Shown one piece after another: positions 1 to 64,000 of a DNA stretch of 64,000 nucleotides (its first letter is position 1; each line of letters opens with the position of its first letter). The translations under genes were made by a program, and so were the position numbers. The notes beneath the pieces are model-generated. The model did not search any database. It saw only the letters and a list, made by a program, of their open reading frames with translations, and had not been told where the DNA came from. Origin of the DNA: an uncultured Shimia sp. (GTDB taxonomy: Bacteria > Pseudomonadota > Alphaproteobacteria > Rhodobacterales > Rhodobacteraceae); assembly GCF_947493595.1 (NCBI RefSeq), contig NZ_CANLRL010000001.1, positions 496,001-560,000 on the forward strand. Direction: 5' to 3'.

Positions 1-84
1 CAAGTTGAACAACAGTGTCTGGACAATTGGGACCAAATTCAGGAAATGCAGAAGTCCGCTTCAAACTGACCTGATCGGATTGCC

Positions 85-2046
85 ATGTCCCTGCCGCCCG
101 GATTCCTAGATGAGCTTCGCAGCCGTACCTCCATTGTTCAGGTGGTGGGGCGCAAAGTCATGTGGGAAGCGCGCAAGTCCAATCAGGGCAAGGGGGATAT
201 GTGGGCGCCTTGTCCGTTTCACCATGAAAAAACCGCGTCATTTCATGTGGATGATCGCAAGGGGTACTACTACTGCTTTGGCTGTCAGGCCAAAGGGGAC
301 GCGATCAAGTTTGTGACCGAAACCGAGAATGTTGGGTTTATGGAAGCGGTGGAAATTCTGGCCGAAGAGGCCGGGATGACCATGCCCAAGCGCGATCCCC
401 AGGCGCAGCAGAAGGCGGACCGTCGCACGCAGCTGTCAGATGTCATGGAAATGGCGGTCCAGCATTTCCGCCTGATGTTGAATGCAGGTGCTGGCGCTGA
501 AGCGCGGGCTTATTTGGACAAGCGCGGAATGGCGCAGGAAACGCGAGATCGGTTTGACATCGGGTTTGCGCCGGACGGTTGGCAGGGGCTTTGGGATGCG
601 CTGACCGGCAAAGGTGTGGCACCTGATTTGATTATGGGCGCTGGGCTGGCCAAACCGTCCAATAAAGGCGGCAAGCCGTATGACACGTTCCGCAATCGGA
701 TCATGTTCCCGATCCGGGATGGGCGCGGCAAGTGTATCGCCTTTGGTGGTCGCGCGATGGACCCCAATGACAACGCGAAATATCTAAACAGCCCAGAAAC
801 CGAACTGTTTGATAAAGGGCGCAGTCTGTACAATCACGGGCCAGCCCGAGAGGCGGCAGGCAAAGGTCAGCCGTTGATTGTAGCGGAAGGCTATATGGAC
901 GTGATCGCGCTCTGTGAAGCCGGATTTGGCGCCTCTGTTGCGCCGCTGGGGACAGCGGTCACGGAAAACCAGTTGCAGTTGCTGTGGCGCATTTCGGACG
1001 AACCGATCATTGCGTTGGATGGTGATAAGGCTGGCATTCGCGCCGCGATGCGGGTGGTGGATTTGGCTCTGCCTTTGCTCGAAGCGGGCAAATCGCTGCG
1101 CTTTGCTGTGATGCCAGAAGGGCAAGACCCGGACGATCTGATCAAAGCCAAAGGTGCCGGGGCTGTGCAGAAGGTTCTGGATGGCGCAATGCCAATGGTG
1201 AACCTGCTGTGGCAGCGCGAAGTTGAAGGCAAGGTGTTTGATAGCCCCGAGCGGCGGGCAGCGCTGGACAAGTTGCTCAAGCAAAAGATCAAGTTGATCA
1301 ACGATCCGTCGATCCGCAGCCATTATGGCGAGGCCATCAAAGAACTCAGGTTCCAGCTGTTCCGACCACAAAGGGGCGGTGGAAAAGGCGGCTTCAAAAA
1401 AGGCAAATGGAACGCAGAGCCAACGGTTCAGGCCCATACCAAGTCATCAATGCTGGCGGCCAGTGAAGGACCTGTGGAGATGCGCGTGCGAGAAGCCGTG
1501 GTATTGGCTGTGGCTTTGGTCAATCCGGAATTGCTGGACGATTTTGAATATGAGATCGAAAGCATGGATTGCATGGATCAGGACAACGCGCATCTGCGCG
1601 ATGTGTTGTTGCGCTATGCCAACACGCCTGACCCGCGTGGCAATGTGGAAATAGCTTTGGGGCTGGAGATGGTTGAAAACCTGCTGCGCCAACCCCATGT
1701 CGCCATCACCCCCGCCGTACGCAAACCCGGTGACATGGCGCTGGCGCGCATGACGCTAACCGAGGAGCTCGCAAAGCTCAAAACCGCGCGGGGATTGAGC
1801 GAAGAAATCGCCGAAGCTGAAGAAGACCTCATGAGCGTTGCTGATGAGGCAATGACCTGGCGGTTGGGCCAGGCGGCGGAGGCGCGAAACAAGGCAATGC
1901 AAAGCGGTCTCGACGAAGAAGGCGGGGGCGATTTTGCTGTTGGCGACAATGGGGCGCCAATTGACAAAGATGAACGTGCAGCGTTGGATGCGCTGGCAGA
2001 AATGATTGATTTTACAAGGGGTGGGAAGCCACCACGCCGGGGATAA
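85..2046 (+). CDS. dnaG: DNA primase DnaG
   Basis: Synthesises RNA primers at the replication fork. The 653-aa product is of normal length. A CHC2 zinc finger is visible (C43, H46, C64, C67), followed by the TOPRIM catalytic core with EGYMD at 268-272 and DGDKAG at 312-317. The C-terminal third is the less conserved helicase-interacting part, with a Gly/Lys-rich linker near 430-445. It lies just upstream of rpoD in the same direction, the classical primase-sigma arrangement. The 84 bases before it hold no recognisable gene. Confidence 0.97.
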   Translation: MSLPPGFLDELRSRTSIVQVVGRKVMWEARKSNQGKGDMWAPCPFHHEKTASFHVDDRKGYYYCFGCQAKGDAIKFVTETENVGFMEAVEILAEEAGMTMPKRDPQAQQKADRRTQLSDVMEMAVQHFRLMLNAGAGAEARAYLDKRGMAQETRDRFDIGFAPDGWQGLWDALTGKGVAPDLIMGAGLAKPSNKGGKPYDTFRNRIMFPIRDGRGKCIAFGGRAMDPNDNAKYLNSPETELFDKGRSLYNHGPAREAAGKGQPLIVAEGYMDVIALCEAGFGASVAPLGTAVTENQLQLLWRISDEPIIALDGDKAGIRAAMRVVDLALPLLEAGKSLRFAVMPEGQDPDDLIKAKGAGAVQKVLDGAMPMVNLLWQREVEGKVFDSPERRAALDKLLKQKIKLINDPSIRSHYGEAIKELRFQLFRPQRGGGKGGFKKGKWNAEPTVQAHTKSSMLAASEGPVEMRVREAVVLAVALVNPELLDDFEYEIESMDCMDQDNAHLRDVLLRYANTPDPRGNVEIALGLEMVENLLRQPHVAITPAVRKPGDMALARMTLTEELAKLKTARGLSEEIAEAEEDLMSVADEAMTWRLGQAAEARNKAMQSGLDEEGGGDFAVGDNGAPIDKDERAALDALAEMIDFTRGGKPPRRG

Positions 2047-2104
2047 CGCCCCAAGGCGCAGCCTTGTGAGCAACACATGAAGAAAACGGACGCAGTGGGG
2101 TTGC

Positions 2105-2144
2105 GAATCACCCTGTTGCGGGGTTGATTCGGAGCCAGCGAATC
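2105..2144. promoter_or_regulatory. Cluster of three GANTC sites before rpoD
   Basis: GAATC at 2105, GATTC at 2126 and GAATC at 2140 fall within 40 bases of the dnaG-rpoD gap. GANTC is the target of the alphaproteobacterial cell-cycle methyltransferase CcrM. The first two also form the arms of an imperfect dyad (GAATCA...TGATTC). A regulatory role is inference. Confidence 0.35.
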
Positions 2145-2173
2145 ACCTTAGCCCGAACTTGCAGGAGCATTGA

Positions 2174-4171
<1,998 letters not shown>

Positions 4172-4174
4172 GCG

Positions 4175-4459
4175 ATGTCGTTCCTGAAAAAACTCTTCGG
4201 CGGCGGTGGCGCAAATGACGCCGCTGCCGAAAAGACGGCCCAGCCGGTGGAATACAAAGGCTATAAGATCACGCCGTGTCCAATCCCGGAGGGTGGTCAG
4301 TTTCGCATCTCCGCGCGCATTGATGGCGTGGTGAACGGTGAAGCCAAAAGCCACACGTTAATCCGTGCGGATGTGATCCGGGATCAGGAGGAGGCTGTTG
4401 AGGCCTCTATTGGCAAGGCAAAACAGATGATTGACCAGATGGGTGATCAGATCTTCTGA
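4175..4459 (+). CDS. HlyU-family small protein
   Basis: A 94-aa protein whose core (VEYKGYKITPCPIPEGGQFR, ending in a D-Q-x-G-D-Q-x-F pattern) resembles the HlyU family. That family was named for a Vibrio haemolysin activator but is widespread in alphaproteobacteria with unknown function. The N-terminus (MSFLKKLFGGGG) is a short amphipathic, glycine-rich stretch with no signal peptide. It starts three bases after the rpoD stop and is followed by an intrinsic terminator, so it probably ends the rpoD transcript. Confidence 0.8.
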   Translation: MSFLKKLFGGGGANDAAAEKTAQPVEYKGYKITPCPIPEGGQFRISARIDGVVNGEAKSHTLIRADVIRDQEEAVEASIGKAKQMIDQMGDQIF

Positions 4460-4502
4460 ATGCAATGCGAAGGCTTGGGCCGGGCAGGTGAAAAAGTGAA
4501 CG

Positions 4503-4527
4503 GGCCAGCAGCTTTGCTGGCCTTTTC
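4503..4527 (+). terminator. Intrinsic terminator after rpoD-HlyU
   Basis: Perfect 8-bp stem GGCCAGCA / TGCTGGCC with GCTT loop, followed by TTTTCT. It lies 43 bases past the HlyU-like stop codon. Confidence 0.85.
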
Positions 4528-4596
4528 TCTTGGATAGATTGCAGGTAGGCTGAGCCTGTCTACCATCGTGGGTGGACGTTGACCCCAGAGATTTTG

Positions 4597-5022
4597 ATGA
4601 AACGACTTTTTGCTTTAGCGTTTTTGATGGTACCCGCGTGCTCCGAAGGGGGCGGTCTGGGCCCCAGTGACTTTGTGACCGTGGGCAATATTCGTGTGAA
4701 CCAAGTGTCTGCGGATGTGTTTGAAGTGGCGGCCAGACCTGGCGGCAATCCAACTGCTATGTATTGGTGCGGCGCTGGCAATTATGCGGCGCAAGTGCTT
4801 GGTGCCCCTGCGGGCGCACGGATTTTTGTGGTGGGCGAGGCAGGTCGCGGAGTGGCCAGCGAAAGTTTGGATACGGCACAGTTTTCTTTGAAACCTGCGG
4901 GACAGGCCGTCGGTGCCACAGGACGCACCAGCACCTATGGTCCTCGGATCGGTGAAGATGAGTTTGTGGCGGATGCGCGCAGGTATTGTCGCATTATTGG
5001 TGATCCATTTGCAGTTTTCTAA
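4597..5022 (+). CDS. Tandem paralogous lipoprotein, copy 1
   Basis: A 141-aa probable lipoprotein. The ATG at 4597 is preferred over an upstream TTG because it gives a clean signal peptide (MKRLFALAFLMVPAC) with a lipobox-like VPAC. The mature part has the pattern shared with the two following genes: N-x-V-x-A-D-V-F-E-V, a WCGAGNYA box, AQFSLKP, GATGR and a C-terminal Cys (RRYCRI). I do not recognise the family. The two conserved Cys could form a disulfide in the periplasm. Copy 1 is the most divergent of the three. Confidence 0.75.
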   Translation: MKRLFALAFLMVPACSEGGGLGPSDFVTVGNIRVNQVSADVFEVAARPGGNPTAMYWCGAGNYAAQVLGAPAGARIFVVGEAGRGVASESLDTAQFSLKPAGQAVGATGRTSTYGPRIGEDEFVADARRYCRIIGDPFAVF

Positions 5023-5079
5023 GGAAGTATTCGGCATCGAGATCCACCCGGATCACGGCACAGGGCTTTGGAGGGCCAT

Positions 5080-5502
5080 ATGAAGACACTCACAGTTGGA
5101 TTGATGATTGGTTCCCTAACACTGAGCGCCTGCATGGACGCCAGCAGCGGCGGCGGGTTTGTATCTCGCGGTGGTGTGCATGTGAATCCGGTGAATGCGG
5201 ATGTTTTTGAAGTGGGTGTGCGGCCCAATGCGATCGAGGCAAATTTCTGGTGTGCGGCAGGCGATTATGCCAGCCGGCAACTGGGTGCGTCCAACAGTGC
5301 GCGGGTTTATGTCGTGGGTGGCACCGGGCCTGGTACGGTCACAGCCAACCCGGAAACAGCGCAGTTTTCATTGAAGCCCCCGCAGCTTGCACAAGGCGCG
5401 ACGGGGCGATCGGGCCGTTGGGGGCCTCGGCTGGGATCAAGTAAGACGGTTGGGTCTGCTCGGCAGGACTGCAACATTGATCGAAACAGCTTGTGGGCCT
5501 GA
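5080..5502 (+). CDS. Tandem paralogous lipoprotein, copy 2
   Basis: A 140-aa probable lipoprotein. The start is set at ATG 5080, four codons inside the open frame, because it begins a normal signal peptide (MKTLTVGLMIGSLTLSAC, lipobox LSAC). The mature part carries VNPVNADVFEVGVRP, FWCAAGDYASRQLGA, AQFSLKPP and a terminal ARQDC. Spacing to copy 1 is 57 bases and the next copy starts 20 bases after its stop, so the three are probably one operon formed by tandem duplication. Function unknown. Confidence 0.78.
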   Translation: MKTLTVGLMIGSLTLSACMDASSGGGFVSRGGVHVNPVNADVFEVGVRPNAIEANFWCAAGDYASRQLGASNSARVYVVGGTGPGTVTANPETAQFSLKPPQLAQGATGRSGRWGPRLGSSKTVGSARQDCNIDRNSLWA

Positions 5503-5522
5503 TCCGGCTGATGGGAGGTCTT

Positions 5523-5948
5523 GTGAAGCGCACTGCTTTTCTTTGGGTTTCAACCCTTTCGATGGTGGCTGTTGTTGGCTGTCAAACGGGCGGGAGCGCC
5601 GCGTTTACCGCGCGCAATGGCGTACGCGTCAATCCGGTGAACGCCGATGTTTTTGAGGTGATTGCGCGGCCCAACGGGCGCAAGTCGGATTTCTGGTGTG
5701 GCGCGGGTTCCTACGCAAGTCGCCAACTTGGTGCGCCCGACAATGCATTGGTTTACACCGTGGGTGGCGCGGGTCAGGGCGTGACCATGAAAAGCCCAGA
5801 TGCGGCGCAGTTTTCGCTCAAACCGCCAGAACAGGTGTCAGGAGCAACAGGGCGTGCTGGCAACTGGGGACCGAGCGTGGGACAGGCAAATAGTGTTGGG
5901 CGCGCGCGCAACAGCTGCGCTCCGCCACGCAACAGTGACGTCAGCTAG
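5523..5948 (+). CDS. Tandem paralogous lipoprotein, copy 3
   Basis: A 141-aa probable lipoprotein. GTG at 5523 is chosen because it gives a (M)KR N-terminus like the other two copies and sits just after GGGAGGT; ATG 5511 is an alternative. The lipobox is VVGC. The mature sequence repeats VNPVNADVFEVIARP, FWCGAGSYASRQLGAP, AQFSLKPP, GATGR and a C-terminal ARNSC. It is closer to copy 2 than to copy 1. Gly- and Asp/Asn-containing loops suggest a small compact beta-rich domain, but no function can be assigned. Confidence 0.75.
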   Translation: MKRTAFLWVSTLSMVAVVGCQTGGSAAFTARNGVRVNPVNADVFEVIARPNGRKSDFWCGAGSYASRQLGAPDNALVYTVGGAGQGVTMKSPDAAQFSLKPPEQVSGATGRAGNWGPSVGQANSVGRARNSCAPPRNSDVS

Positions 5949-5961
5949 CGGGCAACTGCCA

Positions 5962-6378
5962 ATGCAAACCGAGTTTCAGATTTCCACACGTGGTCCCGGA
6001 CTCTATGAGTTTACACGTGATGTAACGCGGTGGACCTCGCAGACTGAGCGTACAGGTTTGCTCACATTGTTTGTGCGACACACCTCTTGCAGTTTGCTCA
6101 TTCAAGAGAATGCGGATCCTGAAGTGCAGACCGATTTGCAGAACTTTTTTCACCGCCTTGTGCCGCCTACGACAGATCCATCGATGGGTTATCTGACGCA
6201 TACCTACGAAGGGCCTGACGATATGCCGGCGCACATCAAGGCGGCTATGATGCCGGTGTCGCTTTCAATTCCGGTAACAAACGGGCAGTTGGCGCTTGGA
6301 ACATGGCAGGGAATTTACCTGTTTGAACACAGGAATGCGCCGCACACGCGGAGTGTGACAGCGCATTTAGGTGCATGA
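5962..6378 (+). CDS. YjbQ / UPF0047 family protein
   Basis: A 138-aa protein of the YjbQ family (secondary thiamine-phosphate synthase-like enzyme, true function unresolved). The family core is visible: FVRHTSCSLLIQENADPEV, then ...MPAHIKAAMMPVSLSIPV, and LGTWQGIYLFEHR near the C-terminus. The conserved His/Glu residues are thought to bind a metal. The open frame extends upstream into the preceding lipoprotein gene, but ATG 5962 gives the normal family length. Immediately downstream is a 228-base gap before nrdR with no gene. Confidence 0.88.
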   Translation: MQTEFQISTRGPGLYEFTRDVTRWTSQTERTGLLTLFVRHTSCSLLIQENADPEVQTDLQNFFHRLVPPTTDPSMGYLTHTYEGPDDMPAHIKAAMMPVSLSIPVTNGQLALGTWQGIYLFEHRNAPHTRSVTAHLGA

Positions 6379-6606
6379 TTGGAAGACCCTGAGGCCTATG
6401 AAATTGATATAGGGCCGTGGCTAAAAAACGGCAGGGGGAAAGCGGAATGTGTTTTCCCAGTACCGCCTATCTTGGGGTGGCTTTTTGCCTCTACCCAAAG
6501 AGTTGTAGCTCTCCTATAGTGCCTGTGGATAACTTGGGAAAATACCCAACCCACGCCGTAACCTATTGCGGCACAGGCAAAGAGCAGATGAAACAAGGGG
6601 AAGTCT

Positions 6607-7074
6607 ATGCGCTGTCCGTTTTGCGGAAACATTGACACTCAGGTGAAAGATTCTCGGCCAGCGGAGGATCACGTATCGATCCGTCGTCGGCGGTTTTGTC
6701 CGGCATGTGGCGGGCGGTTTACGACCTACGAACGCGTGCAACTGCGCGATCTCGTGGTGGTGAAATCCAACGGCCGTCGCGAAGACTTTGACCGCGACAA
6801 GCTGGAGCGTTCGATCCGTATTTCTATGCAGAAGCGTCCGGTTGAGCCTGAGCGGATTGATCAGATGATCAGCGGCATCGTGCGGCGATTGGAGAGCATG
6901 GGCGAGACGGATATTCCCTCCAAGACCATTGGCGAGATTGTCATGGAAGCTCTGGCGCGGATTGATACTGTTGCCTATGTGCGATTTGCCAGCGTCTACA
7001 AAAACTTCCAAGCCGCCGATGATTTTGATAAATTTGTAAGCGAACTGCGTCCCGACCAATCTCCTGAGGAGTAA
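6607..7074 (+). CDS. nrdR: Transcriptional repressor NrdR
   Basis: ATP/dATP-sensing repressor of ribonucleotide reductase genes. The 155-aa product starts with the invariant zinc ribbon MRCPFCGN (C3, C6, C31, C34), followed by an ATP-cone (residues about 49-139, [20 protein letters not shown]). It is two bases upstream of ribD, the common alphaproteobacterial pairing. I see no clear NrdR box in its own upstream gap. Confidence 0.97.
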
Positions 7075-7076
7075 AC

Positions 7077-8186
7077 GTGACTGATCGCCGTTACATGGCG
7101 TTGGCCCTGTCGTTGGGCCGACGCGGTCAGGGTGCCTGCTGGCCAAATCCAGCCGTGGGCTGTGTCATCGTGAAAGATGGCCGTGTCGTTGGGCGAGGCT
7201 GGACACAGCCTGGTGGGCGACCACATGCGGAGCCAGTGGCGTTGGCTCAAGCCGGGGGCGCCGCGCGGGGCGCGACGGCCTATGTGACGCTGGAACCCTG
7301 TGCGCATCATGGACAAACGCCGCCCTGTGCAGAGGCGTTGATTGCTGCAAGTGTGGCCCGAGTGGTGGTGGCGGTGGAAGACAGTGACGCGCGCGTGTCC
7401 GGTCGTGGGCTGGCTATGCTACGCGATGCCGGTATTGAGGTCACAACCGGTGTTTTGGCCGATGAAGCGGCGCGGGATTTGCAGGGGTTCTTTCTGAAAA
7501 CCGATCTTGGGCGCCCGTTTTTGACGCTGAAGCTGGCAACCACGTTGGACGGGCGGATTGCCACGGCCACTGGCGAAAGCCGTTGGATCACAGGGCCGGA
7601 GTCGCGGCGCGCAGTGCATGGCATGCGCCTGCGCCATGACGCGGTGATGGTAGGCGGTGGCACTGCGCGCGCAGATGATCCGTCACTGACTGTACGTGAG
7701 TTTGGTAACGTGGCGCAGCCGGTGCGGGTTGTGGTGTCGCGGCGGCTGGATTTGCCGTTGATGAGTGTCTTGGCGCAGACGGCCAAAGACGTGCCCGTTT
7801 GGATTGTGCATGGCGCCGACGCCGATGCCTCGCTTCAGCAGACCTGGCGTGATCTTGGCGCGGTGCTGTTGCCATGCCCGCTGGAGGGCGTGCATTTATC
7901 CGCGAAAGGCGTGCTGGCAGCGCTGGGTAAGCAAGGGCTGACTCGGGTGTTTTGTGAAGGCGGCGGAGCGCTGGCGGCGTCTTTGTTGGCCGCTGATATG
8001 GTGGATGAGTTGATCACCTTCTCTGCCGGGGTGGTGATTGGAGCCGAAGGGATTCCGGCGATTGGTGCCCTGGGCTTGGCCCGTTTGGGCGAAGCGCCGC
8101 GGTTTGATTTGGTCTCGCATCACCGTATGGGGCAAGACGTCATGAGTGTCTGGCACCGTATCGAAGCGCAACGGAACCCGCGCTAG
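7077..8186 (+). CDS. ribD: Bifunctional deaminase/reductase RibD
   Basis: Second and third steps of riboflavin synthesis (pyrimidine deamination, then side-chain reduction). The 369-aa protein has an N-terminal zinc deaminase domain (H50, E52, C75, C84 in HAEP and PCAHHGQTPPC) and a C-terminal RibD reductase domain (TTLDGRIATATGESRWITG; VFCEGGGALAASLL). The start is GTG 7077, behind GGAG. The 3' end converges on kpsC with only four bases between stops and no terminator. Confidence 0.96.
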   Translation: MTDRRYMALALSLGRRGQGACWPNPAVGCVIVKDGRVVGRGWTQPGGRPHAEPVALAQAGGAARGATAYVTLEPCAHHGQTPPCAEALIAASVARVVVAVEDSDARVSGRGLAMLRDAGIEVTTGVLADEAARDLQGFFLKTDLGRPFLTLKLATTLDGRIATATGESRWITGPESRRAVHGMRLRHDAVMVGGGTARADDPSLTVREFGNVAQPVRVVVSRRLDLPLMSVLAQTAKDVPVWIVHGADADASLQQTWRDLGAVLLPCPLEGVHLSAKGVLAALGKQGLTRVFCEGGGALAASLLAADMVDELITFSAGVVIGAEGIPAIGALGLARLGEAPRFDLVSHHRMGQDVMSVWHRIEAQRNPR

Positions 8187-8190
8187 GCTT

Positions 8191-10197
8191 TCAGCGCCAG
8201 AGCGATTGATAGCTGGCAAAGCGCCCCTGTAGTTTGGATAGTAGACGATTGCCCCATCCGGGGTGCGGAATCTTTCCGGAGGCCAATCGTTCAAGCGCCA
8301 TCTCAACTGGACAGGGTAGGCCGGACACCGGGTCGCGGTAGCGCGGGTAATCGATCAGCGCGGCGTGTACCAGGGCTTCGAGAGTGGGTTGAGCCGCGCG
8401 GCGCGCGGGAATATCGCCGCGATCATCCGTGAGGCCCCAACCTGCGTAGAACGGCGCACCCAATGTGGTGACTTTGCAGCCGTGCAGCAGCGCTTCGAAG
8501 CCCGTCAGCGAAGTCATGGTCCAAACTTCGTCGACTTCTTCGAGCAGCGTGGCCATGTCGGCTTGGTCCAGTACCATGTCGGCCAGGGCCTCCGCGTCTT
8601 CGCGTTCGATACGTCCTTTGCGCAGGCCCGCTTCAACGTCGGGGTGTGGCTTGTAGAGAATGCGCGCCTTTGGGTTGGCCGCGCGAGCGGCCTTCAGCAG
8701 GTCGAGGTTGGTTGTAACCTCTGTGGTGCCTGTGAGAATGGAGGCGTCGTCTTCGACTTGACCTGGGACCAGAATGCGGTGGCCTTCGGGCAGATCAAAG
8801 CTTTCGCCGCTGAGGTTGTATTTGGTAATGCGATGTTTTTTTAGCGCTCTGATCAGTCGCTCGGCACGGAGCTGTTGATCCGGGCGCAAGGTGGCGCGTC
8901 TTGTAATCAACCTCTCCAGTCGGCTTTCCTGCGTGGGGGCGTAGTAGATACCGAGGTCATCACAGACCAAGGACAGCGGCGGCACCAGCTCGGCGCCAAG
9001 TCCGCGGGAGCGCAGGAAACCGTCTTCAATCCGTGTGGCACCTTCCGGGCCGGGTTTGCTGGCCCAGACCATGGCGTGGCGGCTAGAACGCTTCTTGTCG
9101 AAAGTCAGCGCCTTGTGTTGACCAAAGAACCTTTGCAGCGGTTTGCGCTTCCATAGGCGCATGCCGAAAGCATTCCAGCCGTGGCGGTCCTCGCGCCACG
9201 CGCGGGATTGGGCGGCGAGCTGCTCTAAGCTGTCTTCGAGTGCGCAAAGCTTGTCACGACACGGATCATACCATGTTGGGTAGAGGATCATCGCGGCGGC
9301 AAAGAGCTGCGCGCGAGTCAGGCGGCGTTGACGGCGGTAGAGGGGAAACTCGTCCTGGGTGAGCTCCCAGCCTGCGTAGAATGGCTGCCCAAAGACGCGG
9401 GGTTTGTGACCGGCGAGAATGGCTTCGAAGCCGAGCTGTGAGGAGACCGTGTAGACGGCAATGGCGCCGTCGAGCAGTACCCAGGGGCTGATCGGCTCGG
9501 AGTAGAGCGCGACGTTGTCGCGGGTGTCTTTTTCACCGTAGTAGCCCGCGCGGGCACCATTTTGGGTTTCGGGATGGGTCTTGATCAAGATGCGCGCGCC
9601 AGGGTTTTCCTCCTGCGCCATCACCAGCATCTCTTGGAAGCGCAGATCATTGGCGCCAGAGGCCGTCACCGCGGAATCATCGCGGGTTTGGTCGATCACC
9701 AGCACATAGCCCGGATCAGGGACGGGCAGGTCCGGATCAACCGCAGCATATTTGGTGAGGTGGGTTTCTTTCAGCCGTTCAATCGCGCCGCGGGCGCGGT
9801 TCAGTAGTACCGTGTCGTCCAGCGGTTCATGCTTGAGAAGGTGTTCCAGATCAGACGGTTGGCTTGGATCAAAATGCGGGCAGGTGCCGTCGATCATCAG
9901 GCCAATTGGGGGTTCTTTACCGGTGCGGCCAGGGAGGAGAGAGCGTAGGAAGGCGTCCTCGACATAGAGCTGTTTGGCACCGGTTTTTTCCGCCATGGCG
10001 TGGCCGCGGTGGGCCGTGGGGCTGTTGCCCCAGATCGCGATCAGGTCATCGGATGTGGGGCGACCAAAGCGGAGCTCATACCCGGCGAGTGCCAGAATAC
10101 GGCGCAGGCGTTTTTGAAAAAAGAAACCGCCGTTGAATGCAAAAAGCCGCCGGGGATTTGTGCTCCCGGCGGCCTCTTCGGTTGTTGGGTCAAGCAA
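8191..10197 (-). CDS. kpsC: Capsule beta-Kdo transferase KpsC
   Basis: A 668-aa dual-domain glycosyltransferase. In characterised systems KpsC extends the poly-Kdo linker on the lipid anchor of group 2 capsules with alternating linkages. The two halves are visible as an internal duplication: GQPFYAGWELTQDEFPLYRR near residues 265-285 and GAPFYAGWGLTDDRGD near 595-610, each preceded by a FEAIL/FEALL helix and by KTHPE or KPHPD. No transmembrane segment is seen, matching a cytoplasmic enzyme. It is the last gene of a kpsS-kpsD-kpsC set, two bases after the kpsD stop. Confidence 0.93.
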   Translation of the reverse strand: MLDPTTEEAAGSTNPRRLFAFNGGFFFQKRLRRILALAGYELRFGRPTSDDLIAIWGNSPTAHRGHAMAEKTGAKQLYVEDAFLRSLLPGRTGKEPPIGLMIDGTCPHFDPSQPSDLEHLLKHEPLDDTVLLNRARGAIERLKETHLTKYAAVDPDLPVPDPGYVLVIDQTRDDSAVTASGANDLRFQEMLVMAQEENPGARILIKTHPETQNGARAGYYGEKDTRDNVALYSEPISPWVLLDGAIAVYTVSSQLGFEAILAGHKPRVFGQPFYAGWELTQDEFPLYRRQRRLTRAQLFAAAMILYPTWYDPCRDKLCALEDSLEQLAAQSRAWREDRHGWNAFGMRLWKRKPLQRFFGQHKALTFDKKRSSRHAMVWASKPGPEGATRIEDGFLRSRGLGAELVPPLSLVCDDLGIYYAPTQESRLERLITRRATLRPDQQLRAERLIRALKKHRITKYNLSGESFDLPEGHRILVPGQVEDDASILTGTTEVTTNLDLLKAARAANPKARILYKPHPDVEAGLRKGRIEREDAEALADMVLDQADMATLLEEVDEVWTMTSLTGFEALLHGCKVTTLGAPFYAGWGLTDDRGDIPARRAAQPTLEALVHAALIDYPRYRDPVSGLPCPVEMALERLASGKIPHPGWGNRLLSKLQGRFASYQSLWR

Positions 10198-10199
10198 GA

Positions 10200-11348
10200 T
10201 CAGCCACCTGTGCTAATTCCGCCCACTTCCAAGAGCGTATCAGCTGATGTCAAAGTGCCGGTGATGGCTGAAATGGTTTTGTTCCACGTGGTGATCGGCG
10301 CTTCGGTGACGTACAAAGTGTCGCCATCGCGGACGATAAAATCACGGGCGGTGAACATGCCGTTTGGCTTGGTTAGGTTCAGTACGTAGACCATGCGCTG
10401 TGCGCCATCGAGGTCTTTGCGGCCCAAGACGTTGTTTGCTACCACGTCCGCTTCGTTACGGAAGATGAATACGCCGGTTGGGTCACTGGAGGTGGCGACC
10501 AAGCCGCCGACCTGGGCAATGGCCTCAATGGCGGAGAGGTCTTTGGTGAAGAAGTTCACCCGGCTCTGGGTGCCGGTGGCGCCAAGCGCGGTGAAGGCAC
10601 GGGTGTCCTCTTCGACCAGAATGCGGTCGCCACCGCGCAGGGCGATGTCGAGCTCCGGGTTGTCATAGAGATCTTGAAACCAAATCTGGCCGGTTTCCTT
10701 GCCGCGCAGAACGGTGATTTGGGCGATCTCCGGCACGATGGTCACACCGCCAGCTTGCGCCAGCATGGTGGACAGTGTGCGGGTGGGGCGCTCGATTGGG
10801 TAGACGCCTTGTGCGCCCACGGTTCCGATCAGCGAAACTGTGGAGCCGTCACCTGCCGCGCGGCGGACTTCAACTTGTGGATCCGGTGTCTGCTCTTCGA
10901 GTTTGGCGGAGATGATGCGGCGGATGCCTTCGGGCGTGTTGCCCGCGGCACGGATACGGCCTGCGTAAGGCACAAAGATAAAGCCGGCGCCATCAACCTG
11001 CACTTCTTCAAGTACAGCAGCCACTTGGCCCTCTGGACCCAACAGCGGCTTGTCGACGTTTTCCCAGATGGTCAGCGCCAGAATGTCGCCGGGGCGAATC
11101 GTATCCGAGCCCAGTTGGCCAGCGTTTTGGAAGCTGTTGGAGAAGCCTAGGGCGGGGACAACGGCGGTTGCACGGGTCACGCGGTCGTTGACTTCGACGA
11201 TAAACGCATCGCCTTCTTTCTGCACGGAACCCGCGTAGATTTCGCTTTTGTTAGGGCCGGAGCGCGGCACAAGGTTGCACGATGCAACGGTGCTCGCCAG
11301 AGTCAACACAACGGCGCACTTCCCCAATCGGGATGCAAAGGATTTCAC
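10200..11348 (-). CDS. Capsule polysaccharide export protein (KpsD/Wza-type)
   Basis: A 382-aa outer-membrane polysaccharide exporter (OPX family). The GTG start (11348) lies 7 bases after GGAGA. The N-terminus is a lipoprotein signal (KCAVVLTLASTVASC). A Poly_export domain follows (DTIRPGDILALTIWENVDKPLLG...GQVAAVLEEVQVDGAGFIFV), then SLBB-type repeats (GTVGAQGVYPIERPTRTLS and a second near 250-330). It sits between kpsS and kpsC on the same strand and would form the capsule exit channel. No ABC transporter genes (kpsM/T) are nearby, so these must lie elsewhere. Confidence 0.9.
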   Translation of the reverse strand: MKSFASRLGKCAVVLTLASTVASCNLVPRSGPNKSEIYAGSVQKEGDAFIVEVNDRVTRATAVVPALGFSNSFQNAGQLGSDTIRPGDILALTIWENVDKPLLGPEGQVAAVLEEVQVDGAGFIFVPYAGRIRAAGNTPEGIRRIISAKLEEQTPDPQVEVRRAAGDGSTVSLIGTVGAQGVYPIERPTRTLSTMLAQAGGVTIVPEIAQITVLRGKETGQIWFQDLYDNPELDIALRGGDRILVEEDTRAFTALGATGTQSRVNFFTKDLSAIEAIAQVGGLVATSSDPTGVFIFRNEADVVANNVLGRKDLDGAQRMVYVLNLTKPNGMFTARDFIVRDGDTLYVTEAPITTWNKTISAITGTLTSADTLLEVGGISTGG

Positions 11349-11442
11349 TGCTCGGTCTCCTCGACCTGATTATTCTGCCTCAGTTTTTTGAGACAACTTA
11401 CAGAAATCCTAACCAAAAATCCAGCGCTAGACCTTGTGGTCG

Positions 11443-12735
11443 CTACTTCACCACACGCAACTGTTGCCGTGGAGCCGCTGTTCCCGCCGCAAGCGCCTGA
11501 TATGGGTCGTGATCTGAGAGCATCATATCGACCACCTGACGCAGCAGACGGCGGCGTCCGCGGGCGGAGTAAAACCCGCCAGGAACCTGGCTGGTTTCAA
11601 GAAGATAGCGGCGATAGGTCTTGTAAGCGCGGCTGTCTGGGCGGGTCGCGGCGGAGAAGAAATCCTGCAGCGACTGCGTGCTGACAAACTCGGGCTGGTT
11701 AAAGACCGCGTCGCCAAACGCTTTGATTGGAATGCCGCGCCAGAGCACCTGTTGTGCGGCGGTGGAGTTCACGGTCACAGCAGTGCGGGTGTCGTTTAAA
11801 AGCTGAGCAAGCTTGCCGCCGCGCACGTAATGCACACGTTTGGATACGCCATATTTCTCGGACAATTTGCGGATTTCTTTGCGCAGGGGCACGCGGCCAT
11901 CCTCAAGCGGATGGGCTTTGAACACCAGGTGATGATGCTGTGGCGCGCTCTTGGCGAAATTCTCGATCACCAGCGACAGGAAGTCAGTCATCGTGTCAAA
12001 GGGCGAGTGCTTCTGAAAACTGCTGTCATGTTCGAGTTGCAGCAATGCCAGATGATACGGGAAGCCGCCGTAACGGATGCGTAGCGTGGCGATGCGGCGT
12101 TCGATAGCATGAAAAGGCATCAGCAGAAGTCGTTGCAAATACAGCTGAAATTCGCGTGTGACCGACAGGGACCGATGCGGCTTGAAATTGCGGAACTTGC
12201 GGTTGGTGAACATCACGAACCAGTGGTAGAGCGCGCCGTAAAACACGTGGTGGCGCATGTCGCCCCAATGGCCCGGCGGCATCGGGGTTTCCATATCCGA
12301 GCCTTCCAGCGCTTTCTCCATCTGCGCGATGTCCATGTTCATCAGACGGGAGTTGCCATTGGAGCCGCCGCGCTCATAGGTCACCCAATAGGGGCGCAGG
12401 TAGCCCTCTTCAAAGACATGTACGCGGATGCCGGAGGCCTTGGCAGTTTCCACTGCCTGTGCATGGATCGGGCGCACGTCGCCATAGAGAACAATGTCGG
12501 TAACGCCTTTTTCCGTCAGGATATTTTTGTAGGCGTCGGGCCAAGCCTCGGGCGTGTCGAGGTAAGGAATGAAGCTTTTCTGATGCGGCCAGAAGGCGCG
12601 GTCTCCTGCGTTAAATCCAACCCGCCAGACCGTGGCGCCAGAACGGCGCAACATGCGTGCCAGCGCTGCAAAAAACGGCCCATGGGGGCCTTGCAGGAAC
12701 AGGAACACTTTGTTGTCACCGGACGGAATTGTCAT
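11443..12735 (-). CDS. kpsS: Capsule beta-Kdo transferase KpsS
   Basis: A 430-aa glycosyltransferase that in characterised systems adds the first Kdo to the lyso-phosphatidylglycerol capsule anchor. Family marks are FLQGPHGPFFAALARMLRR at the N-terminus, VHVFEEGYLRPYWVTYERGG, a KAHPLE motif and TVNSTAAQQVLWRGIPIKAFG, the nucleotide-sugar binding part. ATG 12735 is chosen over a TTG three codons upstream. It is the first gene of the leftward capsule block. A 94-base gap separates it from the exporter gene. Confidence 0.92.
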   Translation of the reverse strand: MTIPSGDNKVFLFLQGPHGPFFAALARMLRRSGATVWRVGFNAGDRAFWPHQKSFIPYLDTPEAWPDAYKNILTEKGVTDIVLYGDVRPIHAQAVETAKASGIRVHVFEEGYLRPYWVTYERGGSNGNSRLMNMDIAQMEKALEGSDMETPMPPGHWGDMRHHVFYGALYHWFVMFTNRKFRNFKPHRSLSVTREFQLYLQRLLLMPFHAIERRIATLRIRYGGFPYHLALLQLEHDSSFQKHSPFDTMTDFLSLVIENFAKSAPQHHHLVFKAHPLEDGRVPLRKEIRKLSEKYGVSKRVHYVRGGKLAQLLNDTRTAVTVNSTAAQQVLWRGIPIKAFGDAVFNQPEFVSTQSLQDFFSAATRPDSRAYKTYRRYLLETSQVPGGFYSARGRRRLLRQVVDMMLSDHDPYQALAAGTAAPRQQLRVVK

Positions 12736-12885
12736 AACGGTCAAACCTATACGCCTTCTCTTAAGGGAATGTTAGCCCAGCGGCGTGGCAAAAATATGGT
12801 CGTGCTTTGCAAGGGATTGGGCGGCTTGTCTTGGGGCGGTTCGGGCTGTAGGTCTTAGGCCAATCACAGCTATGGAGCGCGGCCC

Positions 12886-13476
12886 GTGTTTACCGGAATC
12901 ATCACTGACGTTGGCGAAATTGTTGCCCTGGAGCAGCGCGGCGACCTGAAGGCGCGGATTAAAACGACCTATGACACTGCCGGTATTGAGCTCGGCGCCT
13001 CGATTGCCAGCGATGGGGTGTGCCTCACAGTGATCGCTTTAGGAGATGACTGGTATGATGTTGAAATTTCAGCGGAAACCGTTTCCAAAACCAATCTTGG
13101 AGCGTGGGGTGAAGGTCGGCCTGTGAACCTGGAGCGGGCATTGAAGGTTGGCGATGAGCTGGGCGGGCATATTGTCTCTGGGCACGTCGATGGCGTGGCC
13201 GAGATTGTGGCGATGAAAGATGAGGGCGACAGCACGCGGTTCACTTTCAAAGCCCCGGAAAGTCTGGCCAAATTCATTGCCCCCAAAGGCTCTGTGGCGC
13301 TCAATGGCACCTCTTTGACGGTGAATGAGGTGGATGGCTGTGACTTTGGGGTGAACATCATCCCACACACCAAAGAGGTCACCACCTGGGGTCATGCCAA
13401 AGTGGGCGACAAGATCAACCTCGAGATTGACACGCTGGCGCGCTATGTGGCGCGGCTATCGGAGTTGTCGTCTTAA
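12886..13476 (+). CDS. ribE: Riboflavin synthase alpha chain RibE
   Basis: Dismutates two 6,7-dimethyl-8-ribityllumazine molecules into riboflavin. The 196-aa protein has the two lumazine-binding repeats of the family, starting MFTGIITDVGEI and GHIVSGHVDGVAEI. The start is GTG 12886. Same direction as ribD but separated from it by the capsule block, so it needs its own promoter in the 141-base gap after kpsS. Confidence 0.96.
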   Translation: MFTGIITDVGEIVALEQRGDLKARIKTTYDTAGIELGASIASDGVCLTVIALGDDWYDVEISAETVSKTNLGAWGEGRPVNLERALKVGDELGGHIVSGHVDGVAEIVAMKDEGDSTRFTFKAPESLAKFIAPKGSVALNGTSLTVNEVDGCDFGVNIIPHTKEVTTWGHAKVGDKINLEIDTLARYVARLSELSS

Positions 13477-13588
13477 GCCACCGAACGCTGCAGGCAACAC
13501 GTCGGTATAGCGTCTGTATCGTGGCTGTTTTGCAGAGGTGCGTTTTTGGCAGCTGTTGCATGGGCTGTCGCCGTTAATAATTGCAAGG

Positions 13589-13633
13589 CTGGGGGCCAGC
13601 CCCCAGACCCCCGGGATACTTTTGGCCAAGTGA
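13589..13633 (+). repeat. Dispersed intergenic hairpin repeat, copy A
   Basis: The hairpin CTGGGGGC / GCCCCCAG is followed by ACCCCCGGGATACTTTTGG. Copy of the same element as at about 16384, 21834 and 50196. It lies in the 240-base ribE-sigma gap, which otherwise shows nothing recognisable. Confidence 0.7.
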
Positions 13634-13716
13634 AGCTTGAGGCGTAAACTGACGCCGCTTGCAGTTCGGCCTCCAGTGCCCCAGTTTTGGGCAATGGGAC
13701 GCGTGGGGCAGGTGCG

Positions 13717-14262
13717 ATGCAGCTGGAACAGATTTGGCAGGAGTATAGCGGGGCGCTTCGGGGCTTTCTGCGCAAGCGGGTGGCCAATGAGGCGGATGTG
13801 GATGATCTGTTGCAGGATATCCTGATCAAAACCCATGCTCATTTGTCCGAGGTACGGGACCCGGCGGCGCTCAGGGCGTGGCTGTTTCAGGTGGCGCGCA
13901 ATGCAACCGTGGATTTTTACCGTGCGCGTGGTAAGGCGCGGTCTATTGATGCGGATGACCTTTGGTATGGCGACGCCGAAGAAGCGGGTGCGCTGCGGGA
14001 GTTGGAAGGCTGTGTCAGCGTGTTCCTATCCGCCTTGCCAAAGCAGGACGCGGCGTTGCTGCGGGCGGTGGATTTGCAAGGAAGTCCACAGAAAGACGTC
14101 GCGGCGGAGATGGGGCTGGCCTACAGCACGCTCAAGTCGCGCGTAAAGGCAGCCCGAGCGAAGTTGGCGGATCAATATCGGGCCTGCTGCGCGATGGAGC
14201 TGGGCGCCAAAGGAGAGATCCTGGACGCGACGCCCAGACAGAAGCGCTGTGGTGGCTGTTGA
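13717..14262 (+). CDS. sigZ: SigZ-like ECF RNA polymerase sigma factor
   Basis: A 181-aa extracytoplasmic-function sigma factor. Region 2 is visible (DVDDLLQDILIKTHAHL...LRAWLFQVARNATVDFYR) and region 4 (GSPQKDVAAEMGLAYSTLKSRVKAARAKL). The C-terminal tail carries CC and CGGC cysteine pairs, a feature I associate with SigZ-type factors that may let the protein sense redox state or metals. ATG 13717 is used; a TTG ten codons upstream is less likely. No anti-sigma gene is adjacent, and the next gene is convergent. Confidence 0.85.
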   Translation: MQLEQIWQEYSGALRGFLRKRVANEADVDDLLQDILIKTHAHLSEVRDPAALRAWLFQVARNATVDFYRARGKARSIDADDLWYGDAEEAGALRELEGCVSVFLSALPKQDAALLRAVDLQGSPQKDVAAEMGLAYSTLKSRVKAARAKLADQYRACCAMELGAKGEILDATPRQKRCGGC

Positions 14263-14290
14263 GGCCGATCAGCGGTTGAAGAATTTGCCT

Positions 14291-15514
14291 TCAAGCTCCT
14301 GACGCAGGCGCAGGCGTTCCGGGTATTCTTGCAGGAACTGTTCTGGCGGTTTGCCTTCCCAGACCTGGGCAAAGACGCGTTTTGTTGCCGCCGTAGATTT
14401 TGGCGAGGTCCTCGTTGGAATAGCCGCGCGCCCAAAGATCGTCGGTGATGGCGGCGCGGATTTTGGCCAGTTCGCCGTTGCCGGTGGCGCCTTTGTTAAA
14501 GGCGTCGATCATATAGCCGCCGTCGTTGTACATGTCGGCGTTGGCGGTGGCGAAGGCGACGACAAGCTCGGTGGAGAACATGTCGTCAGAGGCAATGCCC
14601 ACATGGTCCACGCCCACCAGTTTCACATAGTAGTCAATCATGTCGGCGGCTTGTTTGGGGGAAATGTCATCCGGCCAGATGCCATCCATCATCCATTCGG
14701 TGAAAGTCGGAGAGATGTAGCCGCCGGATTTGGCTGCGCGCAGGGCTTCGTCATCGGGGATGGTGCGGTAGCAGCCTTGCGGTGTGGCGTTGGGTTCGTT
14801 TTTGTAGAGACCGGCCGGGACCGAGTGAGTGTAGACATAAGGCACGCCGGGGTAGGTTGCGTCCATATAGTCCATGGCGTCGTTGGCGGTTTTGGAGCCG
14901 GTGTGGCTCAGATCAAGCAGGATGCCAAAGCGCACCATTTCGTCGATCACCTTTTTGCCCCAGGGCGTGAGGCCAATGTCGCGTCCGTTTTGAGCAGCCA
15001 ACTGGCCGGGGCCAGTGCGGAAGATGTCGTTATAGGCGAGGATCATGGATTTCACGCCGATGTCCTTGAGCGCAGCCATCTTCTTTAGGTCGCCGTTGAG
15101 GATGGTCGCCGTCTGGCTGTTCCAGATCACGGCGGTTTTGCCCTGCAAGTGCGCGGCCTCAATATCGCGGGTTTCGTTCACGATCAGGTAGTTTTCCGGC
15201 TGCTGCGCCATGTCGGCGCGGAAGTGATCGTGCTGCTCCAGAAAGGTTTCCCAGGACATGTCGGCGGCGGCGAGGGTCATTTCATGGCCGGTGATGCCGT
15301 TGTCGCGTGCGCGCTGGAAGTAGGTGTGCAGTTGCCCATATTCGGTCCAGCCAGTGCCGTAAGGACTGGCCAACATGCCGAGCACGATGGTGTCTTTCAC
15401 GAACTGTGCCGCCTCCGAACTGGCCTCCCAGGTTTTGCTTTCTTCGCTGCCAAAGGCGGGTAGGGCCAGGCAGGCGGCGGTCAGGGCGGCAAACGAGACG
15501 GTGCGCAAAGACAT
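14291..15514 (-). CDS. M19 membrane dipeptidase, secreted, 3' frameshift
   Basis: A 407-aa zinc dipeptidase of the M19 (renal dipeptidase) family. It has a signal peptide ([22 protein letters not shown]) and family segments [34 protein letters not shown] and [19 protein letters not shown] 15514 is preceded by GGAGA. After GGNKTR the frame is disrupted: the read frame gives an unlike tail ending at 14291. The next frame gives [20 protein letters not shown] and on to KFFNR with a stop at 14269-14271, a typical M19 ending. A 2-base loss at ACGCGCGTC (now ACGCGTC, about 14375-14380) explains this. It may be a sequencing error or a real mutation. Confidence 0.85.
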
Positions 15515-15663
15515 GGGGCTCTCCAAAAAATACGTGAAATTTGAACGCAGTATGTGGCGCGTTTGCAGAAAAACAAACAGCGCAGGAAAAAAGTTTGAGA
15601 GATTTGTCGTCTTTTTTCGGTCTCGTGCGTCTTCAGGTCAAAGAGATCAAAAGGATGAGATCA

Positions 15664-16380
15664 ATGATCAAAATTGTGAGCTTCAAAATCTGCCCGTTTG
15701 TGCAGCGGGTGACCGCGCTCTTGGAGGTTAAAGGGCTGGACTATCAGGTCGAGTTCATCTCGCTGTCGGACAAGCCGCAGTGGTTTCTGGACATCTCTCC
15801 CAACGGGCAGGTGCCGGTGATGGTGACCGAAGGGGGCGTGGCGCTGTTTGAGAGCGAGGCCATCGTGGAATGCATTGAGGAGGCCTTTGCGCCGCTGCAA
15901 GCGGATGTCTCGCTGGAGCAGAAGGCGTTGAACCGTGCTTGGAGTTACTTGGCGGCGAAGAACTATCTTGTGCAATGTGGCACCATGCGCAGTCGGGACG
16001 CAGAGACCTTGGCGGAGAAGTCGGCCAAGCTGGGCACGGCATTTGACAAGATCGAAAAGGCGCTTGGCGACGGGCCGTTTTTTGGTGGCGACCAGATCGG
16101 GGTGGTGGATATTGCGTGGCTGGTGCTGTTGCACCGGGCGCAGATTATCAAGGACCACACCGGGTATGATTTCCTGGAAGGGCGGCCAAAAACGCAGGCC
16201 TGGCAGGCTGCGATCATGGCCACTGGGTTGGCGCAGAAAGCGGTGGCGGAGGACTTTGAAGAGGCCTTCACCAATTTCTATCTGGCGGACGTGACTTATC
16301 TTGGGCGCGGCATGAAAGACGAAGCGCCACATGTGGCCGCTGTTGGTGGATGCGGAACGGCAGCGTCCGGATGCTGCTAA
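15664..16380 (+). CDS. Glutathione S-transferase family protein
   Basis: A 238-aa GST-fold protein. The N-terminal thioredoxin-like domain begins IKIVSFKICPFVQRVTALL, with a catalytic-type Cys in CPFV as in omega/beta-like GSTs, and SPNGQVPVM plus FESEAIVECIEE for glutathione binding. The C-terminal helical domain follows, with GDGPFFGGDQIGVVDIAW. ATG 15664 has AAAGGA about ten bases upstream. The extreme C-terminus (GGCGTAASGCC) is unusually Cys-rich. Substrate unknown. Confidence 0.88.
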   Translation: MIKIVSFKICPFVQRVTALLEVKGLDYQVEFISLSDKPQWFLDISPNGQVPVMVTEGGVALFESEAIVECIEEAFAPLQADVSLEQKALNRAWSYLAAKNYLVQCGTMRSRDAETLAEKSAKLGTAFDKIEKALGDGPFFGGDQIGVVDIAWLVLLHRAQIIKDHTGYDFLEGRPKTQAWQAAIMATGLAQKAVAEDFEEAFTNFYLADVTYLGRGMKDEAPHVAAVGGCGTAASGCC

Positions 16381-16383
16381 GTC

Positions 16384-16469
16384 TTCTCAATCCCCAAATA
16401 TTCCGGGGATGAATTGGCAGCGCCAAGAAGGGGCGGCGCCCCTTGTCAGGCTCAGCGCAGGCTGAGCCT
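16384..16469 (-). repeat. Dispersed intergenic hairpin repeat, copy B
   Basis: Begins TTCTCAATCCCCAAATATTC (reverse orientation to copy A), then CGGGG. It continues with hairpins TTGGC/GCCAA, AAGGGGC/GCCCCTT and AGGCTCAGC/GCTGAGCCT (16448-16469). It fills the gap between the GST gene and ribB-X. The motif GGCTGAGCCTGTCT at its end also occurs near 4551. Confidence 0.65.
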
Positions 16470-16618
16470 GTCTGCTATGTCACAGGCGAGCGCTAACACC
16501 CGTGTGCTTGCGCATCCGCGCACAATGCCGTTGCGTTTTTGAGCGCTGTCGCGTCGTGGCTGCACTGGCAATTGGCGCTGGCATGGTCTATCTGAGCCGC
16601 AACCAAGCGGAGACAGCC

Positions 16619-17740
16619 ATGTCCTTTGAAAACCCCGGACCCGTCGAGCAAAGCCTGCGTGACGCGATCAGCCCAATCGAAGAGATCATTGAAGAGGCAC
16701 GTCAGGGCCGCATCTATATCCTCGTGGACCATGAGGATCGCGAAAACGAAGGGGATTTTATCATCCCAGCGGAATTTGCCGATGCAGCGGCGATCAACTT
16801 CATGGCCACTTTTGGTCGGGGATTGATTTGCCTGCCGATGACCGCGGAACGCATTGATCATCTGGACCTGCCGATGATGGCAGTGAACAACTCGTCTCGT
16901 CATGAGACTGCTTTCACCGTGTCGATTGAGGCCCGTGAAGGGGTGAGCACCGGAATTTCTGCTGGTGATCGCGCGTTGACCATTGCCACAGCCATCAATG
17001 AGCAGAACACCATGGCGTCTTTGGCCACACCGGGGCATGTATTCCCGCTGCGCGCCAAGCGTGGTGGGGTATTGGTACGCGCAGGCCATACCGAAGCCTC
17101 TGTGGACATTTCCCGTCTGGCAGGCTGTCATCCCAGCGCGGTGATCTGTGAGATCATGAACGAAGACGGCACCATGGCCCGTCTGCCGGAGCTGGTTGAG
17201 GTGGCCAAGAAACACGGTCTGAAAATCGGCACCATCAGTGATTTGATTGCCTATCGCTCGCGAGTCGACAACGAAGTGGTTGAGACATCGCGGGAAACTG
17301 TGGCCTCGGAATACGGCGGTGATTGGGAGATGCGCATTTTCACCGATCAGATCCACGGCATTGAGCATGTGGTGATGATCAAGGGCGACATCACCACGCC
17401 TGAACCGGTGCTGACACGGACTCATGCGCTGCATGAGGCAAGTGATGTTCTTGGCTTGGGGCCAAAGTCTGTGAATGAGCTGCCGGCGGCGATGCGCAAG
17501 ATTGCCGATGAGGGGCGGGGCGTTGTCTGCCTGTTCCGCGAGGTGCGTCACAGCCTCTATGCCGAAGAGGATGAAGGCCCACGCACGGTGAAGCGCACTG
17601 GACTTGGCGCGCAAATCCTGTCCAATTTGGGCTGCAAAGAGTTGATCCTGCTGACAGACAGTCCGCAAACAAAGTATCTTGGTCTGGACGCCTACGGGCT
17701 GTCCATTGTGGGCACACGCCCGATCCTGACGGAGGAATAA
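16619..17740 (+). CDS. ribB: DHBP synthase with degenerate GTP cyclohydrolase II domain (RibB-X)
   Basis: A 373-aa two-domain protein. The N-terminal domain (about 1-205) is a 3,4-dihydroxy-2-butanone 4-phosphate synthase with [31 protein letters not shown] and [10 protein letters not shown]. The C-terminal half aligns with GTP cyclohydrolase II but lacks its zinc-binding cysteines: where RibA has HSECLTGDxFGSxRCDCG this protein reads [18 protein letters not shown]. It is therefore probably catalytically dead there, like the described RibBX proteins, so a separate ribA is expected elsewhere. ATG 16619 is chosen for GGAGA upstream and normal length. It is four bases ahead of ribH. Confidence 0.93.
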
Positions 17741-17743
17741 GTC

Positions 17744-18295
17744 ATGGCAGGTGCCGAAAAACACTACATCATGCCACGTGCGGAATTTGATAAGCCGGTG
17801 AAGCTCGCGATTGTGATCTCTCCGTATTACAAAGACATCGCTGACAACATGCTGGCGGGCGCCGTTGCTGAGATCGAAGCGGCGGGCGGCACCTATGAGG
17901 TGGTGCAAGTGCCTGGTGCGTTGGAAATCCCAACTGCGATTGGCATTGCCGAACGCATGAGCAACTTTGACGGCTATGTCGCTTTGGGCTGTGTCATTCG
18001 TGGCGAAACCACGCATTATGAGACAGTGTGCAACGACAGCAGCCGCGCCATTCAGATGCTGGGCCTGCAAGGTCTGTGCATCGGCAACGGTATCCTGACC
18101 GTGGAGAACCGCACACAGGCTGAAGTGCGCGCAGATCCCGCGGATCAGAACAAAGGTGGCGGCGCGGCGGCTGCGGCCTTGCATCTTGTGGCGTTGAGCC
18201 GTAAGTGGGGCGCTCAGCGCAAAGGCGTTGGGTTTTTGCCCGATGCTGAGGAATACAAGCTGGCAGGCGAACTCAAGGACAACCCAACGGCATGA
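17744..18295 (+). CDS. ribH: Lumazine synthase RibH
   Basis: Condenses the RibB product with the RibD product to 6,7-dimethyl-8-ribityllumazine. The 183-aa length is slightly long. Family motifs are VPGALEIPTAI, GYVALGCVIRGETTHYETV and GNGILTVENRTQAEVRAD, with KGGGAAAAAL. The reading frame overlaps nusB by four bases (ATGA), indicating translational coupling in a ribB-X/ribH/nusB operon. Confidence 0.96.
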   Translation: MAGAEKHYIMPRAEFDKPVKLAIVISPYYKDIADNMLAGAVAEIEAAGGTYEVVQVPGALEIPTAIGIAERMSNFDGYVALGCVIRGETTHYETVCNDSSRAIQMLGLQGLCIGNGILTVENRTQAEVRADPADQNKGGGAAAAALHLVALSRKWGAQRKGVGFLPDAEEYKLAGELKDNPTA

Positions 18296-18762
18296 CCCTA
18301 TCCGGTAACCAGAAACGCAAGATGAAATCCGCTTCCCGCCTTTATGCGGTGCAGGCGCTCTTTCAGATGGAGCACTCCGGCCAGACCGTGGATCAAGTGC
18401 GGGTGGAGTTTCTGGATCACCGGTTTGGCGCGGAAGTGGATGACACCTCTGACATGATCGAAGGCGACGTGGATCATTTCCGCAAGACCCTTGAGGATGC
18501 GGTGAACTATCAGGCGCCAATTGACCAGATGACCGACCGCGCACTGGTGGCGAAATGGCCGATTGACCGGATCGACCCAACCCTACGGGCGCTGTTTCGC
18601 GCGGCCGGTGCTGAACTTGTGCAGAGCGACGTGCCTGCCAAAGTGGCGATCACCGAATATGTGGCGATTGCCAATGCGTTTTTTCCCGAAGGGAAAGAGG
18701 GCAAGTTTGTAAATGCCGTGCTCGATCACATGGCGCGTGAAGCCAAGCCCGAAGCGTTTTAA
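18292..18762 (+). CDS. nusB: Transcription antitermination factor NusB
   Basis: A 156-aa all-helical protein that acts with NusE on rRNA boxA. Marks are SASRLYAVQALFQMEHSG at the N-terminus and VAITEYVAIANAFFPEGKEGKFVNAVLD near the C-terminus. It overlaps the end of ribH. ribH-nusB is a common pairing. A strong terminator follows. Confidence 0.95.
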   Translation: MTLSGNQKRKMKSASRLYAVQALFQMEHSGQTVDQVRVEFLDHRFGAEVDDTSDMIEGDVDHFRKTLEDAVNYQAPIDQMTDRALVAKWPIDRIDPTLRALFRAAGAELVQSDVPAKVAITEYVAIANAFFPEGKEGKFVNAVLDHMAREAKPEAF

Positions 18763-18801
18763 GGCGGTTTATCCTCCGTTAACTTTGCTAAGTCACTGTG
18801 G

Positions 18802-18829
18802 CGCGCAATCGGAAGGTTGCGCGTTTTTT
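18802..18829 (+). terminator. Terminator of the ribB-X/ribH/nusB operon
   Basis: Stem CGCGCAA / TTGCGCG with an 8-base loop and a run of six T. Confidence 0.85.
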
Positions 18830-18922
18830 GCGCTTTGGTCGCGGTGCGGCCATTGTGTCGCGCAGCTGTGACTTGCCGTTTTGAAACGGCTGTCGTTTAA
18901 TGGTGTGTGAGGAGGCGCTGCC

Positions 18923-19252
18923 ATGCCAAAGCTGATTTCACTCTACATCCGTCAGGTGGCCATTGGGTTCGCCATTTCCGCCGCCTTTGTGGCGATGCTA
19001 CTCTACTTTAACGTTGCCAATCTCTGGCATCTGGTGAGCGGCAGCTCTGAGGGCATTCTTGCGGTGATTGTCATGTGGGTGCTGAATGGCATTGTCTTTG
19101 CCGGTGTGCAGTTTGGCATTGCGATCATGCGCATGAAGGATGACAGCCAGCCAGGTGGTGGCAAGCGCAGCGCGCTGCCGGTGATGCTGGCGGAGCCGGT
19201 GCCGGTCAAGATTGACCGCCGCACCCCGCAACAGCGTCAGATCCGTCGCTGA
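18923..19252 (+). CDS. Small membrane protein of unknown function
   Basis: A 109-aa protein with two predicted membrane helices (about 12-35 and 43-68: VAIGFAISAAFVAMLLYF, GILAVIVMWVLNGIVFAGVQ) and a basic cytoplasmic-type tail ending RRTPQQRQIRR. GGAGG precedes the ATG by about 8 bases. Its stop TGA abuts the stop of the convergent flavoprotein gene (TGATCA). I do not recognise the family. Confidence 0.75.
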   Translation: MPKLISLYIRQVAIGFAISAAFVAMLLYFNVANLWHLVSGSSEGILAVIVMWVLNGIVFAGVQFGIAIMRMKDDSQPGGGKRSALPVMLAEPVPVKIDRRTPQQRQIRR

Positions 19253-19945
19253 TCACTCCCAGACTGTCAGGATCTCTTCCAGAGGTTTTTTGATTTTCGC
19301 CACCGCAGGCACTTGGGCGTCTGCGCGTGCCTTTCCAACGGCAAGGATCATGATTGGCTTTTCCGAGGCCGGGCGGTTCAGCGTGCCTTTGAGGAACTTC
19401 ATCGGGTTGGGCGTGTGGGTCAGCACCGATAGGCCCGCGTGGTGCAGGGCGGCAATCAGGAAGCCGCAAGCGATGCCCACGCTTTCCGGTACGTAGTAGT
19501 TTTTGTAGCGGGTGCCGTCCTCAAACTCACCATAGCGTTGGGCAAAGACCACAATCAGCCAAGGCGCATCGGTCAGATGGGGTTTGTGGTCATTTGTACC
19601 AATTGGTTCCAGCGCTTTGATCCACTCATCCCCTGCGCCGCCATCATAAAACCTGCGTTCTTCTTCCTCGGCTTCGGCACGGATGCGGGCCTTGAGGTCC
19701 GGATTGGAAATCGCCGCAAAGCTCCAAGGTTGGTGGTTGGCGCCAGACGGTGCGCGGCCGGCGGTCTTGATGCAAGTTTCAATGATGTCGCGCGGGATCG
19801 GTGTGGTGTCATAGTCGCGCACGGTGTGGCGCTGTGCCATGACATCAAAAAACGCCTGCGCCGCGGCGCGGGCTTCCGCGTCATCCAAGTCAACATGATC
19901 GGGCAGGGGGATCGGGTCATAGGCGAGGGCGTCGCGGGAAAACAT
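19253..19945 (-). CDS. Nitroreductase-fold flavoprotein, iodotyrosine deiodinase-like
   Basis: A 230-aa FMN enzyme of the nitroreductase superfamily. The FMN-binding start (QRHTVRDYD) and AGRAPSGANHQPWSF are clear. It resembles vertebrate iodotyrosine deiodinase across IACGFLIAALHHAGLSVLTH, TPNPM and LNRPASEKPIMILAVG. E96, Y100 and K121 have the same spacing (4 and 21 residues) as the Glu-Tyr-Lys set that holds the iodotyrosine zwitterion in human IYD. Reductive dehalogenation of halotyrosine is therefore plausible but not proven. ATG 19945 has AAAGGAG upstream; a longer frame upstream is unlikely. Confidence 0.87.
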   Translation of the reverse strand: MFSRDALAYDPIPLPDHVDLDDAEARAAAQAFFDVMAQRHTVRDYDTTPIPRDIIETCIKTAGRAPSGANHQPWSFAAISNPDLKARIRAEAEEEERRFYDGGAGDEWIKALEPIGTNDHKPHLTDAPWLIVVFAQRYGEFEDGTRYKNYYVPESVGIACGFLIAALHHAGLSVLTHTPNPMKFLKGTLNRPASEKPIMILAVGKARADAQVPAVAKIKKPLEEILTVWE

Positions 19946-20016
19946 GGCTGGCTCCTTTAAGTTGCCAGCGAGCTTAGGGATGTGGCGCGGCGGCGCAAGG
20001 GCCGCCGCAACCGAGA

Positions 20017-20454
20017 TCACTCCATGTCGTGCAGATTGGACAGGAAACCGTGCCAGCCCTTGTCGAGCGCCATGACAAGGCCAAAGCCGTCTGCGTCGGT
20101 GGGCAGCCCGGAGTGGATCAATGTCAGGCGGGTGCCGCCGGGGGCCTCAGTAAGTTCCCACTCCACGGTGGTCATGTCGCCGTTCATCGGGCCAACGGTG
20201 AAATCCCACTTCATGTAATCATGTGGGCGGGCCTGCACCACTTTGCCCCAACACATGCGGTCGCCGTCTTTTTGTGAAACCAGCGTGTAGTCTTCGCCCT
20301 CGGCAAGGTCCTTTTCCGCGGGGTGAAACCATTCGTTGAGCAAGTTGGCTTTGGTCAGGAACTCCCAGACGCGGGCCTTGGGTGCGGCCAGAAAGACCGA
20401 TTTGCGAATGGTGGTGTCTTGGGAAAGTTCAGCCATTGTTGTGTCCAGTGTCAT
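20017..20454 (-). CDS. SRPBCC (AHSA1-like) domain protein
   Basis: A 145-aa START-like protein of the Aha1/AHSA1 group (IRKSVFLAAPKARVWEFLTKANLLNEWFHP...GGTRLTLIHSGL). These small lipid- or ligand-pocket proteins often follow an ArsR regulator, as here. ATG 20454 is chosen because AAGGA lies 8 bases upstream; it overlaps the end of the ArsR gene by 26 bases, so the two are co-transcribed. Ligand unknown. Confidence 0.87.
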   Translation of the reverse strand: MTLDTTMAELSQDTTIRKSVFLAAPKARVWEFLTKANLLNEWFHPAEKDLAEGEDYTLVSQKDGDRMCWGKVVQARPHDYMKWDFTVGPMNGDMTTVEWELTEAPGGTRLTLIHSGLPTDADGFGLVMALDKGWHGFLSNLHDME

Positions 20455-20773
20455 CAGTCGTTTCCTTTTCAATTGCGGTTTTTAGTGCATCGAGACGCTC
20501 ATCCCAGAATTGGTCAAACCAGCCCATCCACTCCAGCGCAGGTTTGAGCGCCAAGGCGTTGAGGGAATTGACCTTTTCTCGGCCGCGCGGGGCGACGGTG
20601 ATCAACCCGCCGTCGCTGAGCACAACAAGGTGCTTCTTCACAGCGGCGCGGGTCATGGCAAAGTTGTCGGCCACCTCGGCGATGGTCATTGGTTCCTGAC
20701 CCAACAGACGCAGGATGTCGCGGCGGGTGGGGTCGCCAAGGGCGCGGAACACGGGTTGCAAGGCGTCGGGCAT
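20429..20773 (-). CDS. ArsR-family transcriptional regulator
   Basis: A 114-aa winged-helix repressor (VFRALGDPTRRDILRLLGQEPMTIAEVADNFAMTRAAVKKHLVVL). It has no obvious metal-binding Cys set, so it belongs to the non-metal ArsR/SmtB branch commonly paired with SRPBCC genes. It is first in a two-gene operon. Two palindromes just upstream are probable operators, suggesting autorepression. Confidence 0.92.
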   Translation of the reverse strand: MPDALQPVFRALGDPTRRDILRLLGQEPMTIAEVADNFAMTRAAVKKHLVVLSDGGLITVAPRGREKVNSLNALALKPALEWMGWFDQFWDERLDALKTAIEKETTDDTGHNNG

Positions 20774-20790
20774 AGCAGTCTCGCTTAAGT

Positions 20791-20833
20791 GATACCATTT
20801 GGTATCTCAAGGTATATGATACCACTTAGTATC
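20791..20833 (-). promoter_or_regulatory. Tandem operators of the ArsR regulator
   Basis: GATACCATTTGGTATC (20791-20806) is a perfect 7-bp-arm palindrome. GATACCACTTAGTATC (20818-20833) repeats it with one mismatch. The centres are 27 bases apart and the first lies 17 bases before the ArsR start. The tandem arrangement strongly suggests autoregulation. Confidence 0.7.
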
Positions 20834-21142
20834 AAGTCAAGGGGCTGACACATCAGGTGCGACTGGCAATCCTGACGGACACTTCTGACAACGGATTAGG
20901 AAGGGAGGAAAGTGGCGGGCCCGCAAACGCAGCCGTAGGGTTATCTCATTCCCGAGGACCTGTATGTACAGGTGGGCGCCAGGTAATCAGGCCAGGACCA
21001 GAACAGAGCCAGCTCCCTCGGAATTGCTTAAGGCCACCGGAATGCAACCGAATTACGAGAAGGGCAGAACCCGCCGTCCTCTATCTATGCCCGAGGGGGA
21101 CATGGCGCAAGGGGCGTGGCCGGAAATTGCCTCTTGTGTTTT
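20834..21142 (+). other. Gene-free stretch with possible structured RNA
   Basis: No convincing coding frame. Several blocks in about 20896-21085 resemble bacterial RNase P RNA in order: GGGAGGAAAGT (20902-20912), a GCGCCAGGTAA block near 20976, GACCAGAACAGAGC near 20997 and GGCAGAACCCGCC near 21063-21075. GGCGGG at 20914-20919 is complementary to CCCGCC at 21070-21075. The large specificity domain is absent, so this is at best a shortened or decayed relative, or a coincidence. A separate dyad ACCTGTA/TACAGGT lies at 20958-20973. Confidence 0.22.
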
Positions 21143-21157
21143 GTTCTCCAAATGTTC
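21143..21157 (+). promoter_or_regulatory. LexA (SOS) box upstream of mmcB
   Basis: GTTCTCCAAATGTTC fits the alphaproteobacterial SOS box GTTC-N7-GTTC exactly. It ends 11 bases before the mmcB start. mmcB is an SOS gene in Caulobacter, so DNA-damage induction is expected here too. Confidence 0.8.
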
Positions 21158-21168
21158 ACGTTGGAGGC

Positions 21169-21642
21169 ATGGAAGACTCGTCCCTCATCACAATGCAGCC
21201 GGGCCAATTGCTGGCCCGTGGTGTCAGCCGACATCTGCGCAGCCATGGCTATGTCTCGATTGAGGAATTTGTGCCGGCGCGGGGCCTGCGCGTGGATGTG
21301 ATGGCACTGGGACCCAAGGGCGAGCTTTGGGTGATTGAGTGCAAATCCAGCCGTGCGGATTTTCAATCGGACAATAAATGGCAGGGCTATCTGGAGTGGT
21401 GTGACCGGTACTTCTGGGCGGTGGACACCGAGTTTCCAACCGATTTGTTGCCGGAGGGCACAGGGCTGATCTTTGCGGATGCCTATGATGCGGAGATCAT
21501 CCGCATGGCGCCAGAGGAAAAGTTGGCCCCTGCGCGGCGCAAAAAGATGATCCAGAAGTTTGCCACCGACGCGGCACGGCGTTTGCAGCGGTTCCGAGAT
21601 CCCAAGCTGTCGCCCATGCCCAGCGAGGAGGACGGCCTATGA
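21169..21642 (+). CDS. mmcB: MmcB-family DNA repair protein
   Basis: A 157-aa protein of the MmcB family, linked in Caulobacter to mitomycin C resistance. A nuclease-like core is visible: LRVDVMALGPKGELWVIECKSSRADFQSDNKWQGYLEWCDRYFWAV, with D-x(n)-E-x-K spacing like PD-(D/E)XK enzymes. ATG 21169 follows GGAGG by only one base, so ATG 21193 remains possible. The LexA box just upstream supports SOS control. The stop overlaps the next small gene (ATGA). Confidence 0.9.
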   Translation: MEDSSLITMQPGQLLARGVSRHLRSHGYVSIEEFVPARGLRVDVMALGPKGELWVIECKSSRADFQSDNKWQGYLEWCDRYFWAVDTEFPTDLLPEGTGLIFADAYDAEIIRMAPEEKLAPARRKKMIQKFATDAARRLQRFRDPKLSPMPSEEDGL

Positions 21643-21824
21643 TGGTCAAGTTTTATTATCCGGACGGCGATTGGTGTTACCGCGCGATCCATACCGTACA
21701 CGCGGTGTTTCACAACGCGGACGGCAAACTCATTGCCCGCGCGGAAAAAGGCGACCGCAACGGGTTCTATGAGTTTGAGATCACCGGCTTTGAACTCAAA
21801 GGGCCAGGGGAAATCCTCACCTGA
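21639..21824 (+). CDS. Small protein coupled to mmcB
   Basis: A 61-aa protein rich in aromatic residues (VKFYYPDGDWCYRAIHTVHAVF...NGFYEFEITGFELKGPGEIL). Its start overlaps the mmcB stop by four bases, so it is probably translated from the SOS-induced message. No motif or family is recognised. The coding signal is moderate. Confidence 0.6.
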   Translation: MMVKFYYPDGDWCYRAIHTVHAVFHNADGKLIARAEKGDRNGFYEFEITGFELKGPGEILT

Positions 21825-21833
21825 CCCTGAGCA

Positions 21834-21900
21834 TTCTCAATCCCCAAATATCCCGGGGAGGAGCTGCAGCTTGCTGCGGCGGAGGGGCTGGCCCCTCCTG
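21834..21900 (-). repeat. Dispersed intergenic hairpin repeat, copy C
   Basis: TTCTCAATCCCCAAATATCC then CGGGG, followed by hairpin GGAGGGGC/GCCCCTCC. It lies between convergent genes and may serve as a terminator for both. Confidence 0.7.
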
Positions 21901-21905
21901 GACGG

Positions 21906-22094
21906 CTACTTTGCCATCTGGCGCGCAGTGGCGGCCGCTGCGCGGATTTCTTCGGCAATTTCTTCCGCTTCCTCAGGATCAAAATCCATCGGGATTTCAA
22001 TGCCGGCACCTTCGATAAAAATACGCACAAACCCTTGATCGGTTGGGCCGATTTGCAGGTTGGCTTCGATGTCACTTTCGGTGTTGATGCCCAT
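21906..22094 (-). CDS. Small acidic protein of unknown function
   Basis: A 62-aa protein (GINTESDIEANLQIGPTDQG... IPMDFDPEEAEEIAEEIRAAA) with a beta-strand N-half and a charged C-terminal helix. It has a good start (AGGAGA just upstream on the minus strand) and its own promoter space. It resembles a small family of uncharacterised Rhodobacterales proteins; I cannot assign a function. Confidence 0.7.
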   Translation of the reverse strand: MGINTESDIEANLQIGPTDQGFVRIFIEGAGIEIPMDFDPEEAEEIAEEIRAAAATARQMAK

Positions 22095-22230
22095 GGCGTC
22101 TCTCCTGACGGATTGTCTGCCCCGAGGGGCTGCGTTCTCATTTGCTGTGAAATCGGGTATCGTGATCCCGGCTCAAAGGCAAGAATGCCGCGGAATTTGT
22201 GAGCATCCAGAACGGAGCAGGAGTGCAAAT

Positions 22231-22719
22231 ATGATCGGTGACATCCGGCTGCGTCCCTTTGCGGAGACAGATCTGGATTGGTTGGTGGAAGCCCATGCCA
22301 CGCTTTATGCACGCGAGGCGGGGTTTGACGCGAGTTTTGGCCCATTGGTGGAAACCATTTTGCAGCGATTCCTTCTGAACCATGATTCGGTGCGTGAAAG
22401 GGGATGGGTGGCGGAACATGACGGCCACCGTTTGGGCAGCATCTTCTGTGTTGAGAGCCCGCAGCCCTCCTGGGCTAAGTTGCGGCTGTTTTTGGTGTTG
22501 CCGCAGGCGCGGGGATTCGGGTTGGGACAACATTTGCTGGACACCTGTTTGGGATTTGCGCGGGGTGTTGGCTATGATGGGCTGACTCTTTGGACCCATG
22601 AAAGTCACACCGCGGCCTGTGCTTTGTATGAAAAAAACGGCTTTGCGCTGGAGGCGGAGAAACCGGTGACAAACTTTGGCTGCGATCTGATCGAACAAAC
22701 CTACAAAATTGCATTTTAG
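22231..22719 (+). CDS. GNAT-family N-acetyltransferase
   Basis: A 162-aa acetyltransferase. The acetyl-CoA-binding motif A is clear (LFLVLPQARGFGLGQHLLDTCLGFA) and ALYEKNGF ends the fold. The N-terminus (IRLRPFAETDLDWLVEAHATLYAREAGFD) is typical of the stand-alone GNAT subgroup often fused to MarR domains. ATG 22231 has AGGAG 8 bases upstream. Substrate unknown. A GGGCGG/CCGCCC hairpin (22741-22756) follows before the tRNA. Confidence 0.88.
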   Translation: MIGDIRLRPFAETDLDWLVEAHATLYAREAGFDASFGPLVETILQRFLLNHDSVRERGWVAEHDGHRLGSIFCVESPQPSWAKLRLFLVLPQARGFGLGQHLLDTCLGFARGVGYDGLTLWTHESHTAACALYEKNGFALEAEKPVTNFGCDLIEQTYKIAF

Positions 22720-22761
22720 GTGCTTGCATCCCCTGAACGGGGGCGGTAAACCGCCCTTGTT

Positions 22762-22838
22762 GCCGCCTTAGCTCAGTTGGTTAGAGCACTGGTTTGTGGA
22801 ACCAGGGGTCCCCCGTTCGAGCCGGGGAGGCGGTACCA
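22762..22838 (+). tRNA. tRNA-His (GTG), CCA encoded
   Basis: A full cloverleaf reads acceptor GCCGCCT/AGGCGGT, D stem GCTC/GAGC, anticodon stem CTGGT/ACCAG with loop TTGTGGA (anticodon GTG), five-base variable loop, and T stem CCCCG/CGGGG with TTCGAGC. The discriminator is A73, followed by genomic CCA. There is no G(-1) opposite C73; instead the first pair is G1-U72 and the discriminator is A. That matches the known alphaproteobacterial tRNA-His variant. Confidence 0.95.
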
Positions 22839-22923
22839 CCCCCCCCTCTTATTTTGATTGTCCAGACAGCGTGTCGAACGCATGATTGCGGTCGCGTTGA
22901 TGCGCGTATAGGGCAAAAAGTGT

Positions 22924-23044
22924 GGGGCGGCGGTAGGAGGACAGATCCTACACACCGCCCCGAGTGCTGAGGCACAGAAAATGGGGATGCCTGTGTCTCA
23001 ACAGAGGGGCGCAGGCTTGGCCGCGCTTGGGCCGCGCGCCTGCG
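22924..23044. other. Three consecutive stable hairpins
   Basis: Between tRNA-His and the 3' end of the protease gene lie three hairpins. 22924-22961 has GGGGCGG/CCGCCCC with inner GTAGGA/TCCTAC. 22968-23000 has TGAGGCACAG/CTGTGTCTCA. About 23010-23044 has CGCAGGC/GCCTGCG. No coding frame covers them. A small structured RNA or a compound terminator is possible. Confidence 0.35.
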
Positions 23045-23105
23045 ATCTTGAAGGTGACCAAATAGACTTTTGCGTGAGGTTTCCTTTGAACTGCGTGGGC
23101 AAGCG

Positions 23106-24491
23106 TCAAGCGGTGACGCAATAGCCGCGGGCGCGATAGGCTTCGGCGATGCGGAAACAGACGCCGCGGAACGTGACTTCGCGGGTCAGAACCTCCGTAT
23201 CCGGCACAGCCCCGTCACGCAGGAACTCTGGGGAGGCCAGAATGATGGTGTGCAGCGCCTCCCCTGAGGTGCCATAGCCAAAATAATCCGCCACCGCGTC
23301 CTCAATGTCGAAAGGGATTTGCGAAAATTCCGGATGTTGCGCCACCATGGTGTTGAGGAATTCGGACCAGATGTTGCCCTGCACACTAAAGATGCGGTTG
23401 GAGTTGCCGGCGGTTTGCGGAGCAAAGGCAGTGGGATGCATGAGGCCGGGCATCAGGTGCAACGCACCGGTAGGTTGCGCCGTCTGGGTGGCGGCTTCGG
23501 ACTGACGGTTCAGATCACACAGGGTGGCAAGGCGCAGATCCAGCCGTTCCATCACCCGATCCATGTGGCACGCGAGAGCACAATCACCGACCGGCCAATC
23601 ATCTCCTTCGCCAGCCATGTGCAGACCCACAGCGTCGCCAGTGTCCGGATCTGTCCAGCAGGCACCGCTGTCACCGGGCAAAGACAAGGCGGCATGCGGG
23701 GCAGCTGCATCTTGGGGCACCAGACGGAAACCGTCGACTTCCACGGATTTTCGACGGCCATCGCAGTTGGTGTGCACCACCTTATAGGTGCCAATACCGT
23801 CCACCCGCGCCCGTGTCAGGCCGGTGGTGCGGCCATATTTGCACAGGATACGGCCAAGCGCGGCCGGGGCGACCCCCGTCATTGGCAGGTTGAGTTGTTT
23901 CAATGTGGGATGCCAAGAAGCGGTGCCGGTCAACGTGGCAAAGGCGGCATCGCCGTGGCGGGACAGCATGGATTTGTTCAGCCGTGCAATAGGCAGATCC
24001 GCGGTGCTGTGGCCGTAGACCAGATTGCTGTCGGCGCCCTCGGGGGAGGACAAGACATGCCAATTGGAGAGAATGCCCGGCTTGCCCGAGGTGCGGTCAA
24101 TGGCAATGGCACCGATGGTGCCGGCGTTGGCGCCGCGGCGTTGGCATGGGCTGCCGGACAGCAAAGTGCCGGCATAGCTGTTTTGGCTGTCGCCTTGATC
24201 GCGGTGGACCTTATAGATGCTGGCCACCACATCCACCGGAAATCCGTTGATGCGGCGCACGATGCGCATGGACGGGGCCAACTCATCTTCGGGCAATTTG
24301 GCATCCACATGCACCCGCAGACAAACTTTGTTGGTGGCCAGACCGCCAACCCGTTTGAAGCCAATATCATAACCGGTCACATCGGCGCGCTCTTGGTACA
24401 TGTCTCGCAGGGCTGCAAGTGCCTTCTGTCGGGCGTCAATGGCAGCGGTTTGGGCCAATGTCTGGGTCACGGTTGAGTGGGGGCGGGCCAT
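23106..24491 (-). CDS. Trypsin-fold serine protease-like protein with novel C-terminus
   Basis: A 461-aa protein without signal peptide. The chymotrypsin-type triad is readable: H145 in ILSNWHVLSS, D181 in RHGDAAFATL and S275 in LPGDSGACW. The layout recalls the plant NAL1-like or bacterial cytosolic trypsin-like group more than secreted HtrA. Residues 1-110 form a separate N-terminal domain (LATNKVCLRVHVDAKLPEDEL). The last 120 residues are an extra domain I do not recognise. It is divergent from the YcaO gene, with 147 bases between starts, and may be its functional partner, for example as a leader-cleaving protease. That is inference. Confidence 0.8.
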   Translation of the reverse strand: MARPHSTVTQTLAQTAAIDARQKALAALRDMYQERADVTGYDIGFKRVGGLATNKVCLRVHVDAKLPEDELAPSMRIVRRINGFPVDVVASIYKVHRDQGDSQNSYAGTLLSGSPCQRRGANAGTIGAIAIDRTSGKPGILSNWHVLSSPEGADSNLVYGHSTADLPIARLNKSMLSRHGDAAFATLTGTASWHPTLKQLNLPMTGVAPAALGRILCKYGRTTGLTRARVDGIGTYKVVHTNCDGRRKSVEVDGFRLVPQDAAAPHAALSLPGDSGACWTDPDTGDAVGLHMAGEGDDWPVGDCALACHMDRVMERLDLRLATLCDLNRQSEAATQTAQPTGALHLMPGLMHPTAFAPQTAGNSNRIFSVQGNIWSEFLNTMVAQHPEFSQIPFDIEDAVADYFGYGTSGEALHTIILASPEFLRDGAVPDTEVLTREVTFRGVCFRIAEAYRARGYCVTA

Positions 24492-24638
24492 GGGGGGCTC
24501 CTTATTTGTCGTCTTTGAAACAAATGTACTGAAGCCAGCGTTATTCTTGCGTGATTTGCCGTCATCGCCTTGTAGTGTTGGCGTTGAGGCGGTGCGTTTT
24601 GCATGTGACGGCGCGTGTTTAGGGAGAATCAGGGCAGA

Positions 24639-25691
24639 ATGTTCAAAGAGTTGCGGGAGTTTGAGCGGCCTTTGAGCGGCCCCCTTGGTGTGCCGGAAGA
24701 GACGCCCATGTGTTGCCTTCCGGTGTTGCGACAGCTGGACTACCTGTTTGTTGGCGTCCCTAGCTCCGTGCCAGCGGTGGTGATCGCTGGCGGTGTTTTA
24801 GCTGATGGCACACCGGTGTCCGGGGCTGGTCGTACGCGGGAGGCAGCTTTGCTGCGTTTGGCAGGGGAAGCTGCGGAACAATTGGGGTTACGCGCGGCGG
24901 TGGCGGAGTTGCCAAGCGATCGCACAATTTATGTTTTTGACTGGGGCGGCAAAGACGTGGGGGTGGTGGATCGGTCCGTGTTGCCGTTGACGGCATCTGA
25001 TACCGCCGGGTTTTCCGAGGGGCTTGCGGCACATACGGATGTGGCACAGGCCCGACTCCATGGCGCGTTGGAGTTGTTTGAGCGGGATGCGGCGGCACAT
25101 TGGTGGGCGGGCGCGACGGCCGCGATAGGCATAACGGACATCGAAGACAGGGTTGTTGACGTGCTTGGCGTGCGCCCAACCCGACAAACGCGGTTGCTGG
25201 ATGTGACGTGTGACACTGGTGTACCAGTGGTTGTTGCGGCGGCGTTTGATGTGACCGGTGCGGGGTTTTGCTTTGGCGCGGCCGCGGGCATGTCGCTGGA
25301 GGTGGCGATGACATCTGCGCTGCGGGAGCTGGGGGCTGCGGAATTTGGTCAGGTGTTGGAGCAATCGCGCGGGGCAAAGCCTGTGGACGACGGCACCGGA
25401 TTGACGGTGAACACCCTGACACTTGAGGTGATGGAAACGCAGATGGTGGCGCAGCGCGTCCCTTTTAAAACGCAGGTTCGGGCGCGCAGGGCACTGGCGC
25501 CAGAGGAGTGGCCAGCGGTTATGCAAGAGAATGAGATTGGTATTGTCGATCTGGGTTGTGTTGCGGGGCAGTTTTGGGCCATCAAAGCTGTGAGCACCGC
25601 ATTGCAGTCGGGGCGGGAAACCTTTGTTTGCCCGCGGTTTCAAGCGGCGCTTTTGGGGAAAACACGACGGACGCAGGGACCTCTGTACTAA
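24639..25691 (+). CDS. YcaO-domain protein
   Basis: A 350-aa protein of the YcaO superfamily, ATP-dependent enzymes that form azolines, thioamides or amidines on peptide backbones. Visible marks are SGAGRTREAALLRLAGEAAE (about 61-80, first nucleotide/Mg motif) and ARLHGALELFERDAAAHWW (about 138-156). LLDVTCDTGVPVVVAAAF and FGAAAGMSLEVAMTSALREL follow. It lacks the C-terminal PxPxP typical of azoline cyclodehydratases and no E1-like or TfuA partner is adjacent, so the reaction is open. Its stop overlaps the start of the SARP regulator by one base (TAATG). ATG 24639 is chosen behind AGGG; GTG 24615 is an alternative. Confidence 0.87.
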   Translation: MFKELREFERPLSGPLGVPEETPMCCLPVLRQLDYLFVGVPSSVPAVVIAGGVLADGTPVSGAGRTREAALLRLAGEAAEQLGLRAAVAELPSDRTIYVFDWGGKDVGVVDRSVLPLTASDTAGFSEGLAAHTDVAQARLHGALELFERDAAAHWWAGATAAIGITDIEDRVVDVLGVRPTRQTRLLDVTCDTGVPVVVAAAFDVTGAGFCFGAAAGMSLEVAMTSALRELGAAEFGQVLEQSRGAKPVDDGTGLTVNTLTLEVMETQMVAQRVPFKTQVRARRALAPEEWPAVMQENEIGIVDLGCVAGQFWAIKAVSTALQSGRETFVCPRFQAALLGKTRRTQGPLY

Positions 25692-27691
25692 TGGAGCGGG
25701 ACCAGACCAATACGGCAGCGCCGGACAGGGCGGTGCAGCAGCTTGAGATTGACGTGGTCGGTGGGTTTCAGGCCCGCTGTGATGGGGCGCGTGTAGCAAT
25801 CAAGAAGAAGAAGGCAGCGGCCATTTTGGTATTGTTGTCACTGTCGCCGGACCTGCGTATGTCGCGGGAGAAATTGCGTGGGGTGCTTTGGCCCGACAGT
25901 TCTGAGACGGCGGCGCAAACCAGCCTGCGCAATGCGGTTTGGGCGTTGAAATCCGCACTGTCTGACGCAGGCTTTGACGGGGTTCTGACGGATCGCAGTG
26001 ACATTTGGTTGGCGCAAGATCAGGTTTTGGTCGATCTCGATCTACTGCTGGAGGCTGCCGATCAAGGGGACATGGCCAAGGTGTTGCGGGTTGATCCGCA
26101 GAAGCTGGCGCAGTTTGGTCGCGATCAGGTGGAGATCAACGACGTGTTTGCCTCCCGTGTCAGCGAAGCGGTGCAGCACGTCAGCGGGTTGATGCGCCAT
26201 CGGCTGAATGTGGCGGCAGACCGCGCAGGAACCGACGAAGAGCGGCTTGAGATTTTGCAGTTTGTCGCGGGGATGGATCCAGCGGATGAAGGTGCGGCGC
26301 GGCGGCTGATTAGGGCTTATTGGAAAAGCGGGCAGATGGCGAATGCGCTGACCGTGTATCAGTCGCTGTGGAGTCTGCTGGATCAGGAGTATGGCGAGGA
26401 GCCATCTGAGGAAACGCAGCAGCTGGTGATCGACATAAAATCACCGGGAAAAACCCAGGCGCCTAAGACCTTGCGGCCGGTAATTGTTGTGGCACAGCCC
26501 AATTATGCACATCTCACCGCTGATCTTGCAGGCGAGGCCGAAGCGCTGCGCCAAGCTTTGTGCGCCAATCTTTCGCGCTTTCGCGAGTGGCAGATTTTTG
26601 ATGCGGCATTGATGGCTGAACATACGCAGGTGGGCGAACCGGAGGCTGCGAGTTATGCGCTGGTGTTACAGCCGCAAGATCGGGGCGACGCATTGGCGTG
26701 CCGCGCGGTGCTGTCCGATCGCGGCACCGGCGAGCTTTTGTGGTCTGAGGCGCTGTCCGATGCGGGGCAGATTGCCCTGACAGAAGGTCCAGGCGCGGCG
26801 GAGCGGTTGGCGGTGGCGCTGAACCTGCACCTATCCGCCTTCAAAGGCCCGTTGATTGCCACAAATACAACCGCGCCAAGCGCCTATGAGCGCTGGGTGG
26901 AGGCGCAGGGACATATCCTGCAATTTACGCTGGAGGGATGGAAGACTGCGGAGGGACTGCTGGACGCATTGATCCGGGATTATCCGGAGTTCAGCCGGGC
27001 GTATTCCAGCCGCGCTTCCATTGAGAATATGCGGCAGATTTCTTTTCCGGGGCTGTACAGTTCACAGGATATGCATGTCGACGGGTTGCGTTTGGCGCGA
27101 CGCGCAATAGAACTTGATCCGATGGACAGCCGGGGGCAGTTGGCCATGGGGTGGTCCGCAGCGATGTCGCGACAGTTTGAGCAGGCGGAATTGGCCTTTG
27201 ATCTGGCGTTTCAATACAACGAAAACGATCCCTGGACGATGACGTCTTCGGCGGTGGGGCTGGCGTTTTGCGATCAGTTGGAGGCCTCCAGCCGATTGCT
27301 GGACTTGCTGTTTAAGCTGAAGTTCCGGTTGCAGCCGTCACATTGGAGTTATGTCGCGGCAACCCGGTTTATGGCCGGGGACTATGAGGGCTGTATTCTG
27401 GCGTCCGAGAAATCCGAGGAGATTTCGCATGACGTGCCCGCCTGGCATGCCTCTGCGCTGGGGTTGGTTGGGCGGTTGCCAGAAGCGGCTTCGGTGGCGC
27501 GGCGTTTTGAAAGTATTGCACGGGCCAACTGGGTTGCGGACGGGGCGCCGGAGCGGGCGGAGATCACGCGGTGGTTGGTGTCAGGTTTTCCGATCCGCAA
27601 TCACAAAGTTTGGCTTGCCCTGCGGGACGGGTTGCGGTTGGCGGACATGCCGGTGCCGGACCTCATTCAAGGCCGCGATATCGTGGTTTAA
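25691..27691 (+). CDS. SARP-type regulator with TolB-like and TPR domains
   Basis: A 666-aa regulator. The N-terminus has an OmpR/SARP winged helix (about 18-110: LSPDLRMSREKLRGVLWPD, SLRNAVWALKSAL). A bacterial transcriptional activation domain follows (about 115-255, ending RLIRAYWKSGQMANALTVYQSLWSLLDQEYGEEPSEETQQL). A TolB/adenylate-cyclase-associated-like region comes next (about 263-395), then TPR-type helices to the end. No membrane segment is seen. It is translationally coupled to the YcaO gene, so it probably controls this cluster. SARP proteins are typical pathway-specific activators in natural-product loci. Confidence 0.87.
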   Translation: MERDQTNTAAPDRAVQQLEIDVVGGFQARCDGARVAIKKKKAAAILVLLSLSPDLRMSREKLRGVLWPDSSETAAQTSLRNAVWALKSALSDAGFDGVLTDRSDIWLAQDQVLVDLDLLLEAADQGDMAKVLRVDPQKLAQFGRDQVEINDVFASRVSEAVQHVSGLMRHRLNVAADRAGTDEERLEILQFVAGMDPADEGAARRLIRAYWKSGQMANALTVYQSLWSLLDQEYGEEPSEETQQLVIDIKSPGKTQAPKTLRPVIVVAQPNYAHLTADLAGEAEALRQALCANLSRFREWQIFDAALMAEHTQVGEPEAASYALVLQPQDRGDALACRAVLSDRGTGELLWSEALSDAGQIALTEGPGAAERLAVALNLHLSAFKGPLIATNTTAPSAYERWVEAQGHILQFTLEGWKTAEGLLDALIRDYPEFSRAYSSRASIENMRQISFPGLYSSQDMHVDGLRLARRAIELDPMDSRGQLAMGWSAAMSRQFEQAELAFDLAFQYNENDPWTMTSSAVGLAFCDQLEASSRLLDLLFKLKFRLQPSHWSYVAATRFMAGDYEGCILASEKSEEISHDVPAWHASALGLVGRLPEAASVARRFESIARANWVADGAPERAEITRWLVSGFPIRNHKVWLALRDGLRLADMPVPDLIQGRDIVV

Positions 27692-27733
27692 AATCAAACC
27701 TATACCGGCATATCCTAAAGTGAGAGTGTCAGG

Positions 27734-28105
27734 CTACACGCATTTGCGCAGTGCGTAATCAGCAATGCGTTTGGAGCGGAAATTGTGCTCTTCTTCTGTC
27801 GGGGTGACCAGCGTGGCATCATAAGCTTCGTCGTAGAAATCCGGCAGCGTGTAGGGGCTGGGTGGCGGCAGGTCGAGGTCATCGGGGTGCGGCAGCATGA
27901 TGCTCACCACCTTCTGGTCCGGCGCGTTGAAGATTTGCAGTGGGTCTGCGTCATTGAACTCTTCGGCAAGTTCGGCGACGTTGCTTGGCACCTGCGCCCG
28001 GAAGTCGCCCACAGTGGCGGGCACCGTGTCGGCATCGCGCGCCCAACCTTGCAGGATTTCTCCCATCTTCAGGTAATTTTTGATTTTGATCTCATATGGA
28101 TCCAT
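27734..28105 (-). CDS. Orphan 123-aa acidic protein next to heme peroxidase
   Basis: A 123-aa soluble acidic protein (starts MDPYEIKIKNYLKMGEILQG; centre PHPDDLDLPPPSPYTLPDFY; ends ALRKCV) with a single Cys at the penultimate residue. GGAGGACAA precedes the start. It lies 30 bases downstream of the peroxidase gene on the same strand, so the two are probably co-transcribed. No family recognised. It could be a peroxidase partner or a substrate of the YcaO enzyme, but it has no obvious Cys/Ser/Thr-rich core peptide. Confidence 0.75.
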   Translation of the reverse strand: MDPYEIKIKNYLKMGEILQGWARDADTVPATVGDFRAQVPSNVAELAEEFNDADPLQIFNAPDQKVVSIMLPHPDDLDLPPPSPYTLPDFYDEAYDATLVTPTEEEHNFRSKRIADYALRKCV

Positions 28106-28135
28106 TGGTTGTCCTCCTTGTTGAGACAGTGGTGG

Positions 28136-29713
28136 TCAGGTGATCTCTGTGGCTGCGATCAGCGTTGGCATGTCGCGGATCGGGGCGGTGCCATAGGCGG
28201 CATGTTCAAGCGCCATTGCGATTTGTTGGTCCGTGTCTGTTGGCGTGTCGTCGGCAAACACGGGTTGAAATGCCACTCCGAGGATCAGGCCTCCAAGTGG
28301 GCCATAGGTCGCGCCGTTGCCGCCGTCGATCTGCGCCTCTAATGCGAGGAAGGTCACAAGCGGCAGATTGGCGGTGATGACGGCTTTGTCGGCATCGGAC
28401 AGTGGCGGTTTGTGGCCTGGGCGCACGGCGGCTTCGAGCGCGGCCATGCCAGCGTCGGCAATGCGGTCATAGTGGGTGGCGGCATCAAATGGCGTGGCGA
28501 TGCCTTGTGCGGTGAGTGCGGCGGCAGCGGATTGGATCAGGTCCTGTACGCGGCCCAGACCAATCCACTTTTCGCGCACAAGATCACGCATGGCGGTGCC
28601 AGCCGGGTAGGTGGCTTTGGTGGGTTTTCCTGCGGTGGGCAAGGTCATGCCATCTGCTGAGTGCGGACCAAAGCGGATCGCCCAGTTGAAGTTGTCTGCC
28701 AAAGGCGCGCCGGGTGCGGTGAAGAATAGGTTCCAGTCAATTTTCCAGTCAATTGGGGTGGGCACCATCCCGGGTTCATGAAGGGAGGAGTGATTGATGA
28801 TCTTGCGCAAATCGACCTCGCCGAGGTCATGATCGTCCACGCCATTGTTCAACATGTATTGCGGGCGCACCATGCTGTGGGCCATGCGAGCGATGCCGTA
28901 AGCAAAGAGGTCGTTGGTCTCGGCGGCGTTGCGCCCCAGAGGTTTCAGCGATGGAGTGCTGTCAAATAACGCCAGCACGTCGGCAGGCATGATGCGTGGG
29001 AGCAGGTCATGGCGCAGGATACGGCGATAAAGGCGCGCAGTGGCGAGGCGGGCCACGCGAGAGCGGTGATGCGGCGGAATTGGGTCTTGGGTGCCGGGCA
29101 TGGGCGTGGTTGCAGTTTGTGCCACAAGCGTGTTGTAGACCGCGTGGAAGAAGGCGGTGAGCTGTGCCAGGATGTTGTTGTCGTCATTGCGCGAGTCCGG
29201 GATCAGCACGTCTGTAAAGGGACCATCAGAGCCCGGGGTGTCCGCGTTGTAGCGGTTGCGAGGCAGGTCGGCAGCGGGAGGCAGGCGATCATCCGACATG
29301 CGGCCTGCCGGGCGGAACTTACCAAGTCGGAGCTGGTGGGTGCCGTCCGTGTGGTTCATGTCAAAAGCATGCGGACAGACAATCGGGCCACCGCCAAACA
29401 GGGTTTCCAGTGCAAGCTTTTCCTGACGTAGGTTTCTGGACCGTCCGCCAATGTCGTCAAAGGCGCGCGGTGCCAGAGAGCTGAACACCAGATCATGACC
29501 GGCGAGTTGGAAGAGGTAGGAGTAGCCGGCGGGCACGCCGAGGTGGCTGCTGTTTGGTTGGTTGAGGAAACCTTTGGCCGCGTTGGTTGAGCTGTTGTTG
29601 TTGTTGAGCAATGTCGCGAGGTAGATGGTCATCTCTTCGGTGAGAGGTGACGGTTGTGATGTGCCGCTGGCTGCGGCAAAGACATCGTCGATTTCGAGGT
29701 CTCGGTGCGACAT
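28136..29713 (-). CDS. Animal-type heme peroxidase family protein
   Basis: A 525-aa protein of the peroxidase-cyclooxygenase superfamily. Active-site landmarks are present: distal His in FQLAGHDL (H73, D74), Arg in LIPDSRNDDNN (R175) and proximal His in FAYGIARMAHSMVRPQYML (H279). There is no signal peptide, membrane helix or RTX repeat, so it seems cytosolic unless co-exported. Bacterial members can oxidise halides or organic substrates. Together with the orphan 123-aa gene and the nearby YcaO/SARP pair it could act on a small molecule or peptide. Confidence 0.87.
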   Translation of the reverse strand: MSHRDLEIDDVFAAASGTSQPSPLTEEMTIYLATLLNNNNSSTNAAKGFLNQPNSSHLGVPAGYSYLFQLAGHDLVFSSLAPRAFDDIGGRSRNLRQEKLALETLFGGGPIVCPHAFDMNHTDGTHQLRLGKFRPAGRMSDDRLPPAADLPRNRYNADTPGSDGPFTDVLIPDSRNDDNNILAQLTAFFHAVYNTLVAQTATTPMPGTQDPIPPHHRSRVARLATARLYRRILRHDLLPRIMPADVLALFDSTPSLKPLGRNAAETNDLFAYGIARMAHSMVRPQYMLNNGVDDHDLGEVDLRKIINHSSLHEPGMVPTPIDWKIDWNLFFTAPGAPLADNFNWAIRFGPHSADGMTLPTAGKPTKATYPAGTAMRDLVREKWIGLGRVQDLIQSAAAALTAQGIATPFDAATHYDRIADAGMAALEAAVRPGHKPPLSDADKAVITANLPLVTFLALEAQIDGGNGATYGPLGGLILGVAFQPVFADDTPTDTDQQIAMALEHAAYGTAPIRDMPTLIAATEIT

Positions 29714-30074
29714 GGCTCAGTTCCTTTTGCTGACTGAAACCACTCTAACGAGAATTTTGAATTTGAGACAAATTCAATCAAATCCACATAAAGGTACGAA
29801 ATTGCGAAGAAAATAAGGGGTGAATGCTCCGGCTAGTGTCACATGTGACGCGGAGACATTAACGGAATCACGATTTGTTAACGCGTCAACCGTGCCAAAT
29901 AGCCATCTAAGAGCGGTCGCTTTTGATAGGCAGCCACCAGCTGTTGGTGAGACGTGTCTCTGGAAACGTGGATCCACCTGCGCGGTTTGTTTCCAAATTG
30001 AGGCTAATGCCCTTGAGGATGCGTCACTGTCTCCAATTTTGCTTCGGTGAGGCGGCCAGTGGCAAAGCTCCGCT
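29714..30074. other. AT-rich gene-free stretch with a perfect palindrome
   Basis: This 361-base gap contains the upstream region of the peroxidase operon. GTCACATGTGAC (29838-29849) is a perfect 12-bp palindrome and a candidate regulator site. A 76-codon frame (GTG 29820 to 30050) with four Cys is open but its coding signal is weak. Confidence 0.4.
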
Positions 30075-30398
30075 TTAGTCGCCCGCCGAGGCGCCAAATG
30101 CACCGGGTGACAACACTACTTCTTGCCGCACCGCACCGGTGATGCGGTCGTGGATCAGGATGCGGTTGTCTGTGGTGACAATTGCCACCCAGCCGTCGCC
30201 CATGGTCACGGCTTGGGCTGCTACACCGTCTTGCAAAGTCAGGTTTTCTGGCAAGATTGGGCCATCGTCACGGAAGCGCATGACAAGCAGGACAACCAAG
30301 GTTACAAGCCCGACAACCATCACCACCATCATCCCGGTGACCAAATAGCGCAGGAAGCGCAGATTGGCGGGTTCAATTGGTTCCGGAGACTCATCCAT
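30075..30398 (-). CDS. Small single-pass membrane protein (DUF6476-like)
   Basis: A 107-aa protein with one N-terminal membrane helix (about 15-40: YLVTGMMVVMVVGLVTLVVLLVM) and a small extracytoplasmic domain (VAIVTTDNRILIHDRITGAVRQEV). It resembles a Rhodobacterales family of unknown function (DUF6476, from memory). ATG 30398 sits inside CCATGG and is offset by two bases from the start of the divergent pseudouridine synthase gene, so each gene's leader is inside the other. Longer frames upstream are antisense to that gene and rejected. Confidence 0.8.
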   Translation of the reverse strand: MDESPEPIEPANLRFLRYLVTGMMVVMVVGLVTLVVLLVMRFRDDGPILPENLTLQDGVAAQAVTMGDGWVAIVTTDNRILIHDRITGAVRQEVVLSPGAFGASAGD

Positions 30399-31425
30399 GG
30401 CAGAGGCCCTTGTTGAATTTGTAATTGCGGACAATCCGCCCAAGCGCCTTGATAAGGCGCTTTCGCGCGATGTGCCAGTGGAAGCGAGCCTGAGCCGCAC
30501 GCGGTTGGCCAAGCTGATTGCGGGGGGCAGCGTCATGTTGGATGGCGTTGTCGTGGATGATCCGAAACATAAGGTCGCGGGGGGCGAGTCGGTGGTAATC
30601 TCTGTGCCGGTTGCCGAAGACAGCCACATTGGGCCGGAAGACATTCCGCTGGATGTGATTTGGGAAGATGACGATCTGATTGTGATCAACAAACCGGCGG
30701 GCATGGTGGTGCATCCCGCGCCAGGCACGCCAAATGGCACCTTGGTGAATGCATTGTTGCACCATTGTGGTGACACGCTGTCTGGCGTGGGCGGCATGAA
30801 ACGGCCCGGCATTGTGCACCGGATCGACAAAGAGACCAGCGGCTTGTTGGTTGTGGCCAAGACCGATGCAGCGCACCAAGGCTTAGCGGCGCAGTTTGAG
30901 GCCCACACGGTGGAGCGCTATTATCGCGCGGTCTGTTACGGCGTGCCGGATGCCAATGACCCACGGCTGCGCGGCGTGCGTGGGGTGAATTTTGAACCTG
31001 GCAACATCATGAAAGTCACCACTCATTTGGCACGGCACAAGACCGACCGTCAGCGTCAGGCGGTGTTGTTTGAAGGCGGGAGACATGCGGTCACGCGGGT
31101 CCGGATCGTGCAGCCACTTGGTGATCCGGCGGTGGCCTGTCTGGTGGAGTGCTGGTTGGAAACGGGCCGTACCCACCAAATTCGTGTGCATATGACCCAT
31201 GCGGGCCACGGATTGATTGGTGATCCAGTCTACGGCGGACGGCGCAAGCTGGCGGAGAAGGCGATTGGACCCAAGGGGGTGGCGGCAGCTAAGTCCTTTG
31301 CACGGCAAGCGCTGCACGCGGCTGTGTTGGGCTTTGAGCATCCCGTCACCGGCGAGGATTTGCGGTTTGAAGCGCCTTTGCCAGAGGATATGGCGCAGTT
31401 GATTGCCGATTTGGGCGGGGTGTGA
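30397..31425 (+). CDS. RluA/RluD-family pseudouridine synthase
   Basis: A 342-aa RNA pseudouridine synthase. An N-terminal S4 domain (DKALSRDVPVEASLSRTRLAKLIAGGSVMLDG) is followed by the catalytic domain with HRIDKETSGLLVVAKTD (catalytic Asp) and GRTHQIRVHMTHAGHGLIGDPVYGG. This fits RluD, which modifies 23S rRNA helix 69, but RluC-type specificity cannot be excluded. ATG 30397 gives the family length. It is divergent from, and overlaps by two bases, the membrane protein gene. Confidence 0.93.
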   Translation: MAEALVEFVIADNPPKRLDKALSRDVPVEASLSRTRLAKLIAGGSVMLDGVVVDDPKHKVAGGESVVISVPVAEDSHIGPEDIPLDVIWEDDDLIVINKPAGMVVHPAPGTPNGTLVNALLHHCGDTLSGVGGMKRPGIVHRIDKETSGLLVVAKTDAAHQGLAAQFEAHTVERYYRAVCYGVPDANDPRLRGVRGVNFEPGNIMKVTTHLARHKTDRQRQAVLFEGGRHAVTRVRIVQPLGDPAVACLVECWLETGRTHQIRVHMTHAGHGLIGDPVYGGRRKLAEKAIGPKGVAAAKSFARQALHAAVLGFEHPVTGEDLRFEAPLPEDMAQLIADLGGV

Positions 31426-31536
31426 CCGGCGGTTTTACGCCTGCAACAAAACGCACATGCGCGTGAAATCAAGCGACTTCCATAGAATGCAGTGGCAAAA
31501 AACCTTACTCTAGAAGTCAGAAATTTGCGCGTGCTG

Positions 31537-31565
31537 GTTGAAACCCTCTGTTAGCGTCCTACATT
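31537..31565 (+). promoter_or_regulatory. Possible heat-shock-type promoter of rpoH
   Basis: GTTGAAA (31537-31543), 14 bases, then CCTACATT (31558-31565) resembles the RpoH promoter pattern CTTGAAA-N14-CCCCATAT. It lies 65 bases before rpoH, which would imply self-activation. Confidence 0.35.
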
Positions 31566-31630
31566 GATGTTAACGACATAAACATACGCCCAAGACAATC
31601 AGCGTAAGACAGACAAGGGAGGCATTCGCC

Positions 31631-32527
31631 ATGAGCAATTACAAAAATCTGCCGGCACCCACACCAGAAGGTGGTCTCAACCGGTATCTTCAGGAAATTC
31701 GCAAATTCCCGCTGCTTGAGCCCGAAGAAGAGTACATGCTGGCCAAACGCTGGGTAGAAGAGCAGGACGCGGATTCTGCCCACAAAATGGTCACGTCTCA
31801 CCTGCGTCTCGCGGCCAAGATTGCTATGGGCTACCGCGGATACGGCCTGCCACAGGCGGAGGTGATTTCTGAGGCCAACGTAGGTCTGATGCAGGCGGTG
31901 AAGAAGTTTGACCCGGAAAAAGGCTTCCGTCTGGCAACCTATGCCATGTGGTGGATCCGCGCGAGCATTCAGGAATATGTGCTGCGCAGCTGGTCCATGG
32001 TGAAGCTTGGCACCACTTCGGCGCAAAAGAAACTGTTCTTCAACCTGCGCAAGGCCAAGGCCCGTATTGGCGCGCTGGAAGATGGTGATCTGCGCCCAGA
32101 AAACGTGCAGCGCATTGCCACCGACCTTGGCGTGACCGAGGACGAGGTGATCTCGATGAACCGGCGCATGTCTGGCGGGGATGCTTCGCTGAACGCGCAG
32201 GTTGGCACCGAAGGTGAAGGCACCATGGAGTGGCAGGATTGGCTGGAGGATGAAACCGCCAACCAAGCCGCAGACTATGAGGCCAAGGATGAGCTGGACG
32301 CCCGTCGTGAGCTTTTGACCGAGGCGATGGACGTGCTGAATGACCGGGAAAAGGACATCCTGACCCAGCGCCGGTTGGCGGAGAAGGCGGTCACGCTGGA
32401 AGATCTGAGCGGTCAGTACGACGTCAGCCGTGAGCGCATCCGTCAAATTGAGGTGCGTGCCTTTGAAAAGCTGCAGAAACGCATGCGCGAATTGGCAGCG
32501 ACACGCGGAATGCTTGCGGCACACTAA
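31631..32527 (+). CDS. rpoH: Heat-shock sigma factor RpoH (sigma-32)
   Basis: A 298-aa alternative sigma factor. Region 2 (LIxEAN-type: EVISEANVGLMQAVKKFDPEKGFRLATYAMWWIRASIQEYVLRSW) and the RpoH box-like segment (TTSAQKKLFFNLRK) identify RpoH. Region 4 ([21 protein letters not shown]) closes the protein. AGGGAGG precedes the ATG by about 8 bases. Alphaproteobacteria often carry two RpoH paralogues; which one this is cannot be said. A strong terminator follows. Confidence 0.96.
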   Translation: MSNYKNLPAPTPEGGLNRYLQEIRKFPLLEPEEEYMLAKRWVEEQDADSAHKMVTSHLRLAAKIAMGYRGYGLPQAEVISEANVGLMQAVKKFDPEKGFRLATYAMWWIRASIQEYVLRSWSMVKLGTTSAQKKLFFNLRKAKARIGALEDGDLRPENVQRIATDLGVTEDEVISMNRRMSGGDASLNAQVGTEGEGTMEWQDWLEDETANQAADYEAKDELDARRELLTEAMDVLNDREKDILTQRRLAEKAVTLEDLSGQYDVSRERIRQIEVRAFEKLQKRMRELAATRGMLAAH

Positions 32528-32547
32528 GCTTGCAAGATGAAATTGAA

Positions 32548-32579
32548 GCCTCCGCCGGCGTGATCCGGCGGAGGCTTTT
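32548..32579 (+). terminator. Terminator after rpoH
   Basis: Perfect 11-bp stem GCCTCCGCCGG / CCGGCGGAGGC with a 6-base loop, followed by TTTT. Confidence 0.93.
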
Positions 32580-32634
32580 GCTTGTCTGGCGGTCAGCATT
32601 GGCTAGGGTAGGCGCATCAAATGGGAGCGCTATC

Positions 32635-33603
32635 ATGACCACCTCACCAGTCCGTTGGGGCATCCTCGGAGCCGCCAATTTTGCCAAGACCACAATGGGA
32701 CCAGCGATCCACGCGGCGCATGGCGCAGAACTCGCGGCGGTGGCGTCCTCCAGCGCGGAGAAAGTGGCCGGGTTTGCCGCCTTTGCGCCTGGGGTGCGCC
32801 ATCATCAAAGCTATGAGGATCTGCTGAGTGATCCCGAGATCGACGCGGTTTACATCCCATTGCCCAACCATTTGCATGTGAAATGGGGGATCAAGGCGCT
32901 TGAGGCGGGCAAGCCTGTGCTGATCGAGAAACCTGTGGGCATGGATGTGGCCGAGATTGACCAGTTGATTGCCGCCCGGGATGCGGCCGGGCTTTTGGCG
33001 GCGGAGGCTTATATGATTGTGCATCACCCGCAATGGCAGCGGGCCAAGGCCCTGCTGGCGGACGGCACAATTGGCAAGCTTGTGCATGTGAACGGGGCAT
33101 TTTCGTTTTTCAACGACGACTGCGGAAACATTCGCAATCAGGCGGCGTCCGGCGGTGGCGGGCTGCGGGATATTGGGGTTTATGTCATGGGGGGCGCGCG
33201 GTTTGTCACCGGGCAGGAGCCTTTGAAACTGGATTACGCGCGAGTGCAGTGGGAACACGGCGTGGATACGTTTGCCGACATGGGCTTTGCCTTTGAGGGG
33301 TTCACCTATCAGGCTTACACGTCGATCCGCGCAGCGCCACGGCAAGAGATGCATTTTCATGGTGAGAAAGGTCTGATGACGCTGACCTGTCCGTTTAATG
33401 CGGGCAAGTTTGATCAGGCAGAATTGCATTTGTCGATGCCGGATCAAACCGTGCGCATTGAGCGGTTTCCGGTGGTGAACCAATACGTGCAACAGGTGGA
33501 GGCCTTTGGTCGCGCGATCCGTGCAGGGAAAACCTATGCCTGGCCGCTTGAGCAGGCCCGTGGCACGCAGATGATGATGGATCAGGTTTTAGCGGCAGGA
33601 TAG
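32635..33603 (+). CDS. Gfo/Idh/MocA family oxidoreductase
   Basis: A 322-aa NAD(P)-dependent sugar or polyol dehydrogenase-like protein. The Rossmann start (VRWGILGAANFAKTTMGPAI), the signature IEKPVGMDVAEIDQL and GGGGLRDIGVYVM (catalytic-type His replaced by Val-Tyr in the G-x-L-x-D-I-G-x-Y context typical of the family) are visible. ATG 32635 is chosen. It stands alone between two terminators, so no substrate can be inferred. Confidence 0.92.
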   Translation: MTTSPVRWGILGAANFAKTTMGPAIHAAHGAELAAVASSSAEKVAGFAAFAPGVRHHQSYEDLLSDPEIDAVYIPLPNHLHVKWGIKALEAGKPVLIEKPVGMDVAEIDQLIAARDAAGLLAAEAYMIVHHPQWQRAKALLADGTIGKLVHVNGAFSFFNDDCGNIRNQAASGGGGLRDIGVYVMGGARFVTGQEPLKLDYARVQWEHGVDTFADMGFAFEGFTYQAYTSIRAAPRQEMHFHGEKGLMTLTCPFNAGKFDQAELHLSMPDQTVRIERFPVVNQYVQQVEAFGRAIRAGKTYAWPLEQARGTQMMMDQVLAAG

Positions 33604-33623
33604 CCGGACTGCCGTCCCAAAAG

Positions 33624-33661
33624 AAAACCCCTCGCAGGTTGGACCTGCGAGGGGTTTTTTT
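33624..33661. terminator. Bidirectional terminator
   Basis: Perfect stem CCCCTCGCAGGT / ACCTGCGAGGGG, flanked by AAAA on the left and a T run on the right. It serves the oxidoreductase on + and the DUF4167 gene on -. Confidence 0.93.
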
Positions 33662-33682
33662 GTTTGACGTGCAGGCGGCCGG

Positions 33683-34345
33683 TTATTCGGCGGCTTTGCT
33701 GTCTTCAGCCGGGGCAGCAGCGGGCTCTGCCGGGGCTTCAGCTTTCTTTGGCGCACGACGCGGCTTTTTCTCGGTCTTTTCCGCAGGCGCGTCAGCTTTC
33801 TCCTCAGGCTTTTTGCGCGGCGCGCGTTTGCGTGGGGCTTTTTTAGGTGCGGGCGCTTCGGCCTCCGGGGTGTCCACCACCAGATTGCTTTCAGCCACGT
33901 CCACAATCAGATCAGGCTGATCGGCTTCTGAAGGGTCCACCGGTGCAGGCGCTGCGTCTTGGGGGGCAGGGGCCTTGTCGCGGTTGCCGCCACCGTTGCC
34001 TTCGCGTTCTTGACGCTCCATGCGCTCGCGGCGTTCGCGGTCCCGCTCGGCTTGGCGTTCGCGGTTCTGGCGGTCTTGTTCCTCGCGGCGCGCTTCTTGC
34101 TCGCGCTGCGCCTCGTTGAGCATCCGCTGATAATGTTCGGCGTGTTGCTGGAAGTTTTCTGTGGCGACGCGGTCATTGCCCAGCTGGCTATCGCGCGCAA
34201 GCTGGTTGTATTTGTCGATCACCTGTTGGGGCGTGCCGCGCACTTTGCCTTCCGGGCCAGAACTGTCAAACACACGGTTGACGATGTTGCCGGAGGGACG
34301 GTTGCGGTTTGACTTGTTCCGCGAACGTGACTTCGAAGATCTCAT
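33683..34345 (-). CDS. DUF4167 domain protein
   Basis: A 220-aa protein of unknown function. The N-terminal domain (about 1-75: SGNIVNRVFDSSGPEGKVRG, TPQQVIDKYNQLARDSQLGN) matches DUF4167, widespread in alphaproteobacteria. The rest is a highly charged R/E-rich helix (about 75-115) and an Ala/Pro/Lys-rich low-complexity tail. The basic N-terminus (RSSKSRSRNKSNRNRP) suggests nucleic-acid contact. It is the last gene after prfA-prmC on the minus strand, but a 222-base gap with no gene separates it. Confidence 0.88.
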   Translation of the reverse strand: MRSSKSRSRNKSNRNRPSGNIVNRVFDSSGPEGKVRGTPQQVIDKYNQLARDSQLGNDRVATENFQQHAEHYQRMLNEAQREQEARREEQDRQNRERQAERDRERRERMERQEREGNGGGNRDKAPAPQDAAPAPVDPSEADQPDLIVDVAESNLVVDTPEAEAPAPKKAPRKRAPRKKPEEKADAPAEKTEKKPRRAPKKAEAPAEPAAAPAEDSKAAE

Positions 34346-34567
34346 TTTTTTTGTAATCCAGCCTTGGTCAATGGCAATCGCTCATCCCGTTTCACGCCTC
34401 TTGCGATCAGTATTCCGGGGGCGACAATTTGTGGCTTGATGTCCAATCGGGACCGCCCGCAAAACGGGCATCCACCAATAGGACAGGAACTTGATATTGC
34501 GCCTTGGACGTTCGCACAAGTGCTTTTATCGTGCCAAAGCTTGCAAAAAGGAAAATTTGCGTGGGTT

Positions 34568-35401
34568 TTAGGCCTTTTGACCGATCACCACGCGGTCACG
34601 CCCGTCCAGATCGGGCTTGATGGCGACATTTTGCAAGCCCGCTTCGGTGAAGAGCGCAGCCACGTCCGGTCCCTGTGTCCAGCCAATTTCCACCATCAGC
34701 CAACCGTCTGGGTTGAGGTGTGCGGGCGCACCGGCTGTGATCTTACGATAGGCGGTGAGGCCATCGGCCTCGTCGGTGAGGGCCATGCGTGGCTCGTAGG
34801 AAAGTTCCGGGGCGAGCGACGGCATTTCGTCAAGCGCAATGTAGGGCGGGTTGGAGACGATCAGGTCGAAGGTGCCGTCCACTGCGGCGTACCAGTCGCT
34901 TTCCAGCAGAGTGAGCTGGTCCGCCACCTTTAGGGCTTCGGCGTTTTGCGCCGCAACTTTTATGGCAGCAGGGGAGAGGTCGGTTGCAATGCCTTTTGCG
35001 TTCGGAGATTCGGCCAACAGAGACAGGATGATTGCACCGGTGCCGGTGCCCATGTCGAGCACTGTCGCGAAGCGCGCGCCCAGTGCGTTGGCGACCAAGG
35101 TTTCGGTCTCGGGACGGGGATCAAGCGTGTCAGCGGTGACAATGAAGTCGTGATTGTAGAACGCGCGTTTGCCAAGCATGTGGGACACAGGCTCGCGGGC
35201 TTGGCGGCGCGTGAGCAGAGCTTCCAGCGCGGCGGCCTGTTCCGCAGAGGCATCTTCGCGCAACTCCAGTGTTAGCCGGTCGGGGCGAATGCCAGTTGCA
35301 TGGCTGACCAGAAGGCGGGCTTCTTTCACCGGGTCGTTGACCGGGATGTCTTGCAAGACTTCAACGGCGCGTTTTACCAACGCGGCAATGGTGCCGTTCA
35401 C
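34568..35401 (-). CDS. prmC: Release factor glutamine methyltransferase PrmC
   Basis: N5-methylates the GGQ glutamine of release factors. The 277-aa protein has an N-terminal helical domain and a SAM-dependent domain ([18 protein letters not shown]) with the diagnostic [12 protein letters not shown]. Its ATG overlaps the prfA stop by four bases, so it is made together with its substrate. Confidence 0.95.
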
Positions 35402-36447
35402 CCGTTCATCTCCGCCAGCGCCGTGGCCTGTGCATCCGCGGTCAAGGCGTCGATGGTTTCGTCCAGATCGCCCTGCATGATTTGATCAAGTTTATAAAGC
35501 GTCAGGTTGATACGGTGATCGCTCATGCGGCCTTGCGGGAAGTTGTAAGTGCGGATGCGTTCAGAGCGGTCCCCAGAGCCCACTTGGCCGGCACGGTCTG
35601 CTGCGCGTTCGTCATCGATACGCTGGCGTTCCAGATCAAACAGGCGGGTTTTTAATACCTGCATGGCAATCTCGCGGTTGCGGTGTTGGGATTTTTCCGA
35701 GCTGACCACAATGATGCCGGTGGGCAGGTGGGTGATGCGCACGGCGGAATCTGTGGTGTTGACGTGCTGACCGCCCGAGCCTGAAGCGCGCATGGTGTCG
35801 ATGCGGATGTCACCGGCGTCGATTTTTACGTCCACGTCTTCGGCTTCGGGCAGCACGGCCACGGTGGCGGCAGAGGTGTGAATGCGCCCGCCGCTTTCTG
35901 TGGTGGGCACGCGCTGCACACGGTGCACGCCGGATTCGTATTTCATCCGGGCAAAGACGTTTTCGCCTTTGATGTGCGCGACAACCTCTTTGATGCCGCC
36001 AAGCTCGGTGGCGTTTTCTTCGAGAATGTCGAGTTTCCAGCCGCGGTTTTCGGCGTAGCGTTGGTACATGCGCAGCAGATCGCCAGCAAACAGAGCGGCT
36101 TCGTCGCCTCCGGTGCCAGGGCGGATTTCCAGAATGGCGGGGCGGGCGTCAGCTTCGTCTTTGGGCAAAAGCGACAGCTGCAAAGCGTGCTCCGCTTCGG
36201 GCAGGGCGGCGCGCAGCTCCGGCAGTTCTTCTTCGGCCAGATCTTTCATGTCTGGGTCAGACAGCATTTCCTCGGCTTCTTCGATGTCGCTGAGAAGCTT
36301 TTGGTAGGCCTGAACCTGTTTCACCACCGGCTTGAGATCGGAATACTCTTTGGCGAGCGCGGCGATGTCGCCGCTGCCTTCGGCCATTTGCGCCTCAAGG
36401 AACTCAAAACGTTGGGTGATCTGTTGCAGTCGTTCTATTGGTACCAT
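35398..36447 (-). CDS. prfA: Peptide chain release factor 1
   Basis: A 349-aa class I release factor reading UAA/UAG. It carries the P-x-T anticodon-like motif ([15 protein letters not shown]) that separates RF1 from RF2, and the peptidyl-hydrolase GGQ loop ([15 protein letters not shown]). It is co-transcribed with prmC. Confidence 0.97.
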
Positions 36448-36508
36448 GCTGCTAAGTGAGACAATACGCGGGTTTGGTCAAGAGCGTGGTTTGCGCTATA
36501 CTTGGCTT

Positions 36509-36820
36509 ATGCGACACCTGACCGTGATATTTGCTTTGATGGCCTCTTCAGCGACGGCTGACGGGATGATGAATGGCGTGCCGGTGGATTGTTATTGCAC
36601 CGACAAGCAAGGCCAGCGCATTGAAGTTGGCGAGACCATCTGTTTGCAGGTCGATGGGCGCATGTTCATGGCGCAGTGTCAGATGTCTCTGAACGTGCCG
36701 ATGTGGCGGGAGATCTCGCCCGGATGTCTGAGTTCAAGTCTGGACGCGCCGTTACAGAGCGTCGATCCAAGTCTCGACCCGGTTGGCATTCACGCCAAAA
36801 TCCTTGCGTCCAAATCTTGA
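36509..36820 (+). CDS. Small secreted Cys-containing protein
   Basis: A 103-aa protein with a signal peptide (MRHLTVIFALMASSATADG) and five Cys in the mature part (CYC, C in TICLQV, QCQ, PGCL). I do not recognise it. ATG 36509 gives the signal peptide; the longer frame upstream lies antisense to prfA. Its 3' end overlaps the convergent DUF1499-like gene by 69 bases. Confidence 0.7.
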   Translation: MRHLTVIFALMASSATADGMMNGVPVDCYCTDKQGQRIEVGETICLQVDGRMFMAQCQMSLNVPMWREISPGCLSSSLDAPLQSVDPSLDPVGIHAKILASKS

Positions 36821-37147
36821 GCGACCGTAGATTTTGAGCATGTCACCGTCCTGATAAGCGGTGGTGTAGTCCGGGTAGGCCATAAGTTTGGAGCGGGTCA
36901 CATAGGTGACCATGCCATCTTCAACTGAGCCAGCAAGCACCGTGGTGCGTGGGGTGCCCATGGCGACTTGGTGGAAACGGGCCAAGCCGTCGCGGCCAGA
37001 CATCACCAGCCGCCGCACGGAGTTTTCGTTGTCGCTGTTATGGTCGACCTTCGGTTCTTTGTGCCATTTTACCGGATCGCTTGGTGCAACGCGTACATAC
37101 CCGGCAAAGCCAACAGCCAGCACAAGAATTAACCAGAGAAACGTCAT
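36752..37147 (-). CDS. DUF1499-like membrane-anchored protein
   Basis: A 131-aa protein with an N-terminal membrane anchor (MTFLWLILVLAVGFAGYV) and a DUF1499-type domain ending YVTRSKLMAYPDYTTAYQDG, IYGRSRFGRKDFGVNANRVETW. ATG 37147 is chosen because GAGGT lies 7 bases upstream. Function unknown. Confidence 0.82.
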   Translation of the reverse strand: MTFLWLILVLAVGFAGYVRVAPSDPVKWHKEPKVDHNSDNENSVRRLVMSGRDGLARFHQVAMGTPRTTVLAGSVEDGMVTYVTRSKLMAYPDYTTAYQDGDMLKIYGRSRFGRKDFGVNANRVETWIDAL

Positions 37148-37280
37148 TTTTTGCACCTCACACTCACAGGCCGAAGCGCTGCGCCCCCATTTTAGAGATC
37201 ATACGCTTGGGCAGGCCGAGTAGATTACCTGATTCCTGCAACCTAAGCGGCGTTTGTGTTGGTTTCCAGAGGGGTGCGTT

Positions 37281-38240
37281 CTAACGCCGCGTCCATCCCC
37301 AGAGGCAGATCAGCTCCAAAGCGATATGCGCCCCTGCGACGGCGGTGGCGCCGGTGGTGTCAAATGGGGGAGAAACCTCGACCACGTCGCCGCCGACAAG
37401 GTTGATACCAGCGATGTCGCGCAGGATGATGCTGGCCTGTCCGCTGGTCAGACCTCCCCAGACCGGTGTGCCGGTGCCGGGCGCAAAGGCCGGGTCCAGA
37501 CCGTCGATATCAAAAGTCAGATAGGTGGGGTGGTCGCCCAAAATGTCGCGGATTTTCTGTGCCACGGCCACGGGGCCAGTCTCATGCACTTCGCGCGCGT
37601 CGATGATGTTGAAGCCCAATGTGTCCGGATTTTCCGTGCGGATGCCAACCTGCACCGAGCGTTTGGGGTCGATCAGACCGTCTTTGACGGCCTTGTAGAA
37701 CATTGTGCCGTGATCAATGCGGTTGGGCTCGTCATCGGCCCAGGTGTCGGTATGGGCGTCAAATTGCAACAGGCTCAGCGGACCAAATTTCTCGGCATAG
37801 GCTTTGAGGATGGGGTAGGTGATGTAGTGGTCGCCACCCAAAGATATGCTGGCCGCGCCGCCTGCGAGAATACCGCGAATGTGGTTGGTCAGCGCCTCAG
37901 GAAAGTCGGCCACGCGAGCATAGTCAAAAGCCACATCGCCATAATCCACGATGTTGAGCTCGCTCATCGGATCGTAGCCCCAGCCATAAGGCGGATCAAA
38001 GGCCTGAATGGCGCTGGCTTCGCGGATGGCGCGGGGGCCAAGGCGGGTGCCGGGGCGGTTGGTCACGGCCTGATCAAAGGGGATGCCGGTCACGGCAATG
38101 TCGACGCCGGTCAGGTCTTTGGAATAGCGGCGGCGCAAAAAGGAGGTCGCCCCGCCAAAGGTGTTTTCAAAGCTCAGGCCGCGCGGGTTGTCGCGGGTGA
38201 AGGCCATATCAACTTGGTTTTTTGCGTCTTCCAGAGCCAC
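37281..38240 (-). CDS. speB: Agmatinase / ureohydrolase
   Basis: A 319-aa Mn-dependent ureohydrolase. Metal ligands are readable: GGDH (H138), DAHTD (D161, H163, D165) and DIDGLDPAFAPGTGTP. The latter with HGTMF and GLTSGQ points to agmatinase (agmatine to putrescine and urea) rather than arginase, although guanidino-acid hydrolases of this family look similar. It is 109 bases from the M20 amidohydrolase on the same strand. Confidence 0.9.
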   Translation of the reverse strand: MALEDAKNQVDMAFTRDNPRGLSFENTFGGATSFLRRRYSKDLTGVDIAVTGIPFDQAVTNRPGTRLGPRAIREASAIQAFDPPYGWGYDPMSELNIVDYGDVAFDYARVADFPEALTNHIRGILAGGAASISLGGDHYITYPILKAYAEKFGPLSLLQFDAHTDTWADDEPNRIDHGTMFYKAVKDGLIDPKRSVQVGIRTENPDTLGFNIIDAREVHETGPVAVAQKIRDILGDHPTYLTFDIDGLDPAFAPGTGTPVWGGLTSGQASIILRDIAGINLVGGDVVEVSPPFDTTGATAVAGAHIALELICLWGWTRR

Positions 38241-38349
38241 GGGCGTGTTCCTTCCTGTAGAATTTGATCAAATTTCGCAAATCCCACAGAAAGGTCAAGC
38301 CTGAAGACGATATGCGGGCGATCTTGTGGCAAGATCACCTGCAAATTGC

Positions 38350-39510
38350 TTACAGCGGCTGCGCTGTTTCCACCAGACGGGCAAAGAAAGAGGCACCGAT
38401 TGGGGAGATGTCGTCGTTAAAATCAAATGCTGGGTGGTGCAGGCCAGCGCCTTCGCCAGCACCCAGGAACAGGTAAGCACCGGGGCGCGCCTCCAACATG
38501 TAGGAGAAGTCTTCTGCGCCCATTTCCATACCTTGATCTGCGTTCACCGCCACGTCGCCGGCAATGTCACGCGCCACGTCAGCGGCAAAGGCGGTTTGTG
38601 TCTCGTGGTTCACGGTGGCGGGGTAGCCCACGTCGATGTCCAGCACGGCCTCAAGCCCATAGGCCGCGGCTGTGCCTGTGGTGATCTCGGCCAAACGGCG
38701 GTGGATCATGGCCTGCACCTCTTTGTCAAAGGTGCGGATGGTGCCGTTGATGAAGCCGCCGTCGGGGATTACGTTGTCGGCAGACCCGGCGTGGATCTGG
38801 GTGACAGAGACAACACATTCGTTGCGGGTGTCATGGTTGCGGCTGACGATGGTTTGGATGGCGTTGACCATGGCCACGGCAGCGACAACCGGGTCGACGG
38901 TGTCTTGCGGGTAGGCGCCGTGGCCGCCTTTGCCTTGCAGCTTGATGGTAAAGCTGTCCACAGCCGCCATGATCGGGCCGGGCGTGGTGTGAAACTCACC
39001 CAGCGGCAGGCCGGGCACGTTGTGGATGGCGTAGATGTCTTTCACGTCAAAGCGCTCCATCGCGCCTTCTTCGACCATCACACCGGCACCGCCGCCGTCT
39101 TCTTCGGCAGGCTGGAAGAACAGCGCCACGCGACCGGAGAACTTGCGGGTTTCTGCGAGGTATTTGGCAGCGCCAAGCAGCATGGTGGTGTGGCCGTCAT
39201 GCCCGCAGGCGTGCATTTTGCCGTCCACAGTGCTGGCATGGTCCAGACCGGTGATCTCATCCATTGGCAGGGCGTCCATGTCGGCGCGCAGGCCCATGGT
39301 GGGGCCGTCGCCCTGACCGTTGATGATCGCAACCACGCCGGAGGTCGCAATGCCTTCGTGGATTTCATCAACGCCAAACTCTTTCAGACGCTCAACCACA
39401 AAGGCGGCGGTGTTGTGGCAATCAAAGGCCAGCTCCGGGTGCGCGTGCAGGTGGCGACGCCAGCCCTTCATTTCGTCGGAAAAATCGGCAATACGGTTTA
39501 CAACAGGCAT
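38350..39510 (-). CDS. M20-family amidohydrolase (hippurate hydrolase-like)
   Basis: A 386-aa zinc amidohydrolase of the M20D group. The metal-binding MHACGHDGHTTMLLGAAKYL, FFQPAEEDGGGAGVMVEEG and the closing AEDFSYMLEARPGAYLFLGAG are typical. It has no signal peptide. Likely substrates are N-acyl amino acids. It lies upstream of, and may be co-transcribed with, the agmatinase gene. Confidence 0.93.
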   Translation of the reverse strand: MPVVNRIADFSDEMKGWRRHLHAHPELAFDCHNTAAFVVERLKEFGVDEIHEGIATSGVVAIINGQGDGPTMGLRADMDALPMDEITGLDHASTVDGKMHACGHDGHTTMLLGAAKYLAETRKFSGRVALFFQPAEEDGGGAGVMVEEGAMERFDVKDIYAIHNVPGLPLGEFHTTPGPIMAAVDSFTIKLQGKGGHGAYPQDTVDPVVAAVAMVNAIQTIVSRNHDTRNECVVSVTQIHAGSADNVIPDGGFINGTIRTFDKEVQAMIHRRLAEITTGTAAAYGLEAVLDIDVGYPATVNHETQTAFAADVARDIAGDVAVNADQGMEMGAEDFSYMLEARPGAYLFLGAGEGAGLHHPAFDFNDDISPIGASFFARLVETAQPL

Positions 39511-39575
39511 GGGTGGACACCTTCTCTGAATGGTCGTTCAGTTAACATCAAAAGCAAATTCCGGAGCGCGACGCA

Positions 39576-40409
39576 ATGGCCGAAGATCCCCTTATTCTCA
39601 ATCCCAACGGCGGATTGCCGCGTCTTTTGGAAATTATGCGGCGGCTGCGCGATCCGGAGACGGGCTGTCCCTGGGATATTGAGCAGGATTTCGCAACCAT
39701 CGCACCATATACCATCGAGGAAGCTTACGAAGTGGCGGATGCGATTGAGCGTGAGGCTTGGGACGAGTTGAAGGGCGAGTTGGGCGATTTGCTGTTCCAG
39801 TCGGTGTTTCATGCGCAGATGGCGACGGAGCGGGGGTTGTTCACCTTTGATGAGGTGGCGGACACAATGTCGGACAAGATGGTTGCGCGCCATCCGCATG
39901 TGTTTGGCGACGAGAGCCGGGACAAATCCGCAGAGCAGCAAACCCGTGATTGGGAAGCCGTGAAGGCGGCAGAGCGGGCAGGGAAGGCGCAGCAAGGCAC
40001 GCTTGATGGTGTGGCGCTTGGGCTACCAGCTTTGCTGCGTGCGGTGAAACTGCAGAACCGTGCGGCGCGGGTTGGGTTTGACTGGCCTGATATTTCGCAA
40101 GTGGTGGACAAGATTGTTGAGGAGGCAGGCGAGCTGGCAGAGGCCCGAGACAAGCTGACGCAGGCAGAGGTTGAGGAAGAGTTTGGCGACATGCTGTTTG
40201 TGATCGCCAATTTGGCGCGGCATCTGAAGATCGAACCGGAGGCGGCGCTGCGGGCCACAAATGCCAAGTTTGTCAGGCGGTTTGAGGGGGTTGAGGCCAA
40301 GCTCAAAGCCCGCGGGAAGACCCCGCAGGAGAGCGACCTTGCGGAGATGGATGCGCTCTGGGACGAGGTGAAGGCAGAAGAAAAAGCACGCAAAATTAAT
40401 CCTGAATAA
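39576..40409 (+). CDS. mazG: Nucleoside triphosphate pyrophosphohydrolase MazG
   Basis: A 277-aa protein with two MazG domains: RLRDPETGCPWDIEQDFATIAPYTIEEAYEVADAIE near the N-terminus and VDKIVEEAGELAEARDKLTQAEVEEEFGDMLFVIANLARHL in the C-terminal half. The EExxE...ExxD metal motif is present in both. It hydrolyses non-canonical or excess NTPs. Divergent from the amidohydrolase gene. Confidence 0.95.
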   Translation: MAEDPLILNPNGGLPRLLEIMRRLRDPETGCPWDIEQDFATIAPYTIEEAYEVADAIEREAWDELKGELGDLLFQSVFHAQMATERGLFTFDEVADTMSDKMVARHPHVFGDESRDKSAEQQTRDWEAVKAAERAGKAQQGTLDGVALGLPALLRAVKLQNRAARVGFDWPDISQVVDKIVEEAGELAEARDKLTQAEVEEEFGDMLFVIANLARHLKIEPEAALRATNAKFVRRFEGVEAKLKARGKTPQESDLAEMDALWDEVKAEEKARKINPE

Positions 40410-40414
40410 ATCAT

Positions 40415-40430
40415 TCAGGTATTGACCTGA
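40415..40430. promoter_or_regulatory. Dyad upstream of the iron-binding protein gene
   Basis: TCAGGT-ATTG-ACCTGA is a perfect 6-bp inverted repeat in an AT-rich spacer, 57 bases before the Fe3+-binding protein start. It could be an operator or a weak terminator of mazG. Confidence 0.35.
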
Positions 40431-40486
40431 TTAAAAAACTCGGATTAAAGCGGCGTCATCGAAACCGTTCCACCGTGAGTGATGAC

Positions 40487-41500
40487 ATGACCAAATTTCT
40501 TTCCACGTCGATCTTCTTTACAGCCGCTGCAGCCGTTGCCGCGCCAGTTCTGGCTGAAGAAGTCAACGTATACTCCTATCGCCAGCCTGAGCTGATCAAG
40601 CCGCTGACCGATGCATTCACCGCCGAAACCGGCATCAAAGTGAACGTGGCTTACCTGAAAAAAGGCATGATCGAGCGTCTGGAAGCTGAGGGCGACCGCT
40701 CTCCTGCGGATATGGTTCTGACCGTGGATATCTCCCGTCTGGCCGGTGTTGTGAACGCGGGCCTGACCCAGCCGGTTGTGAGCGAAAGCATCAACGAAAA
40801 CGTGCCTGCACAGTACCGTGACCCAGAGAACCACTGGTTTGGCCTGACCACTCGTGCCCGTATCGTATATGCCTCCAAAGACCGCGTGGCAGACGGCGAA
40901 GTCACCACCTACGAAGATCTGGCAGACCCAAAGTGGAAGGGCCGCATCTGCACCCGTTCCGGCACCAACGCCTATAACGTTGCGCTGACCTCCGCAGTGA
41001 TCGAGCATCACGGTGAAGAAGGTGCCAAGACCTGGCTGGAAGGCGTGAAAGCCAACCTCGCACGCAAGCCACAGGGCAACGACCGCGCGCAGGTGAAAGC
41101 GATCTGGGCTGGCGAATGTGACATCTCCGTGGGCAACACCTATTACATGGGCAAAATGCTGTCTGACGACGAGCAGAAAGAATGGGCCGACAGCGTACGC
41201 ATCGTGTTCCCAACCTTTGAAAACGCAGGCACCCACGTGAACGTGTCTGGTGTGGCGCTGACCAAATCCGCACCCAACAAAGAGAACGCCATCAAAATGA
41301 TGGAATTCCTGGCCTCGCCAAAAGCGCAGGAAATTTACGCCAAAGCCAACTTTGAGTACCCAATTGCACCGGGCACCGAAGCCGACGCTCTGGTGTCTGG
41401 TTGGGGTGAGTTCACCGCAGACGACGTGAACCTGATGACCCTTGCTGGTCACCGCTCCCAAGCGCTGAAAATCACCGAGCAGGTTGATTTCGACGGCTAA
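40487..41500 (+). CDS. Periplasmic Fe(III)-binding protein of an ABC transporter
   Basis: A 337-aa solute-binding protein with signal peptide (MTKFLSTSIFFTAAAAVAAPVLAEE). The ferric-binding family marks are VNVYSYRQPELIKPL, the early Tyr, and the adjacent tyrosines in GNTYYMGKML that coordinate iron. ATG 40487 is preferred to GTG 40475. Codon use is strongly biased (CTG, GAA, CGT), suggesting high expression. No permease or ATPase gene follows; a terminator closes it, so the rest of the transporter is elsewhere. Confidence 0.93.
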   Translation: MTKFLSTSIFFTAAAAVAAPVLAEEVNVYSYRQPELIKPLTDAFTAETGIKVNVAYLKKGMIERLEAEGDRSPADMVLTVDISRLAGVVNAGLTQPVVSESINENVPAQYRDPENHWFGLTTRARIVYASKDRVADGEVTTYEDLADPKWKGRICTRSGTNAYNVALTSAVIEHHGEEGAKTWLEGVKANLARKPQGNDRAQVKAIWAGECDISVGNTYYMGKMLSDDEQKEWADSVRIVFPTFENAGTHVNVSGVALTKSAPNKENAIKMMEFLASPKAQEIYAKANFEYPIAPGTEADALVSGWGEFTADDVNLMTLAGHRSQALKITEQVDFDG

Positions 41501-41525
41501 ACTGGCTGTTGAGAGAGACGAAGAA

Positions 41526-41548
41526 GGCGGCCTTTGGGCCGCCTTTTT
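41526..41548 (+). terminator. Terminator after the Fe(III)-binding protein gene
   Basis: Stem GGCGGCC / GGCCGCC with TTTG loop, then TTTTT. Confidence 0.92.
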
Positions 41549-41631
41549 AATGTCTGCAGCGAGGTATGCTTGAAGGTTGCTGTGTTGCAGATTGAATGCC
41601 GCTTTTGGACGAACCGCGCCAAAAAAACAAT

Positions 41632-42378
41632 TTACGATGCATTCCGGTTCCAGACCATCAACGAGAAGTGTTGGTCATCTCCAAGGTAATTAGGAAGCGC
41701 TGTTCCGTGTCGAAATCCTGTTTTGTGGGCAACCCCAATCGGATGGCGCCCGGAGCGTACCTGATGGCGGGGATCATCGATGCAAGAACGTTGGAACGAT
41801 GTGGTACCAGATCGGTCTCTGAAACCGGGGAAGCGAGCAGCGATTGTCACTCCCGACAATTGCTGTTTGACAGCCAGTTGTTGAAGTGCGGTAAGCAACG
41901 GGGCCAGTTCTTGGCTGAGGCTCGCATGCCCGGGACCTGCCGTGTATGCCAAGCGACTGACGTACAGCCATGTTCCCTGTTCGTGATGACTTAATGGTGT
42001 TCCTTTTTCCATGCCATCGAACCACGCAGTTGGTAATTCAATTGCTTCTTTCTCTACTCGAACTGCACATGCACAACTAATTATACCCCCTTCGTTTTCA
42101 GATACGAAAATACCTTGCGGAAAAACAGAAAAGTGAGCTTCTAGCGTTTCGTAACTGTGTTTAGGGTGACAGAAAGCCAGTGATCTCGGACCCGTTGACG
42201 AAAGGCCGGGACGACAAGGGAGCTCGGCCATTCGGGCCAAGTCTTTGATATTTGCATTTCGTGCAGCGGAATATATTGAAGCCATCGATATCAGGATTTG
42301 TAAATCAGCTTTTGTTCTACATACCAGCTTGAGAAAACTTAGGAAGCTTAGGTTGTCGAACCTGATGCTTATGTCCAT
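41632..42378 (-). CDS. GNAT-like acyltransferase, AT-rich acquired gene
   Basis: A 248-aa protein resembling the GNAT group whose members have EAHFSVFPQGIFVSENEGGI, VSRLAYTAGPG, ARFPGFRD and a closing GTALPNYLGDDQHFSLMVWN. The usual acetyl-CoA loop (R/Q-x-x-G-x-G/A) is replaced by YTAGPGHASLSQEL, so cofactor binding may differ. Base composition is clearly lower in GC (about 37-43% in most lines at 42000-42360) than its neighbours (around 60%). That suggests recent transfer. ATG 42378 is used; TTG 42411 is possible. No partner genes are adjacent. Confidence 0.68.
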   Translation of the reverse strand: MDISIRFDNLSFLSFLKLVCRTKADLQILISMASIYSAARNANIKDLARMAELPCRPGLSSTGPRSLAFCHPKHSYETLEAHFSVFPQGIFVSENEGGIISCACAVRVEKEAIELPTAWFDGMEKGTPLSHHEQGTWLYVSRLAYTAGPGHASLSQELAPLLTALQQLAVKQQLSGVTIAARFPGFRDRSGTTSFQRSCIDDPRHQVRSGRHPIGVAHKTGFRHGTALPNYLGDDQHFSLMVWNRNAS

Positions 42379-42442
42379 GCTGTCCGCACCAAGGAATACC
42401 GGCGCTCCCAAATGAAAGATTGGAAACGCCTGTTTTTTTAGC

Positions 42443-43630
42443 TCACTCCAACCGTGCCCGCAGCACCCGCAGCATGTTTTCGCCCATGACTTTGCGGATC
42501 TGCACTTCGCTCAATCCCGCGTCCATCAACGCTTGGGTCAGGGCTGCCAGCTCAGACGTGTCAAACGCCGTGCCCACGGAGCCGTCAAAATCCGACCCCA
42601 AGGACACGTGGTTTTCACCCAGCAGGTCCACCGCCGCTTTCACGGTTTTGGCCACGCCCGCCGGGCTGTCGTCACAGGTCACATCCGCCCAATAGCCGAT
42701 GCCCACCACGCCGCCGCCTTGGTCCATGCCGTTTTGCACAATCGCCTGCATCAGCGCGTCTTCATAGTTCCGCTTCACTGGGCAGTTGCCGTAGATGCCA
42801 GTGTGGCTGACGATCATCGGCATATCTGTCATTTCGATCACGTCACGCGCCACTTGTGGACTGGAGTGGGCCACATCGATCACCAGATTGCGCGCCTCCA
42901 CGGCATTCACCACCTCGCGGCCAAAGTCGGTCAGGCCTTTGTTGCCAATGCCATGCAGCGAGCCACCAAGTGCGTTGTCAAAGAAGTGCTGCAGGCCAAT
43001 CACGCGGTAGCCGACGTCTTGTAATTTTTGCAGGTTGTCGAGGTTGCCCTCTAGCGGGTGGGCGCCTTCGATGCCTAACATACCGGCAACCACGGTTTTG
43101 CCAGCGGCACGGTCGGCCAGAACGGCGTCCAGTTCAGCTTTGGTGCGTACGATGCGCAGCCGGCCGTCAGAGCGCTCCTCTGCGTCATGCAGGCGTTCGG
43201 CCTGATACACCGCGCGCTCAAAGATGCTGTCCCAGGTGCGGGGTGGCCACATCTGGCCCACGGCCAGCAATGTGATGTTGTCGCGGGCATCGGCGGAGTT
43301 GCTGTCGTAGTTCTGACCCGCCGGGGATTTGGTCACAGCGGTGAAGACTTGCACGGCGACGTTGCCTTCGATCAGGCGGGGCAGGTCAACTTGGCCGCGA
43401 TTGGCCAGTTCCAGCGGGTCACGCTTCCACAACAACGTGTCGGCATGCCAGTCGCCTACGGAGAGGTTGGCGTGTAAGTCTTTGGCGGCGGCGCTGACCT
43501 CATAAGGCGCGTGGTCCTTTACGGTGTTGCGCGATTTCTCCACGTGGCCTGGCGCCACGATTAGAAAGGCAGCCACTGCCACCACAACAACCAATAACAA
43601 GCGTCCCAGCCATTTGCCCAACGTGCGCAT
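42443..43630 (-). CDS. M19 membrane dipeptidase, membrane-anchored
   Basis: A 395-aa zinc dipeptidase. An N-terminal membrane anchor (about 6-27: WLGRLLLVVVVAVAAFLIVAPG) precedes the M19 barrel with WHADTLLW (H-x-D), GIEGAHPLEG (bridging Glu), DVAHSS, VSHTG and LGSDFDG. ATG 43630 with GGGGGAGAG upstream is chosen; the longer frame is not coding. Intact, unlike the M19 gene at 14.3 kb. It hydrolyses dipeptides, possibly D-amino-acid containing. Confidence 0.92.
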   Translation of the reverse strand: MRTLGKWLGRLLLVVVVAVAAFLIVAPGHVEKSRNTVKDHAPYEVSAAAKDLHANLSVGDWHADTLLWKRDPLELANRGQVDLPRLIEGNVAVQVFTAVTKSPAGQNYDSNSADARDNITLLAVGQMWPPRTWDSIFERAVYQAERLHDAEERSDGRLRIVRTKAELDAVLADRAAGKTVVAGMLGIEGAHPLEGNLDNLQKLQDVGYRVIGLQHFFDNALGGSLHGIGNKGLTDFGREVVNAVEARNLVIDVAHSSPQVARDVIEMTDMPMIVSHTGIYGNCPVKRNYEDALMQAIVQNGMDQGGGVVGIGYWADVTCDDSPAGVAKTVKAAVDLLGENHVSLGSDFDGSVGTAFDTSELAALTQALMDAGLSEVQIRKVMGENMLRVLRARLE

Positions 43631-43798
43631 GCTCTCTCCCCCAAAGCGTGTGTTTGGCCGCAGCCTAGGGGCGGGAACGCATTTGTCAAAGCCTGACGTG
43701 ACGAGAGCGGAATATCGCAGCCATCTCAAATGGTGCTTTGAGGTTGGTGAGCCCCATGGCACAGTGTTGAACATTGTACCCTGTTGAGAGGACGAAAG

Positions 43799-44164
43799 AT
43801 GATTTTCAAAAGCGTTTTGGCGGCAACACTGGCATTGTCTGTGGGGCTGTTTGTGGCGGATGGAGCTTTGGCAAAAGACAAAGGTGGTCAAGGCAACAGC
43901 AAAAAAGTGAAGATCGATAAGCCAGGCAAGGGTAATGGCAACGGAAAGGTCATTCCTCCGGGGCAGGTGAAGCGCTACACCCGTGGTGCCAAGCTGCCGA
44001 CCGATTTGAAGTGGGACGACATTGGCGATTTGGACAACTGGAACCTGAAGGCTCCGGGCAAGGGCAATCGCTACATCCGTGTGGATAATGAGATTTTGGA
44101 GGTCTCTGACGACCTGTCCACCGTGGTTGATGCGGTGGGCATTGTTGGCGATCTGATGAAGTAA
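43799..44164 (+). CDS. Secreted basic protein, RcnB/CigR-like
   Basis: A 121-aa periplasmic protein. It has a signal peptide (MIFKSVLAATLALSVGLFVADGALA), a Lys/Gly-rich low-complexity stretch (KDKGGQGNSKKVKIDKPGKG) and a C-terminal RYIRVDNEILEVSDD segment like RcnB/CigR-type proteins. GAGAGGA precedes the ATG. Function not assignable. Confidence 0.8.
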   Translation: MIFKSVLAATLALSVGLFVADGALAKDKGGQGNSKKVKIDKPGKGNGNGKVIPPGQVKRYTRGAKLPTDLKWDDIGDLDNWNLKAPGKGNRYIRVDNEILEVSDDLSTVVDAVGIVGDLMK

Positions 44165-44182
44165 TCTTTTGGCTGCGTGGGC

Positions 44183-44629
44183 TTACATGCGCACGCAGTT
44201 GATCGGCGCCTTGTCGGCCGAGAGGATCATGTAGTTTTCAGAGGTGAAGGTGAAGGTGACCTTGGCGCTGGCATTGCTGTCCTCAAGCAAAGCTTGGCGC
44301 AGGGTTTCGGCATGCTCGCTGCGGCGGGCGTCTTGGCCGTCGATTGTTAGTTTGCTGACGTAGGCGGAGACAGGTGTGTCGCTGAGCATGCCGTTGGTCA
44401 GTTGGAAATCAGAGCGGTAGCGGGCTTGGGCGGAGACCTTTTGATCTAGCCCTAGGAAATCGATGTTCACCAACACGTCCAGGCGGCCATTTTCCGAGAA
44501 TGTGACGTTGGACACCGCATCATTGTCCGCCGTGCTGCGCACACATGTCCAGGTGCCGAGGATGGATTGCGCAGAGGCCAAAGGCGCGGTGCTCAATACA
44601 AGAGCTGCAGCGGCAAAGACGGCTTTCAT
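44183..44629 (-). CDS. Secreted protein of unknown function
   Basis: A 148-aa protein with a signal peptide (MKAVFAAAALVLSTAPLASA) and a mature domain beginning ILGTWTCV and ending INCVRM. One Cys at each end could form a disulfide. The GTW start and alternating beta pattern suggest a small lipocalin-like barrel. Convergent with the preceding gene, 18 bases apart. Confidence 0.78.
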   Translation of the reverse strand: MKAVFAAAALVLSTAPLASAQSILGTWTCVRSTADNDAVSNVTFSENGRLDVLVNIDFLGLDQKVSAQARYRSDFQLTNGMLSDTPVSAYVSKLTIDGQDARRSEHAETLRQALLEDSNASAKVTFTFTSENYMILSADKAPINCVRM

Positions 44630-44785
44630 AGTGGGTCTCCCTTGGGATTAAAACGCGCAGGATCAACGCAAAACGTTGGGGGGAAGCGTAGAACAGGCAG
44701 TGGCGTGCTTCAATCGTTGAGTGTGATTGTTTCGGGTGCCGATGCGCGGCTATGGTGGCGGTGATACAACGGCCGAGGGGCGGAT

Positions 44786-45271
44786 ATGGCGCAGGTTTTG
44801 ATTGTCTATCACTCCCGTACAGGGGGCAGTCAGCAAATGGCGGAGGCGGCCTTTGCGGCGGCGCAGGCTGAGGGAGAGGCGCGGTTGTTGCGTGCTGAAG
44901 ATGCGCAGCCAACGGATGTTCTGTCCGCGGACGGCTATTTGTTCTGCGGACCGGAGAACCTTGCCGCGCTGTCAGGTGCGATGAAGGAGTTCTTTGACCG
45001 CTGTTTTTATCCTGTTTTGGGGCAGATCGAGGGGCGGCCTTATGCGCAGATGATCTGTGCCGGATCAGATGGTGAAGGTGCTGCGCGGCAGTTGGCACGG
45101 ATTGCGACAGGGTGGCGGCTCAAAGAAGTGCAGCCACCGTTGATAATGTGCACTCATGCGCAGACACAGGAGGACATTCTGGCGGAGAAAGAGATTGGCG
45201 CGGCGGATTTGGCGCGCTGCGCAGAGCTTGGCGCGGCGCTGGGGGCAGGGCTGGTGATGGGGGTGTTTTGA
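44786..45271 (+). CDS. Flavodoxin-family protein
   Basis: A 161-aa protein with the FMN phosphate-binding loop VYHSRTGGSQQMAEA at the N-terminus and DGYLFCGPENLAALSGAMKEFFDR, typical of short flavodoxin-like NAD(P)H oxidoreductases. No redox partner is adjacent. Convergent with the MAPEG gene three bases away. Confidence 0.88.
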   Translation: MAQVLIVYHSRTGGSQQMAEAAFAAAQAEGEARLLRAEDAQPTDVLSADGYLFCGPENLAALSGAMKEFFDRCFYPVLGQIEGRPYAQMICAGSDGEGAARQLARIATGWRLKEVQPPLIMCTHAQTQEDILAEKEIGAADLARCAELGAALGAGLVMGVF

Positions 45272-45274
45272 GCC

Positions 45275-45847
45275 TTATGTCAACAAAGCAAGCGCCACAT
45301 AGCTCGCCATGCCAAACAAAGACATCAGGCTGACGCTCATAAAGATGCCACGCAGGCCGTCTTTGCCACTCAGATAGGCATAGGCGTGGCCAAGGCGGCC
45401 CAAAGCAAATCCAACCATCCAGATGAAGGCTAGGCTTTCTGTGGGTGAAATCAGCATCATCGCCGGCGCAAGGACAACAAAATAGAGCGTGTTTTCGGAG
45501 GCGTTGTTGTGGGCGTCGTGGTGACGTTTTACTTCGCGCACACCCGTTGGGTCTGCCTCGGTTTCAACTTTACCTGCTTTGGCCCATTCTTCCGGCGTGG
45601 CCTGCAAACCATATTTGAGGCGGGTAAGTTCGGTGCTGGTCATCAGCCAGACATGGTTGGCCAGCAACAGCAGTCCGCTGATGGTGAAGGCAATCAGGAT
45701 GGGCTTGGTGGGCACAGCTGGCACCGCAGACATGACGCCAATCAGCAGGTTCAGAATGATGGCCGCCGTAATCAGCGCAAAGGGGTAGACGATGATGATG
45801 CGGCGCACGCGCCGCACGCGATTGGGGTCTAGTCCTGTCTCGGTCAC
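45275..45847 (-). CDS. MAPEG family membrane protein
   Basis: A 190-aa protein with four predicted membrane helices and the MAPEG pattern NASENTLYFVVLAPAMML...GRLGHAYAYLSGKDGLRG. The cytosolic insert between helix 2 and 3 (about 78-112) is rather long. MAPEG proteins are membrane glutathione-dependent transferases or isomerases; the substrate is unknown here. Confidence 0.87.
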   Translation of the reverse strand: MTETGLDPNRVRRVRRIIIVYPFALITAAIILNLLIGVMSAVPAVPTKPILIAFTISGLLLLANHVWLMTSTELTRLKYGLQATPEEWAKAGKVETEADPTGVREVKRHHDAHNNASENTLYFVVLAPAMMLISPTESLAFIWMVGFALGRLGHAYAYLSGKDGLRGIFMSVSLMSLFGMASYVALALLT

Positions 45848-45934
45848 GCTACATTCCTCCCTTTCTCATCTCTGAGTGGTAGAACACATGGTCACGTTCA
45901 ATTCAGATAACAAGTGCGGGCTGGGTGACGGCGG

Positions 45935-46315
45935 TCAGTCATATTTTTGGGAATATACTGCCTGCGCCTGTGCAATGTCTGCCTCGTGCTCCACAGCCCA
46001 GTTGGCCAGGCCTGTGATGTGGCCCAACAGCGAATGACCCAAAGGGGTGAGGCTGTACTCCACGGAGGGTGGTCTGGTGTCAAAGACCTCGCGGTGCACA
46101 AGGCCATCGCGCTCCAGCCCACGTAGGGTAACCGTCAACATGCGTTGGGAAATGCCCGCCACGGCGCGCAGGAGCGCACGGAACCGTTCTGGCCCGCGCC
46201 CCAATCGCAGCACCACCAACACGCTCCATTTGTCGCCAACCCGATCCAGAACATCACGCACGGGGCAGGTGCCGCTGAAGTCATTTGCCACCCATGTATC
46301 CACACCGTCATTCAT
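45935..46315 (-). CDS. HxlR-family transcriptional regulator
   Basis: A 126-aa winged-helix regulator. The family start C-P-V-R-D-V-L-D-R-V-G-D-K-W and SQRMLTVTLRGLERDGLVHRE are clear. The Cys in GTCPVRD is the residue that senses electrophiles or oxidants in related proteins. ATG 46315 directly follows AGGAG, so a start further upstream (TTG near 46357) cannot be excluded. It is divergent from the NmrA-type gene it probably controls. Confidence 0.88.
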   Translation of the reverse strand: MNDGVDTWVANDFSGTCPVRDVLDRVGDKWSVLVVLRLGRGPERFRALLRAVAGISQRMLTVTLRGLERDGLVHREVFDTRPPSVEYSLTPLGHSLLGHITGLANWAVEHEADIAQAQAVYSQKYD

Positions 46316-46400
46316 CTCCTGAATGTCGGAGGGGGTTACTTCTGTGTGCCTATCCAATGAATTAGTGCCTTCTTTTGCGCTCAAACCAAGTCTCTTAAGT

Positions 46401-46439
46401 GTGGTTCTCAACAGTAACCACCGTATCACGGAGAACCAC
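46401..46439. promoter_or_regulatory. Nested inverted repeats between HxlR and NmrA genes
   Basis: GTGGTTCTC (46401-46409) is repeated inverted as GAGAACCAC (46431-46439). Within it GTGGTT-N9-AACCAC (46401-46421) is a second perfect dyad. The site abuts the NmrA start at 46441, fitting repression by the divergent HxlR protein. Confidence 0.6.
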
Positions 46440-46440
46440 T

Positions 46441-47341
46441 ATGAACCAGACCGTTGCAATTTTTGGCGCCACCGGTGCGCAAGGCCCCCCCGTTGTGCAG
46501 GAAGCGCTTGCCAAAGGATTGACTGTGCGCGCTGTTGCGCGTGACGTTGCCAAGATTTCCGAAATGCACAGTGAAGCCCATGCCTTTGCGGCCACTTTGG
46601 AGGATGTCGACGCCATTGCACGCGCATTAGACGGGGTTGATGCCGCGTTTCTGCATCTGCCTGCGCCAGCCACACCTGAAGACCCGCAAACTTGGATGCC
46701 CGCGTTTTTTCACTGCCGCTCATCAAGTGGGATTGCCGTTGCTTGTCTTCACCACCGGAGGCACGTCCGGAGCGCGTTACCCGTCCTCGATGATGATCGA
46801 CGCCACAACGGGTGGCATGATGGCGGTATTGAACAGCGGTATTCCCTCGATTGTGTTGCAGCCGACCATTTATCTGGAAAACCTGCTGCCCGGGTTCCTG
46901 ACACCGCAGCTGAAATCCGAAGGTGTTTTGAACTATCCACCGCTACCAGACACAATGAAGGTCACCTGGACGTCGCATTTTGACCAAGCGCGTGTGGCAG
47001 TGGCGGCATTGACCCGTCCAGATCTGGCCGGGCAACACTTTGAAATTGGCACGCCAGCGCCGCTGACAGGTGGGCAATTGGCGGAATTGTTGTCTGGCTG
47101 GGTGGATCGTCCGGTGTCTTTTGCGCCTCAGTCTCCGGCAGAATTGGGGGCGCAGGTGGCAGACGCCTTTGGCAATCCGGGCATGGGGCACATGCTGACC
47201 GACATGTACGGCGCCTTGGCCAAAATGGGCGATGACGACATGTGCATTGATACGCGGCAGATTGAGGAGACCTTTGGTGTCACCCTGTCCACTGTAGAAG
47301 AACACATCAAAAGCTGGGGCAAAGCTGCTGCGGCTGCCTAA
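46441..47341 (+). pseudogene. NmrA-type NAD(P)-binding protein, frameshifted
   Basis: An atypical short-chain dehydrogenase of the NmrA/QOR2 kind, about 299 aa if repaired. The first frame gives the Rossmann start (MNQTVAIFGATGAQGPPVV) up to PQTWMPAFF. The continuation FFTAAHQVGLPLLVFTTGG and on to SWGKAAAAA lies in another frame. The switch is at a run of six T (46705-46710); five T would restore one reading frame. It may be a homopolymer error, a real mutation or slippage. HxlR regulators are often paired with such NAD(P)H oxidoreductases. Confidence 0.82.
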
Positions 47342-47346
47342 GAAAA

Positions 47347-47374
47347 AAGGGCCGGAGAATTTGCTCCGGCCCTT
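47347..47374. terminator. Bidirectional terminator NmrA / pepF
   Basis: Stem AAGGGCCGGAG / CTCCGGCCCTT with a 6-base loop. It is preceded by A6, which serves as the T run for the minus strand. Confidence 0.85.
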
Positions 47375-47400
47375 CATCATACGCAATTCGGCTTGAGGCG

Positions 47401-49218
47401 TTATTCCATCGCCTCAAGCTCGTCGATCATCGACGAAATCATGCTCAGGCCTTTGTCCCAGAACTTCGGATCAGAGGCGTCCAGGCCAAAGGGTGCGAGA
47501 AGCTCTGAGTGGTGCTTGGAACCACCCGCTTTGAGCATCTCGAAGTATTTGTCCTCAAAGCCTTCGTCGCCCTCGGCATAAACCGCATAGAGCGCGTTTA
47601 CGAGGCCGTCGCCAAAGGCATAAGCATAGACGTAGAACGGCGAATGTACGAAGTGCGGGATGTAGGCCCAGAAGGTCTCATAGCCATCCATATACTCAAA
47701 GGCCTCACCAAGGCTTTCGGCCTGAACTGACATCCACAGGGCGTTGATGTCTTCTGGTGTCAGCTCGCTTTCACGACGGGCGGCGTGCAGTTTGCACTCA
47801 AAGTCGTAGAACGCGATTTGGCGCACCACGGTGTTGATCATGTCCTCAACCTTGCCCGCGAGCAGGATTTTGCGCTGCTCCTGGGTTTCGGCTTTGTCCA
47901 GCATGGCGCGGAAGGTGAGCATCTCGCCAAATACGGAAGCAGTTTCCGCCAGAGTCAGCGGAGTGGAAGACAACATCTCGCCTTGGTCTGCGGCCAGCAC
48001 TTGGTGCACGCCGTGGCCCAGTTCGTGTGCCAAAGTCATCACGTCACGCGGCTTGCCGAGGTAATTCAGCATCACATAGGGGTGCACGTTGGTCACGGTT
48101 GGGTGGGCAAAGGCACCCGGCGCTTTGCCCGGTTTCACACCCGCATCGATCCAACCTTTGCTAAAGAACGGCTCGGCCAATTCGCCCATGCGTGGGTCAA
48201 AGGCGTTGTAGGCGTCCATCACGGTTTTCTGGGCGGTGTCCCAATTCACGGTGGTTGGGTCTTCCATGGGCAGCGGTGCGTTGCGGTCCCAGACCTGCAT
48301 CACATCCAGACCAAGCCATTTGCGCTTCAGCTCATAGTAGCGGTGGCTGAGTTTGGGGTAGGCGGCGACAACCGCGTCGCGTAGGGCCTCGACCACTTCC
48401 GGTTCCACATCGTTGGAGAGGTGACGGCCAGTTTGCGCCGTGGGCATGTTGCGCCAGCGGTCCACAACTTCTTTTTCCTTGGCGGCGGTGTTGTGCACCC
48501 GCGCGAAAATTTTGATGTTTTCGGCAAAGACTTCGGCCAATTCCCGCGCCGCCGCCGCACGTTTTTCGCGGTCCGGGTCGGTCAGAAAGTTCAGTGTGCC
48601 TTCGATGTTCAGTTCTTCGCCGTTCACGTTGAAGGTCAGGCCCGCGATGGTTTCGTCAAACAGGCGCTCCCATGCGTCGCCCACCACGCCAAGATCGTGC
48701 AGAAATTTTTCAAGCTCGTCCGACAGCTGGTGCGGCTTCATTGCGCGGATGCGGCGGAAGACCGGCTCATAACGCGCCAGTTCGGCGTTTTCTGCAAAGG
48801 CGGCGGAGAGCTTGTCGTCTTCGATACGGTTGAGTTCCAAAGTGAAGAACACCAGCGGCGTGGAGAAGTTTGTCAGCTTTTCCTGCATGTTGGCCATGAA
48901 CTGAGCGCGCTCAGCGTCCGTGGTCAGCTGGTAGTAGCGCAGACCGGCGTAGGACATGATGCGGCCGGACACCTGACTGATCTTCTCGTTGCGTTGCACA
49001 CAGGTCAGCAGGTCGGCAGCGGACAGATCGGCCAGCTTGCCCTCGTAGTCAGCGGCAAAGGCGGCACATTCGCCTTCGAGCCATTCCAGGTCGGCGGTCA
49101 GTTCGGGCGCGTCGTCGCCGGTGTAGAGATCGCTCAGGTCCCATTCGGGTAGGTCGCCAAATTCGTTTGCGCCGGAGGAGGGGTTTGCATCGCGGACGGG
49201 GAAGGGAAGGTTCAGCAT
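47401..49218 (-). CDS. pepF: Oligoendopeptidase F (M3 family)
   Basis: A 605-aa zinc metallopeptidase of the M3B group that cleaves medium-length peptides in the cytosol. The zinc site HELGH is at 398-402, with the third ligand Glu in LAETASVFGE about 25 residues on. The start at 49218 gives the normal family length. It is convergent with the NmrA gene and divergent from the FAH-family gene. Confidence 0.95.
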   Translation of the reverse strand: MLNLPFPVRDANPSSGANEFGDLPEWDLSDLYTGDDAPELTADLEWLEGECAAFAADYEGKLADLSAADLLTCVQRNEKISQVSGRIMSYAGLRYYQLTTDAERAQFMANMQEKLTNFSTPLVFFTLELNRIEDDKLSAAFAENAELARYEPVFRRIRAMKPHQLSDELEKFLHDLGVVGDAWERLFDETIAGLTFNVNGEELNIEGTLNFLTDPDREKRAAAARELAEVFAENIKIFARVHNTAAKEKEVVDRWRNMPTAQTGRHLSNDVEPEVVEALRDAVVAAYPKLSHRYYELKRKWLGLDVMQVWDRNAPLPMEDPTTVNWDTAQKTVMDAYNAFDPRMGELAEPFFSKGWIDAGVKPGKAPGAFAHPTVTNVHPYVMLNYLGKPRDVMTLAHELGHGVHQVLAADQGEMLSSTPLTLAETASVFGEMLTFRAMLDKAETQEQRKILLAGKVEDMINTVVRQIAFYDFECKLHAARRESELTPEDINALWMSVQAESLGEAFEYMDGYETFWAYIPHFVHSPFYVYAYAFGDGLVNALYAVYAEGDEGFEDKYFEMLKAGGSKHHSELLAPFGLDASDPKFWDKGLSMISSMIDELEAME

Positions 49219-49346
49219 GGAAGCGGCCTTTGTTCAGAAAACTGTTGTGGATCAGATAGGCAGAGCGGGGCGGGAGGTTCAAGAGGGGGTTGCACTCCTT
49301 TGCGCGGCGCGGGAGCATGGCGGCAAGTTAAAGACGGAGAATTGAA

Positions 49347-50177
49347 ATGCGGTTTGTGCGGTATGGCGAACGTGGGGCGGAAAAGCCGGGTGTGTTGGAT
49401 AAGGCAGGTCAGGTGCGGGATTTGTCCGGTGTGGTGACGGATTTGGCCGGTGACGTGCTGGCGGACCTGCCGGAGGTCGATCCGGAAAGCCTGCCTTTGG
49501 CGGAAGGCGATCTGCGGTTGGGCGCACCGGTGGGGCAGGTGGGCAAATACCTGTGTATTGGTCTGAACTATTCCGACCACGCCGAAGAGGCTGGCATGGA
49601 CATTCCCAAAGAGCCGATCCTGTTTATGAAAGCCACCAGCGCCATTGTGGGCCCGGATGATCCGGTGATCCTACCGCGCGGGTCCGAGAAAGGCGACTGG
49701 GAGGTGGAGCTGGCCGTGGTGATTGGCAAGGCGGCCAAATATGTATCCAAGGAAGACGCGCTGAGCCATGTGGCGGGCTACACCATTGCCAACGACGTGT
49801 CCGAGCGCAGCCTTCAGATCGAGCGTGGCGGGCAGTGGACCAAAGGCAAAAGCTGCGACAGCTTTGGGCCGCTGGGCCCGTGGTTGGTGACGCCGGATGA
49901 GGTGGCGGATGTGCAGAACCTTGCATTGACGCTGGACCTCAATGGGGAGCGGGTGCAGACCGGCTCGACCGCGTCGATGGTGTTTGGGGTAGCGGAAATC
50001 ATCTCTTATCTCAGCGAAATGATGACGCTGCATCCGGGTGATGTGATTGCCACCGGCACGCCGCCCGGTGTGGGCATGGGGTTCAAGCCGCCGCGCTATT
50101 TGCAAGCGGGGGACGTTATGGAGTTGAGCATCGCGGGTCTGGGCAAACAGCGTCAGCGGGTGATGCAAGACGGGTGA
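49347..50177 (+). CDS. Fumarylacetoacetate hydrolase family protein
   Basis: A 276-aa FAH-fold enzyme. The core KYLCIGLNYSDHAEEAG, the metal ligands in DWEVELAVVIG (E-x-E) with the following Asp in NDVSER, and VIATGTPPGVGMGFKPP are visible. Members hydrolyse acylpyruvates or decarboxylate/isomerise ring-cleavage products; the exact substrate cannot be told. It stands alone, followed by a hairpin repeat. Confidence 0.92.
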   Translation: MRFVRYGERGAEKPGVLDKAGQVRDLSGVVTDLAGDVLADLPEVDPESLPLAEGDLRLGAPVGQVGKYLCIGLNYSDHAEEAGMDIPKEPILFMKATSAIVGPDDPVILPRGSEKGDWEVELAVVIGKAAKYVSKEDALSHVAGYTIANDVSERSLQIERGGQWTKGKSCDSFGPLGPWLVTPDEVADVQNLALTLDLNGERVQTGSTASMVFGVAEIISYLSEMMTLHPGDVIATGTPPGVGMGFKPPRYLQAGDVMELSIAGLGKQRQRVMQDG

Positions 50178-50195
50178 TGTCCGCAGCGATTAAGA

Positions 50196-50245
50196 GGTGA
50201 GGGGCCAGCCCCTCACACACCCCGGGATATTTGGGGAAAGAGAAA
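50196..50245 (+). repeat. Dispersed intergenic hairpin repeat, copy D
   Basis: Hairpin TGAGGGGC/GCCCCTCA, followed by CCCCGGGATATTTGGGGAAAG, the same order as copy A. It lies between convergent genes. Confidence 0.72.
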
Positions 50246-50246
50246 G

Positions 50247-51200
50247 CTAGGCGCTGTGTGTGTCGTAGAAGGCGGCGCAGGTGTCAAAGATGTGGGTGCG
50301 CGTCTGTGGCACTTCCATCAGGACTTCGTGTTCGCCGTCTTTGACGAGGTCCAACGTGCCATTGGGCCAGCGTGCCATACGGTCATGGACCTCGCCGCTG
50401 TGCACAATGCGTTCGTCCGTGCCGAGGAAGGTCAGGCAGGGGATGTTTGGTGAGGGGTGGGCACGCAGATTTTTGCATTCTTTGAGGGCCTCATAGACCC
50501 AGTTGATGGCCGGACCGGCCAACGCAAGATCAGGCTGACCTGTCATCTGACGCTGCATGTAAGCATACATGTCGGGGTCTTTGGTCAGCGTGTTATCGTC
50601 AAACGGTTGATCTAGCACCAAGGTCACCGGAGAGGTCATGGGAGACAGTCGCCCACCGAAGCCGAGGGGTTTGCTCAGTGCGCCAATTGCCCATGCGGCG
50701 GCGCGCAGGTGCGGAGCCAGGCCAATGCCCCACATCGGAGCGGAGAAGGAGGCTGTTGCCACCGACAAACCTTCGTGCAAAGCGCGCAGGCCGATGCAGC
50801 CGCCCATGGAGTGGCCCAACAGGTGCCAGGGTTTTGGCAGGTCCAGATCTTTTAGTGCTGTCAAGACGGCGGCCACGTCGCGCTGGAAATCTGCAAAGGT
50901 TTCGACATAGCCCACGTAGCGGGGCTCAACCATACGATCCGCCAGGCCTTGGCCGCGCCAATCAATGGCAATCATCGCGTAGCCACGCGCCGCAAAATCT
51001 GCGGCAGCGCGACCGTATTTTTCCGCATATTCGGTGCGGCCGGGAAACAGCAGCACCGTCCCTTTGGCCGGGCCTTTGGCGTCGTCCAAAGGCCAATGGG
51101 CAAAACGCAGGCGCACCCCATCATCTGCCGTCACCCAGTAAGCCTGTGCCTCTGGGCCTTCGGCAACGTCGTGATGAAAAGGCGCGCGCTGCAAGGTCAT
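50247..51200 (-). CDS. Alpha/beta hydrolase (lysophospholipase-like)
   Basis: A 317-aa serine hydrolase. The nucleophile elbow GHSMGG (HLLGHSMGGCIGLRAL), AIDWRGQGLADR and LTFLGTDERIVHSGEVHDRM (acid region) with GEHEVLME (His) match the monoglyceride lipase/PldB-like group. Its start codon overlaps the stop of the SCP2 gene by one base (TAATG), so the two are coupled. Confidence 0.9.
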   Translation of the reverse strand: MTLQRAPFHHDVAEGPEAQAYWVTADDGVRLRFAHWPLDDAKGPAKGTVLLFPGRTEYAEKYGRAAADFAARGYAMIAIDWRGQGLADRMVEPRYVGYVETFADFQRDVAAVLTALKDLDLPKPWHLLGHSMGGCIGLRALHEGLSVATASFSAPMWGIGLAPHLRAAAWAIGALSKPLGFGGRLSPMTSPVTLVLDQPFDDNTLTKDPDMYAYMQRQMTGQPDLALAGPAINWVYEALKECKNLRAHPSPNIPCLTFLGTDERIVHSGEVHDRMARWPNGTLDLVKDGEHEVLMEVPQTRTHIFDTCAAFYDTHSA

Positions 51201-51490
51201 TAGGCCAGCACGCCGCCGAGCTTCATTGCTGCGCCCATGTCGCCGTCAATCGCCAATTTGCCGGACATAAACGCGGCTGTTGGGTTCAGCTCACCGTCGA
51301 GAATCGACTGAAATGTGTCTGCGTCGGCGGTCATGGTCACATCTGCGTCGTCGTCGCCAGCGCGCACGCCGTCCGCGTCGATGATGATCGCGCCTTCGCC
51401 TTCGATGGCAAATTTGGCAGAACCATCAAAGGCTTCGCCACCAAGTTTCTCGGTCAGGGCTGCCACTGCGGCGGAAATGATATCGCTCAT
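51200..51490 (-). CDS. SCP2 sterol-binding domain protein
   Basis: A 96-aa stand-alone SCP-2 domain (FAIEGEGAIIIDADG, TFQSILDGELNPTAAFMSGKLAIDGDMGAAMKLGGVL). It binds acyl or sterol-like lipids in a tunnel. Coupling to a lipase-like hydrolase gene suggests a joint role in lipid handling. Confidence 0.93.
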   Translation of the reverse strand: MSDIISAAVAALTEKLGGEAFDGSAKFAIEGEGAIIIDADGVRAGDDDADVTMTADADTFQSILDGELNPTAAFMSGKLAIDGDMGAAMKLGGVLA

Positions 51491-51560
51491 CTGCTTGATC
51501 CTTCAAATTGTTGTGCACATGTTGGGAATCACACGCACACGGGCTACATTGATTTACGTT

Positions 51561-52154
51561 ATGGTCAACTTACGACATCTTCTCAAACCTACCGTTGCGG
51601 CATTTGTGCTGTGTGTCACGGTATTTCAACCAACAGTTGCTGTTTCTCAGGAAAATGACACCTCTGAGATCACATCCGACGGCGAAATGTCGCGTATGAT
51701 GGCAGAGTTGAAGGTGGCGGATGCCGCGCGAGCAGAGCAATTGGCTGGGCAAATTCGCCATCTGTGGGATGCGTCCGGGTCTGCCACGGCGGATTATCTT
51801 TTGCGCCGCACACGCAAGGCCATTGATGTGTCTGAGATGGAAGCGGCGGTGGAGCATGCCACAGCGCTGGTGGATCACGCGCCGGAATTTGCCCAGGGCT
51901 GGGCCGAGCGGGCGCGGGCCTATTATGCACTGGATCTCTATGGGCCGGCATTGAGTGATTTGGAGCAAGTGATTGCGCTCAACCCGACGCATTTTGATGC
52001 GGTGATGGGATTGGCCATCATGCTAGACGAGATTGGCAAGCCGGAAGATGCTTATGAGGCCTATCAGCAGGTGCAGTCTATACATCCCCATCAGGCGGGC
52101 CTAACAGAAGCTTTGGAGCGACTCGCGCCGCTGGTGCGCGGGCAGGACCTCTGA
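51561..52154 (+). CDS. Secreted TPR-repeat protein
   Basis: A 197-aa periplasmic protein. A signal peptide (VNLRHLLKPTVAAFVLCVTVFQPTVAVSQ) precedes TPR helices (FAQGWAERARAYYALDLYGPALSDLEQVIALNPTHFDAVMGLAIML). ATG 51561 gives the signal peptide; the longer frame overlaps the SCP2 gene antisense. Divergent from the SCP2/hydrolase pair and 31 bases before the helicase gene. Confidence 0.85.
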   Translation: MVNLRHLLKPTVAAFVLCVTVFQPTVAVSQENDTSEITSDGEMSRMMAELKVADAARAEQLAGQIRHLWDASGSATADYLLRRTRKAIDVSEMEAAVEHATALVDHAPEFAQGWAERARAYYALDLYGPALSDLEQVIALNPTHFDAVMGLAIMLDEIGKPEDAYEAYQQVQSIHPHQAGLTEALERLAPLVRGQDL

Positions 52155-52185
52155 GCCGAAACTTTTAGCCAGACGGGGCAAACAG

Positions 52186-55032
52186 ATGGCCGACTATCGG
52201 CAGATCACGGCGGTGTTGGGGCCTACCAACACAGGCAAAACCCACTATGCCATTGAGAGGATGCTGGGCTATCGCACCGGGGTGATAGGCTTGCCGCTGC
52301 GGCTTTTGGCACGCGAGGTCTATGATCGCATTGTGGCCGCGCGTGGCCCCTCTGTGGTGGCGCTGGTCACTGGCGAGGAACGTATTGTGCCGCCGCGTGC
52401 GCAGTATTGGGTGGCGACCGTTGAAGCGATGCCGGAAGGGCTGGGCGCGGATTTTGTTGCCATTGACGAAATCCAGCTGTGTGCAGATCCCGAGCGCGGC
52501 CATGTGTTCACGGATCGGCTTTTGCGGATGCGCGGCACCCAAGAGACACTGTTTTTGGGCAGCGACACCATGCGCGGCACCATTGCGGAGCTGGTGCCGG
52601 AGGCGCAGTTTATGCGGCGTGAACGGATGTCGACGCTGAGCTATTCCGGCAGCCGTAAGATCAGCCGGATGCAGCCCCGTTCTGCAATTGTTGGCTTCTC
52701 AGTGGACAATGTCTATGCGATTGCCGAGCTGATCCGCCGTCAAAAAGGCGGCGCGGCGGTGGTGATGGGGGCGTTGAGCCCGCGCACCCGCAATGCGCAG
52801 GTCGAACTCTATCAAAACGGCGATGTGGATTACCTCGTGGCGACCGATGCCATTGGCATGGGGCTGAACCTCGATATCGACCATGTGGCTTTTGCTTCAA
52901 CCACAAAATTTGATGGTCGCCGTATGCGATCTTTGGCGCCCAATGAGCTTGCGCAAATCGCGGGTCGGGCGGGGCGGGGCATGAGCCACGGCACTTTTGG
53001 CGTGACTGGTGAAGCACCGCCACTGGATGAAGGCGTGGCCGAGGCGATCATGGAGCACCGCTTCACGCCGGTGCGCAAGCTGAACTGGCGCAATGCGGCG
53101 CTGCAATTTGGCACCGTGGATGCGCTGATCAACTCGCTCGAGGTTGGCTCTGACGATGAGTTGTTGATCAAAGCGCGGGAAGCGGATGATTTGCGGGCAC
53201 TCAAATCCGTGTCGCGTGAAGCGGAAGTCATGGCGCGGGCCAGCGACGGGCGGTCAGTGCAACTGTTGTGGGATGTGTGTCGTATCCCGGATTTCCGCGG
53301 CATCAGCCATGCGGAACACGCACAGATGATTGAGCAGATTTTTGGCTTTCTGCATCAAAACGGGCAAGTGCCGGATGATTGGCTAGCCCGGCAGGTGAAG
53401 CGGCTGGATCGCGCCGATGGTGACATTGACACATTGTCGAAACGTCTGGCGTTTATCCGGACGTGGACATATGTCGCACAACGTAAAAACTGGGTAAGTG
53501 ACGAAAACCATTGGCGTGGGGAAACCCGCGCGGTAGAAGATCGCCTATCGGATGCTCTGCATGAGCGTCTAACGCAAAGATTTGTGGATCGGCGCACATC
53601 GGTTTTGATGCGCCGGCTCAAACAGAAGGAGGCCCTTTTGGCCGAAGTGAATGATAAAGGTGAGGTGACCGTCGAAGGTGAATTCGTCGGTCGTCTTGAA
53701 GGGTTCCGTTTCAGTGCGGACAAAGAAGCCAGCGGTCAGGAAGCCAAGACCCTGCAAGCCGCGAGCTTGCAGGCGTTGGCGCCGCAGTTCCATTTGCGCG
53801 CGGATCGGTTTTACAACGCGCCGGATACGGAAATCGACTTTACCGAGCAGGGTGGCCTCATGTGGGGCGAGCATGCTGTTGGCAAACTGGTTGCCGGTGC
53901 AGAACCTCTGAAGCCGATGATCTCCGTCTTTGTGGACGATGAAGCTGGCGCAGAAGTGGCACAGAAGGTGGAACGCCGTCTTCAGCACTTCATTGACCGC
54001 AAAATTGCAGCCCTGTTTGAGCCTCTGCTGAACCTGAGCAAAGACGAAGAGCTAAACGGCCTTGCCCGTGGCTTTGCCTTCCGCATGGTCGAAAACCTTG
54101 GCATCATTCCGCGTGGTGAAGTGGCCACCGAGGTGAAAGAGCTGGATCAGGACGCACGCGGCACGTTGCGCAAGCACGGCATCCGCTTTGGGCAGTTCAC
54201 AATCTTTATGCCACTGCTGCTCAAGCCTGCACCAACTCGTTTGCGTCTGGTGCTGTGGTCTTTGGCGCAAGGCTTGCAGGATTTCCCAGAGTCCCCACCT
54301 CCTGGCTTGGTCACCGTGCCAACCATCAAGGAAGCGCCCCGTGGCTACTACGCCATGTCCGGTTACCGCGCTGCTGGTGAACGTGCGATCCGCATTGACA
54401 TGCTGGAGCGCTTGGCAGACATGCTGCGCGCAGAAGACAGCCGTGGTGGCTTTGAAGCCAAAGCCGACATGCTGTCGATCACCGGCATGACGCTGGAGCA
54501 GTTTTCTGACCTGATGCAGGGCCTTGGCTATGCAGCGGAAAAAGGTGAGCGGGCGAAGGTGAAAGCCGCAGCTGAGCCGACGCCAGCGGAAGAAACGGCA
54601 ACTGAGGAAGTCTCTGCCGAGACCGAGGCGACAGACGTGGCTGCAACGGAGGAAGCCGCCTCTGAAACGGATGCAGCACCTGAAGCCCCCGCCGAAGAAG
54701 CGCCAATTGCGGAGACCGAAGCTGCGCCAGCACCTGAGGCTGCGGCAGAGGCTGAAGTGGAAGTGTTCTACACCTTCACATGGGCTGGCCGTCAGGGTGG
54801 CAACCGCAACCAACAACGCCGTGGTGGTGGCCAAGGTCAGGGCGGCCAACGTCGCAATGATCGTCAAGGCGACAAGCCCCGTGGCAAAGGTGGCAAGCCA
54901 AAAGGCAAAGGTGGCCCGCGTCGCGACAACGGCCCTAAACAGTTCCAGGCCCGTCCTCCGAAAAAGGAGAAGGCGATTGACCCGGACAACCCATTTGCCG
55001 CAGCGCTTATGGGGCTGAAAGGTAAGGACTAA
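52186..55032 (+). CDS. SUV3-like RNA helicase with low-complexity tail
   Basis: A 948-aa superfamily 2 helicase related to mitochondrial SUV3. Walker A GPTNTGKT is at 12-19, DEIQ at 94-97 and motif VI QIAGRAGRG at 257-265. Residues 270-780 include helical and beta modules with no motif I can name. From about 785 there is an E/A-rich repeat stretch, then a short VFYTFTWAGRQ segment, then a Gly/Arg/Lys/Gln-rich RNA-binding-type tail. It is four bases upstream of the S4 gene, so an RNA-metabolism operon is likely. Confidence 0.92.
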   Translation: MADYRQITAVLGPTNTGKTHYAIERMLGYRTGVIGLPLRLLAREVYDRIVAARGPSVVALVTGEERIVPPRAQYWVATVEAMPEGLGADFVAIDEIQLCADPERGHVFTDRLLRMRGTQETLFLGSDTMRGTIAELVPEAQFMRRERMSTLSYSGSRKISRMQPRSAIVGFSVDNVYAIAELIRRQKGGAAVVMGALSPRTRNAQVELYQNGDVDYLVATDAIGMGLNLDIDHVAFASTTKFDGRRMRSLAPNELAQIAGRAGRGMSHGTFGVTGEAPPLDEGVAEAIMEHRFTPVRKLNWRNAALQFGTVDALINSLEVGSDDELLIKAREADDLRALKSVSREAEVMARASDGRSVQLLWDVCRIPDFRGISHAEHAQMIEQIFGFLHQNGQVPDDWLARQVKRLDRADGDIDTLSKRLAFIRTWTYVAQRKNWVSDENHWRGETRAVEDRLSDALHERLTQRFVDRRTSVLMRRLKQKEALLAEVNDKGEVTVEGEFVGRLEGFRFSADKEASGQEAKTLQAASLQALAPQFHLRADRFYNAPDTEIDFTEQGGLMWGEHAVGKLVAGAEPLKPMISVFVDDEAGAEVAQKVERRLQHFIDRKIAALFEPLLNLSKDEELNGLARGFAFRMVENLGIIPRGEVATEVKELDQDARGTLRKHGIRFGQFTIFMPLLLKPAPTRLRLVLWSLAQGLQDFPESPPPGLVTVPTIKEAPRGYYAMSGYRAAGERAIRIDMLERLADMLRAEDSRGGFEAKADMLSITGMTLEQFSDLMQGLGYAAEKGERAKVKAAAEPTPAEETATEEVSAETEATDVAATEEAASETDAAPEAPAEEAPIAETEAAPAPEAAAEAEVEVFYTFTWAGRQGGNRNQQRRGGGQGQGGQRRNDRQGDKPRGKGGKPKGKGGPRRDNGPKQFQARPPKKEKAIDPDNPFAAALMGLKGKD

Positions 55033-55036
55033 GCGC

Positions 55037-55429
55037 GTGAGCGCTCAGTCCCCAAACAGTTCGCCCGCCAAACTACGGGCAGACAAATGGCTTTGGCAGG
55101 CGCGGTTCTTTAAGACCCGTGGCCTGTCGGCCAAAGTCATCACCGGCGGTCATCTTCGCGTAAATGGACAGAAAATTGCCAAGGCCAGTCATGGTGTGAC
55201 AATTGGTGACGTTTTGACCTTTCCACAGGCCAAACGTGTGCGGGTGATTGAGGTTGTTGCCCTTGGGGATCGACGTGGTCCAGCGCCGGAAGCACAAACA
55301 TTATATGACGATTTGACGCCTGAAGAGAAACCTGTTCCCAAGAGCCCCGGCTCTGACGGAAAAGGGCGTCCAACCAAGCGCGATCGCCGCAATCTCGATC
55401 TTATGAAGTCTTCTCGGCTTGAAGATTAA
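55037..55429 (+). CDS. S4-domain RNA-binding protein (Hsp15-like)
   Basis: A 130-aa protein with an N-terminal S4 domain (LRADKWLWQARFFKTRGLSAKVITGGHLRVNGQKIAKASHGV), like HslR which rescues stalled 50S subunits. The C-terminal half is basic (GKGRPTKRDRRNLDLMKSSR). Start is GTG 55037. It belongs to the helicase/S4/fdxA string. Confidence 0.93.
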   Translation: MSAQSPNSSPAKLRADKWLWQARFFKTRGLSAKVITGGHLRVNGQKIAKASHGVTIGDVLTFPQAKRVRVIEVVALGDRRGPAPEAQTLYDDLTPEEKPVPKSPGSDGKGRPTKRDRRNLDLMKSSRLED

Positions 55430-55479
55430 GCCGCTCTGTTTTAGGCAGTTCGCCAAAGCTGATGTGAAAGATCTAAGCC

Positions 55480-55818
55480 ATGACCTACGTCGTTACTGAA
55501 AACTGCGTCGCCTGCAAATACACCGACTGTGTTGAAGTCTGCCCGGTAGACTGTTTCTATGAAGGCGAAAACTTCCTTGTGATCCATCCGGACGAGTGCA
55601 TCGACTGTGGTGTGTGTGAGCCGGAATGCCCTGCGGATGCGATCCGTCCGGACACCGAGCCGGATATGGAGAAGTGGGTGGAGTTCAACCGGAAGTATTC
55701 CGAGCTGTGGCCTGTCATCATCACCAAGAAAGACCAATTGCCCGAAGCCGAAGAGCGCGACGGCGAAAGTGGCAAAATGGAGAAATATTTTTCCGAAGCT
55801 CCGGGCGAAGGCGGGTAA
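55480..55818 (+). CDS. fdxA: 7Fe-type ferredoxin FdxA
   Basis: A 112-aa ferredoxin. Two cluster motifs are visible: [18 protein letters not shown] (3Fe-4S/4Fe-4S ligands) and [16 protein letters not shown] (4Fe-4S), with the long C-terminal tail of the FdxA type. It sits 50 bases after the S4 gene and before carD, a conserved alphaproteobacterial neighbourhood. Confidence 0.96.
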
Positions 55819-55935
55819 GCTCTTTGCACAGGCCGATTCGGTCTGAGATTGGGGCAAGATTGCTGTCCAAGCTGTACAATTCAGCCCTAAGGGGCTGATA
55901 CAGAAACACAAAATGCCTATGGAAGCCGGTCGCGC

Positions 55936-55964
55936 TTTCAAGGGGGCGGTTTTTGTGTTATAAT
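55936..55964 (+). promoter_or_regulatory. Probable sigma-70 promoter of carD leader
   Basis: A perfect TATAAT (55959-55964) lies 17 bases after TTTCAA (55936-55941). It is about 150 bases before carD. A TCAGCCC/GGGCTGA hairpin (55881-55898) lies upstream. Confidence 0.55.
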
Positions 55965-55992
55965 CCTGTCACAGAGGACATAACTGCCTGAG

Positions 55993-56025
55993 AGCCATCC
56001 CCGCATTTGCAGAGGGTGGCTTTTT
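55993..56025 (+). terminator. Terminator-like hairpin 1 in carD leader
   Basis: AGCCATCC / GGGTGGCT stem (one G-U pair) followed by TTTTTCT, starting about 20 bases after the presumed transcription start. It could end the fdxA transcript, attenuate carD or release a short RNA. Confidence 0.6.
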
Positions 56026-56045
56026 CTACCAGAGGACATTCCGCA

Positions 56046-56077
56046 TCGGGAAACACTCTTTCCCGAGCGAAATTTTT
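56046..56077 (+). terminator. Terminator-like hairpin 2 in carD leader
   Basis: Perfect 8-bp stem TCGGGAAA / TTTCCCGA with CACTC loop, then GCGAAATTTTTG. It lies 37 bases before the carD start. Confidence 0.5.
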
Positions 56078-56113
56078 GTCTGGCAGGATGGGGGCTCACA
56101 AAGGAAGTACTGC

Positions 56114-56632
56114 ATGAGCAAATCCAAGAAGAACGAGTTCAGCCCGAACGAATACGTGGTCTATCCGGCACACGGCGTGGGGCAGATCATTTCCATCGAA
56201 GAGCAGGAAGTTGCAGGCATGCAGCTGGAGCTTTTTGTGATCTCGTTTGAAAAAGACAAGATGACCTTGCGGGTGCCAACCAACAAAGCCACCGAAATTG
56301 GCATGCGGTGTTTGAGCAGCCCGGACGTGATTGAGCAGGCGATGAAGACCCTGAAGGGCAAAGCCAAGGTCAAACGCGCCATGTGGTCCCGCCGTGCGCA
56401 GGAATACGAGCAGAAGATTAACTCCGGTGATCTGATTGCGATTGCCGAGGTTGTGCGCGACCTGCACCGCACCGATGATCAGCGCGAGCAGAGCTATTCT
56501 GAGCGTCAGCTTTATGAGGCCGCTCTTGAGCGTTTGACTCGCGAAGTGGCTGCTGTTGCCGATGGTGATGAAGCTGCTGCGGCCAAGAAAGTGGACGATG
56601 TTTTGGTGTCTCGCGCACCGGCCGCCGCTTAA
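56114..56632 (+). CDS. carD: CarD-family transcription regulator (CdnL type)
   Basis: A 172-aa RNA-polymerase-binding regulator that stabilises open complexes at rRNA and other promoters. The N-terminal RNAP-interaction domain reads FSPNEYVVYPAHGVGQIISIEEQEVAGMQLELFVI; the C-terminal helical DNA-binding domain includes WSRRAQEYEQKINSGDLIAIAEVVRDL. The long, hairpin-rich leader suggests control after initiation. Confidence 0.95.
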   Translation: MSKSKKNEFSPNEYVVYPAHGVGQIISIEEQEVAGMQLELFVISFEKDKMTLRVPTNKATEIGMRCLSSPDVIEQAMKTLKGKAKVKRAMWSRRAQEYEQKINSGDLIAIAEVVRDLHRTDDQREQSYSERQLYEAALERLTREVAAVADGDEAAAAKKVDDVLVSRAPAAA

Positions 56633-56653
56633 ACGTCTCACACGTGTTTTGAG

Positions 56654-56685
56654 GGGATCGCACCTGAAGGTGCGGTCCCTTTTTT
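56654..56685 (+). terminator. Terminator after carD
   Basis: An 11-bp stem (GGGATCGCACC / GGTGCGGTCCC, one wobble) with TGAA loop and six T. Confidence 0.92.
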
Positions 56686-56751
56686 GTGGCCTATCAAACC
56701 GTTGCGTGAATCCATGTGTTGGCGTTTACTGCCCGTAAAGGAAGGGCGCAC

Positions 56752-57522
56752 ATGGACAACCTCAAGGCAACAGTTGAGCGACTTTATACAGATCACACAC
56801 CAGGCGCGGTAAAGTTCCGCTATGCGCTGATCCTTTTTGATTTTGTCACTATCTTATTTTTCATCGCCACGGCACATGTGCCTTATGGGCCGGGCCTGAT
56901 CCTCGCAAGCCGAGTCACTGGGGTGATCATCTGTCTCGACTTGATTGCGCGCTGGTGGGTGGCAGAGGACCGACGGTTTTTCCTCACGCGGATTTACACC
57001 ATTGCCGATGTGGTGGTGATTGGCTCGCTGTTCATCGACCCGTGGCTCTCTGGCGATTTGGCCTTCCTGCGGGTGCTGCGGGGCCTGCGCCTGATCCATT
57101 CCTACCATCTGCTCTATGATTTGCGCCGCGACAGCCGTTGGTTCCGCACCCACGAGGACGCGGTGATCGCGACTATCAATCTGTTTGTGTTTGTCATGGT
57201 GACCTCGGCGTCCTCTCTGGTTTTTTTCATCGACAAGGCGGCCACTTCCACCCCGTTTATTGACGCGATGTATTTCACCGTGGCGACACTCACGACCACG
57301 GGCTACGGCGACATCACTTTGGACAGTCCCGGCGGCAAGCTGTTCTCGATCTGCGTGATGGTGGGCGGCGTGGCCCTGTTTGTGCAACTGGCGCAAGCGA
57401 TCATAAAGCCACAGAAGGTGCGCCATAAGTGTGAAAGCTGCGGATTGCTGCGCCACGATCCGGACGCGGTGCATTGCAAGCACTGCGGCGCCACGATCTG
57501 TATCGAGACGGATGGCGCTTAG
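56752..57522 (+). CDS. Voltage-gated-type potassium channel with zinc-ribbon tail
   Basis: A 256-aa inner-membrane channel. Predicted helices S1-S6 are present. An S4-like segment FLRVLRGLRLIHSYHLL has Arg every third residue (R107, R110, R113). The K+ selectivity filter TTTGYGD is at 181-187. The cytosolic end is a CxxC...CxxC zinc ribbon (C227, C230, C242, C245), unusual for a small Kv-like channel. ATG 56752 is chosen. The 3' end overlaps the convergent cobS by four bases. Confidence 0.9.
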   Translation: MDNLKATVERLYTDHTPGAVKFRYALILFDFVTILFFIATAHVPYGPGLILASRVTGVIICLDLIARWWVAEDRRFFLTRIYTIADVVVIGSLFIDPWLSGDLAFLRVLRGLRLIHSYHLLYDLRRDSRWFRTHEDAVIATINLFVFVMVTSASSLVFFIDKAATSTPFIDAMYFTVATLTTTGYGDITLDSPGGKLFSICVMVGGVALFVQLAQAIIKPQKVRHKCESCGLLRHDPDAVHCKHCGATICIETDGA

Positions 57523-58283
57523 AAATACTGTGCCAGGATCACGAGGGTGAAAAGCAGGGTGATCTCGGTGATCTGCTGGGTTGCGCCCAAAACATCCCCT
57601 GTCTGTCCGCCAATTTTCACCCGCGCCGAGGCAGAGCAGAGCGCCGCCATGACAAACGCCACACCGGCGAGGATCACGCCGGGCACGCCAACACAGCCAA
57701 AGGCGGTTACACCTGCCAAGGCAAAGCCTGTGAGCGCGCCGGTGCGCGGTGCGCGGCCTTGGGAGTGGCTCAATCCGTCGGAGCGGGCATGAGGCAGGGC
57801 AGCCATAACCAGCGTCATATTGGCGCGAGACAACATCGCCACGGCCAGCAGCCCAAACAGCCAGACGTCAGCCTCGAGCAGGATCGCAACAGCGCCCCAT
57901 CGCGCAGCAAGGGACAGGCATAGTGCGATAACGCCATAGGCGCCAATATGGCTGTCGCGCATGATCTCCAGCCGCCGGGCTTTGTCCCATCCCCCCCAGA
58001 AGCCATCTGCGGTGTCCGCAAGTCCGTCTTCGTGCATCGCACCGCTCATCACCACCATGGCGGCAAGCCAGACCACGGCGGCCAGAACCGGTGGCAGACC
58101 TATTAAAAGCAATCCGGCGGTGGGCAGCGCCGCGAGTAAGGCCAGCGCGGCGCCCGCGATACAATAGGCCCAGGCCGCGCGCGCACCGCGTGAAAAATCC
58201 GCCTTTACCGGCAGACGTGTCAAAAGCGCCAAAGCGGTGTTGATGTCGCGAGGGCGAAACGGTGACGTGTCGGAACTGGCCAT
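57519..58283 (-). CDS. cobS: Cobalamin synthase CobS (adenosylcobinamide-GDP ribazoletransferase)
   Basis: Joins adenosylcobinamide-GDP and alpha-ribazole in the last stage of B12 synthesis. The 254-aa membrane protein shows the family metal motif [37 protein letters not shown] and several hydrophobic helices. It is divergent from cobT, 83 bases apart. No cobalamin riboswitch fits in that gap. Confidence 0.95.
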
Positions 58284-58366
58284 ACCTGCGTCTTTTTCCT
58301 TACTTGCCGGGGGCTGGATATGAGGTAAACAGCGCTAACGTTAAAAATTCAACAGGAGCCCGGCCA

Positions 58367-59377
58367 ATGTCCGCAGAATTCACCACTTTGGCAGAGTTTA
58401 AAACACTTCTGGCGGCAGCACCCGGTGTGGATCAGAATGCCTTGGGCGAAGCCGAAGAGCGCAATGGACAGCTGACCAAGCCGCCGGGCGCCTTGGGCCG
58501 TTTAGAAGATATGGCGATCTGGTATGCAGGCTGGCGTGGCAACCCGCGTCCCAGCATTGACGCGCCACAGGTGATTATCTTTGCGGGCAATCACGGCGTG
58601 ACGGCGCAGGGCGTGTCAGCTTTCCCGGCAGAGGTGACCGCGCAAATGGTGCTGAACTTCCAACATGGTGGCGCCGCGATCAACCAGCTGAGCAAAATGG
58701 CTGGAGCAGATCTGGACGTGATTGCGTTGGACCTGGACAGGCCAACTGCGGATTTCACCCAAGGTCCTGCGATGAGCGAAGCTGAGGTTGTGGCGGCGCT
58801 GCAGGCGGGCTGGAGCGCGGTGAAGGACACCACCGACCTTTTGGTTGTGGGCGAAATGGGCATTGGCAACACCACCAGCGCAGCGGCGATTGCCCATGCG
58901 CTTTATGCTGGTGAGGCAGAAGAGTGGGTTGGCCGTGGCACCGGCGTTGATGAAGCGGGCCTGGCGACCAAGGCACGGGTGGTGCGGGAGGGCGTTGCCG
59001 CCAACAACGCACCCAAGGGCCTGGAGGCACTGCGTTGCCTTGGCGGGCGTGAGTTGGCCGGCATGGTCGGCGCCATGGCGCGCGCACGCGTGCTGCGCGT
59101 TCCGGTGATCCTTGATGGCTTTATCGCCACCGCGGCAGCGGCCACGCTGGGTGAAGAGGTGGATGACGCGCTGGATCACATGATTGCAGGTCACGTAAGT
59201 GCTGAAAGCGCGCATCCGGCCTTGCTGGCGCAGCTTGGCAAAGAGCCGATCCTGAGCCTCAATATGCGTCTGGGTGAAGGCTCTGGTGCGGCTGTAGCAA
59301 TCAACATCCTGAAGGCGGCTGTGGCCACGCATTCCGGCATGGCCACCTTTGCTGAAGCTGGTGTGTCTGACAGCTAA
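58367..59377 (+). CDS. cobT: Nicotinate-nucleotide--dimethylbenzimidazole phosphoribosyltransferase
   Basis: Activates the lower ligand of B12. The 336-aa protein shows [53 protein letters not shown] and the catalytic-region [15 protein letters not shown] 58367 is used, behind AGGAG. Named CobT in the Salmonella scheme (CobU in Pseudomonas). It functions with CobS encoded divergently. Confidence 0.96.
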
Positions 59378-59389
59378 GAAAACGCCGTT

Positions 59390-59411
59390 GGAGCGCGGTT
59401 AAGCGCGCTCC
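59390..59411. terminator. Hairpin between convergent cobT and antiporter genes
   Basis: Perfect 8-bp stem GGAGCGCG / CGCGCTCC with a 6-base loop, overlapping the antiporter stop codon. There is no T run, so a terminator role is tentative. Confidence 0.4.
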
Positions 59412-61279
59412 TCCGGGTCACTGTCGAGCTGCGCGAGCATTGCGTCCTGCAGCTCTTTCTCCAGAGATTTTGCGCGTTTCTTGTAAGCGTCGTTTTTGGA
59501 CAAGGGCATGTCCTCGTGCCACAGCTGCGCCAATTCCTGCATTGCGTAGCGATCGTGTTTGTAAAACGCCTTTTCCGCCTGCGCCGCCTCATAATCACTC
59601 AGGCCGATGTTTTCCAAAACATAGCGCCCAGCCCGCAGGGAGCTGTCAAACATCTCCCGCACAATGTCGTCTGCGCCAGCTTTGTAGAGCCGGTAGACAT
59701 TGCCGCGATCTTTGGCGCGAGCGATGATATGCAGGTCCGGCCGTTCCCGTCGGGCAAAGGCCACCAACTTGACCGAGGCTTCCATATTGTCCAGCGCCAC
59801 CACCAGAACCCGCGCTTCACGCAGACCCGCAGCGTGCAGGATTTCCGGACGGGTCGGGTCCCCAAAGAAGCCTTTCACGCCAAAGCTGCGCATGTTCTCG
59901 ATGGCCTTCATGTCGTTGTCCAAAACCACAGTCTGATAACCGGAGGAGCGCACCAGACGGTTCACGATCTGCCCAAAACGGCCAATGCCTGCGATGATCA
60001 CCGGACCGGTTTCATCCACCTCATCGTGTTCTCTTTGTTCCTTTTTCTCGCTGCGATCCGAGGTCATTTTTGACAGCACATCATGCAAGATAAATAGCAG
60101 CGGTGTGACCAACATGGTGAGCGCCACGATCAGCAGGTATTTCTCTGCAGCCCAGGCCGGGATCACGTTTTGCTGCTCGGAGAAGGTGATCAGGACAAAG
60201 CCAAATTCGCCTGCCTGTGCAAGGCCCAAGGTGAAGAGCCAGAGGTTGCGATGGCGCAAACCAAAGGCACGGCCCAGCACAAATAGGATCGATGCTTTGA
60301 TGGCGATCAGACCCAGAGTAAGGCCAATGATCTGCCCCGGAGCACGGGCAAAGACGTTGAAGTCAATCTGTGCCCCAACGGTGATGAAGAACAATCCCAG
60401 CAATAGTCCCTTGAACGGTGCAATGTCACTTTCCAGCTCATGTCGGAACTCGGAGTTGGCCAGCAGCACACCGGCCAAGAAGGTGCCAAGGGCAGGGGAC
60501 AGGCCAACCAATTCCATCAGAAGCGCAATGCCGACCACAATCAGTAGCGCCAGCGCGGTGTACATCTCGGGCAAATGCGCGGCGTGGATGAAGCGAAACA
60601 CCGGCCGCATGAGGTAGAGCCCTCCCAGCACGATGGAGCCAACCGCGCCAAGCGTCACCAGCGTCACACCCCAGCCGGGCAAGCCATCTACAAGCGACAT
60701 TGCGTGCTCATCTGTGTGACCACCTTCTGCAATGGCGCCTCCGGTGGCAATTTCCAGCGTTTCTGGCATCGCCAACAGAGGCAGCAGCGCCAGCATGGGG
60801 ATTACGGCAATATCCTGCGCCAAAAGCACCGAGAAAGTTGAGCGCCCGCCGCTGGTCTGCATCAAGCCTTTTTCTGCCAGGGTTTGCAGCACGATCGCGG
60901 TAGAACTGAGCGCAAAGATCAGGCCTGTGGCCACGGCGACATTCACAGAGAACCCCAGGAAGATACAGGCCGTGGCCACCGCGCCAGTGGTCAGGCCAAT
61001 TTGTAGGCCACCAAGCCCCAACAGCTTGTCTTTCATCGCCCAAAGTGCGCGCGGGTCCAGTTCCAAGCCAATGATGAACAGCATCATGACCACGCCAAAT
61101 TCGGCGTAATGCAGCAACTCATCCGCTTCATGTGAGCCAACCAGTCCCAACACGGGGCCAATCAAAATACCGGCTGCCAAATATCCAAGCACCGAGCCAA
61201 GCCCTAGGCGGGAGGAAATCGGCACCGCGATCACCGCGGTGATCAGGAAAATGGTGGCGGTATAAAGGGCGTCTTCCAT
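59399..61279 (-). CDS. CPA2 cation:proton antiporter with TrkA-N domain (Kef-like)
   Basis: A 626-aa inner-membrane antiporter. About twelve hydrophobic helices (1-395) include LGYLAAGILIGP and the glycine-rich GLSPALGTFLAGVLLANSEFRHELESDIAPFKGLLLGLFFI. They are followed by a Rossmann TrkA-N domain (IIAGIGRFGQIVNRLVRSSGYQTVVLDND). It probably exchanges K+ or Na+ for H+. A Kef-type glutathione gate cannot be judged from sequence. No KefF/G-like partner is adjacent. Confidence 0.93.
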   Translation of the reverse strand: MEDALYTATIFLITAVIAVPISSRLGLGSVLGYLAAGILIGPVLGLVGSHEADELLHYAEFGVVMMLFIIGLELDPRALWAMKDKLLGLGGLQIGLTTGAVATACIFLGFSVNVAVATGLIFALSSTAIVLQTLAEKGLMQTSGGRSTFSVLLAQDIAVIPMLALLPLLAMPETLEIATGGAIAEGGHTDEHAMSLVDGLPGWGVTLVTLGAVGSIVLGGLYLMRPVFRFIHAAHLPEMYTALALLIVVGIALLMELVGLSPALGTFLAGVLLANSEFRHELESDIAPFKGLLLGLFFITVGAQIDFNVFARAPGQIIGLTLGLIAIKASILFVLGRAFGLRHRNLWLFTLGLAQAGEFGFVLITFSEQQNVIPAWAAEKYLLIVALTMLVTPLLFILHDVLSKMTSDRSEKKEQREHDEVDETGPVIIAGIGRFGQIVNRLVRSSGYQTVVLDNDMKAIENMRSFGVKGFFGDPTRPEILHAAGLREARVLVVALDNMEASVKLVAFARRERPDLHIIARAKDRGNVYRLYKAGADDIVREMFDSSLRAGRYVLENIGLSDYEAAQAEKAFYKHDRYAMQELAQLWHEDMPLSKNDAYKKRAKSLEKELQDAMLAQLDSDPEERA

Positions 61280-61308
61280 ACGTCCTGTGTCCTATTCTGT
61301 CGCGGCGC

Positions 61309-61764
61309 TCAGGTCGGCAGCGGTGCGTCTCGTTTGAGTTGATCCATGACAATTTGACTTTGCACACGGCTTACGGCGGCATGTGGGAGTAAAACCTCAT
61401 GAATCAAGCGGTTCAACGCATTGAGATCCTCACAATAGGCTCGCAGCAGATAGTCCGCATCACCAGTCAATGTCCATGCGCTGACAATTTCCGCGCGGGT
61501 GCTGATCAACGTGGCAAAGCTTTGCGAATTTTCCGGACCATGGGTGCCCAGCTGCACCTGAATAAACGCTTGTACCGACAGGCCCAGTTTTTGTGGGCTC
61601 AAGCGGGCGTTGTAGCCCTCGATATAGCCTTCTGCTTCCAGCCGTTGTCGCCGCCGTCCTGCCTGACTTGGCGAGAGATTGAGGATCTCTCCCAGCTCTT
61701 GCGCGGTAAGGTGGGCGTTTTTTTGCAGGGCGGAGAGCAGGCGCATGTCGATGGTGTCTAGCAT
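61309..61764 (-). CDS. Lrp/AsnC-family regulator
   Basis: A 151-aa regulator with an N-terminal helix-turn-helix (DMRLLSALQKNAHLTAQELGEILNLSPSQAGRRRQRLEAEGYI) and a RAM ligand-binding domain (SAWTLTGDADYLLRAYCEDL). ATG 61764 is used. It is divergent from hpd, so it probably senses an aromatic amino acid and controls tyrosine degradation. That is inference from position. Confidence 0.92.
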   Translation of the reverse strand: MLDTIDMRLLSALQKNAHLTAQELGEILNLSPSQAGRRRQRLEAEGYIEGYNARLSPQKLGLSVQAFIQVQLGTHGPENSQSFATLISTRAEIVSAWTLTGDADYLLRAYCEDLNALNRLIHEVLLPHAAVSRVQSQIVMDQLKRDAPLPT

Positions 61765-61797
61765 GTGCGTATCTTTCGCATAAAACGTAAACTTTGT

Positions 61798-61810
61798 GCG
61801 TAGACTACGC
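61798..61810. promoter_or_regulatory. Palindrome between Lrp and hpd genes
   Basis: GCGTAG-A-CTACGC is a perfect 13-base palindrome in the shared 153-base promoter region, 34 bases from the Lrp start. Candidate regulator site. Confidence 0.45.
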
Positions 61811-61917
61811 GGAAATTTACCGGATTGCACGTCAGTTCGCGGAGTTTCCGCATGAATGGCGGCGTATTCTTGCCTCAGCGAACATCACTATCCAAGAATC
61901 CCAAAAGGAGACGCGAC

Positions 61918-63015
61918 ATGGGTCCTTTCCCACATGATGCGCCACGCGCCGAAATTTCTGATTTCAACCCAGCTGGCACCGACGGCTTTGAGTTTGTCGA
62001 GTTTGCCCACCCTGAACCGCAGGAGCTGCGCGATCTCTTCACCAAAATGGGCTACGTCCATGTTGCCAACCACAAGACCAAAGCCATCGAGCTGTGGCAG
62101 CAGGGCGATGTGACCTATATTCTGAACAATGAACCTGGCAGCTTTGGCCTGCGGTTTGTGGAAGAGCACGGTCCATGTGCACCGTCCATGGGGTGGCGTG
62201 TTGTGGATGCACAGAAAGCTTATGATCAAGCGGTGGCCAAAGGGGCCGAAGCCTATGACGCCGACGACAAAACACTGAATTGGCCCGCGATTAAAGGCAT
62301 CGGCGGCTCGCTGATTTACTTCACAGACCAGTATTTTGACACGTCGCCATTCAATGAAGAGTTCGACTGGATTGTGACATCTAAGCCGGAAGGCGACGGG
62401 TTCTTCTACCTCGATCACCTGACCCACAACGTGTTCAAAGGCAACATGGACACGTGGTTCAAATTCTACGGCGACCTGTTCAACTTCCGTGAAATCCGCT
62501 TCTTCGACATCGAAGGCAAATTCACCGGTCTGCGGTCCCGTGCGTTGACCTCGCCCTGTGGCAAAATCCGTATTCCAATCAATGAAGACCGCGGCGAAAC
62601 CGGTCAGATTGTGGCCTATCTGAAGAAATACAACGGTGAGGGCATTCAGCACATCGCCGTGGGCACGAACGACATCTACGGCTCCACCGACAAAATCGCT
62701 GACAAAGGCATCAAATTCATGCCTGGTCCCCCTGACGCCTACTACGATCTGTCCAAATCCCGCGTTGTGGACCATGAAGAGCCGCTTGATCGCATGAAAA
62801 AGCACGGCATCCTGATTGATGGTGAAGGCGTGGACGATGGTGGTGAGACCAAAATCCTGCTGCAGATCTTCTCCAAAACAGTGATTGGCCCGATCTTCTT
62901 TGAGTTCATTCAGCGTAAGGGTGACGACGGCTTTGGCGAAGGCAACTTCAAAGCGCTGTTTGAAAGCATCGAACAAGAGCAGATCAACAACGGTGAAATC
63001 GAAGCCGCCGAGTAA
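61918..63015 (+). CDS. hpd: 4-hydroxyphenylpyruvate dioxygenase
   Basis: Converts 4-hydroxyphenylpyruvate to homogentisate in tyrosine degradation. The 365-aa Fe(II) enzyme shows the metal ligands H167 (LDHLTHNV), H245 (IQHIAVG) and E329 (PIFFEFIQRKG). ATG 61918 follows AAAAGGAG. A terminator follows, so the homogentisate genes are not in the same transcript. Confidence 0.97.
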   Translation: MGPFPHDAPRAEISDFNPAGTDGFEFVEFAHPEPQELRDLFTKMGYVHVANHKTKAIELWQQGDVTYILNNEPGSFGLRFVEEHGPCAPSMGWRVVDAQKAYDQAVAKGAEAYDADDKTLNWPAIKGIGGSLIYFTDQYFDTSPFNEEFDWIVTSKPEGDGFFYLDHLTHNVFKGNMDTWFKFYGDLFNFREIRFFDIEGKFTGLRSRALTSPCGKIRIPINEDRGETGQIVAYLKKYNGEGIQHIAVGTNDIYGSTDKIADKGIKFMPGPPDAYYDLSKSRVVDHEEPLDRMKKHGILIDGEGVDDGGETKILLQIFSKTVIGPIFFEFIQRKGDDGFGEGNFKALFESIEQEQINNGEIEAAE

Positions 63016-63057
63016 GCTCTTTAAAGACATCTTTCCAACCGAGGTTGGAGCGAGGGA

Positions 63058-63093
63058 AGCGTCGTCCATTCATGCGGTGGGCGGCGCTTTTTT
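63058..63093 (+). terminator. Terminator after hpd
   Basis: Stem AAGCGTCGTCC / GGGCGGCGCTT with G-U pairs, followed by a T run. Confidence 0.75.
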
Positions 63094-63164
63094 GTCAAAA
63101 ACATTTTGATTTGGGTTGTTACACTTCTAAGCTGAACACAGTGTATTTTTTGAAGAGTGGTTCG

Positions 63165-64000
63165 ATGCTGAAATTTGCCCTTGGCACTATGAGTGCCCTG
63201 CTTGTGTCGTCAGCAGTTTTTGCTGCGGACATGACGATCTACACCGCTAAAAAGATCATCACGATGGAGGCCAACATACCCGAGGCAACGGCGGTGGCCG
63301 TGGCGGAGGGGCGGATTGTCTCTGTTGGCAGCTTGGACAGCCTAGAGGGTTTCATCAAAACCCACGGTGCGGTTGTGGATGATCAATTTGCCGACAAAGT
63401 GCTGATGCCGGGATTTATGGATCCGCATATTCACCCGTCTCTGCCGGCGGTGTTAACGCAGTTCCCGTTTCTTGCGCCGGATGACTGGCAGCTGCCTACC
63501 GGTGATTTTCCGGGGGTCAAAACCCATGACGCTTACATCGACCGTCTGAAGAAACTGGTCGCCTTACACGAAGCGTCTGACCATGACGCGGCGGTGCCAT
63601 TCATCGCCTGGGGCTATCACCAGCTGTGGCACGGAGACGTGAAACGCCCGCTGTTAAATGAGCTGTTCCCGGACACGCCGGTCATGCTGTGGCACCGTAG
63701 CTTCCATGAGGTGATTGGCAATGACGCGGCGTTTGCCCTGCTTGGCATCACCGAGGCGGATGCTCAGGTCTATCCAGAAGAGGCAAGTTGGGAAGACGGT
63801 CACTTCTGGGAAAACGGTGCCAAGGTGCTGGTCGCCAAAATGCCCTTTCTGTTTGCACCGGATCGCTATGGCAAAGGCATGGAAAACTTCTATGAGATGC
63901 TGCATCAGGCGGGGGTGACCACGGCACTTGATATGGGCACCGGCATATTTGGCGACCCGGTTGGAGAGATCGCCTTGATCCGTAGCACTGCGGAACGGGT
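63165..64000 (+). CDS. Secreted YtcJ-type amidohydrolase, truncated by window edge
   Basis: At least 278 codons are open to the right edge. It has a signal peptide (LKFALGTMSALLVSSAVFAAD), the start of an amidohydrolase barrel (TIYTAKKIITMEAN, VAEGRIVSVGSLDSL) and the metal-binding GFMDPHIHP. WHRSFHEVIGNDAAFALLGI also matches the amidohydrolase-3/YtcJ group. The substrate is unknown and the 3' part lies outside the window. Confidence 0.87.
   Translation, partial: MLKFALGTMSALLVSSAVFAADMTIYTAKKIITMEANIPEATAVAVAEGRIVSVGSLDSLEGFIKTHGAVVDDQFADKVLMPGFMDPHIHPSLPAVLTQFPFLAPDDWQLPTGDFPGVKTHDAYIDRLKKLVALHEASDHDAAVPFIAWGYHQLWHGDVKRPLLNELFPDTPVMLWHRSFHEVIGNDAAFALLGITEADAQVYPEEASWEDGHFWENGAKVLVAKMPFLFAPDRYGKGMENFYEMLHQAGVTTALDMGTGIFGDPVGEIALIRSTAER

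What the first reader, a model, noticed from the sequence alone, without database searches (positions are those of the whole stretch)
23106..29713. YcaO-SARP-heme peroxidase-protease block as a candidate new peptide-tailoring system
Within 6.6 kb between tRNA-His and rRNA/housekeeping genes lie a YcaO enzyme coupled (TAATG) to a SARP/BTAD regulator, a divergent trypsin-fold protease, an orphan 123-aa protein and an animal-type heme peroxidase. YcaO enzymes modify peptide backbones, and SARP regulators are typical of natural-product loci. Protease plus peroxidase could supply cleavage and oxidation. I know of no described system with this set. No classical precursor, E1-like docking protein or transporter is visible, so the substrate is the key unknown.
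Basis: partly seen in the sequence, partly recalled or inferred. Interest (0 to 1): 0.78.

Follow-up and report, generated by a model that had tools for sequence, protein, structure and literature searches.

The report
Peroxidase partner likely modified by YcaO
Four of the five genes noticed here (a peptide-modifying YcaO enzyme, its regulator, a heme peroxidase and a small protein that ends in cysteine plus one residue) occur together in many Alphaproteobacteria, which suggests an undescribed system in which YcaO alters that end cysteine for or with the peroxidase.

Summary
Four genes form a conserved cassette: YcaO, a SARP/BTAD-TPR regulator, an animal-type heme peroxidase and the 123-aa gene. 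I found 34 loci with all four, plus three cut by contig ends. The protease is an accessory.

The '123-aa orphan' is the key part. It belongs to an undescribed family, fused to the peroxidase C-terminus in one genome. Conservation peaks at its end, R[VI][GA]DYTxxxC-x, with Cys penultimate in 28 of 28 aligned members (49 of 1150 control frames). It has the lowest dN/dS of the block.

Cassette peroxidases differ from 69 relatives, almost without exception, at both heme-ester positions and at the proximal-His partner. Both transcription units carry an 11-bp-period direct repeat, as expected for a SARP operator.

Best reading: the tail cysteine is the YcaO substrate (thiazoline most likely), and the peroxidase partners the tail or oxidises it. 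Co-occurrence is shown; co-regulation is supported; the chemistry is inferred. Eight paper searches naming YcaO returned no description of this set in their listings. No structure could be predicted.

The parts
24639..25691 (+). YcaO enzyme, 350 aa; core gene. Closest solved relatives are the azoline-forming LynD/TruD
   Evidence: PF02624 E 1.8e-21; family profile vs PDB: LynD 6e-46, TruD 4e-44, MusD, MJ1094, 6ci7, E. coli YcaO, McbD; E77, E80, E145, E148, R149 among the invariant positions of 24 rows
25691..27691 (+). SARP-like BTAD/TPR regulator, 666 aa, start codon overlapping the YcaO stop; core gene
   Evidence: BTAD E 8.6e-11 plus weak TPR matches; found in all 34 full cassette loci and in contig-cut L067 and L187, not in contig-cut L033
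27734..28105 (-). 123-aa small protein ending ...RIADYALRKCV; core gene; predicted YcaO substrate and peroxidase partner
   Evidence: 28 aligned members with Y117 and C122 invariant; fused to the peroxidase C-terminus in L036; median omega 0.041, lowest of the block; no Pfam, NCBIfam, PHROGs or PDB family at useful E-values
28136..29713 (-). animal-type heme peroxidase, 525 aa; core gene, upstream of and co-directional with the small gene (30-bp gap)
   Evidence: family profile hits lactoperoxidase 8s6c E 3e-9; Q69, H73, R175, H279 kept; G72, D178 and D377 stand where non-cassette relatives have D, E and N
24539..24556 (-). predicted operator AATCACG-N6-TAACG (TMACG direct repeat, 11-bp period) between protease and YcaO
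   Evidence: present in all 6 genus genomes
29866..29883 (+). second copy of the same predicted operator, upstream of the peroxidase
   Evidence: present in all 6 genus genomes; enrichment in other cassette loci
23106..24491 (-). trypsin-like protease candidate, 461 aa; accessory, not part of the four-gene core
   Evidence: Trypsin_2 E 0.091, below cut-off; homologue in 8 of 31 cassette loci; present without the core in G016

Best explanation
This is a four-gene modification cassette, probably SARP-controlled. Shown here: YcaO, SARP, peroxidase and the small protein co-occur, stay linked through rearrangements, are present or absent together in the genus (small gene and SARP checked there at the locus), and share an operator-like repeat in the genus and in part of the other loci. 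Inferred: the small protein is a folded carrier whose C-terminal tail, R[VI][GA]DY..xC-x, enters the YcaO active site; with ATP, YcaO cyclises the penultimate cysteine onto the preceding amide to a thiazoline (other YcaO chemistry possible). The small protein docks on the peroxidase (they are one polypeptide in L036) and brings the modified tail to an altered heme pocket, where peroxide-driven oxidation completes it (thiazoline to thiazole, or a cross-link) or where it serves as a built-in redox group. No FMN dehydrogenase, E1-like docking protein or exporter is common to the loci, so the peroxidase would take the oxidase place and the product would stay protein-bound in the cell.
For: Linkage: of 80 peroxidase loci 17 have the small gene, 17 of those 17 SARP, 16 of 17 YcaO (one contig-cut), 0 of the other 63 small gene or YcaO. 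Searching with the small family alone (five draws) added G508, G645, G381, G799, G1003 and G1018; all six have peroxidase and SARP, five have YcaO (about 12 kb away in G381), and G799 is cut by the contig end. Tail: Cys penultimate in 28 of 28 vs 49 of 1150 frames. Fusion in L036. No conserved short ORF in the intergenic stretches. YcaO nearest to azoline formers, Glu/Arg motifs kept. Peroxidase pocket differs as a group; on a quick tree the label needs 2 changes, one of them contig-cut L033. Shared repeat. In G016 the four core genes are missing from the site where the protease stays. Distances of the four proteins correlate, rho 0.54-0.69, 0 of 999 permutations as high.
Against: No modification was measured. 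The small protein is longer, and its tail more conserved, than a typical RiPP core. YcaO is the fastest-evolving gene (median omega 0.245) while its supposed substrate is nearly frozen. L027/L028 tails keep the Cys but not DY. L036, the fusion, has lost the catalytic Arg (F) and D173 (N). 18 of 28 other cassette loci show no operator match near a peroxidase or YcaO start. Neighbour recurrence was tested by blastp on frames of 70 codons or more, so short or very diverged partners outside the genus could be missed. No fold or complex could be predicted.
Confidence: 0.58

Rival explanations
1. A RiPP natural product: the small protein is a long-leader precursor, the tail is cut off after YcaO and peroxidase tailoring, and a small peptide is released; the protease (where present) does the cutting.
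For: YcaO and SARP are typical of such loci (established knowledge); long structured leaders that bind an azoline-forming YcaO exist (PMC12455567, abstract read). A protease homologue sits beside YcaO in three lineages (window genus, L029, L073).
Against: No transporter or protease is common to the loci; the protease is in 8 of 31 cassette loci and stays without the core in G016; the tail is conserved rather than variable; the whole small protein is strongly constrained; fusion to the peroxidase makes release less likely.
Confidence: 0.15
2. YcaO modifies the peroxidase itself (for example a backbone thioamide near the heme, as YcaO does on MCR and uL16) and the small protein is a chaperone or docking factor.
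For: YcaO enzymes that act on folded proteins are known (PMC13063428, abstract and introduction read). The cassette peroxidase pocket differs as a group. YcaO accompanies this peroxidase subfamily wherever the contig allows.
Against: Does not explain a cysteine exactly one residue from the stop in 28 of 28. No TfuA-like partner was seen among recurrent neighbours. YcaO is closer to LynD/TruD than to MJ1094 or E. coli YcaO by profile score.
Confidence: 0.12
3. The tail cysteine is an unmodified redox thiol (electron entry, peroxide resolving or heme ligand) of a peroxidase subunit; YcaO modifies something else in the same regulon.
For: Cys next to a peroxidase is a natural redox pair; YcaO is the most loosely constrained gene and its position relative to the others varies.
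Against: YcaO was found in each cassette whose contig is long enough and its Glu/Arg motifs are invariant in 24 rows, so it has a job in the system; no other substrate candidate was found.
Confidence: 0.1
4. Chance adjacency of unrelated genes downstream of a tRNA gene.
For: The block sits just after tRNA-His, and in three genus genomes without it (G011, G003, G024, of five sites fetched) tRNA-His lies next to the gene that flanks the block in the window.
Against: Same four genes in many families at different places and in different orders, with correlated distances and a shared upstream repeat in part of the loci.
Confidence: 0.02

Closest known systems
Azol(in)e-forming YcaO systems (TOMM/LAP, cyanobactin LynD/TruD)
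   Same: YcaO with conserved Glu and Arg motifs; cassette profile scores best against LynD and TruD; a Cys as the candidate modified residue
   Different: No fused second domain in the three YcaO tested by Pfam; no docking protein, FMN dehydrogenase or transporter common to the loci; one universal Cys at a protein C-terminus instead of a variable Cys/Ser/Thr core; a heme peroxidase instead
YcaO enzymes acting on folded proteins (MCR, uL16 thioamidation)
   Same: Substrate would be a conserved folded protein rather than a peptide; stand-alone YcaO
   Different: Dedicated cassette and regulator; tail at the extreme C-terminus; sequence nearer to azoline formers; no sulfur-donor partner seen
NHLP/Nif11-type RiPPs with long structured leaders
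   Same: Protein-sized leader-like region before a C-terminus that may be modified; reported YcaO-NHLP protein/protein engagement (PMC12455567, abstract)
   Different: No member matches a Pfam model below E 0.03 (28 scanned) or an NCBIfam model at cut-off (window, L073, L094, L112, L029 members scanned); the tail is conserved; fused to an enzyme in one genome
Animal heme peroxidases (peroxidase-cyclooxygenase superfamily)
   Same: Distal Gln/His, catalytic Arg and proximal His kept
   Different: The Asp and Glu that form the heme esters in mammalian enzymes (Asp94, Glu242; passages of PMC3533774) are replaced in 33 of 33 and 32 of 33, and the Asn421-equivalent is Asp or Thr in 33 of 33
SARP regulators of Streptomyces
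   Same: BTAD/TPR protein; direct repeats with an 11-bp unit upstream of target genes, called the classical SARP spacing (passages of PMC10972967)
   Different: Gram-negative hosts; the two members L027 and L028 carry an adenylate/guanylate cyclase domain; binding not tested

Membership tests
TOMM/LAP (azole-forming RiPP) cluster | YcaO cyclodehydratase | tested here: met
TOMM/LAP (azole-forming RiPP) cluster | E1-like/ocin-ThiF domain fused to YcaO | tested here: not met
   only PF02624 above cut-off in the window, L094 and L112 YcaO
TOMM/LAP (azole-forming RiPP) cluster | separate E1-like/ocin-ThiF gene | tested here: inconclusive
   none common to 27 loci by blastp recurrence and none annotated within the 17 kb of the Paroceanicella locus; flanking genes of the other loci were not scanned against Pfam
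TOMM/LAP (azole-forming RiPP) cluster | SagB-type FMN dehydrogenase | tested here: inconclusive
   none common to the loci by recurrence and none annotated; the window nitroreductase 19253-20020 is best matched by BluB below cut-off and SagB is not among its 8 listed NCBIfam matches
TOMM/LAP (azole-forming RiPP) cluster | precursor peptide with variable Cys/Ser/Thr-rich core | tested here: not met
   candidate has one universal Cys and a conserved tail; no conserved short ORF in three intergenic stretches of six genus genomes
TOMM/LAP (azole-forming RiPP) cluster | azole/azoline in the product | not testable with these tools
   needs mass spectrometry
TfuA-YcaO thioamidation system | adjacent TfuA gene | tested here: inconclusive
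   no such recurrent neighbour in 27 loci (recurrence only) and none annotated; no TfuA model was searched
Animal heme peroxidase | distal Gln/His, catalytic Arg, proximal His | tested here: met
   33/33, 33/33, 32/33, 33/33; profile hits to LPO/MPO
Animal heme peroxidase | Asp and Glu for covalent heme, Asn partner of proximal His (mammalian type) | tested here: not met
   D 0/33, E 1/33, N 0/33 against 68/69 for each in non-cassette relatives
Animal heme peroxidase | heme binding and peroxidase activity | not testable with these tools
   needs protein
SARP regulator | BTAD domain | tested here: met
   window and L112 clearly, L028 above and L027 just below the cut-off
SARP regulator | winged-helix DNA-binding domain | tested here: inconclusive
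   Trans_reg_C only weak and only in L112 of four tested (E 0.005)
SARP regulator | direct repeats with 11-bp unit upstream of targets | tested here: met
   AATCACG-N6-TAACG at both units in 6 of 6 genus genomes; <=1 mismatch near a peroxidase or YcaO start in 10 of 28 other cassette loci, none near in 18; binding untested
Anti-phage defence system | match to a known defence protein family | tested here: not met
   0 of 5 window proteins match PADLOC at E 0.01

The most novel reading that the evidence does not exclude
YcaO builds a sulfur heterocycle on the C-terminal Cys-x tail of a peroxidase subunit, and this protein-derived group is a permanent cofactor or heme-contacting element of a heme peroxidase that lacks the residues for ester links to heme. 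That would be a protein-made redox cofactor from YcaO chemistry, and a further YcaO acting on a folded protein besides those on MCR and uL16.
Probability: 0.25. Interest if true: 0.93.

Novelty: new variant of a known kind. Interest (0 to 1): 0.78.

Why it matters
YcaO enzymes are well studied on peptides; according to the introduction of PMC13063428, backbone thioamides in proteins are characterised only for MCR and uL16. Here a dedicated cassette points to a probably folded protein with one defined candidate residue, and couples YcaO to a heme peroxidase, an enzyme type for which a search of YcaO with 'heme peroxidase' returned no paper. It gives a directly testable substrate (a C-terminal Cys-x), a testable partner (fusion in one genome) and a testable operator, and suggests a role for a group of bacterial animal-type peroxidases with altered heme pockets.

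Tried and rejected
Rejected: chance adjacency of the four core genes; the protease as a core part; phage or defence origin (PADLOC: 0 of 5 window proteins; PHROGs: 0 of 4 proteins; both at E 0.01). The nitroreductase at 19253-20020 as a TOMM dehydrogenase: nearest BluB, below cut-off. A palindrome CACATGTGAC: 7 matches at <=1 mismatch against 5.2 expected, so dropped as a motif, although largely conserved upstream of the peroxidase. A hidden short precursor: 23 of 23 ORFs of 12 codons or more in three intergenic stretches of the window have a counterpart scoring half of self in at most 1 of 5 genus genomes.

Led nowhere: a mixed alignment of fused and separate proteins for structure prediction put peroxidase tails into the small domain. 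The small family has no PDB relative (best E 0.82). Literature: ten searches, eight of them with YcaO, one on SARP/TPR, one on myeloperoxidase residues. YcaO with 'heme peroxidase' gave 0 papers; YcaO with Alphaproteobacteria and peroxidase gave 1, whose passages concern other genes. The others, with looser conditions, found 15 to 1,405 papers, of which I saw only the 10 to 25 listed. The terms peroxidase and SARP do not occur in the held main text of PMC4603692. The library is open-access only, so absence there is weak evidence.

Limits: the genome-contig scan kept 80 of 480 relatives, so this is not a census. Only 38 of the 63 non-cassette loci have at least 19 kb. In L068 the small gene sits beside a second peroxidase, not the one that brought the locus in. 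The label on the peroxidase tree changes essentially once, so the 33 versus 69 residue counts are not independent, and the tree is a quick one with long branches flagged. The operator motif was derived from the two window sites, so only the other genera test it; in dinucleotide shuffles 2 of 100 reach two matches at <=1 mismatch in 64 kb. Related loci (L105/L124, L034/L049) inflate the operator statistics, and L097 and L068 hold a second peroxidase whose start was counted too. The 27 loci of the distance test were picked as full cassettes. The 28-row tail count includes four near-identical genus rows. The small-family profile was built from loci picked by context, but the distance of the Cys to the stop codon is not something a profile can force.
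Full report
CHECK. YcaO and SARP are firm by Pfam. The peroxidase is too diverged for a single-sequence hit, but an alignment with ten relatives shows the heme-peroxidase core, 5 of 5 diverged relatives match PF03098 (4 above cut-off; L036 just under it and L112 above), and the profile finds lactoperoxidase and myeloperoxidase. The protease is only a weak trypsin-like match. No rRNA was found in the window.

THE GENUS. The orthologous YcaO (60-67% identity) is in 6 of 25 genus genomes, the window's included, and a peroxidase of 83-88% identity in the same 6; the five genes are present in the same arrangement in all 6. A seventh genome, G023, has a diverged cassette (L028), found by context and missed by the peroxidase search. 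G011 has only a distant peroxidase, not examined. Of five sites fetched from genomes without the orthologous YcaO, three (G011, G003, G024) have tRNA-His next to the gene that flanks the block in the window, G004 showed no tRNA in the stretch, and G016 keeps the protease after tRNA-His but shows none of the four core genes there, nor YcaO or peroxidase anywhere in the genome at the limits used. So the core was probably lost together and the protease is separable. Median omega over 15 pairs: small gene 0.041, SARP 0.069, peroxidase 0.075, protease 0.096, YcaO 0.245. In three intergenic stretches no short ORF of the window has a counterpart scoring half of self in more than 1 of the 5 other genomes.

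BEYOND THE GENUS. A scan of one genome per species for peroxidase relatives gave 480 confirmed places, of which 80 were kept. A uniform profile scan found the small gene in 17 of the 80, the SARP in all 17 and YcaO in 16 (L067 is cut by its contig end); 0 of the other 63 show the small gene or YcaO, and two (L090, L113) show SARP matches. Loci with all four genes: 31 (recounted; L047 not counted, being the genome of L034) plus L147, L188 and L189, 34 in all; L033, L067 and L187 are cut by contig ends. Named hosts include Gemmobacter, Stappia, Thalassobaculum, Inquilinus, Mesorhizobium, Oricola and Poseidonocella and a Paroceanicella plasmid, where the record annotates peroxidase - hypothetical - hypothetical - YcaO-like. 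Searching with the small family alone gave 3 of 385 class genomes, 7 of 384 family genomes, 2 of 18, 1 of 23 and 3 of 239 phylum genomes; the window's own genome is one of the hits, and G508 and G645 are hits again. Six of these were new and each has peroxidase and SARP; YcaO is seen in five, G799 being cut. G381, at first an exception, has YcaO and SARP about 12 kb away, and its peroxidase lies on the opposite strand to the small gene. In the phylum draw the family was seen only in the window's own class.

ORDER. The usual order is peroxidase, small gene, then SARP and YcaO on the opposite strand; YcaO has moved or turned in L027, L028, L029, L034/L048, L037, L061 and L094, and in L147 it is distant. 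No further gene family is common to the loci: histidine-kinase or response-regulator frames in 9 of 27, ABC-transporter-like frames in 4 and a LysR-like gene in 4, at scattered places (names of these partly recalled from sequence).

THE SMALL PROTEIN. In 28 aligned members only Tyr117 and Cys122 (window numbering) are invariant, with P29, P72, R113 and D116 nearly so. Two more members, L027 and L028, left out of that alignment, keep the Cys but not DY. Cys is the last but one residue in 28 of 28; in 1150 open frames of at least 150 codons from 24 cassette loci it is so in 49. In L036 the domain is the C-terminal part of a 663-residue peroxidase frame. No curated family describes it: 28 members scanned against Pfam gave two single chance-level matches; NCBIfam gave none at cut-off for the five scanned; PHROGs none for two; PDB none.

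YCAO. In 24 rows E77, E80, E145, E148 and R149 are among the invariant positions; the profile is nearest LynD (6e-46) and TruD (4e-44), then MusD, MJ1094, 6ci7 and E. coli YcaO. Reading this as azoline chemistry is inference.

PEROXIDASE. In a quick tree of 102 rows the 69 non-cassette rows other than L033 form one part; the label needs 2 changes against 27.4 for shuffles, and L033 is contig-cut with YcaO present. Distal Gln69 and His73, Arg175 (32 of 33) and proximal His279 are kept. Position 72 is Asp in 68 of 69 non-cassette and 0 of 33 cassette rows; 178 is Glu in 68 of 69 and 1 of 33; 377 is Asn in 68 of 69 and 0 of 33 (Asp 26, Thr 7) (L033 counted with the cassette rows). By the passages read in PMC3533774 these would correspond to Asp94 and Glu242, the heme esters, and Asn421, partner of the proximal His; the printed alignment to lactoperoxidase covers the Arg region and a short distal piece, and the match of 377 to Asn421 is my motif reading. 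The cassette peroxidases are therefore a group with a different heme setting. L036 lacks the catalytic Arg.

REGULATION. AATCACG-N6-TAACG, a motif I derived from the two sites, occurs twice in the 64-kb window, before YcaO and before the peroxidase, and at both places in all 6 genus genomes. In 28 other cassette loci there are 17 matches with at most one mismatch in 507 kb against 4 in 1013 kb of 63 non-cassette loci; 14 of the 17 lie near a peroxidase or YcaO frame start, in 10 of 28 loci, against 1 near the peroxidase in 63 non-cassette loci, and 20 shuffled motifs gave 0 or 1. All 17 printed matches read T[CA]ACG-N6-T[CA]ACG, an 11-bp repeat, the classical SARP unit (PMC10972967, passages). 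18 of the 28 loci show none near a start. That the SARP binds it is inference.

MECHANISM. The cassette needs a substrate for YcaO. The small protein is the only conserved candidate found; it has one universal cysteine placed where a flexible tail could reach an active site, and it is physically tied to the peroxidase in one genome. I therefore propose that YcaO acts on that cysteine and that the peroxidase uses or oxidises the product. The tail being frozen and the carrier constrained argue for a protein-bound function rather than a released peptide. None of the chemistry is shown.

VERDICT. The four-gene unit is well supported. The substrate assignment is likely but unproved. I rate it a new variant of a known kind: YcaO-dependent modification, with a new substrate family and a heme peroxidase partner.

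Noticed in passing
L179/L174 (G016), L180 (G021), L181 (G010): In these genomes about 9 kb with large ORFs (about 790-825, 1630 and 577 aa; the middle one split in two frames in L180) lies between the protease or cassette and the pseudouridine synthase gene; the downstream side of tRNA-His looks like an insertion hot spot.
   Followed up: partly
L148 4777-8997 + (G381): A 1407-codon frame with a C-terminal YcaO domain lies next to another SARP-like gene (2438-4114 -), suggesting SARP-YcaO pairing in a second, different YcaO system.
   Followed up: no
L030 and L031 (G003, G024, same genus): About 780-codon YcaO frames without any other cassette gene in the fetched stretch: a separate YcaO system in the same genus.
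   Followed up: partly
L027 8741-11527 +, L028 10627-13104 +: The cassette regulator carries an N-terminal adenylate/guanylate cyclase domain (PF00211) before the BTAD part.
   Followed up: yes
L068 8974-10599 + and L097 6506-8356 -: A second peroxidase of the non-cassette type sits beside the cassette.
   Followed up: no
window 29836-29850: Palindromic TGTCACATGTGA upstream of the peroxidase is largely conserved in the genus, but its 10-mer is not more frequent in the window than chance.
   Followed up: partly
L046 (G011): A distant heme peroxidase (30% identity) in a genus member without the orthologous YcaO; not examined.
   Followed up: no
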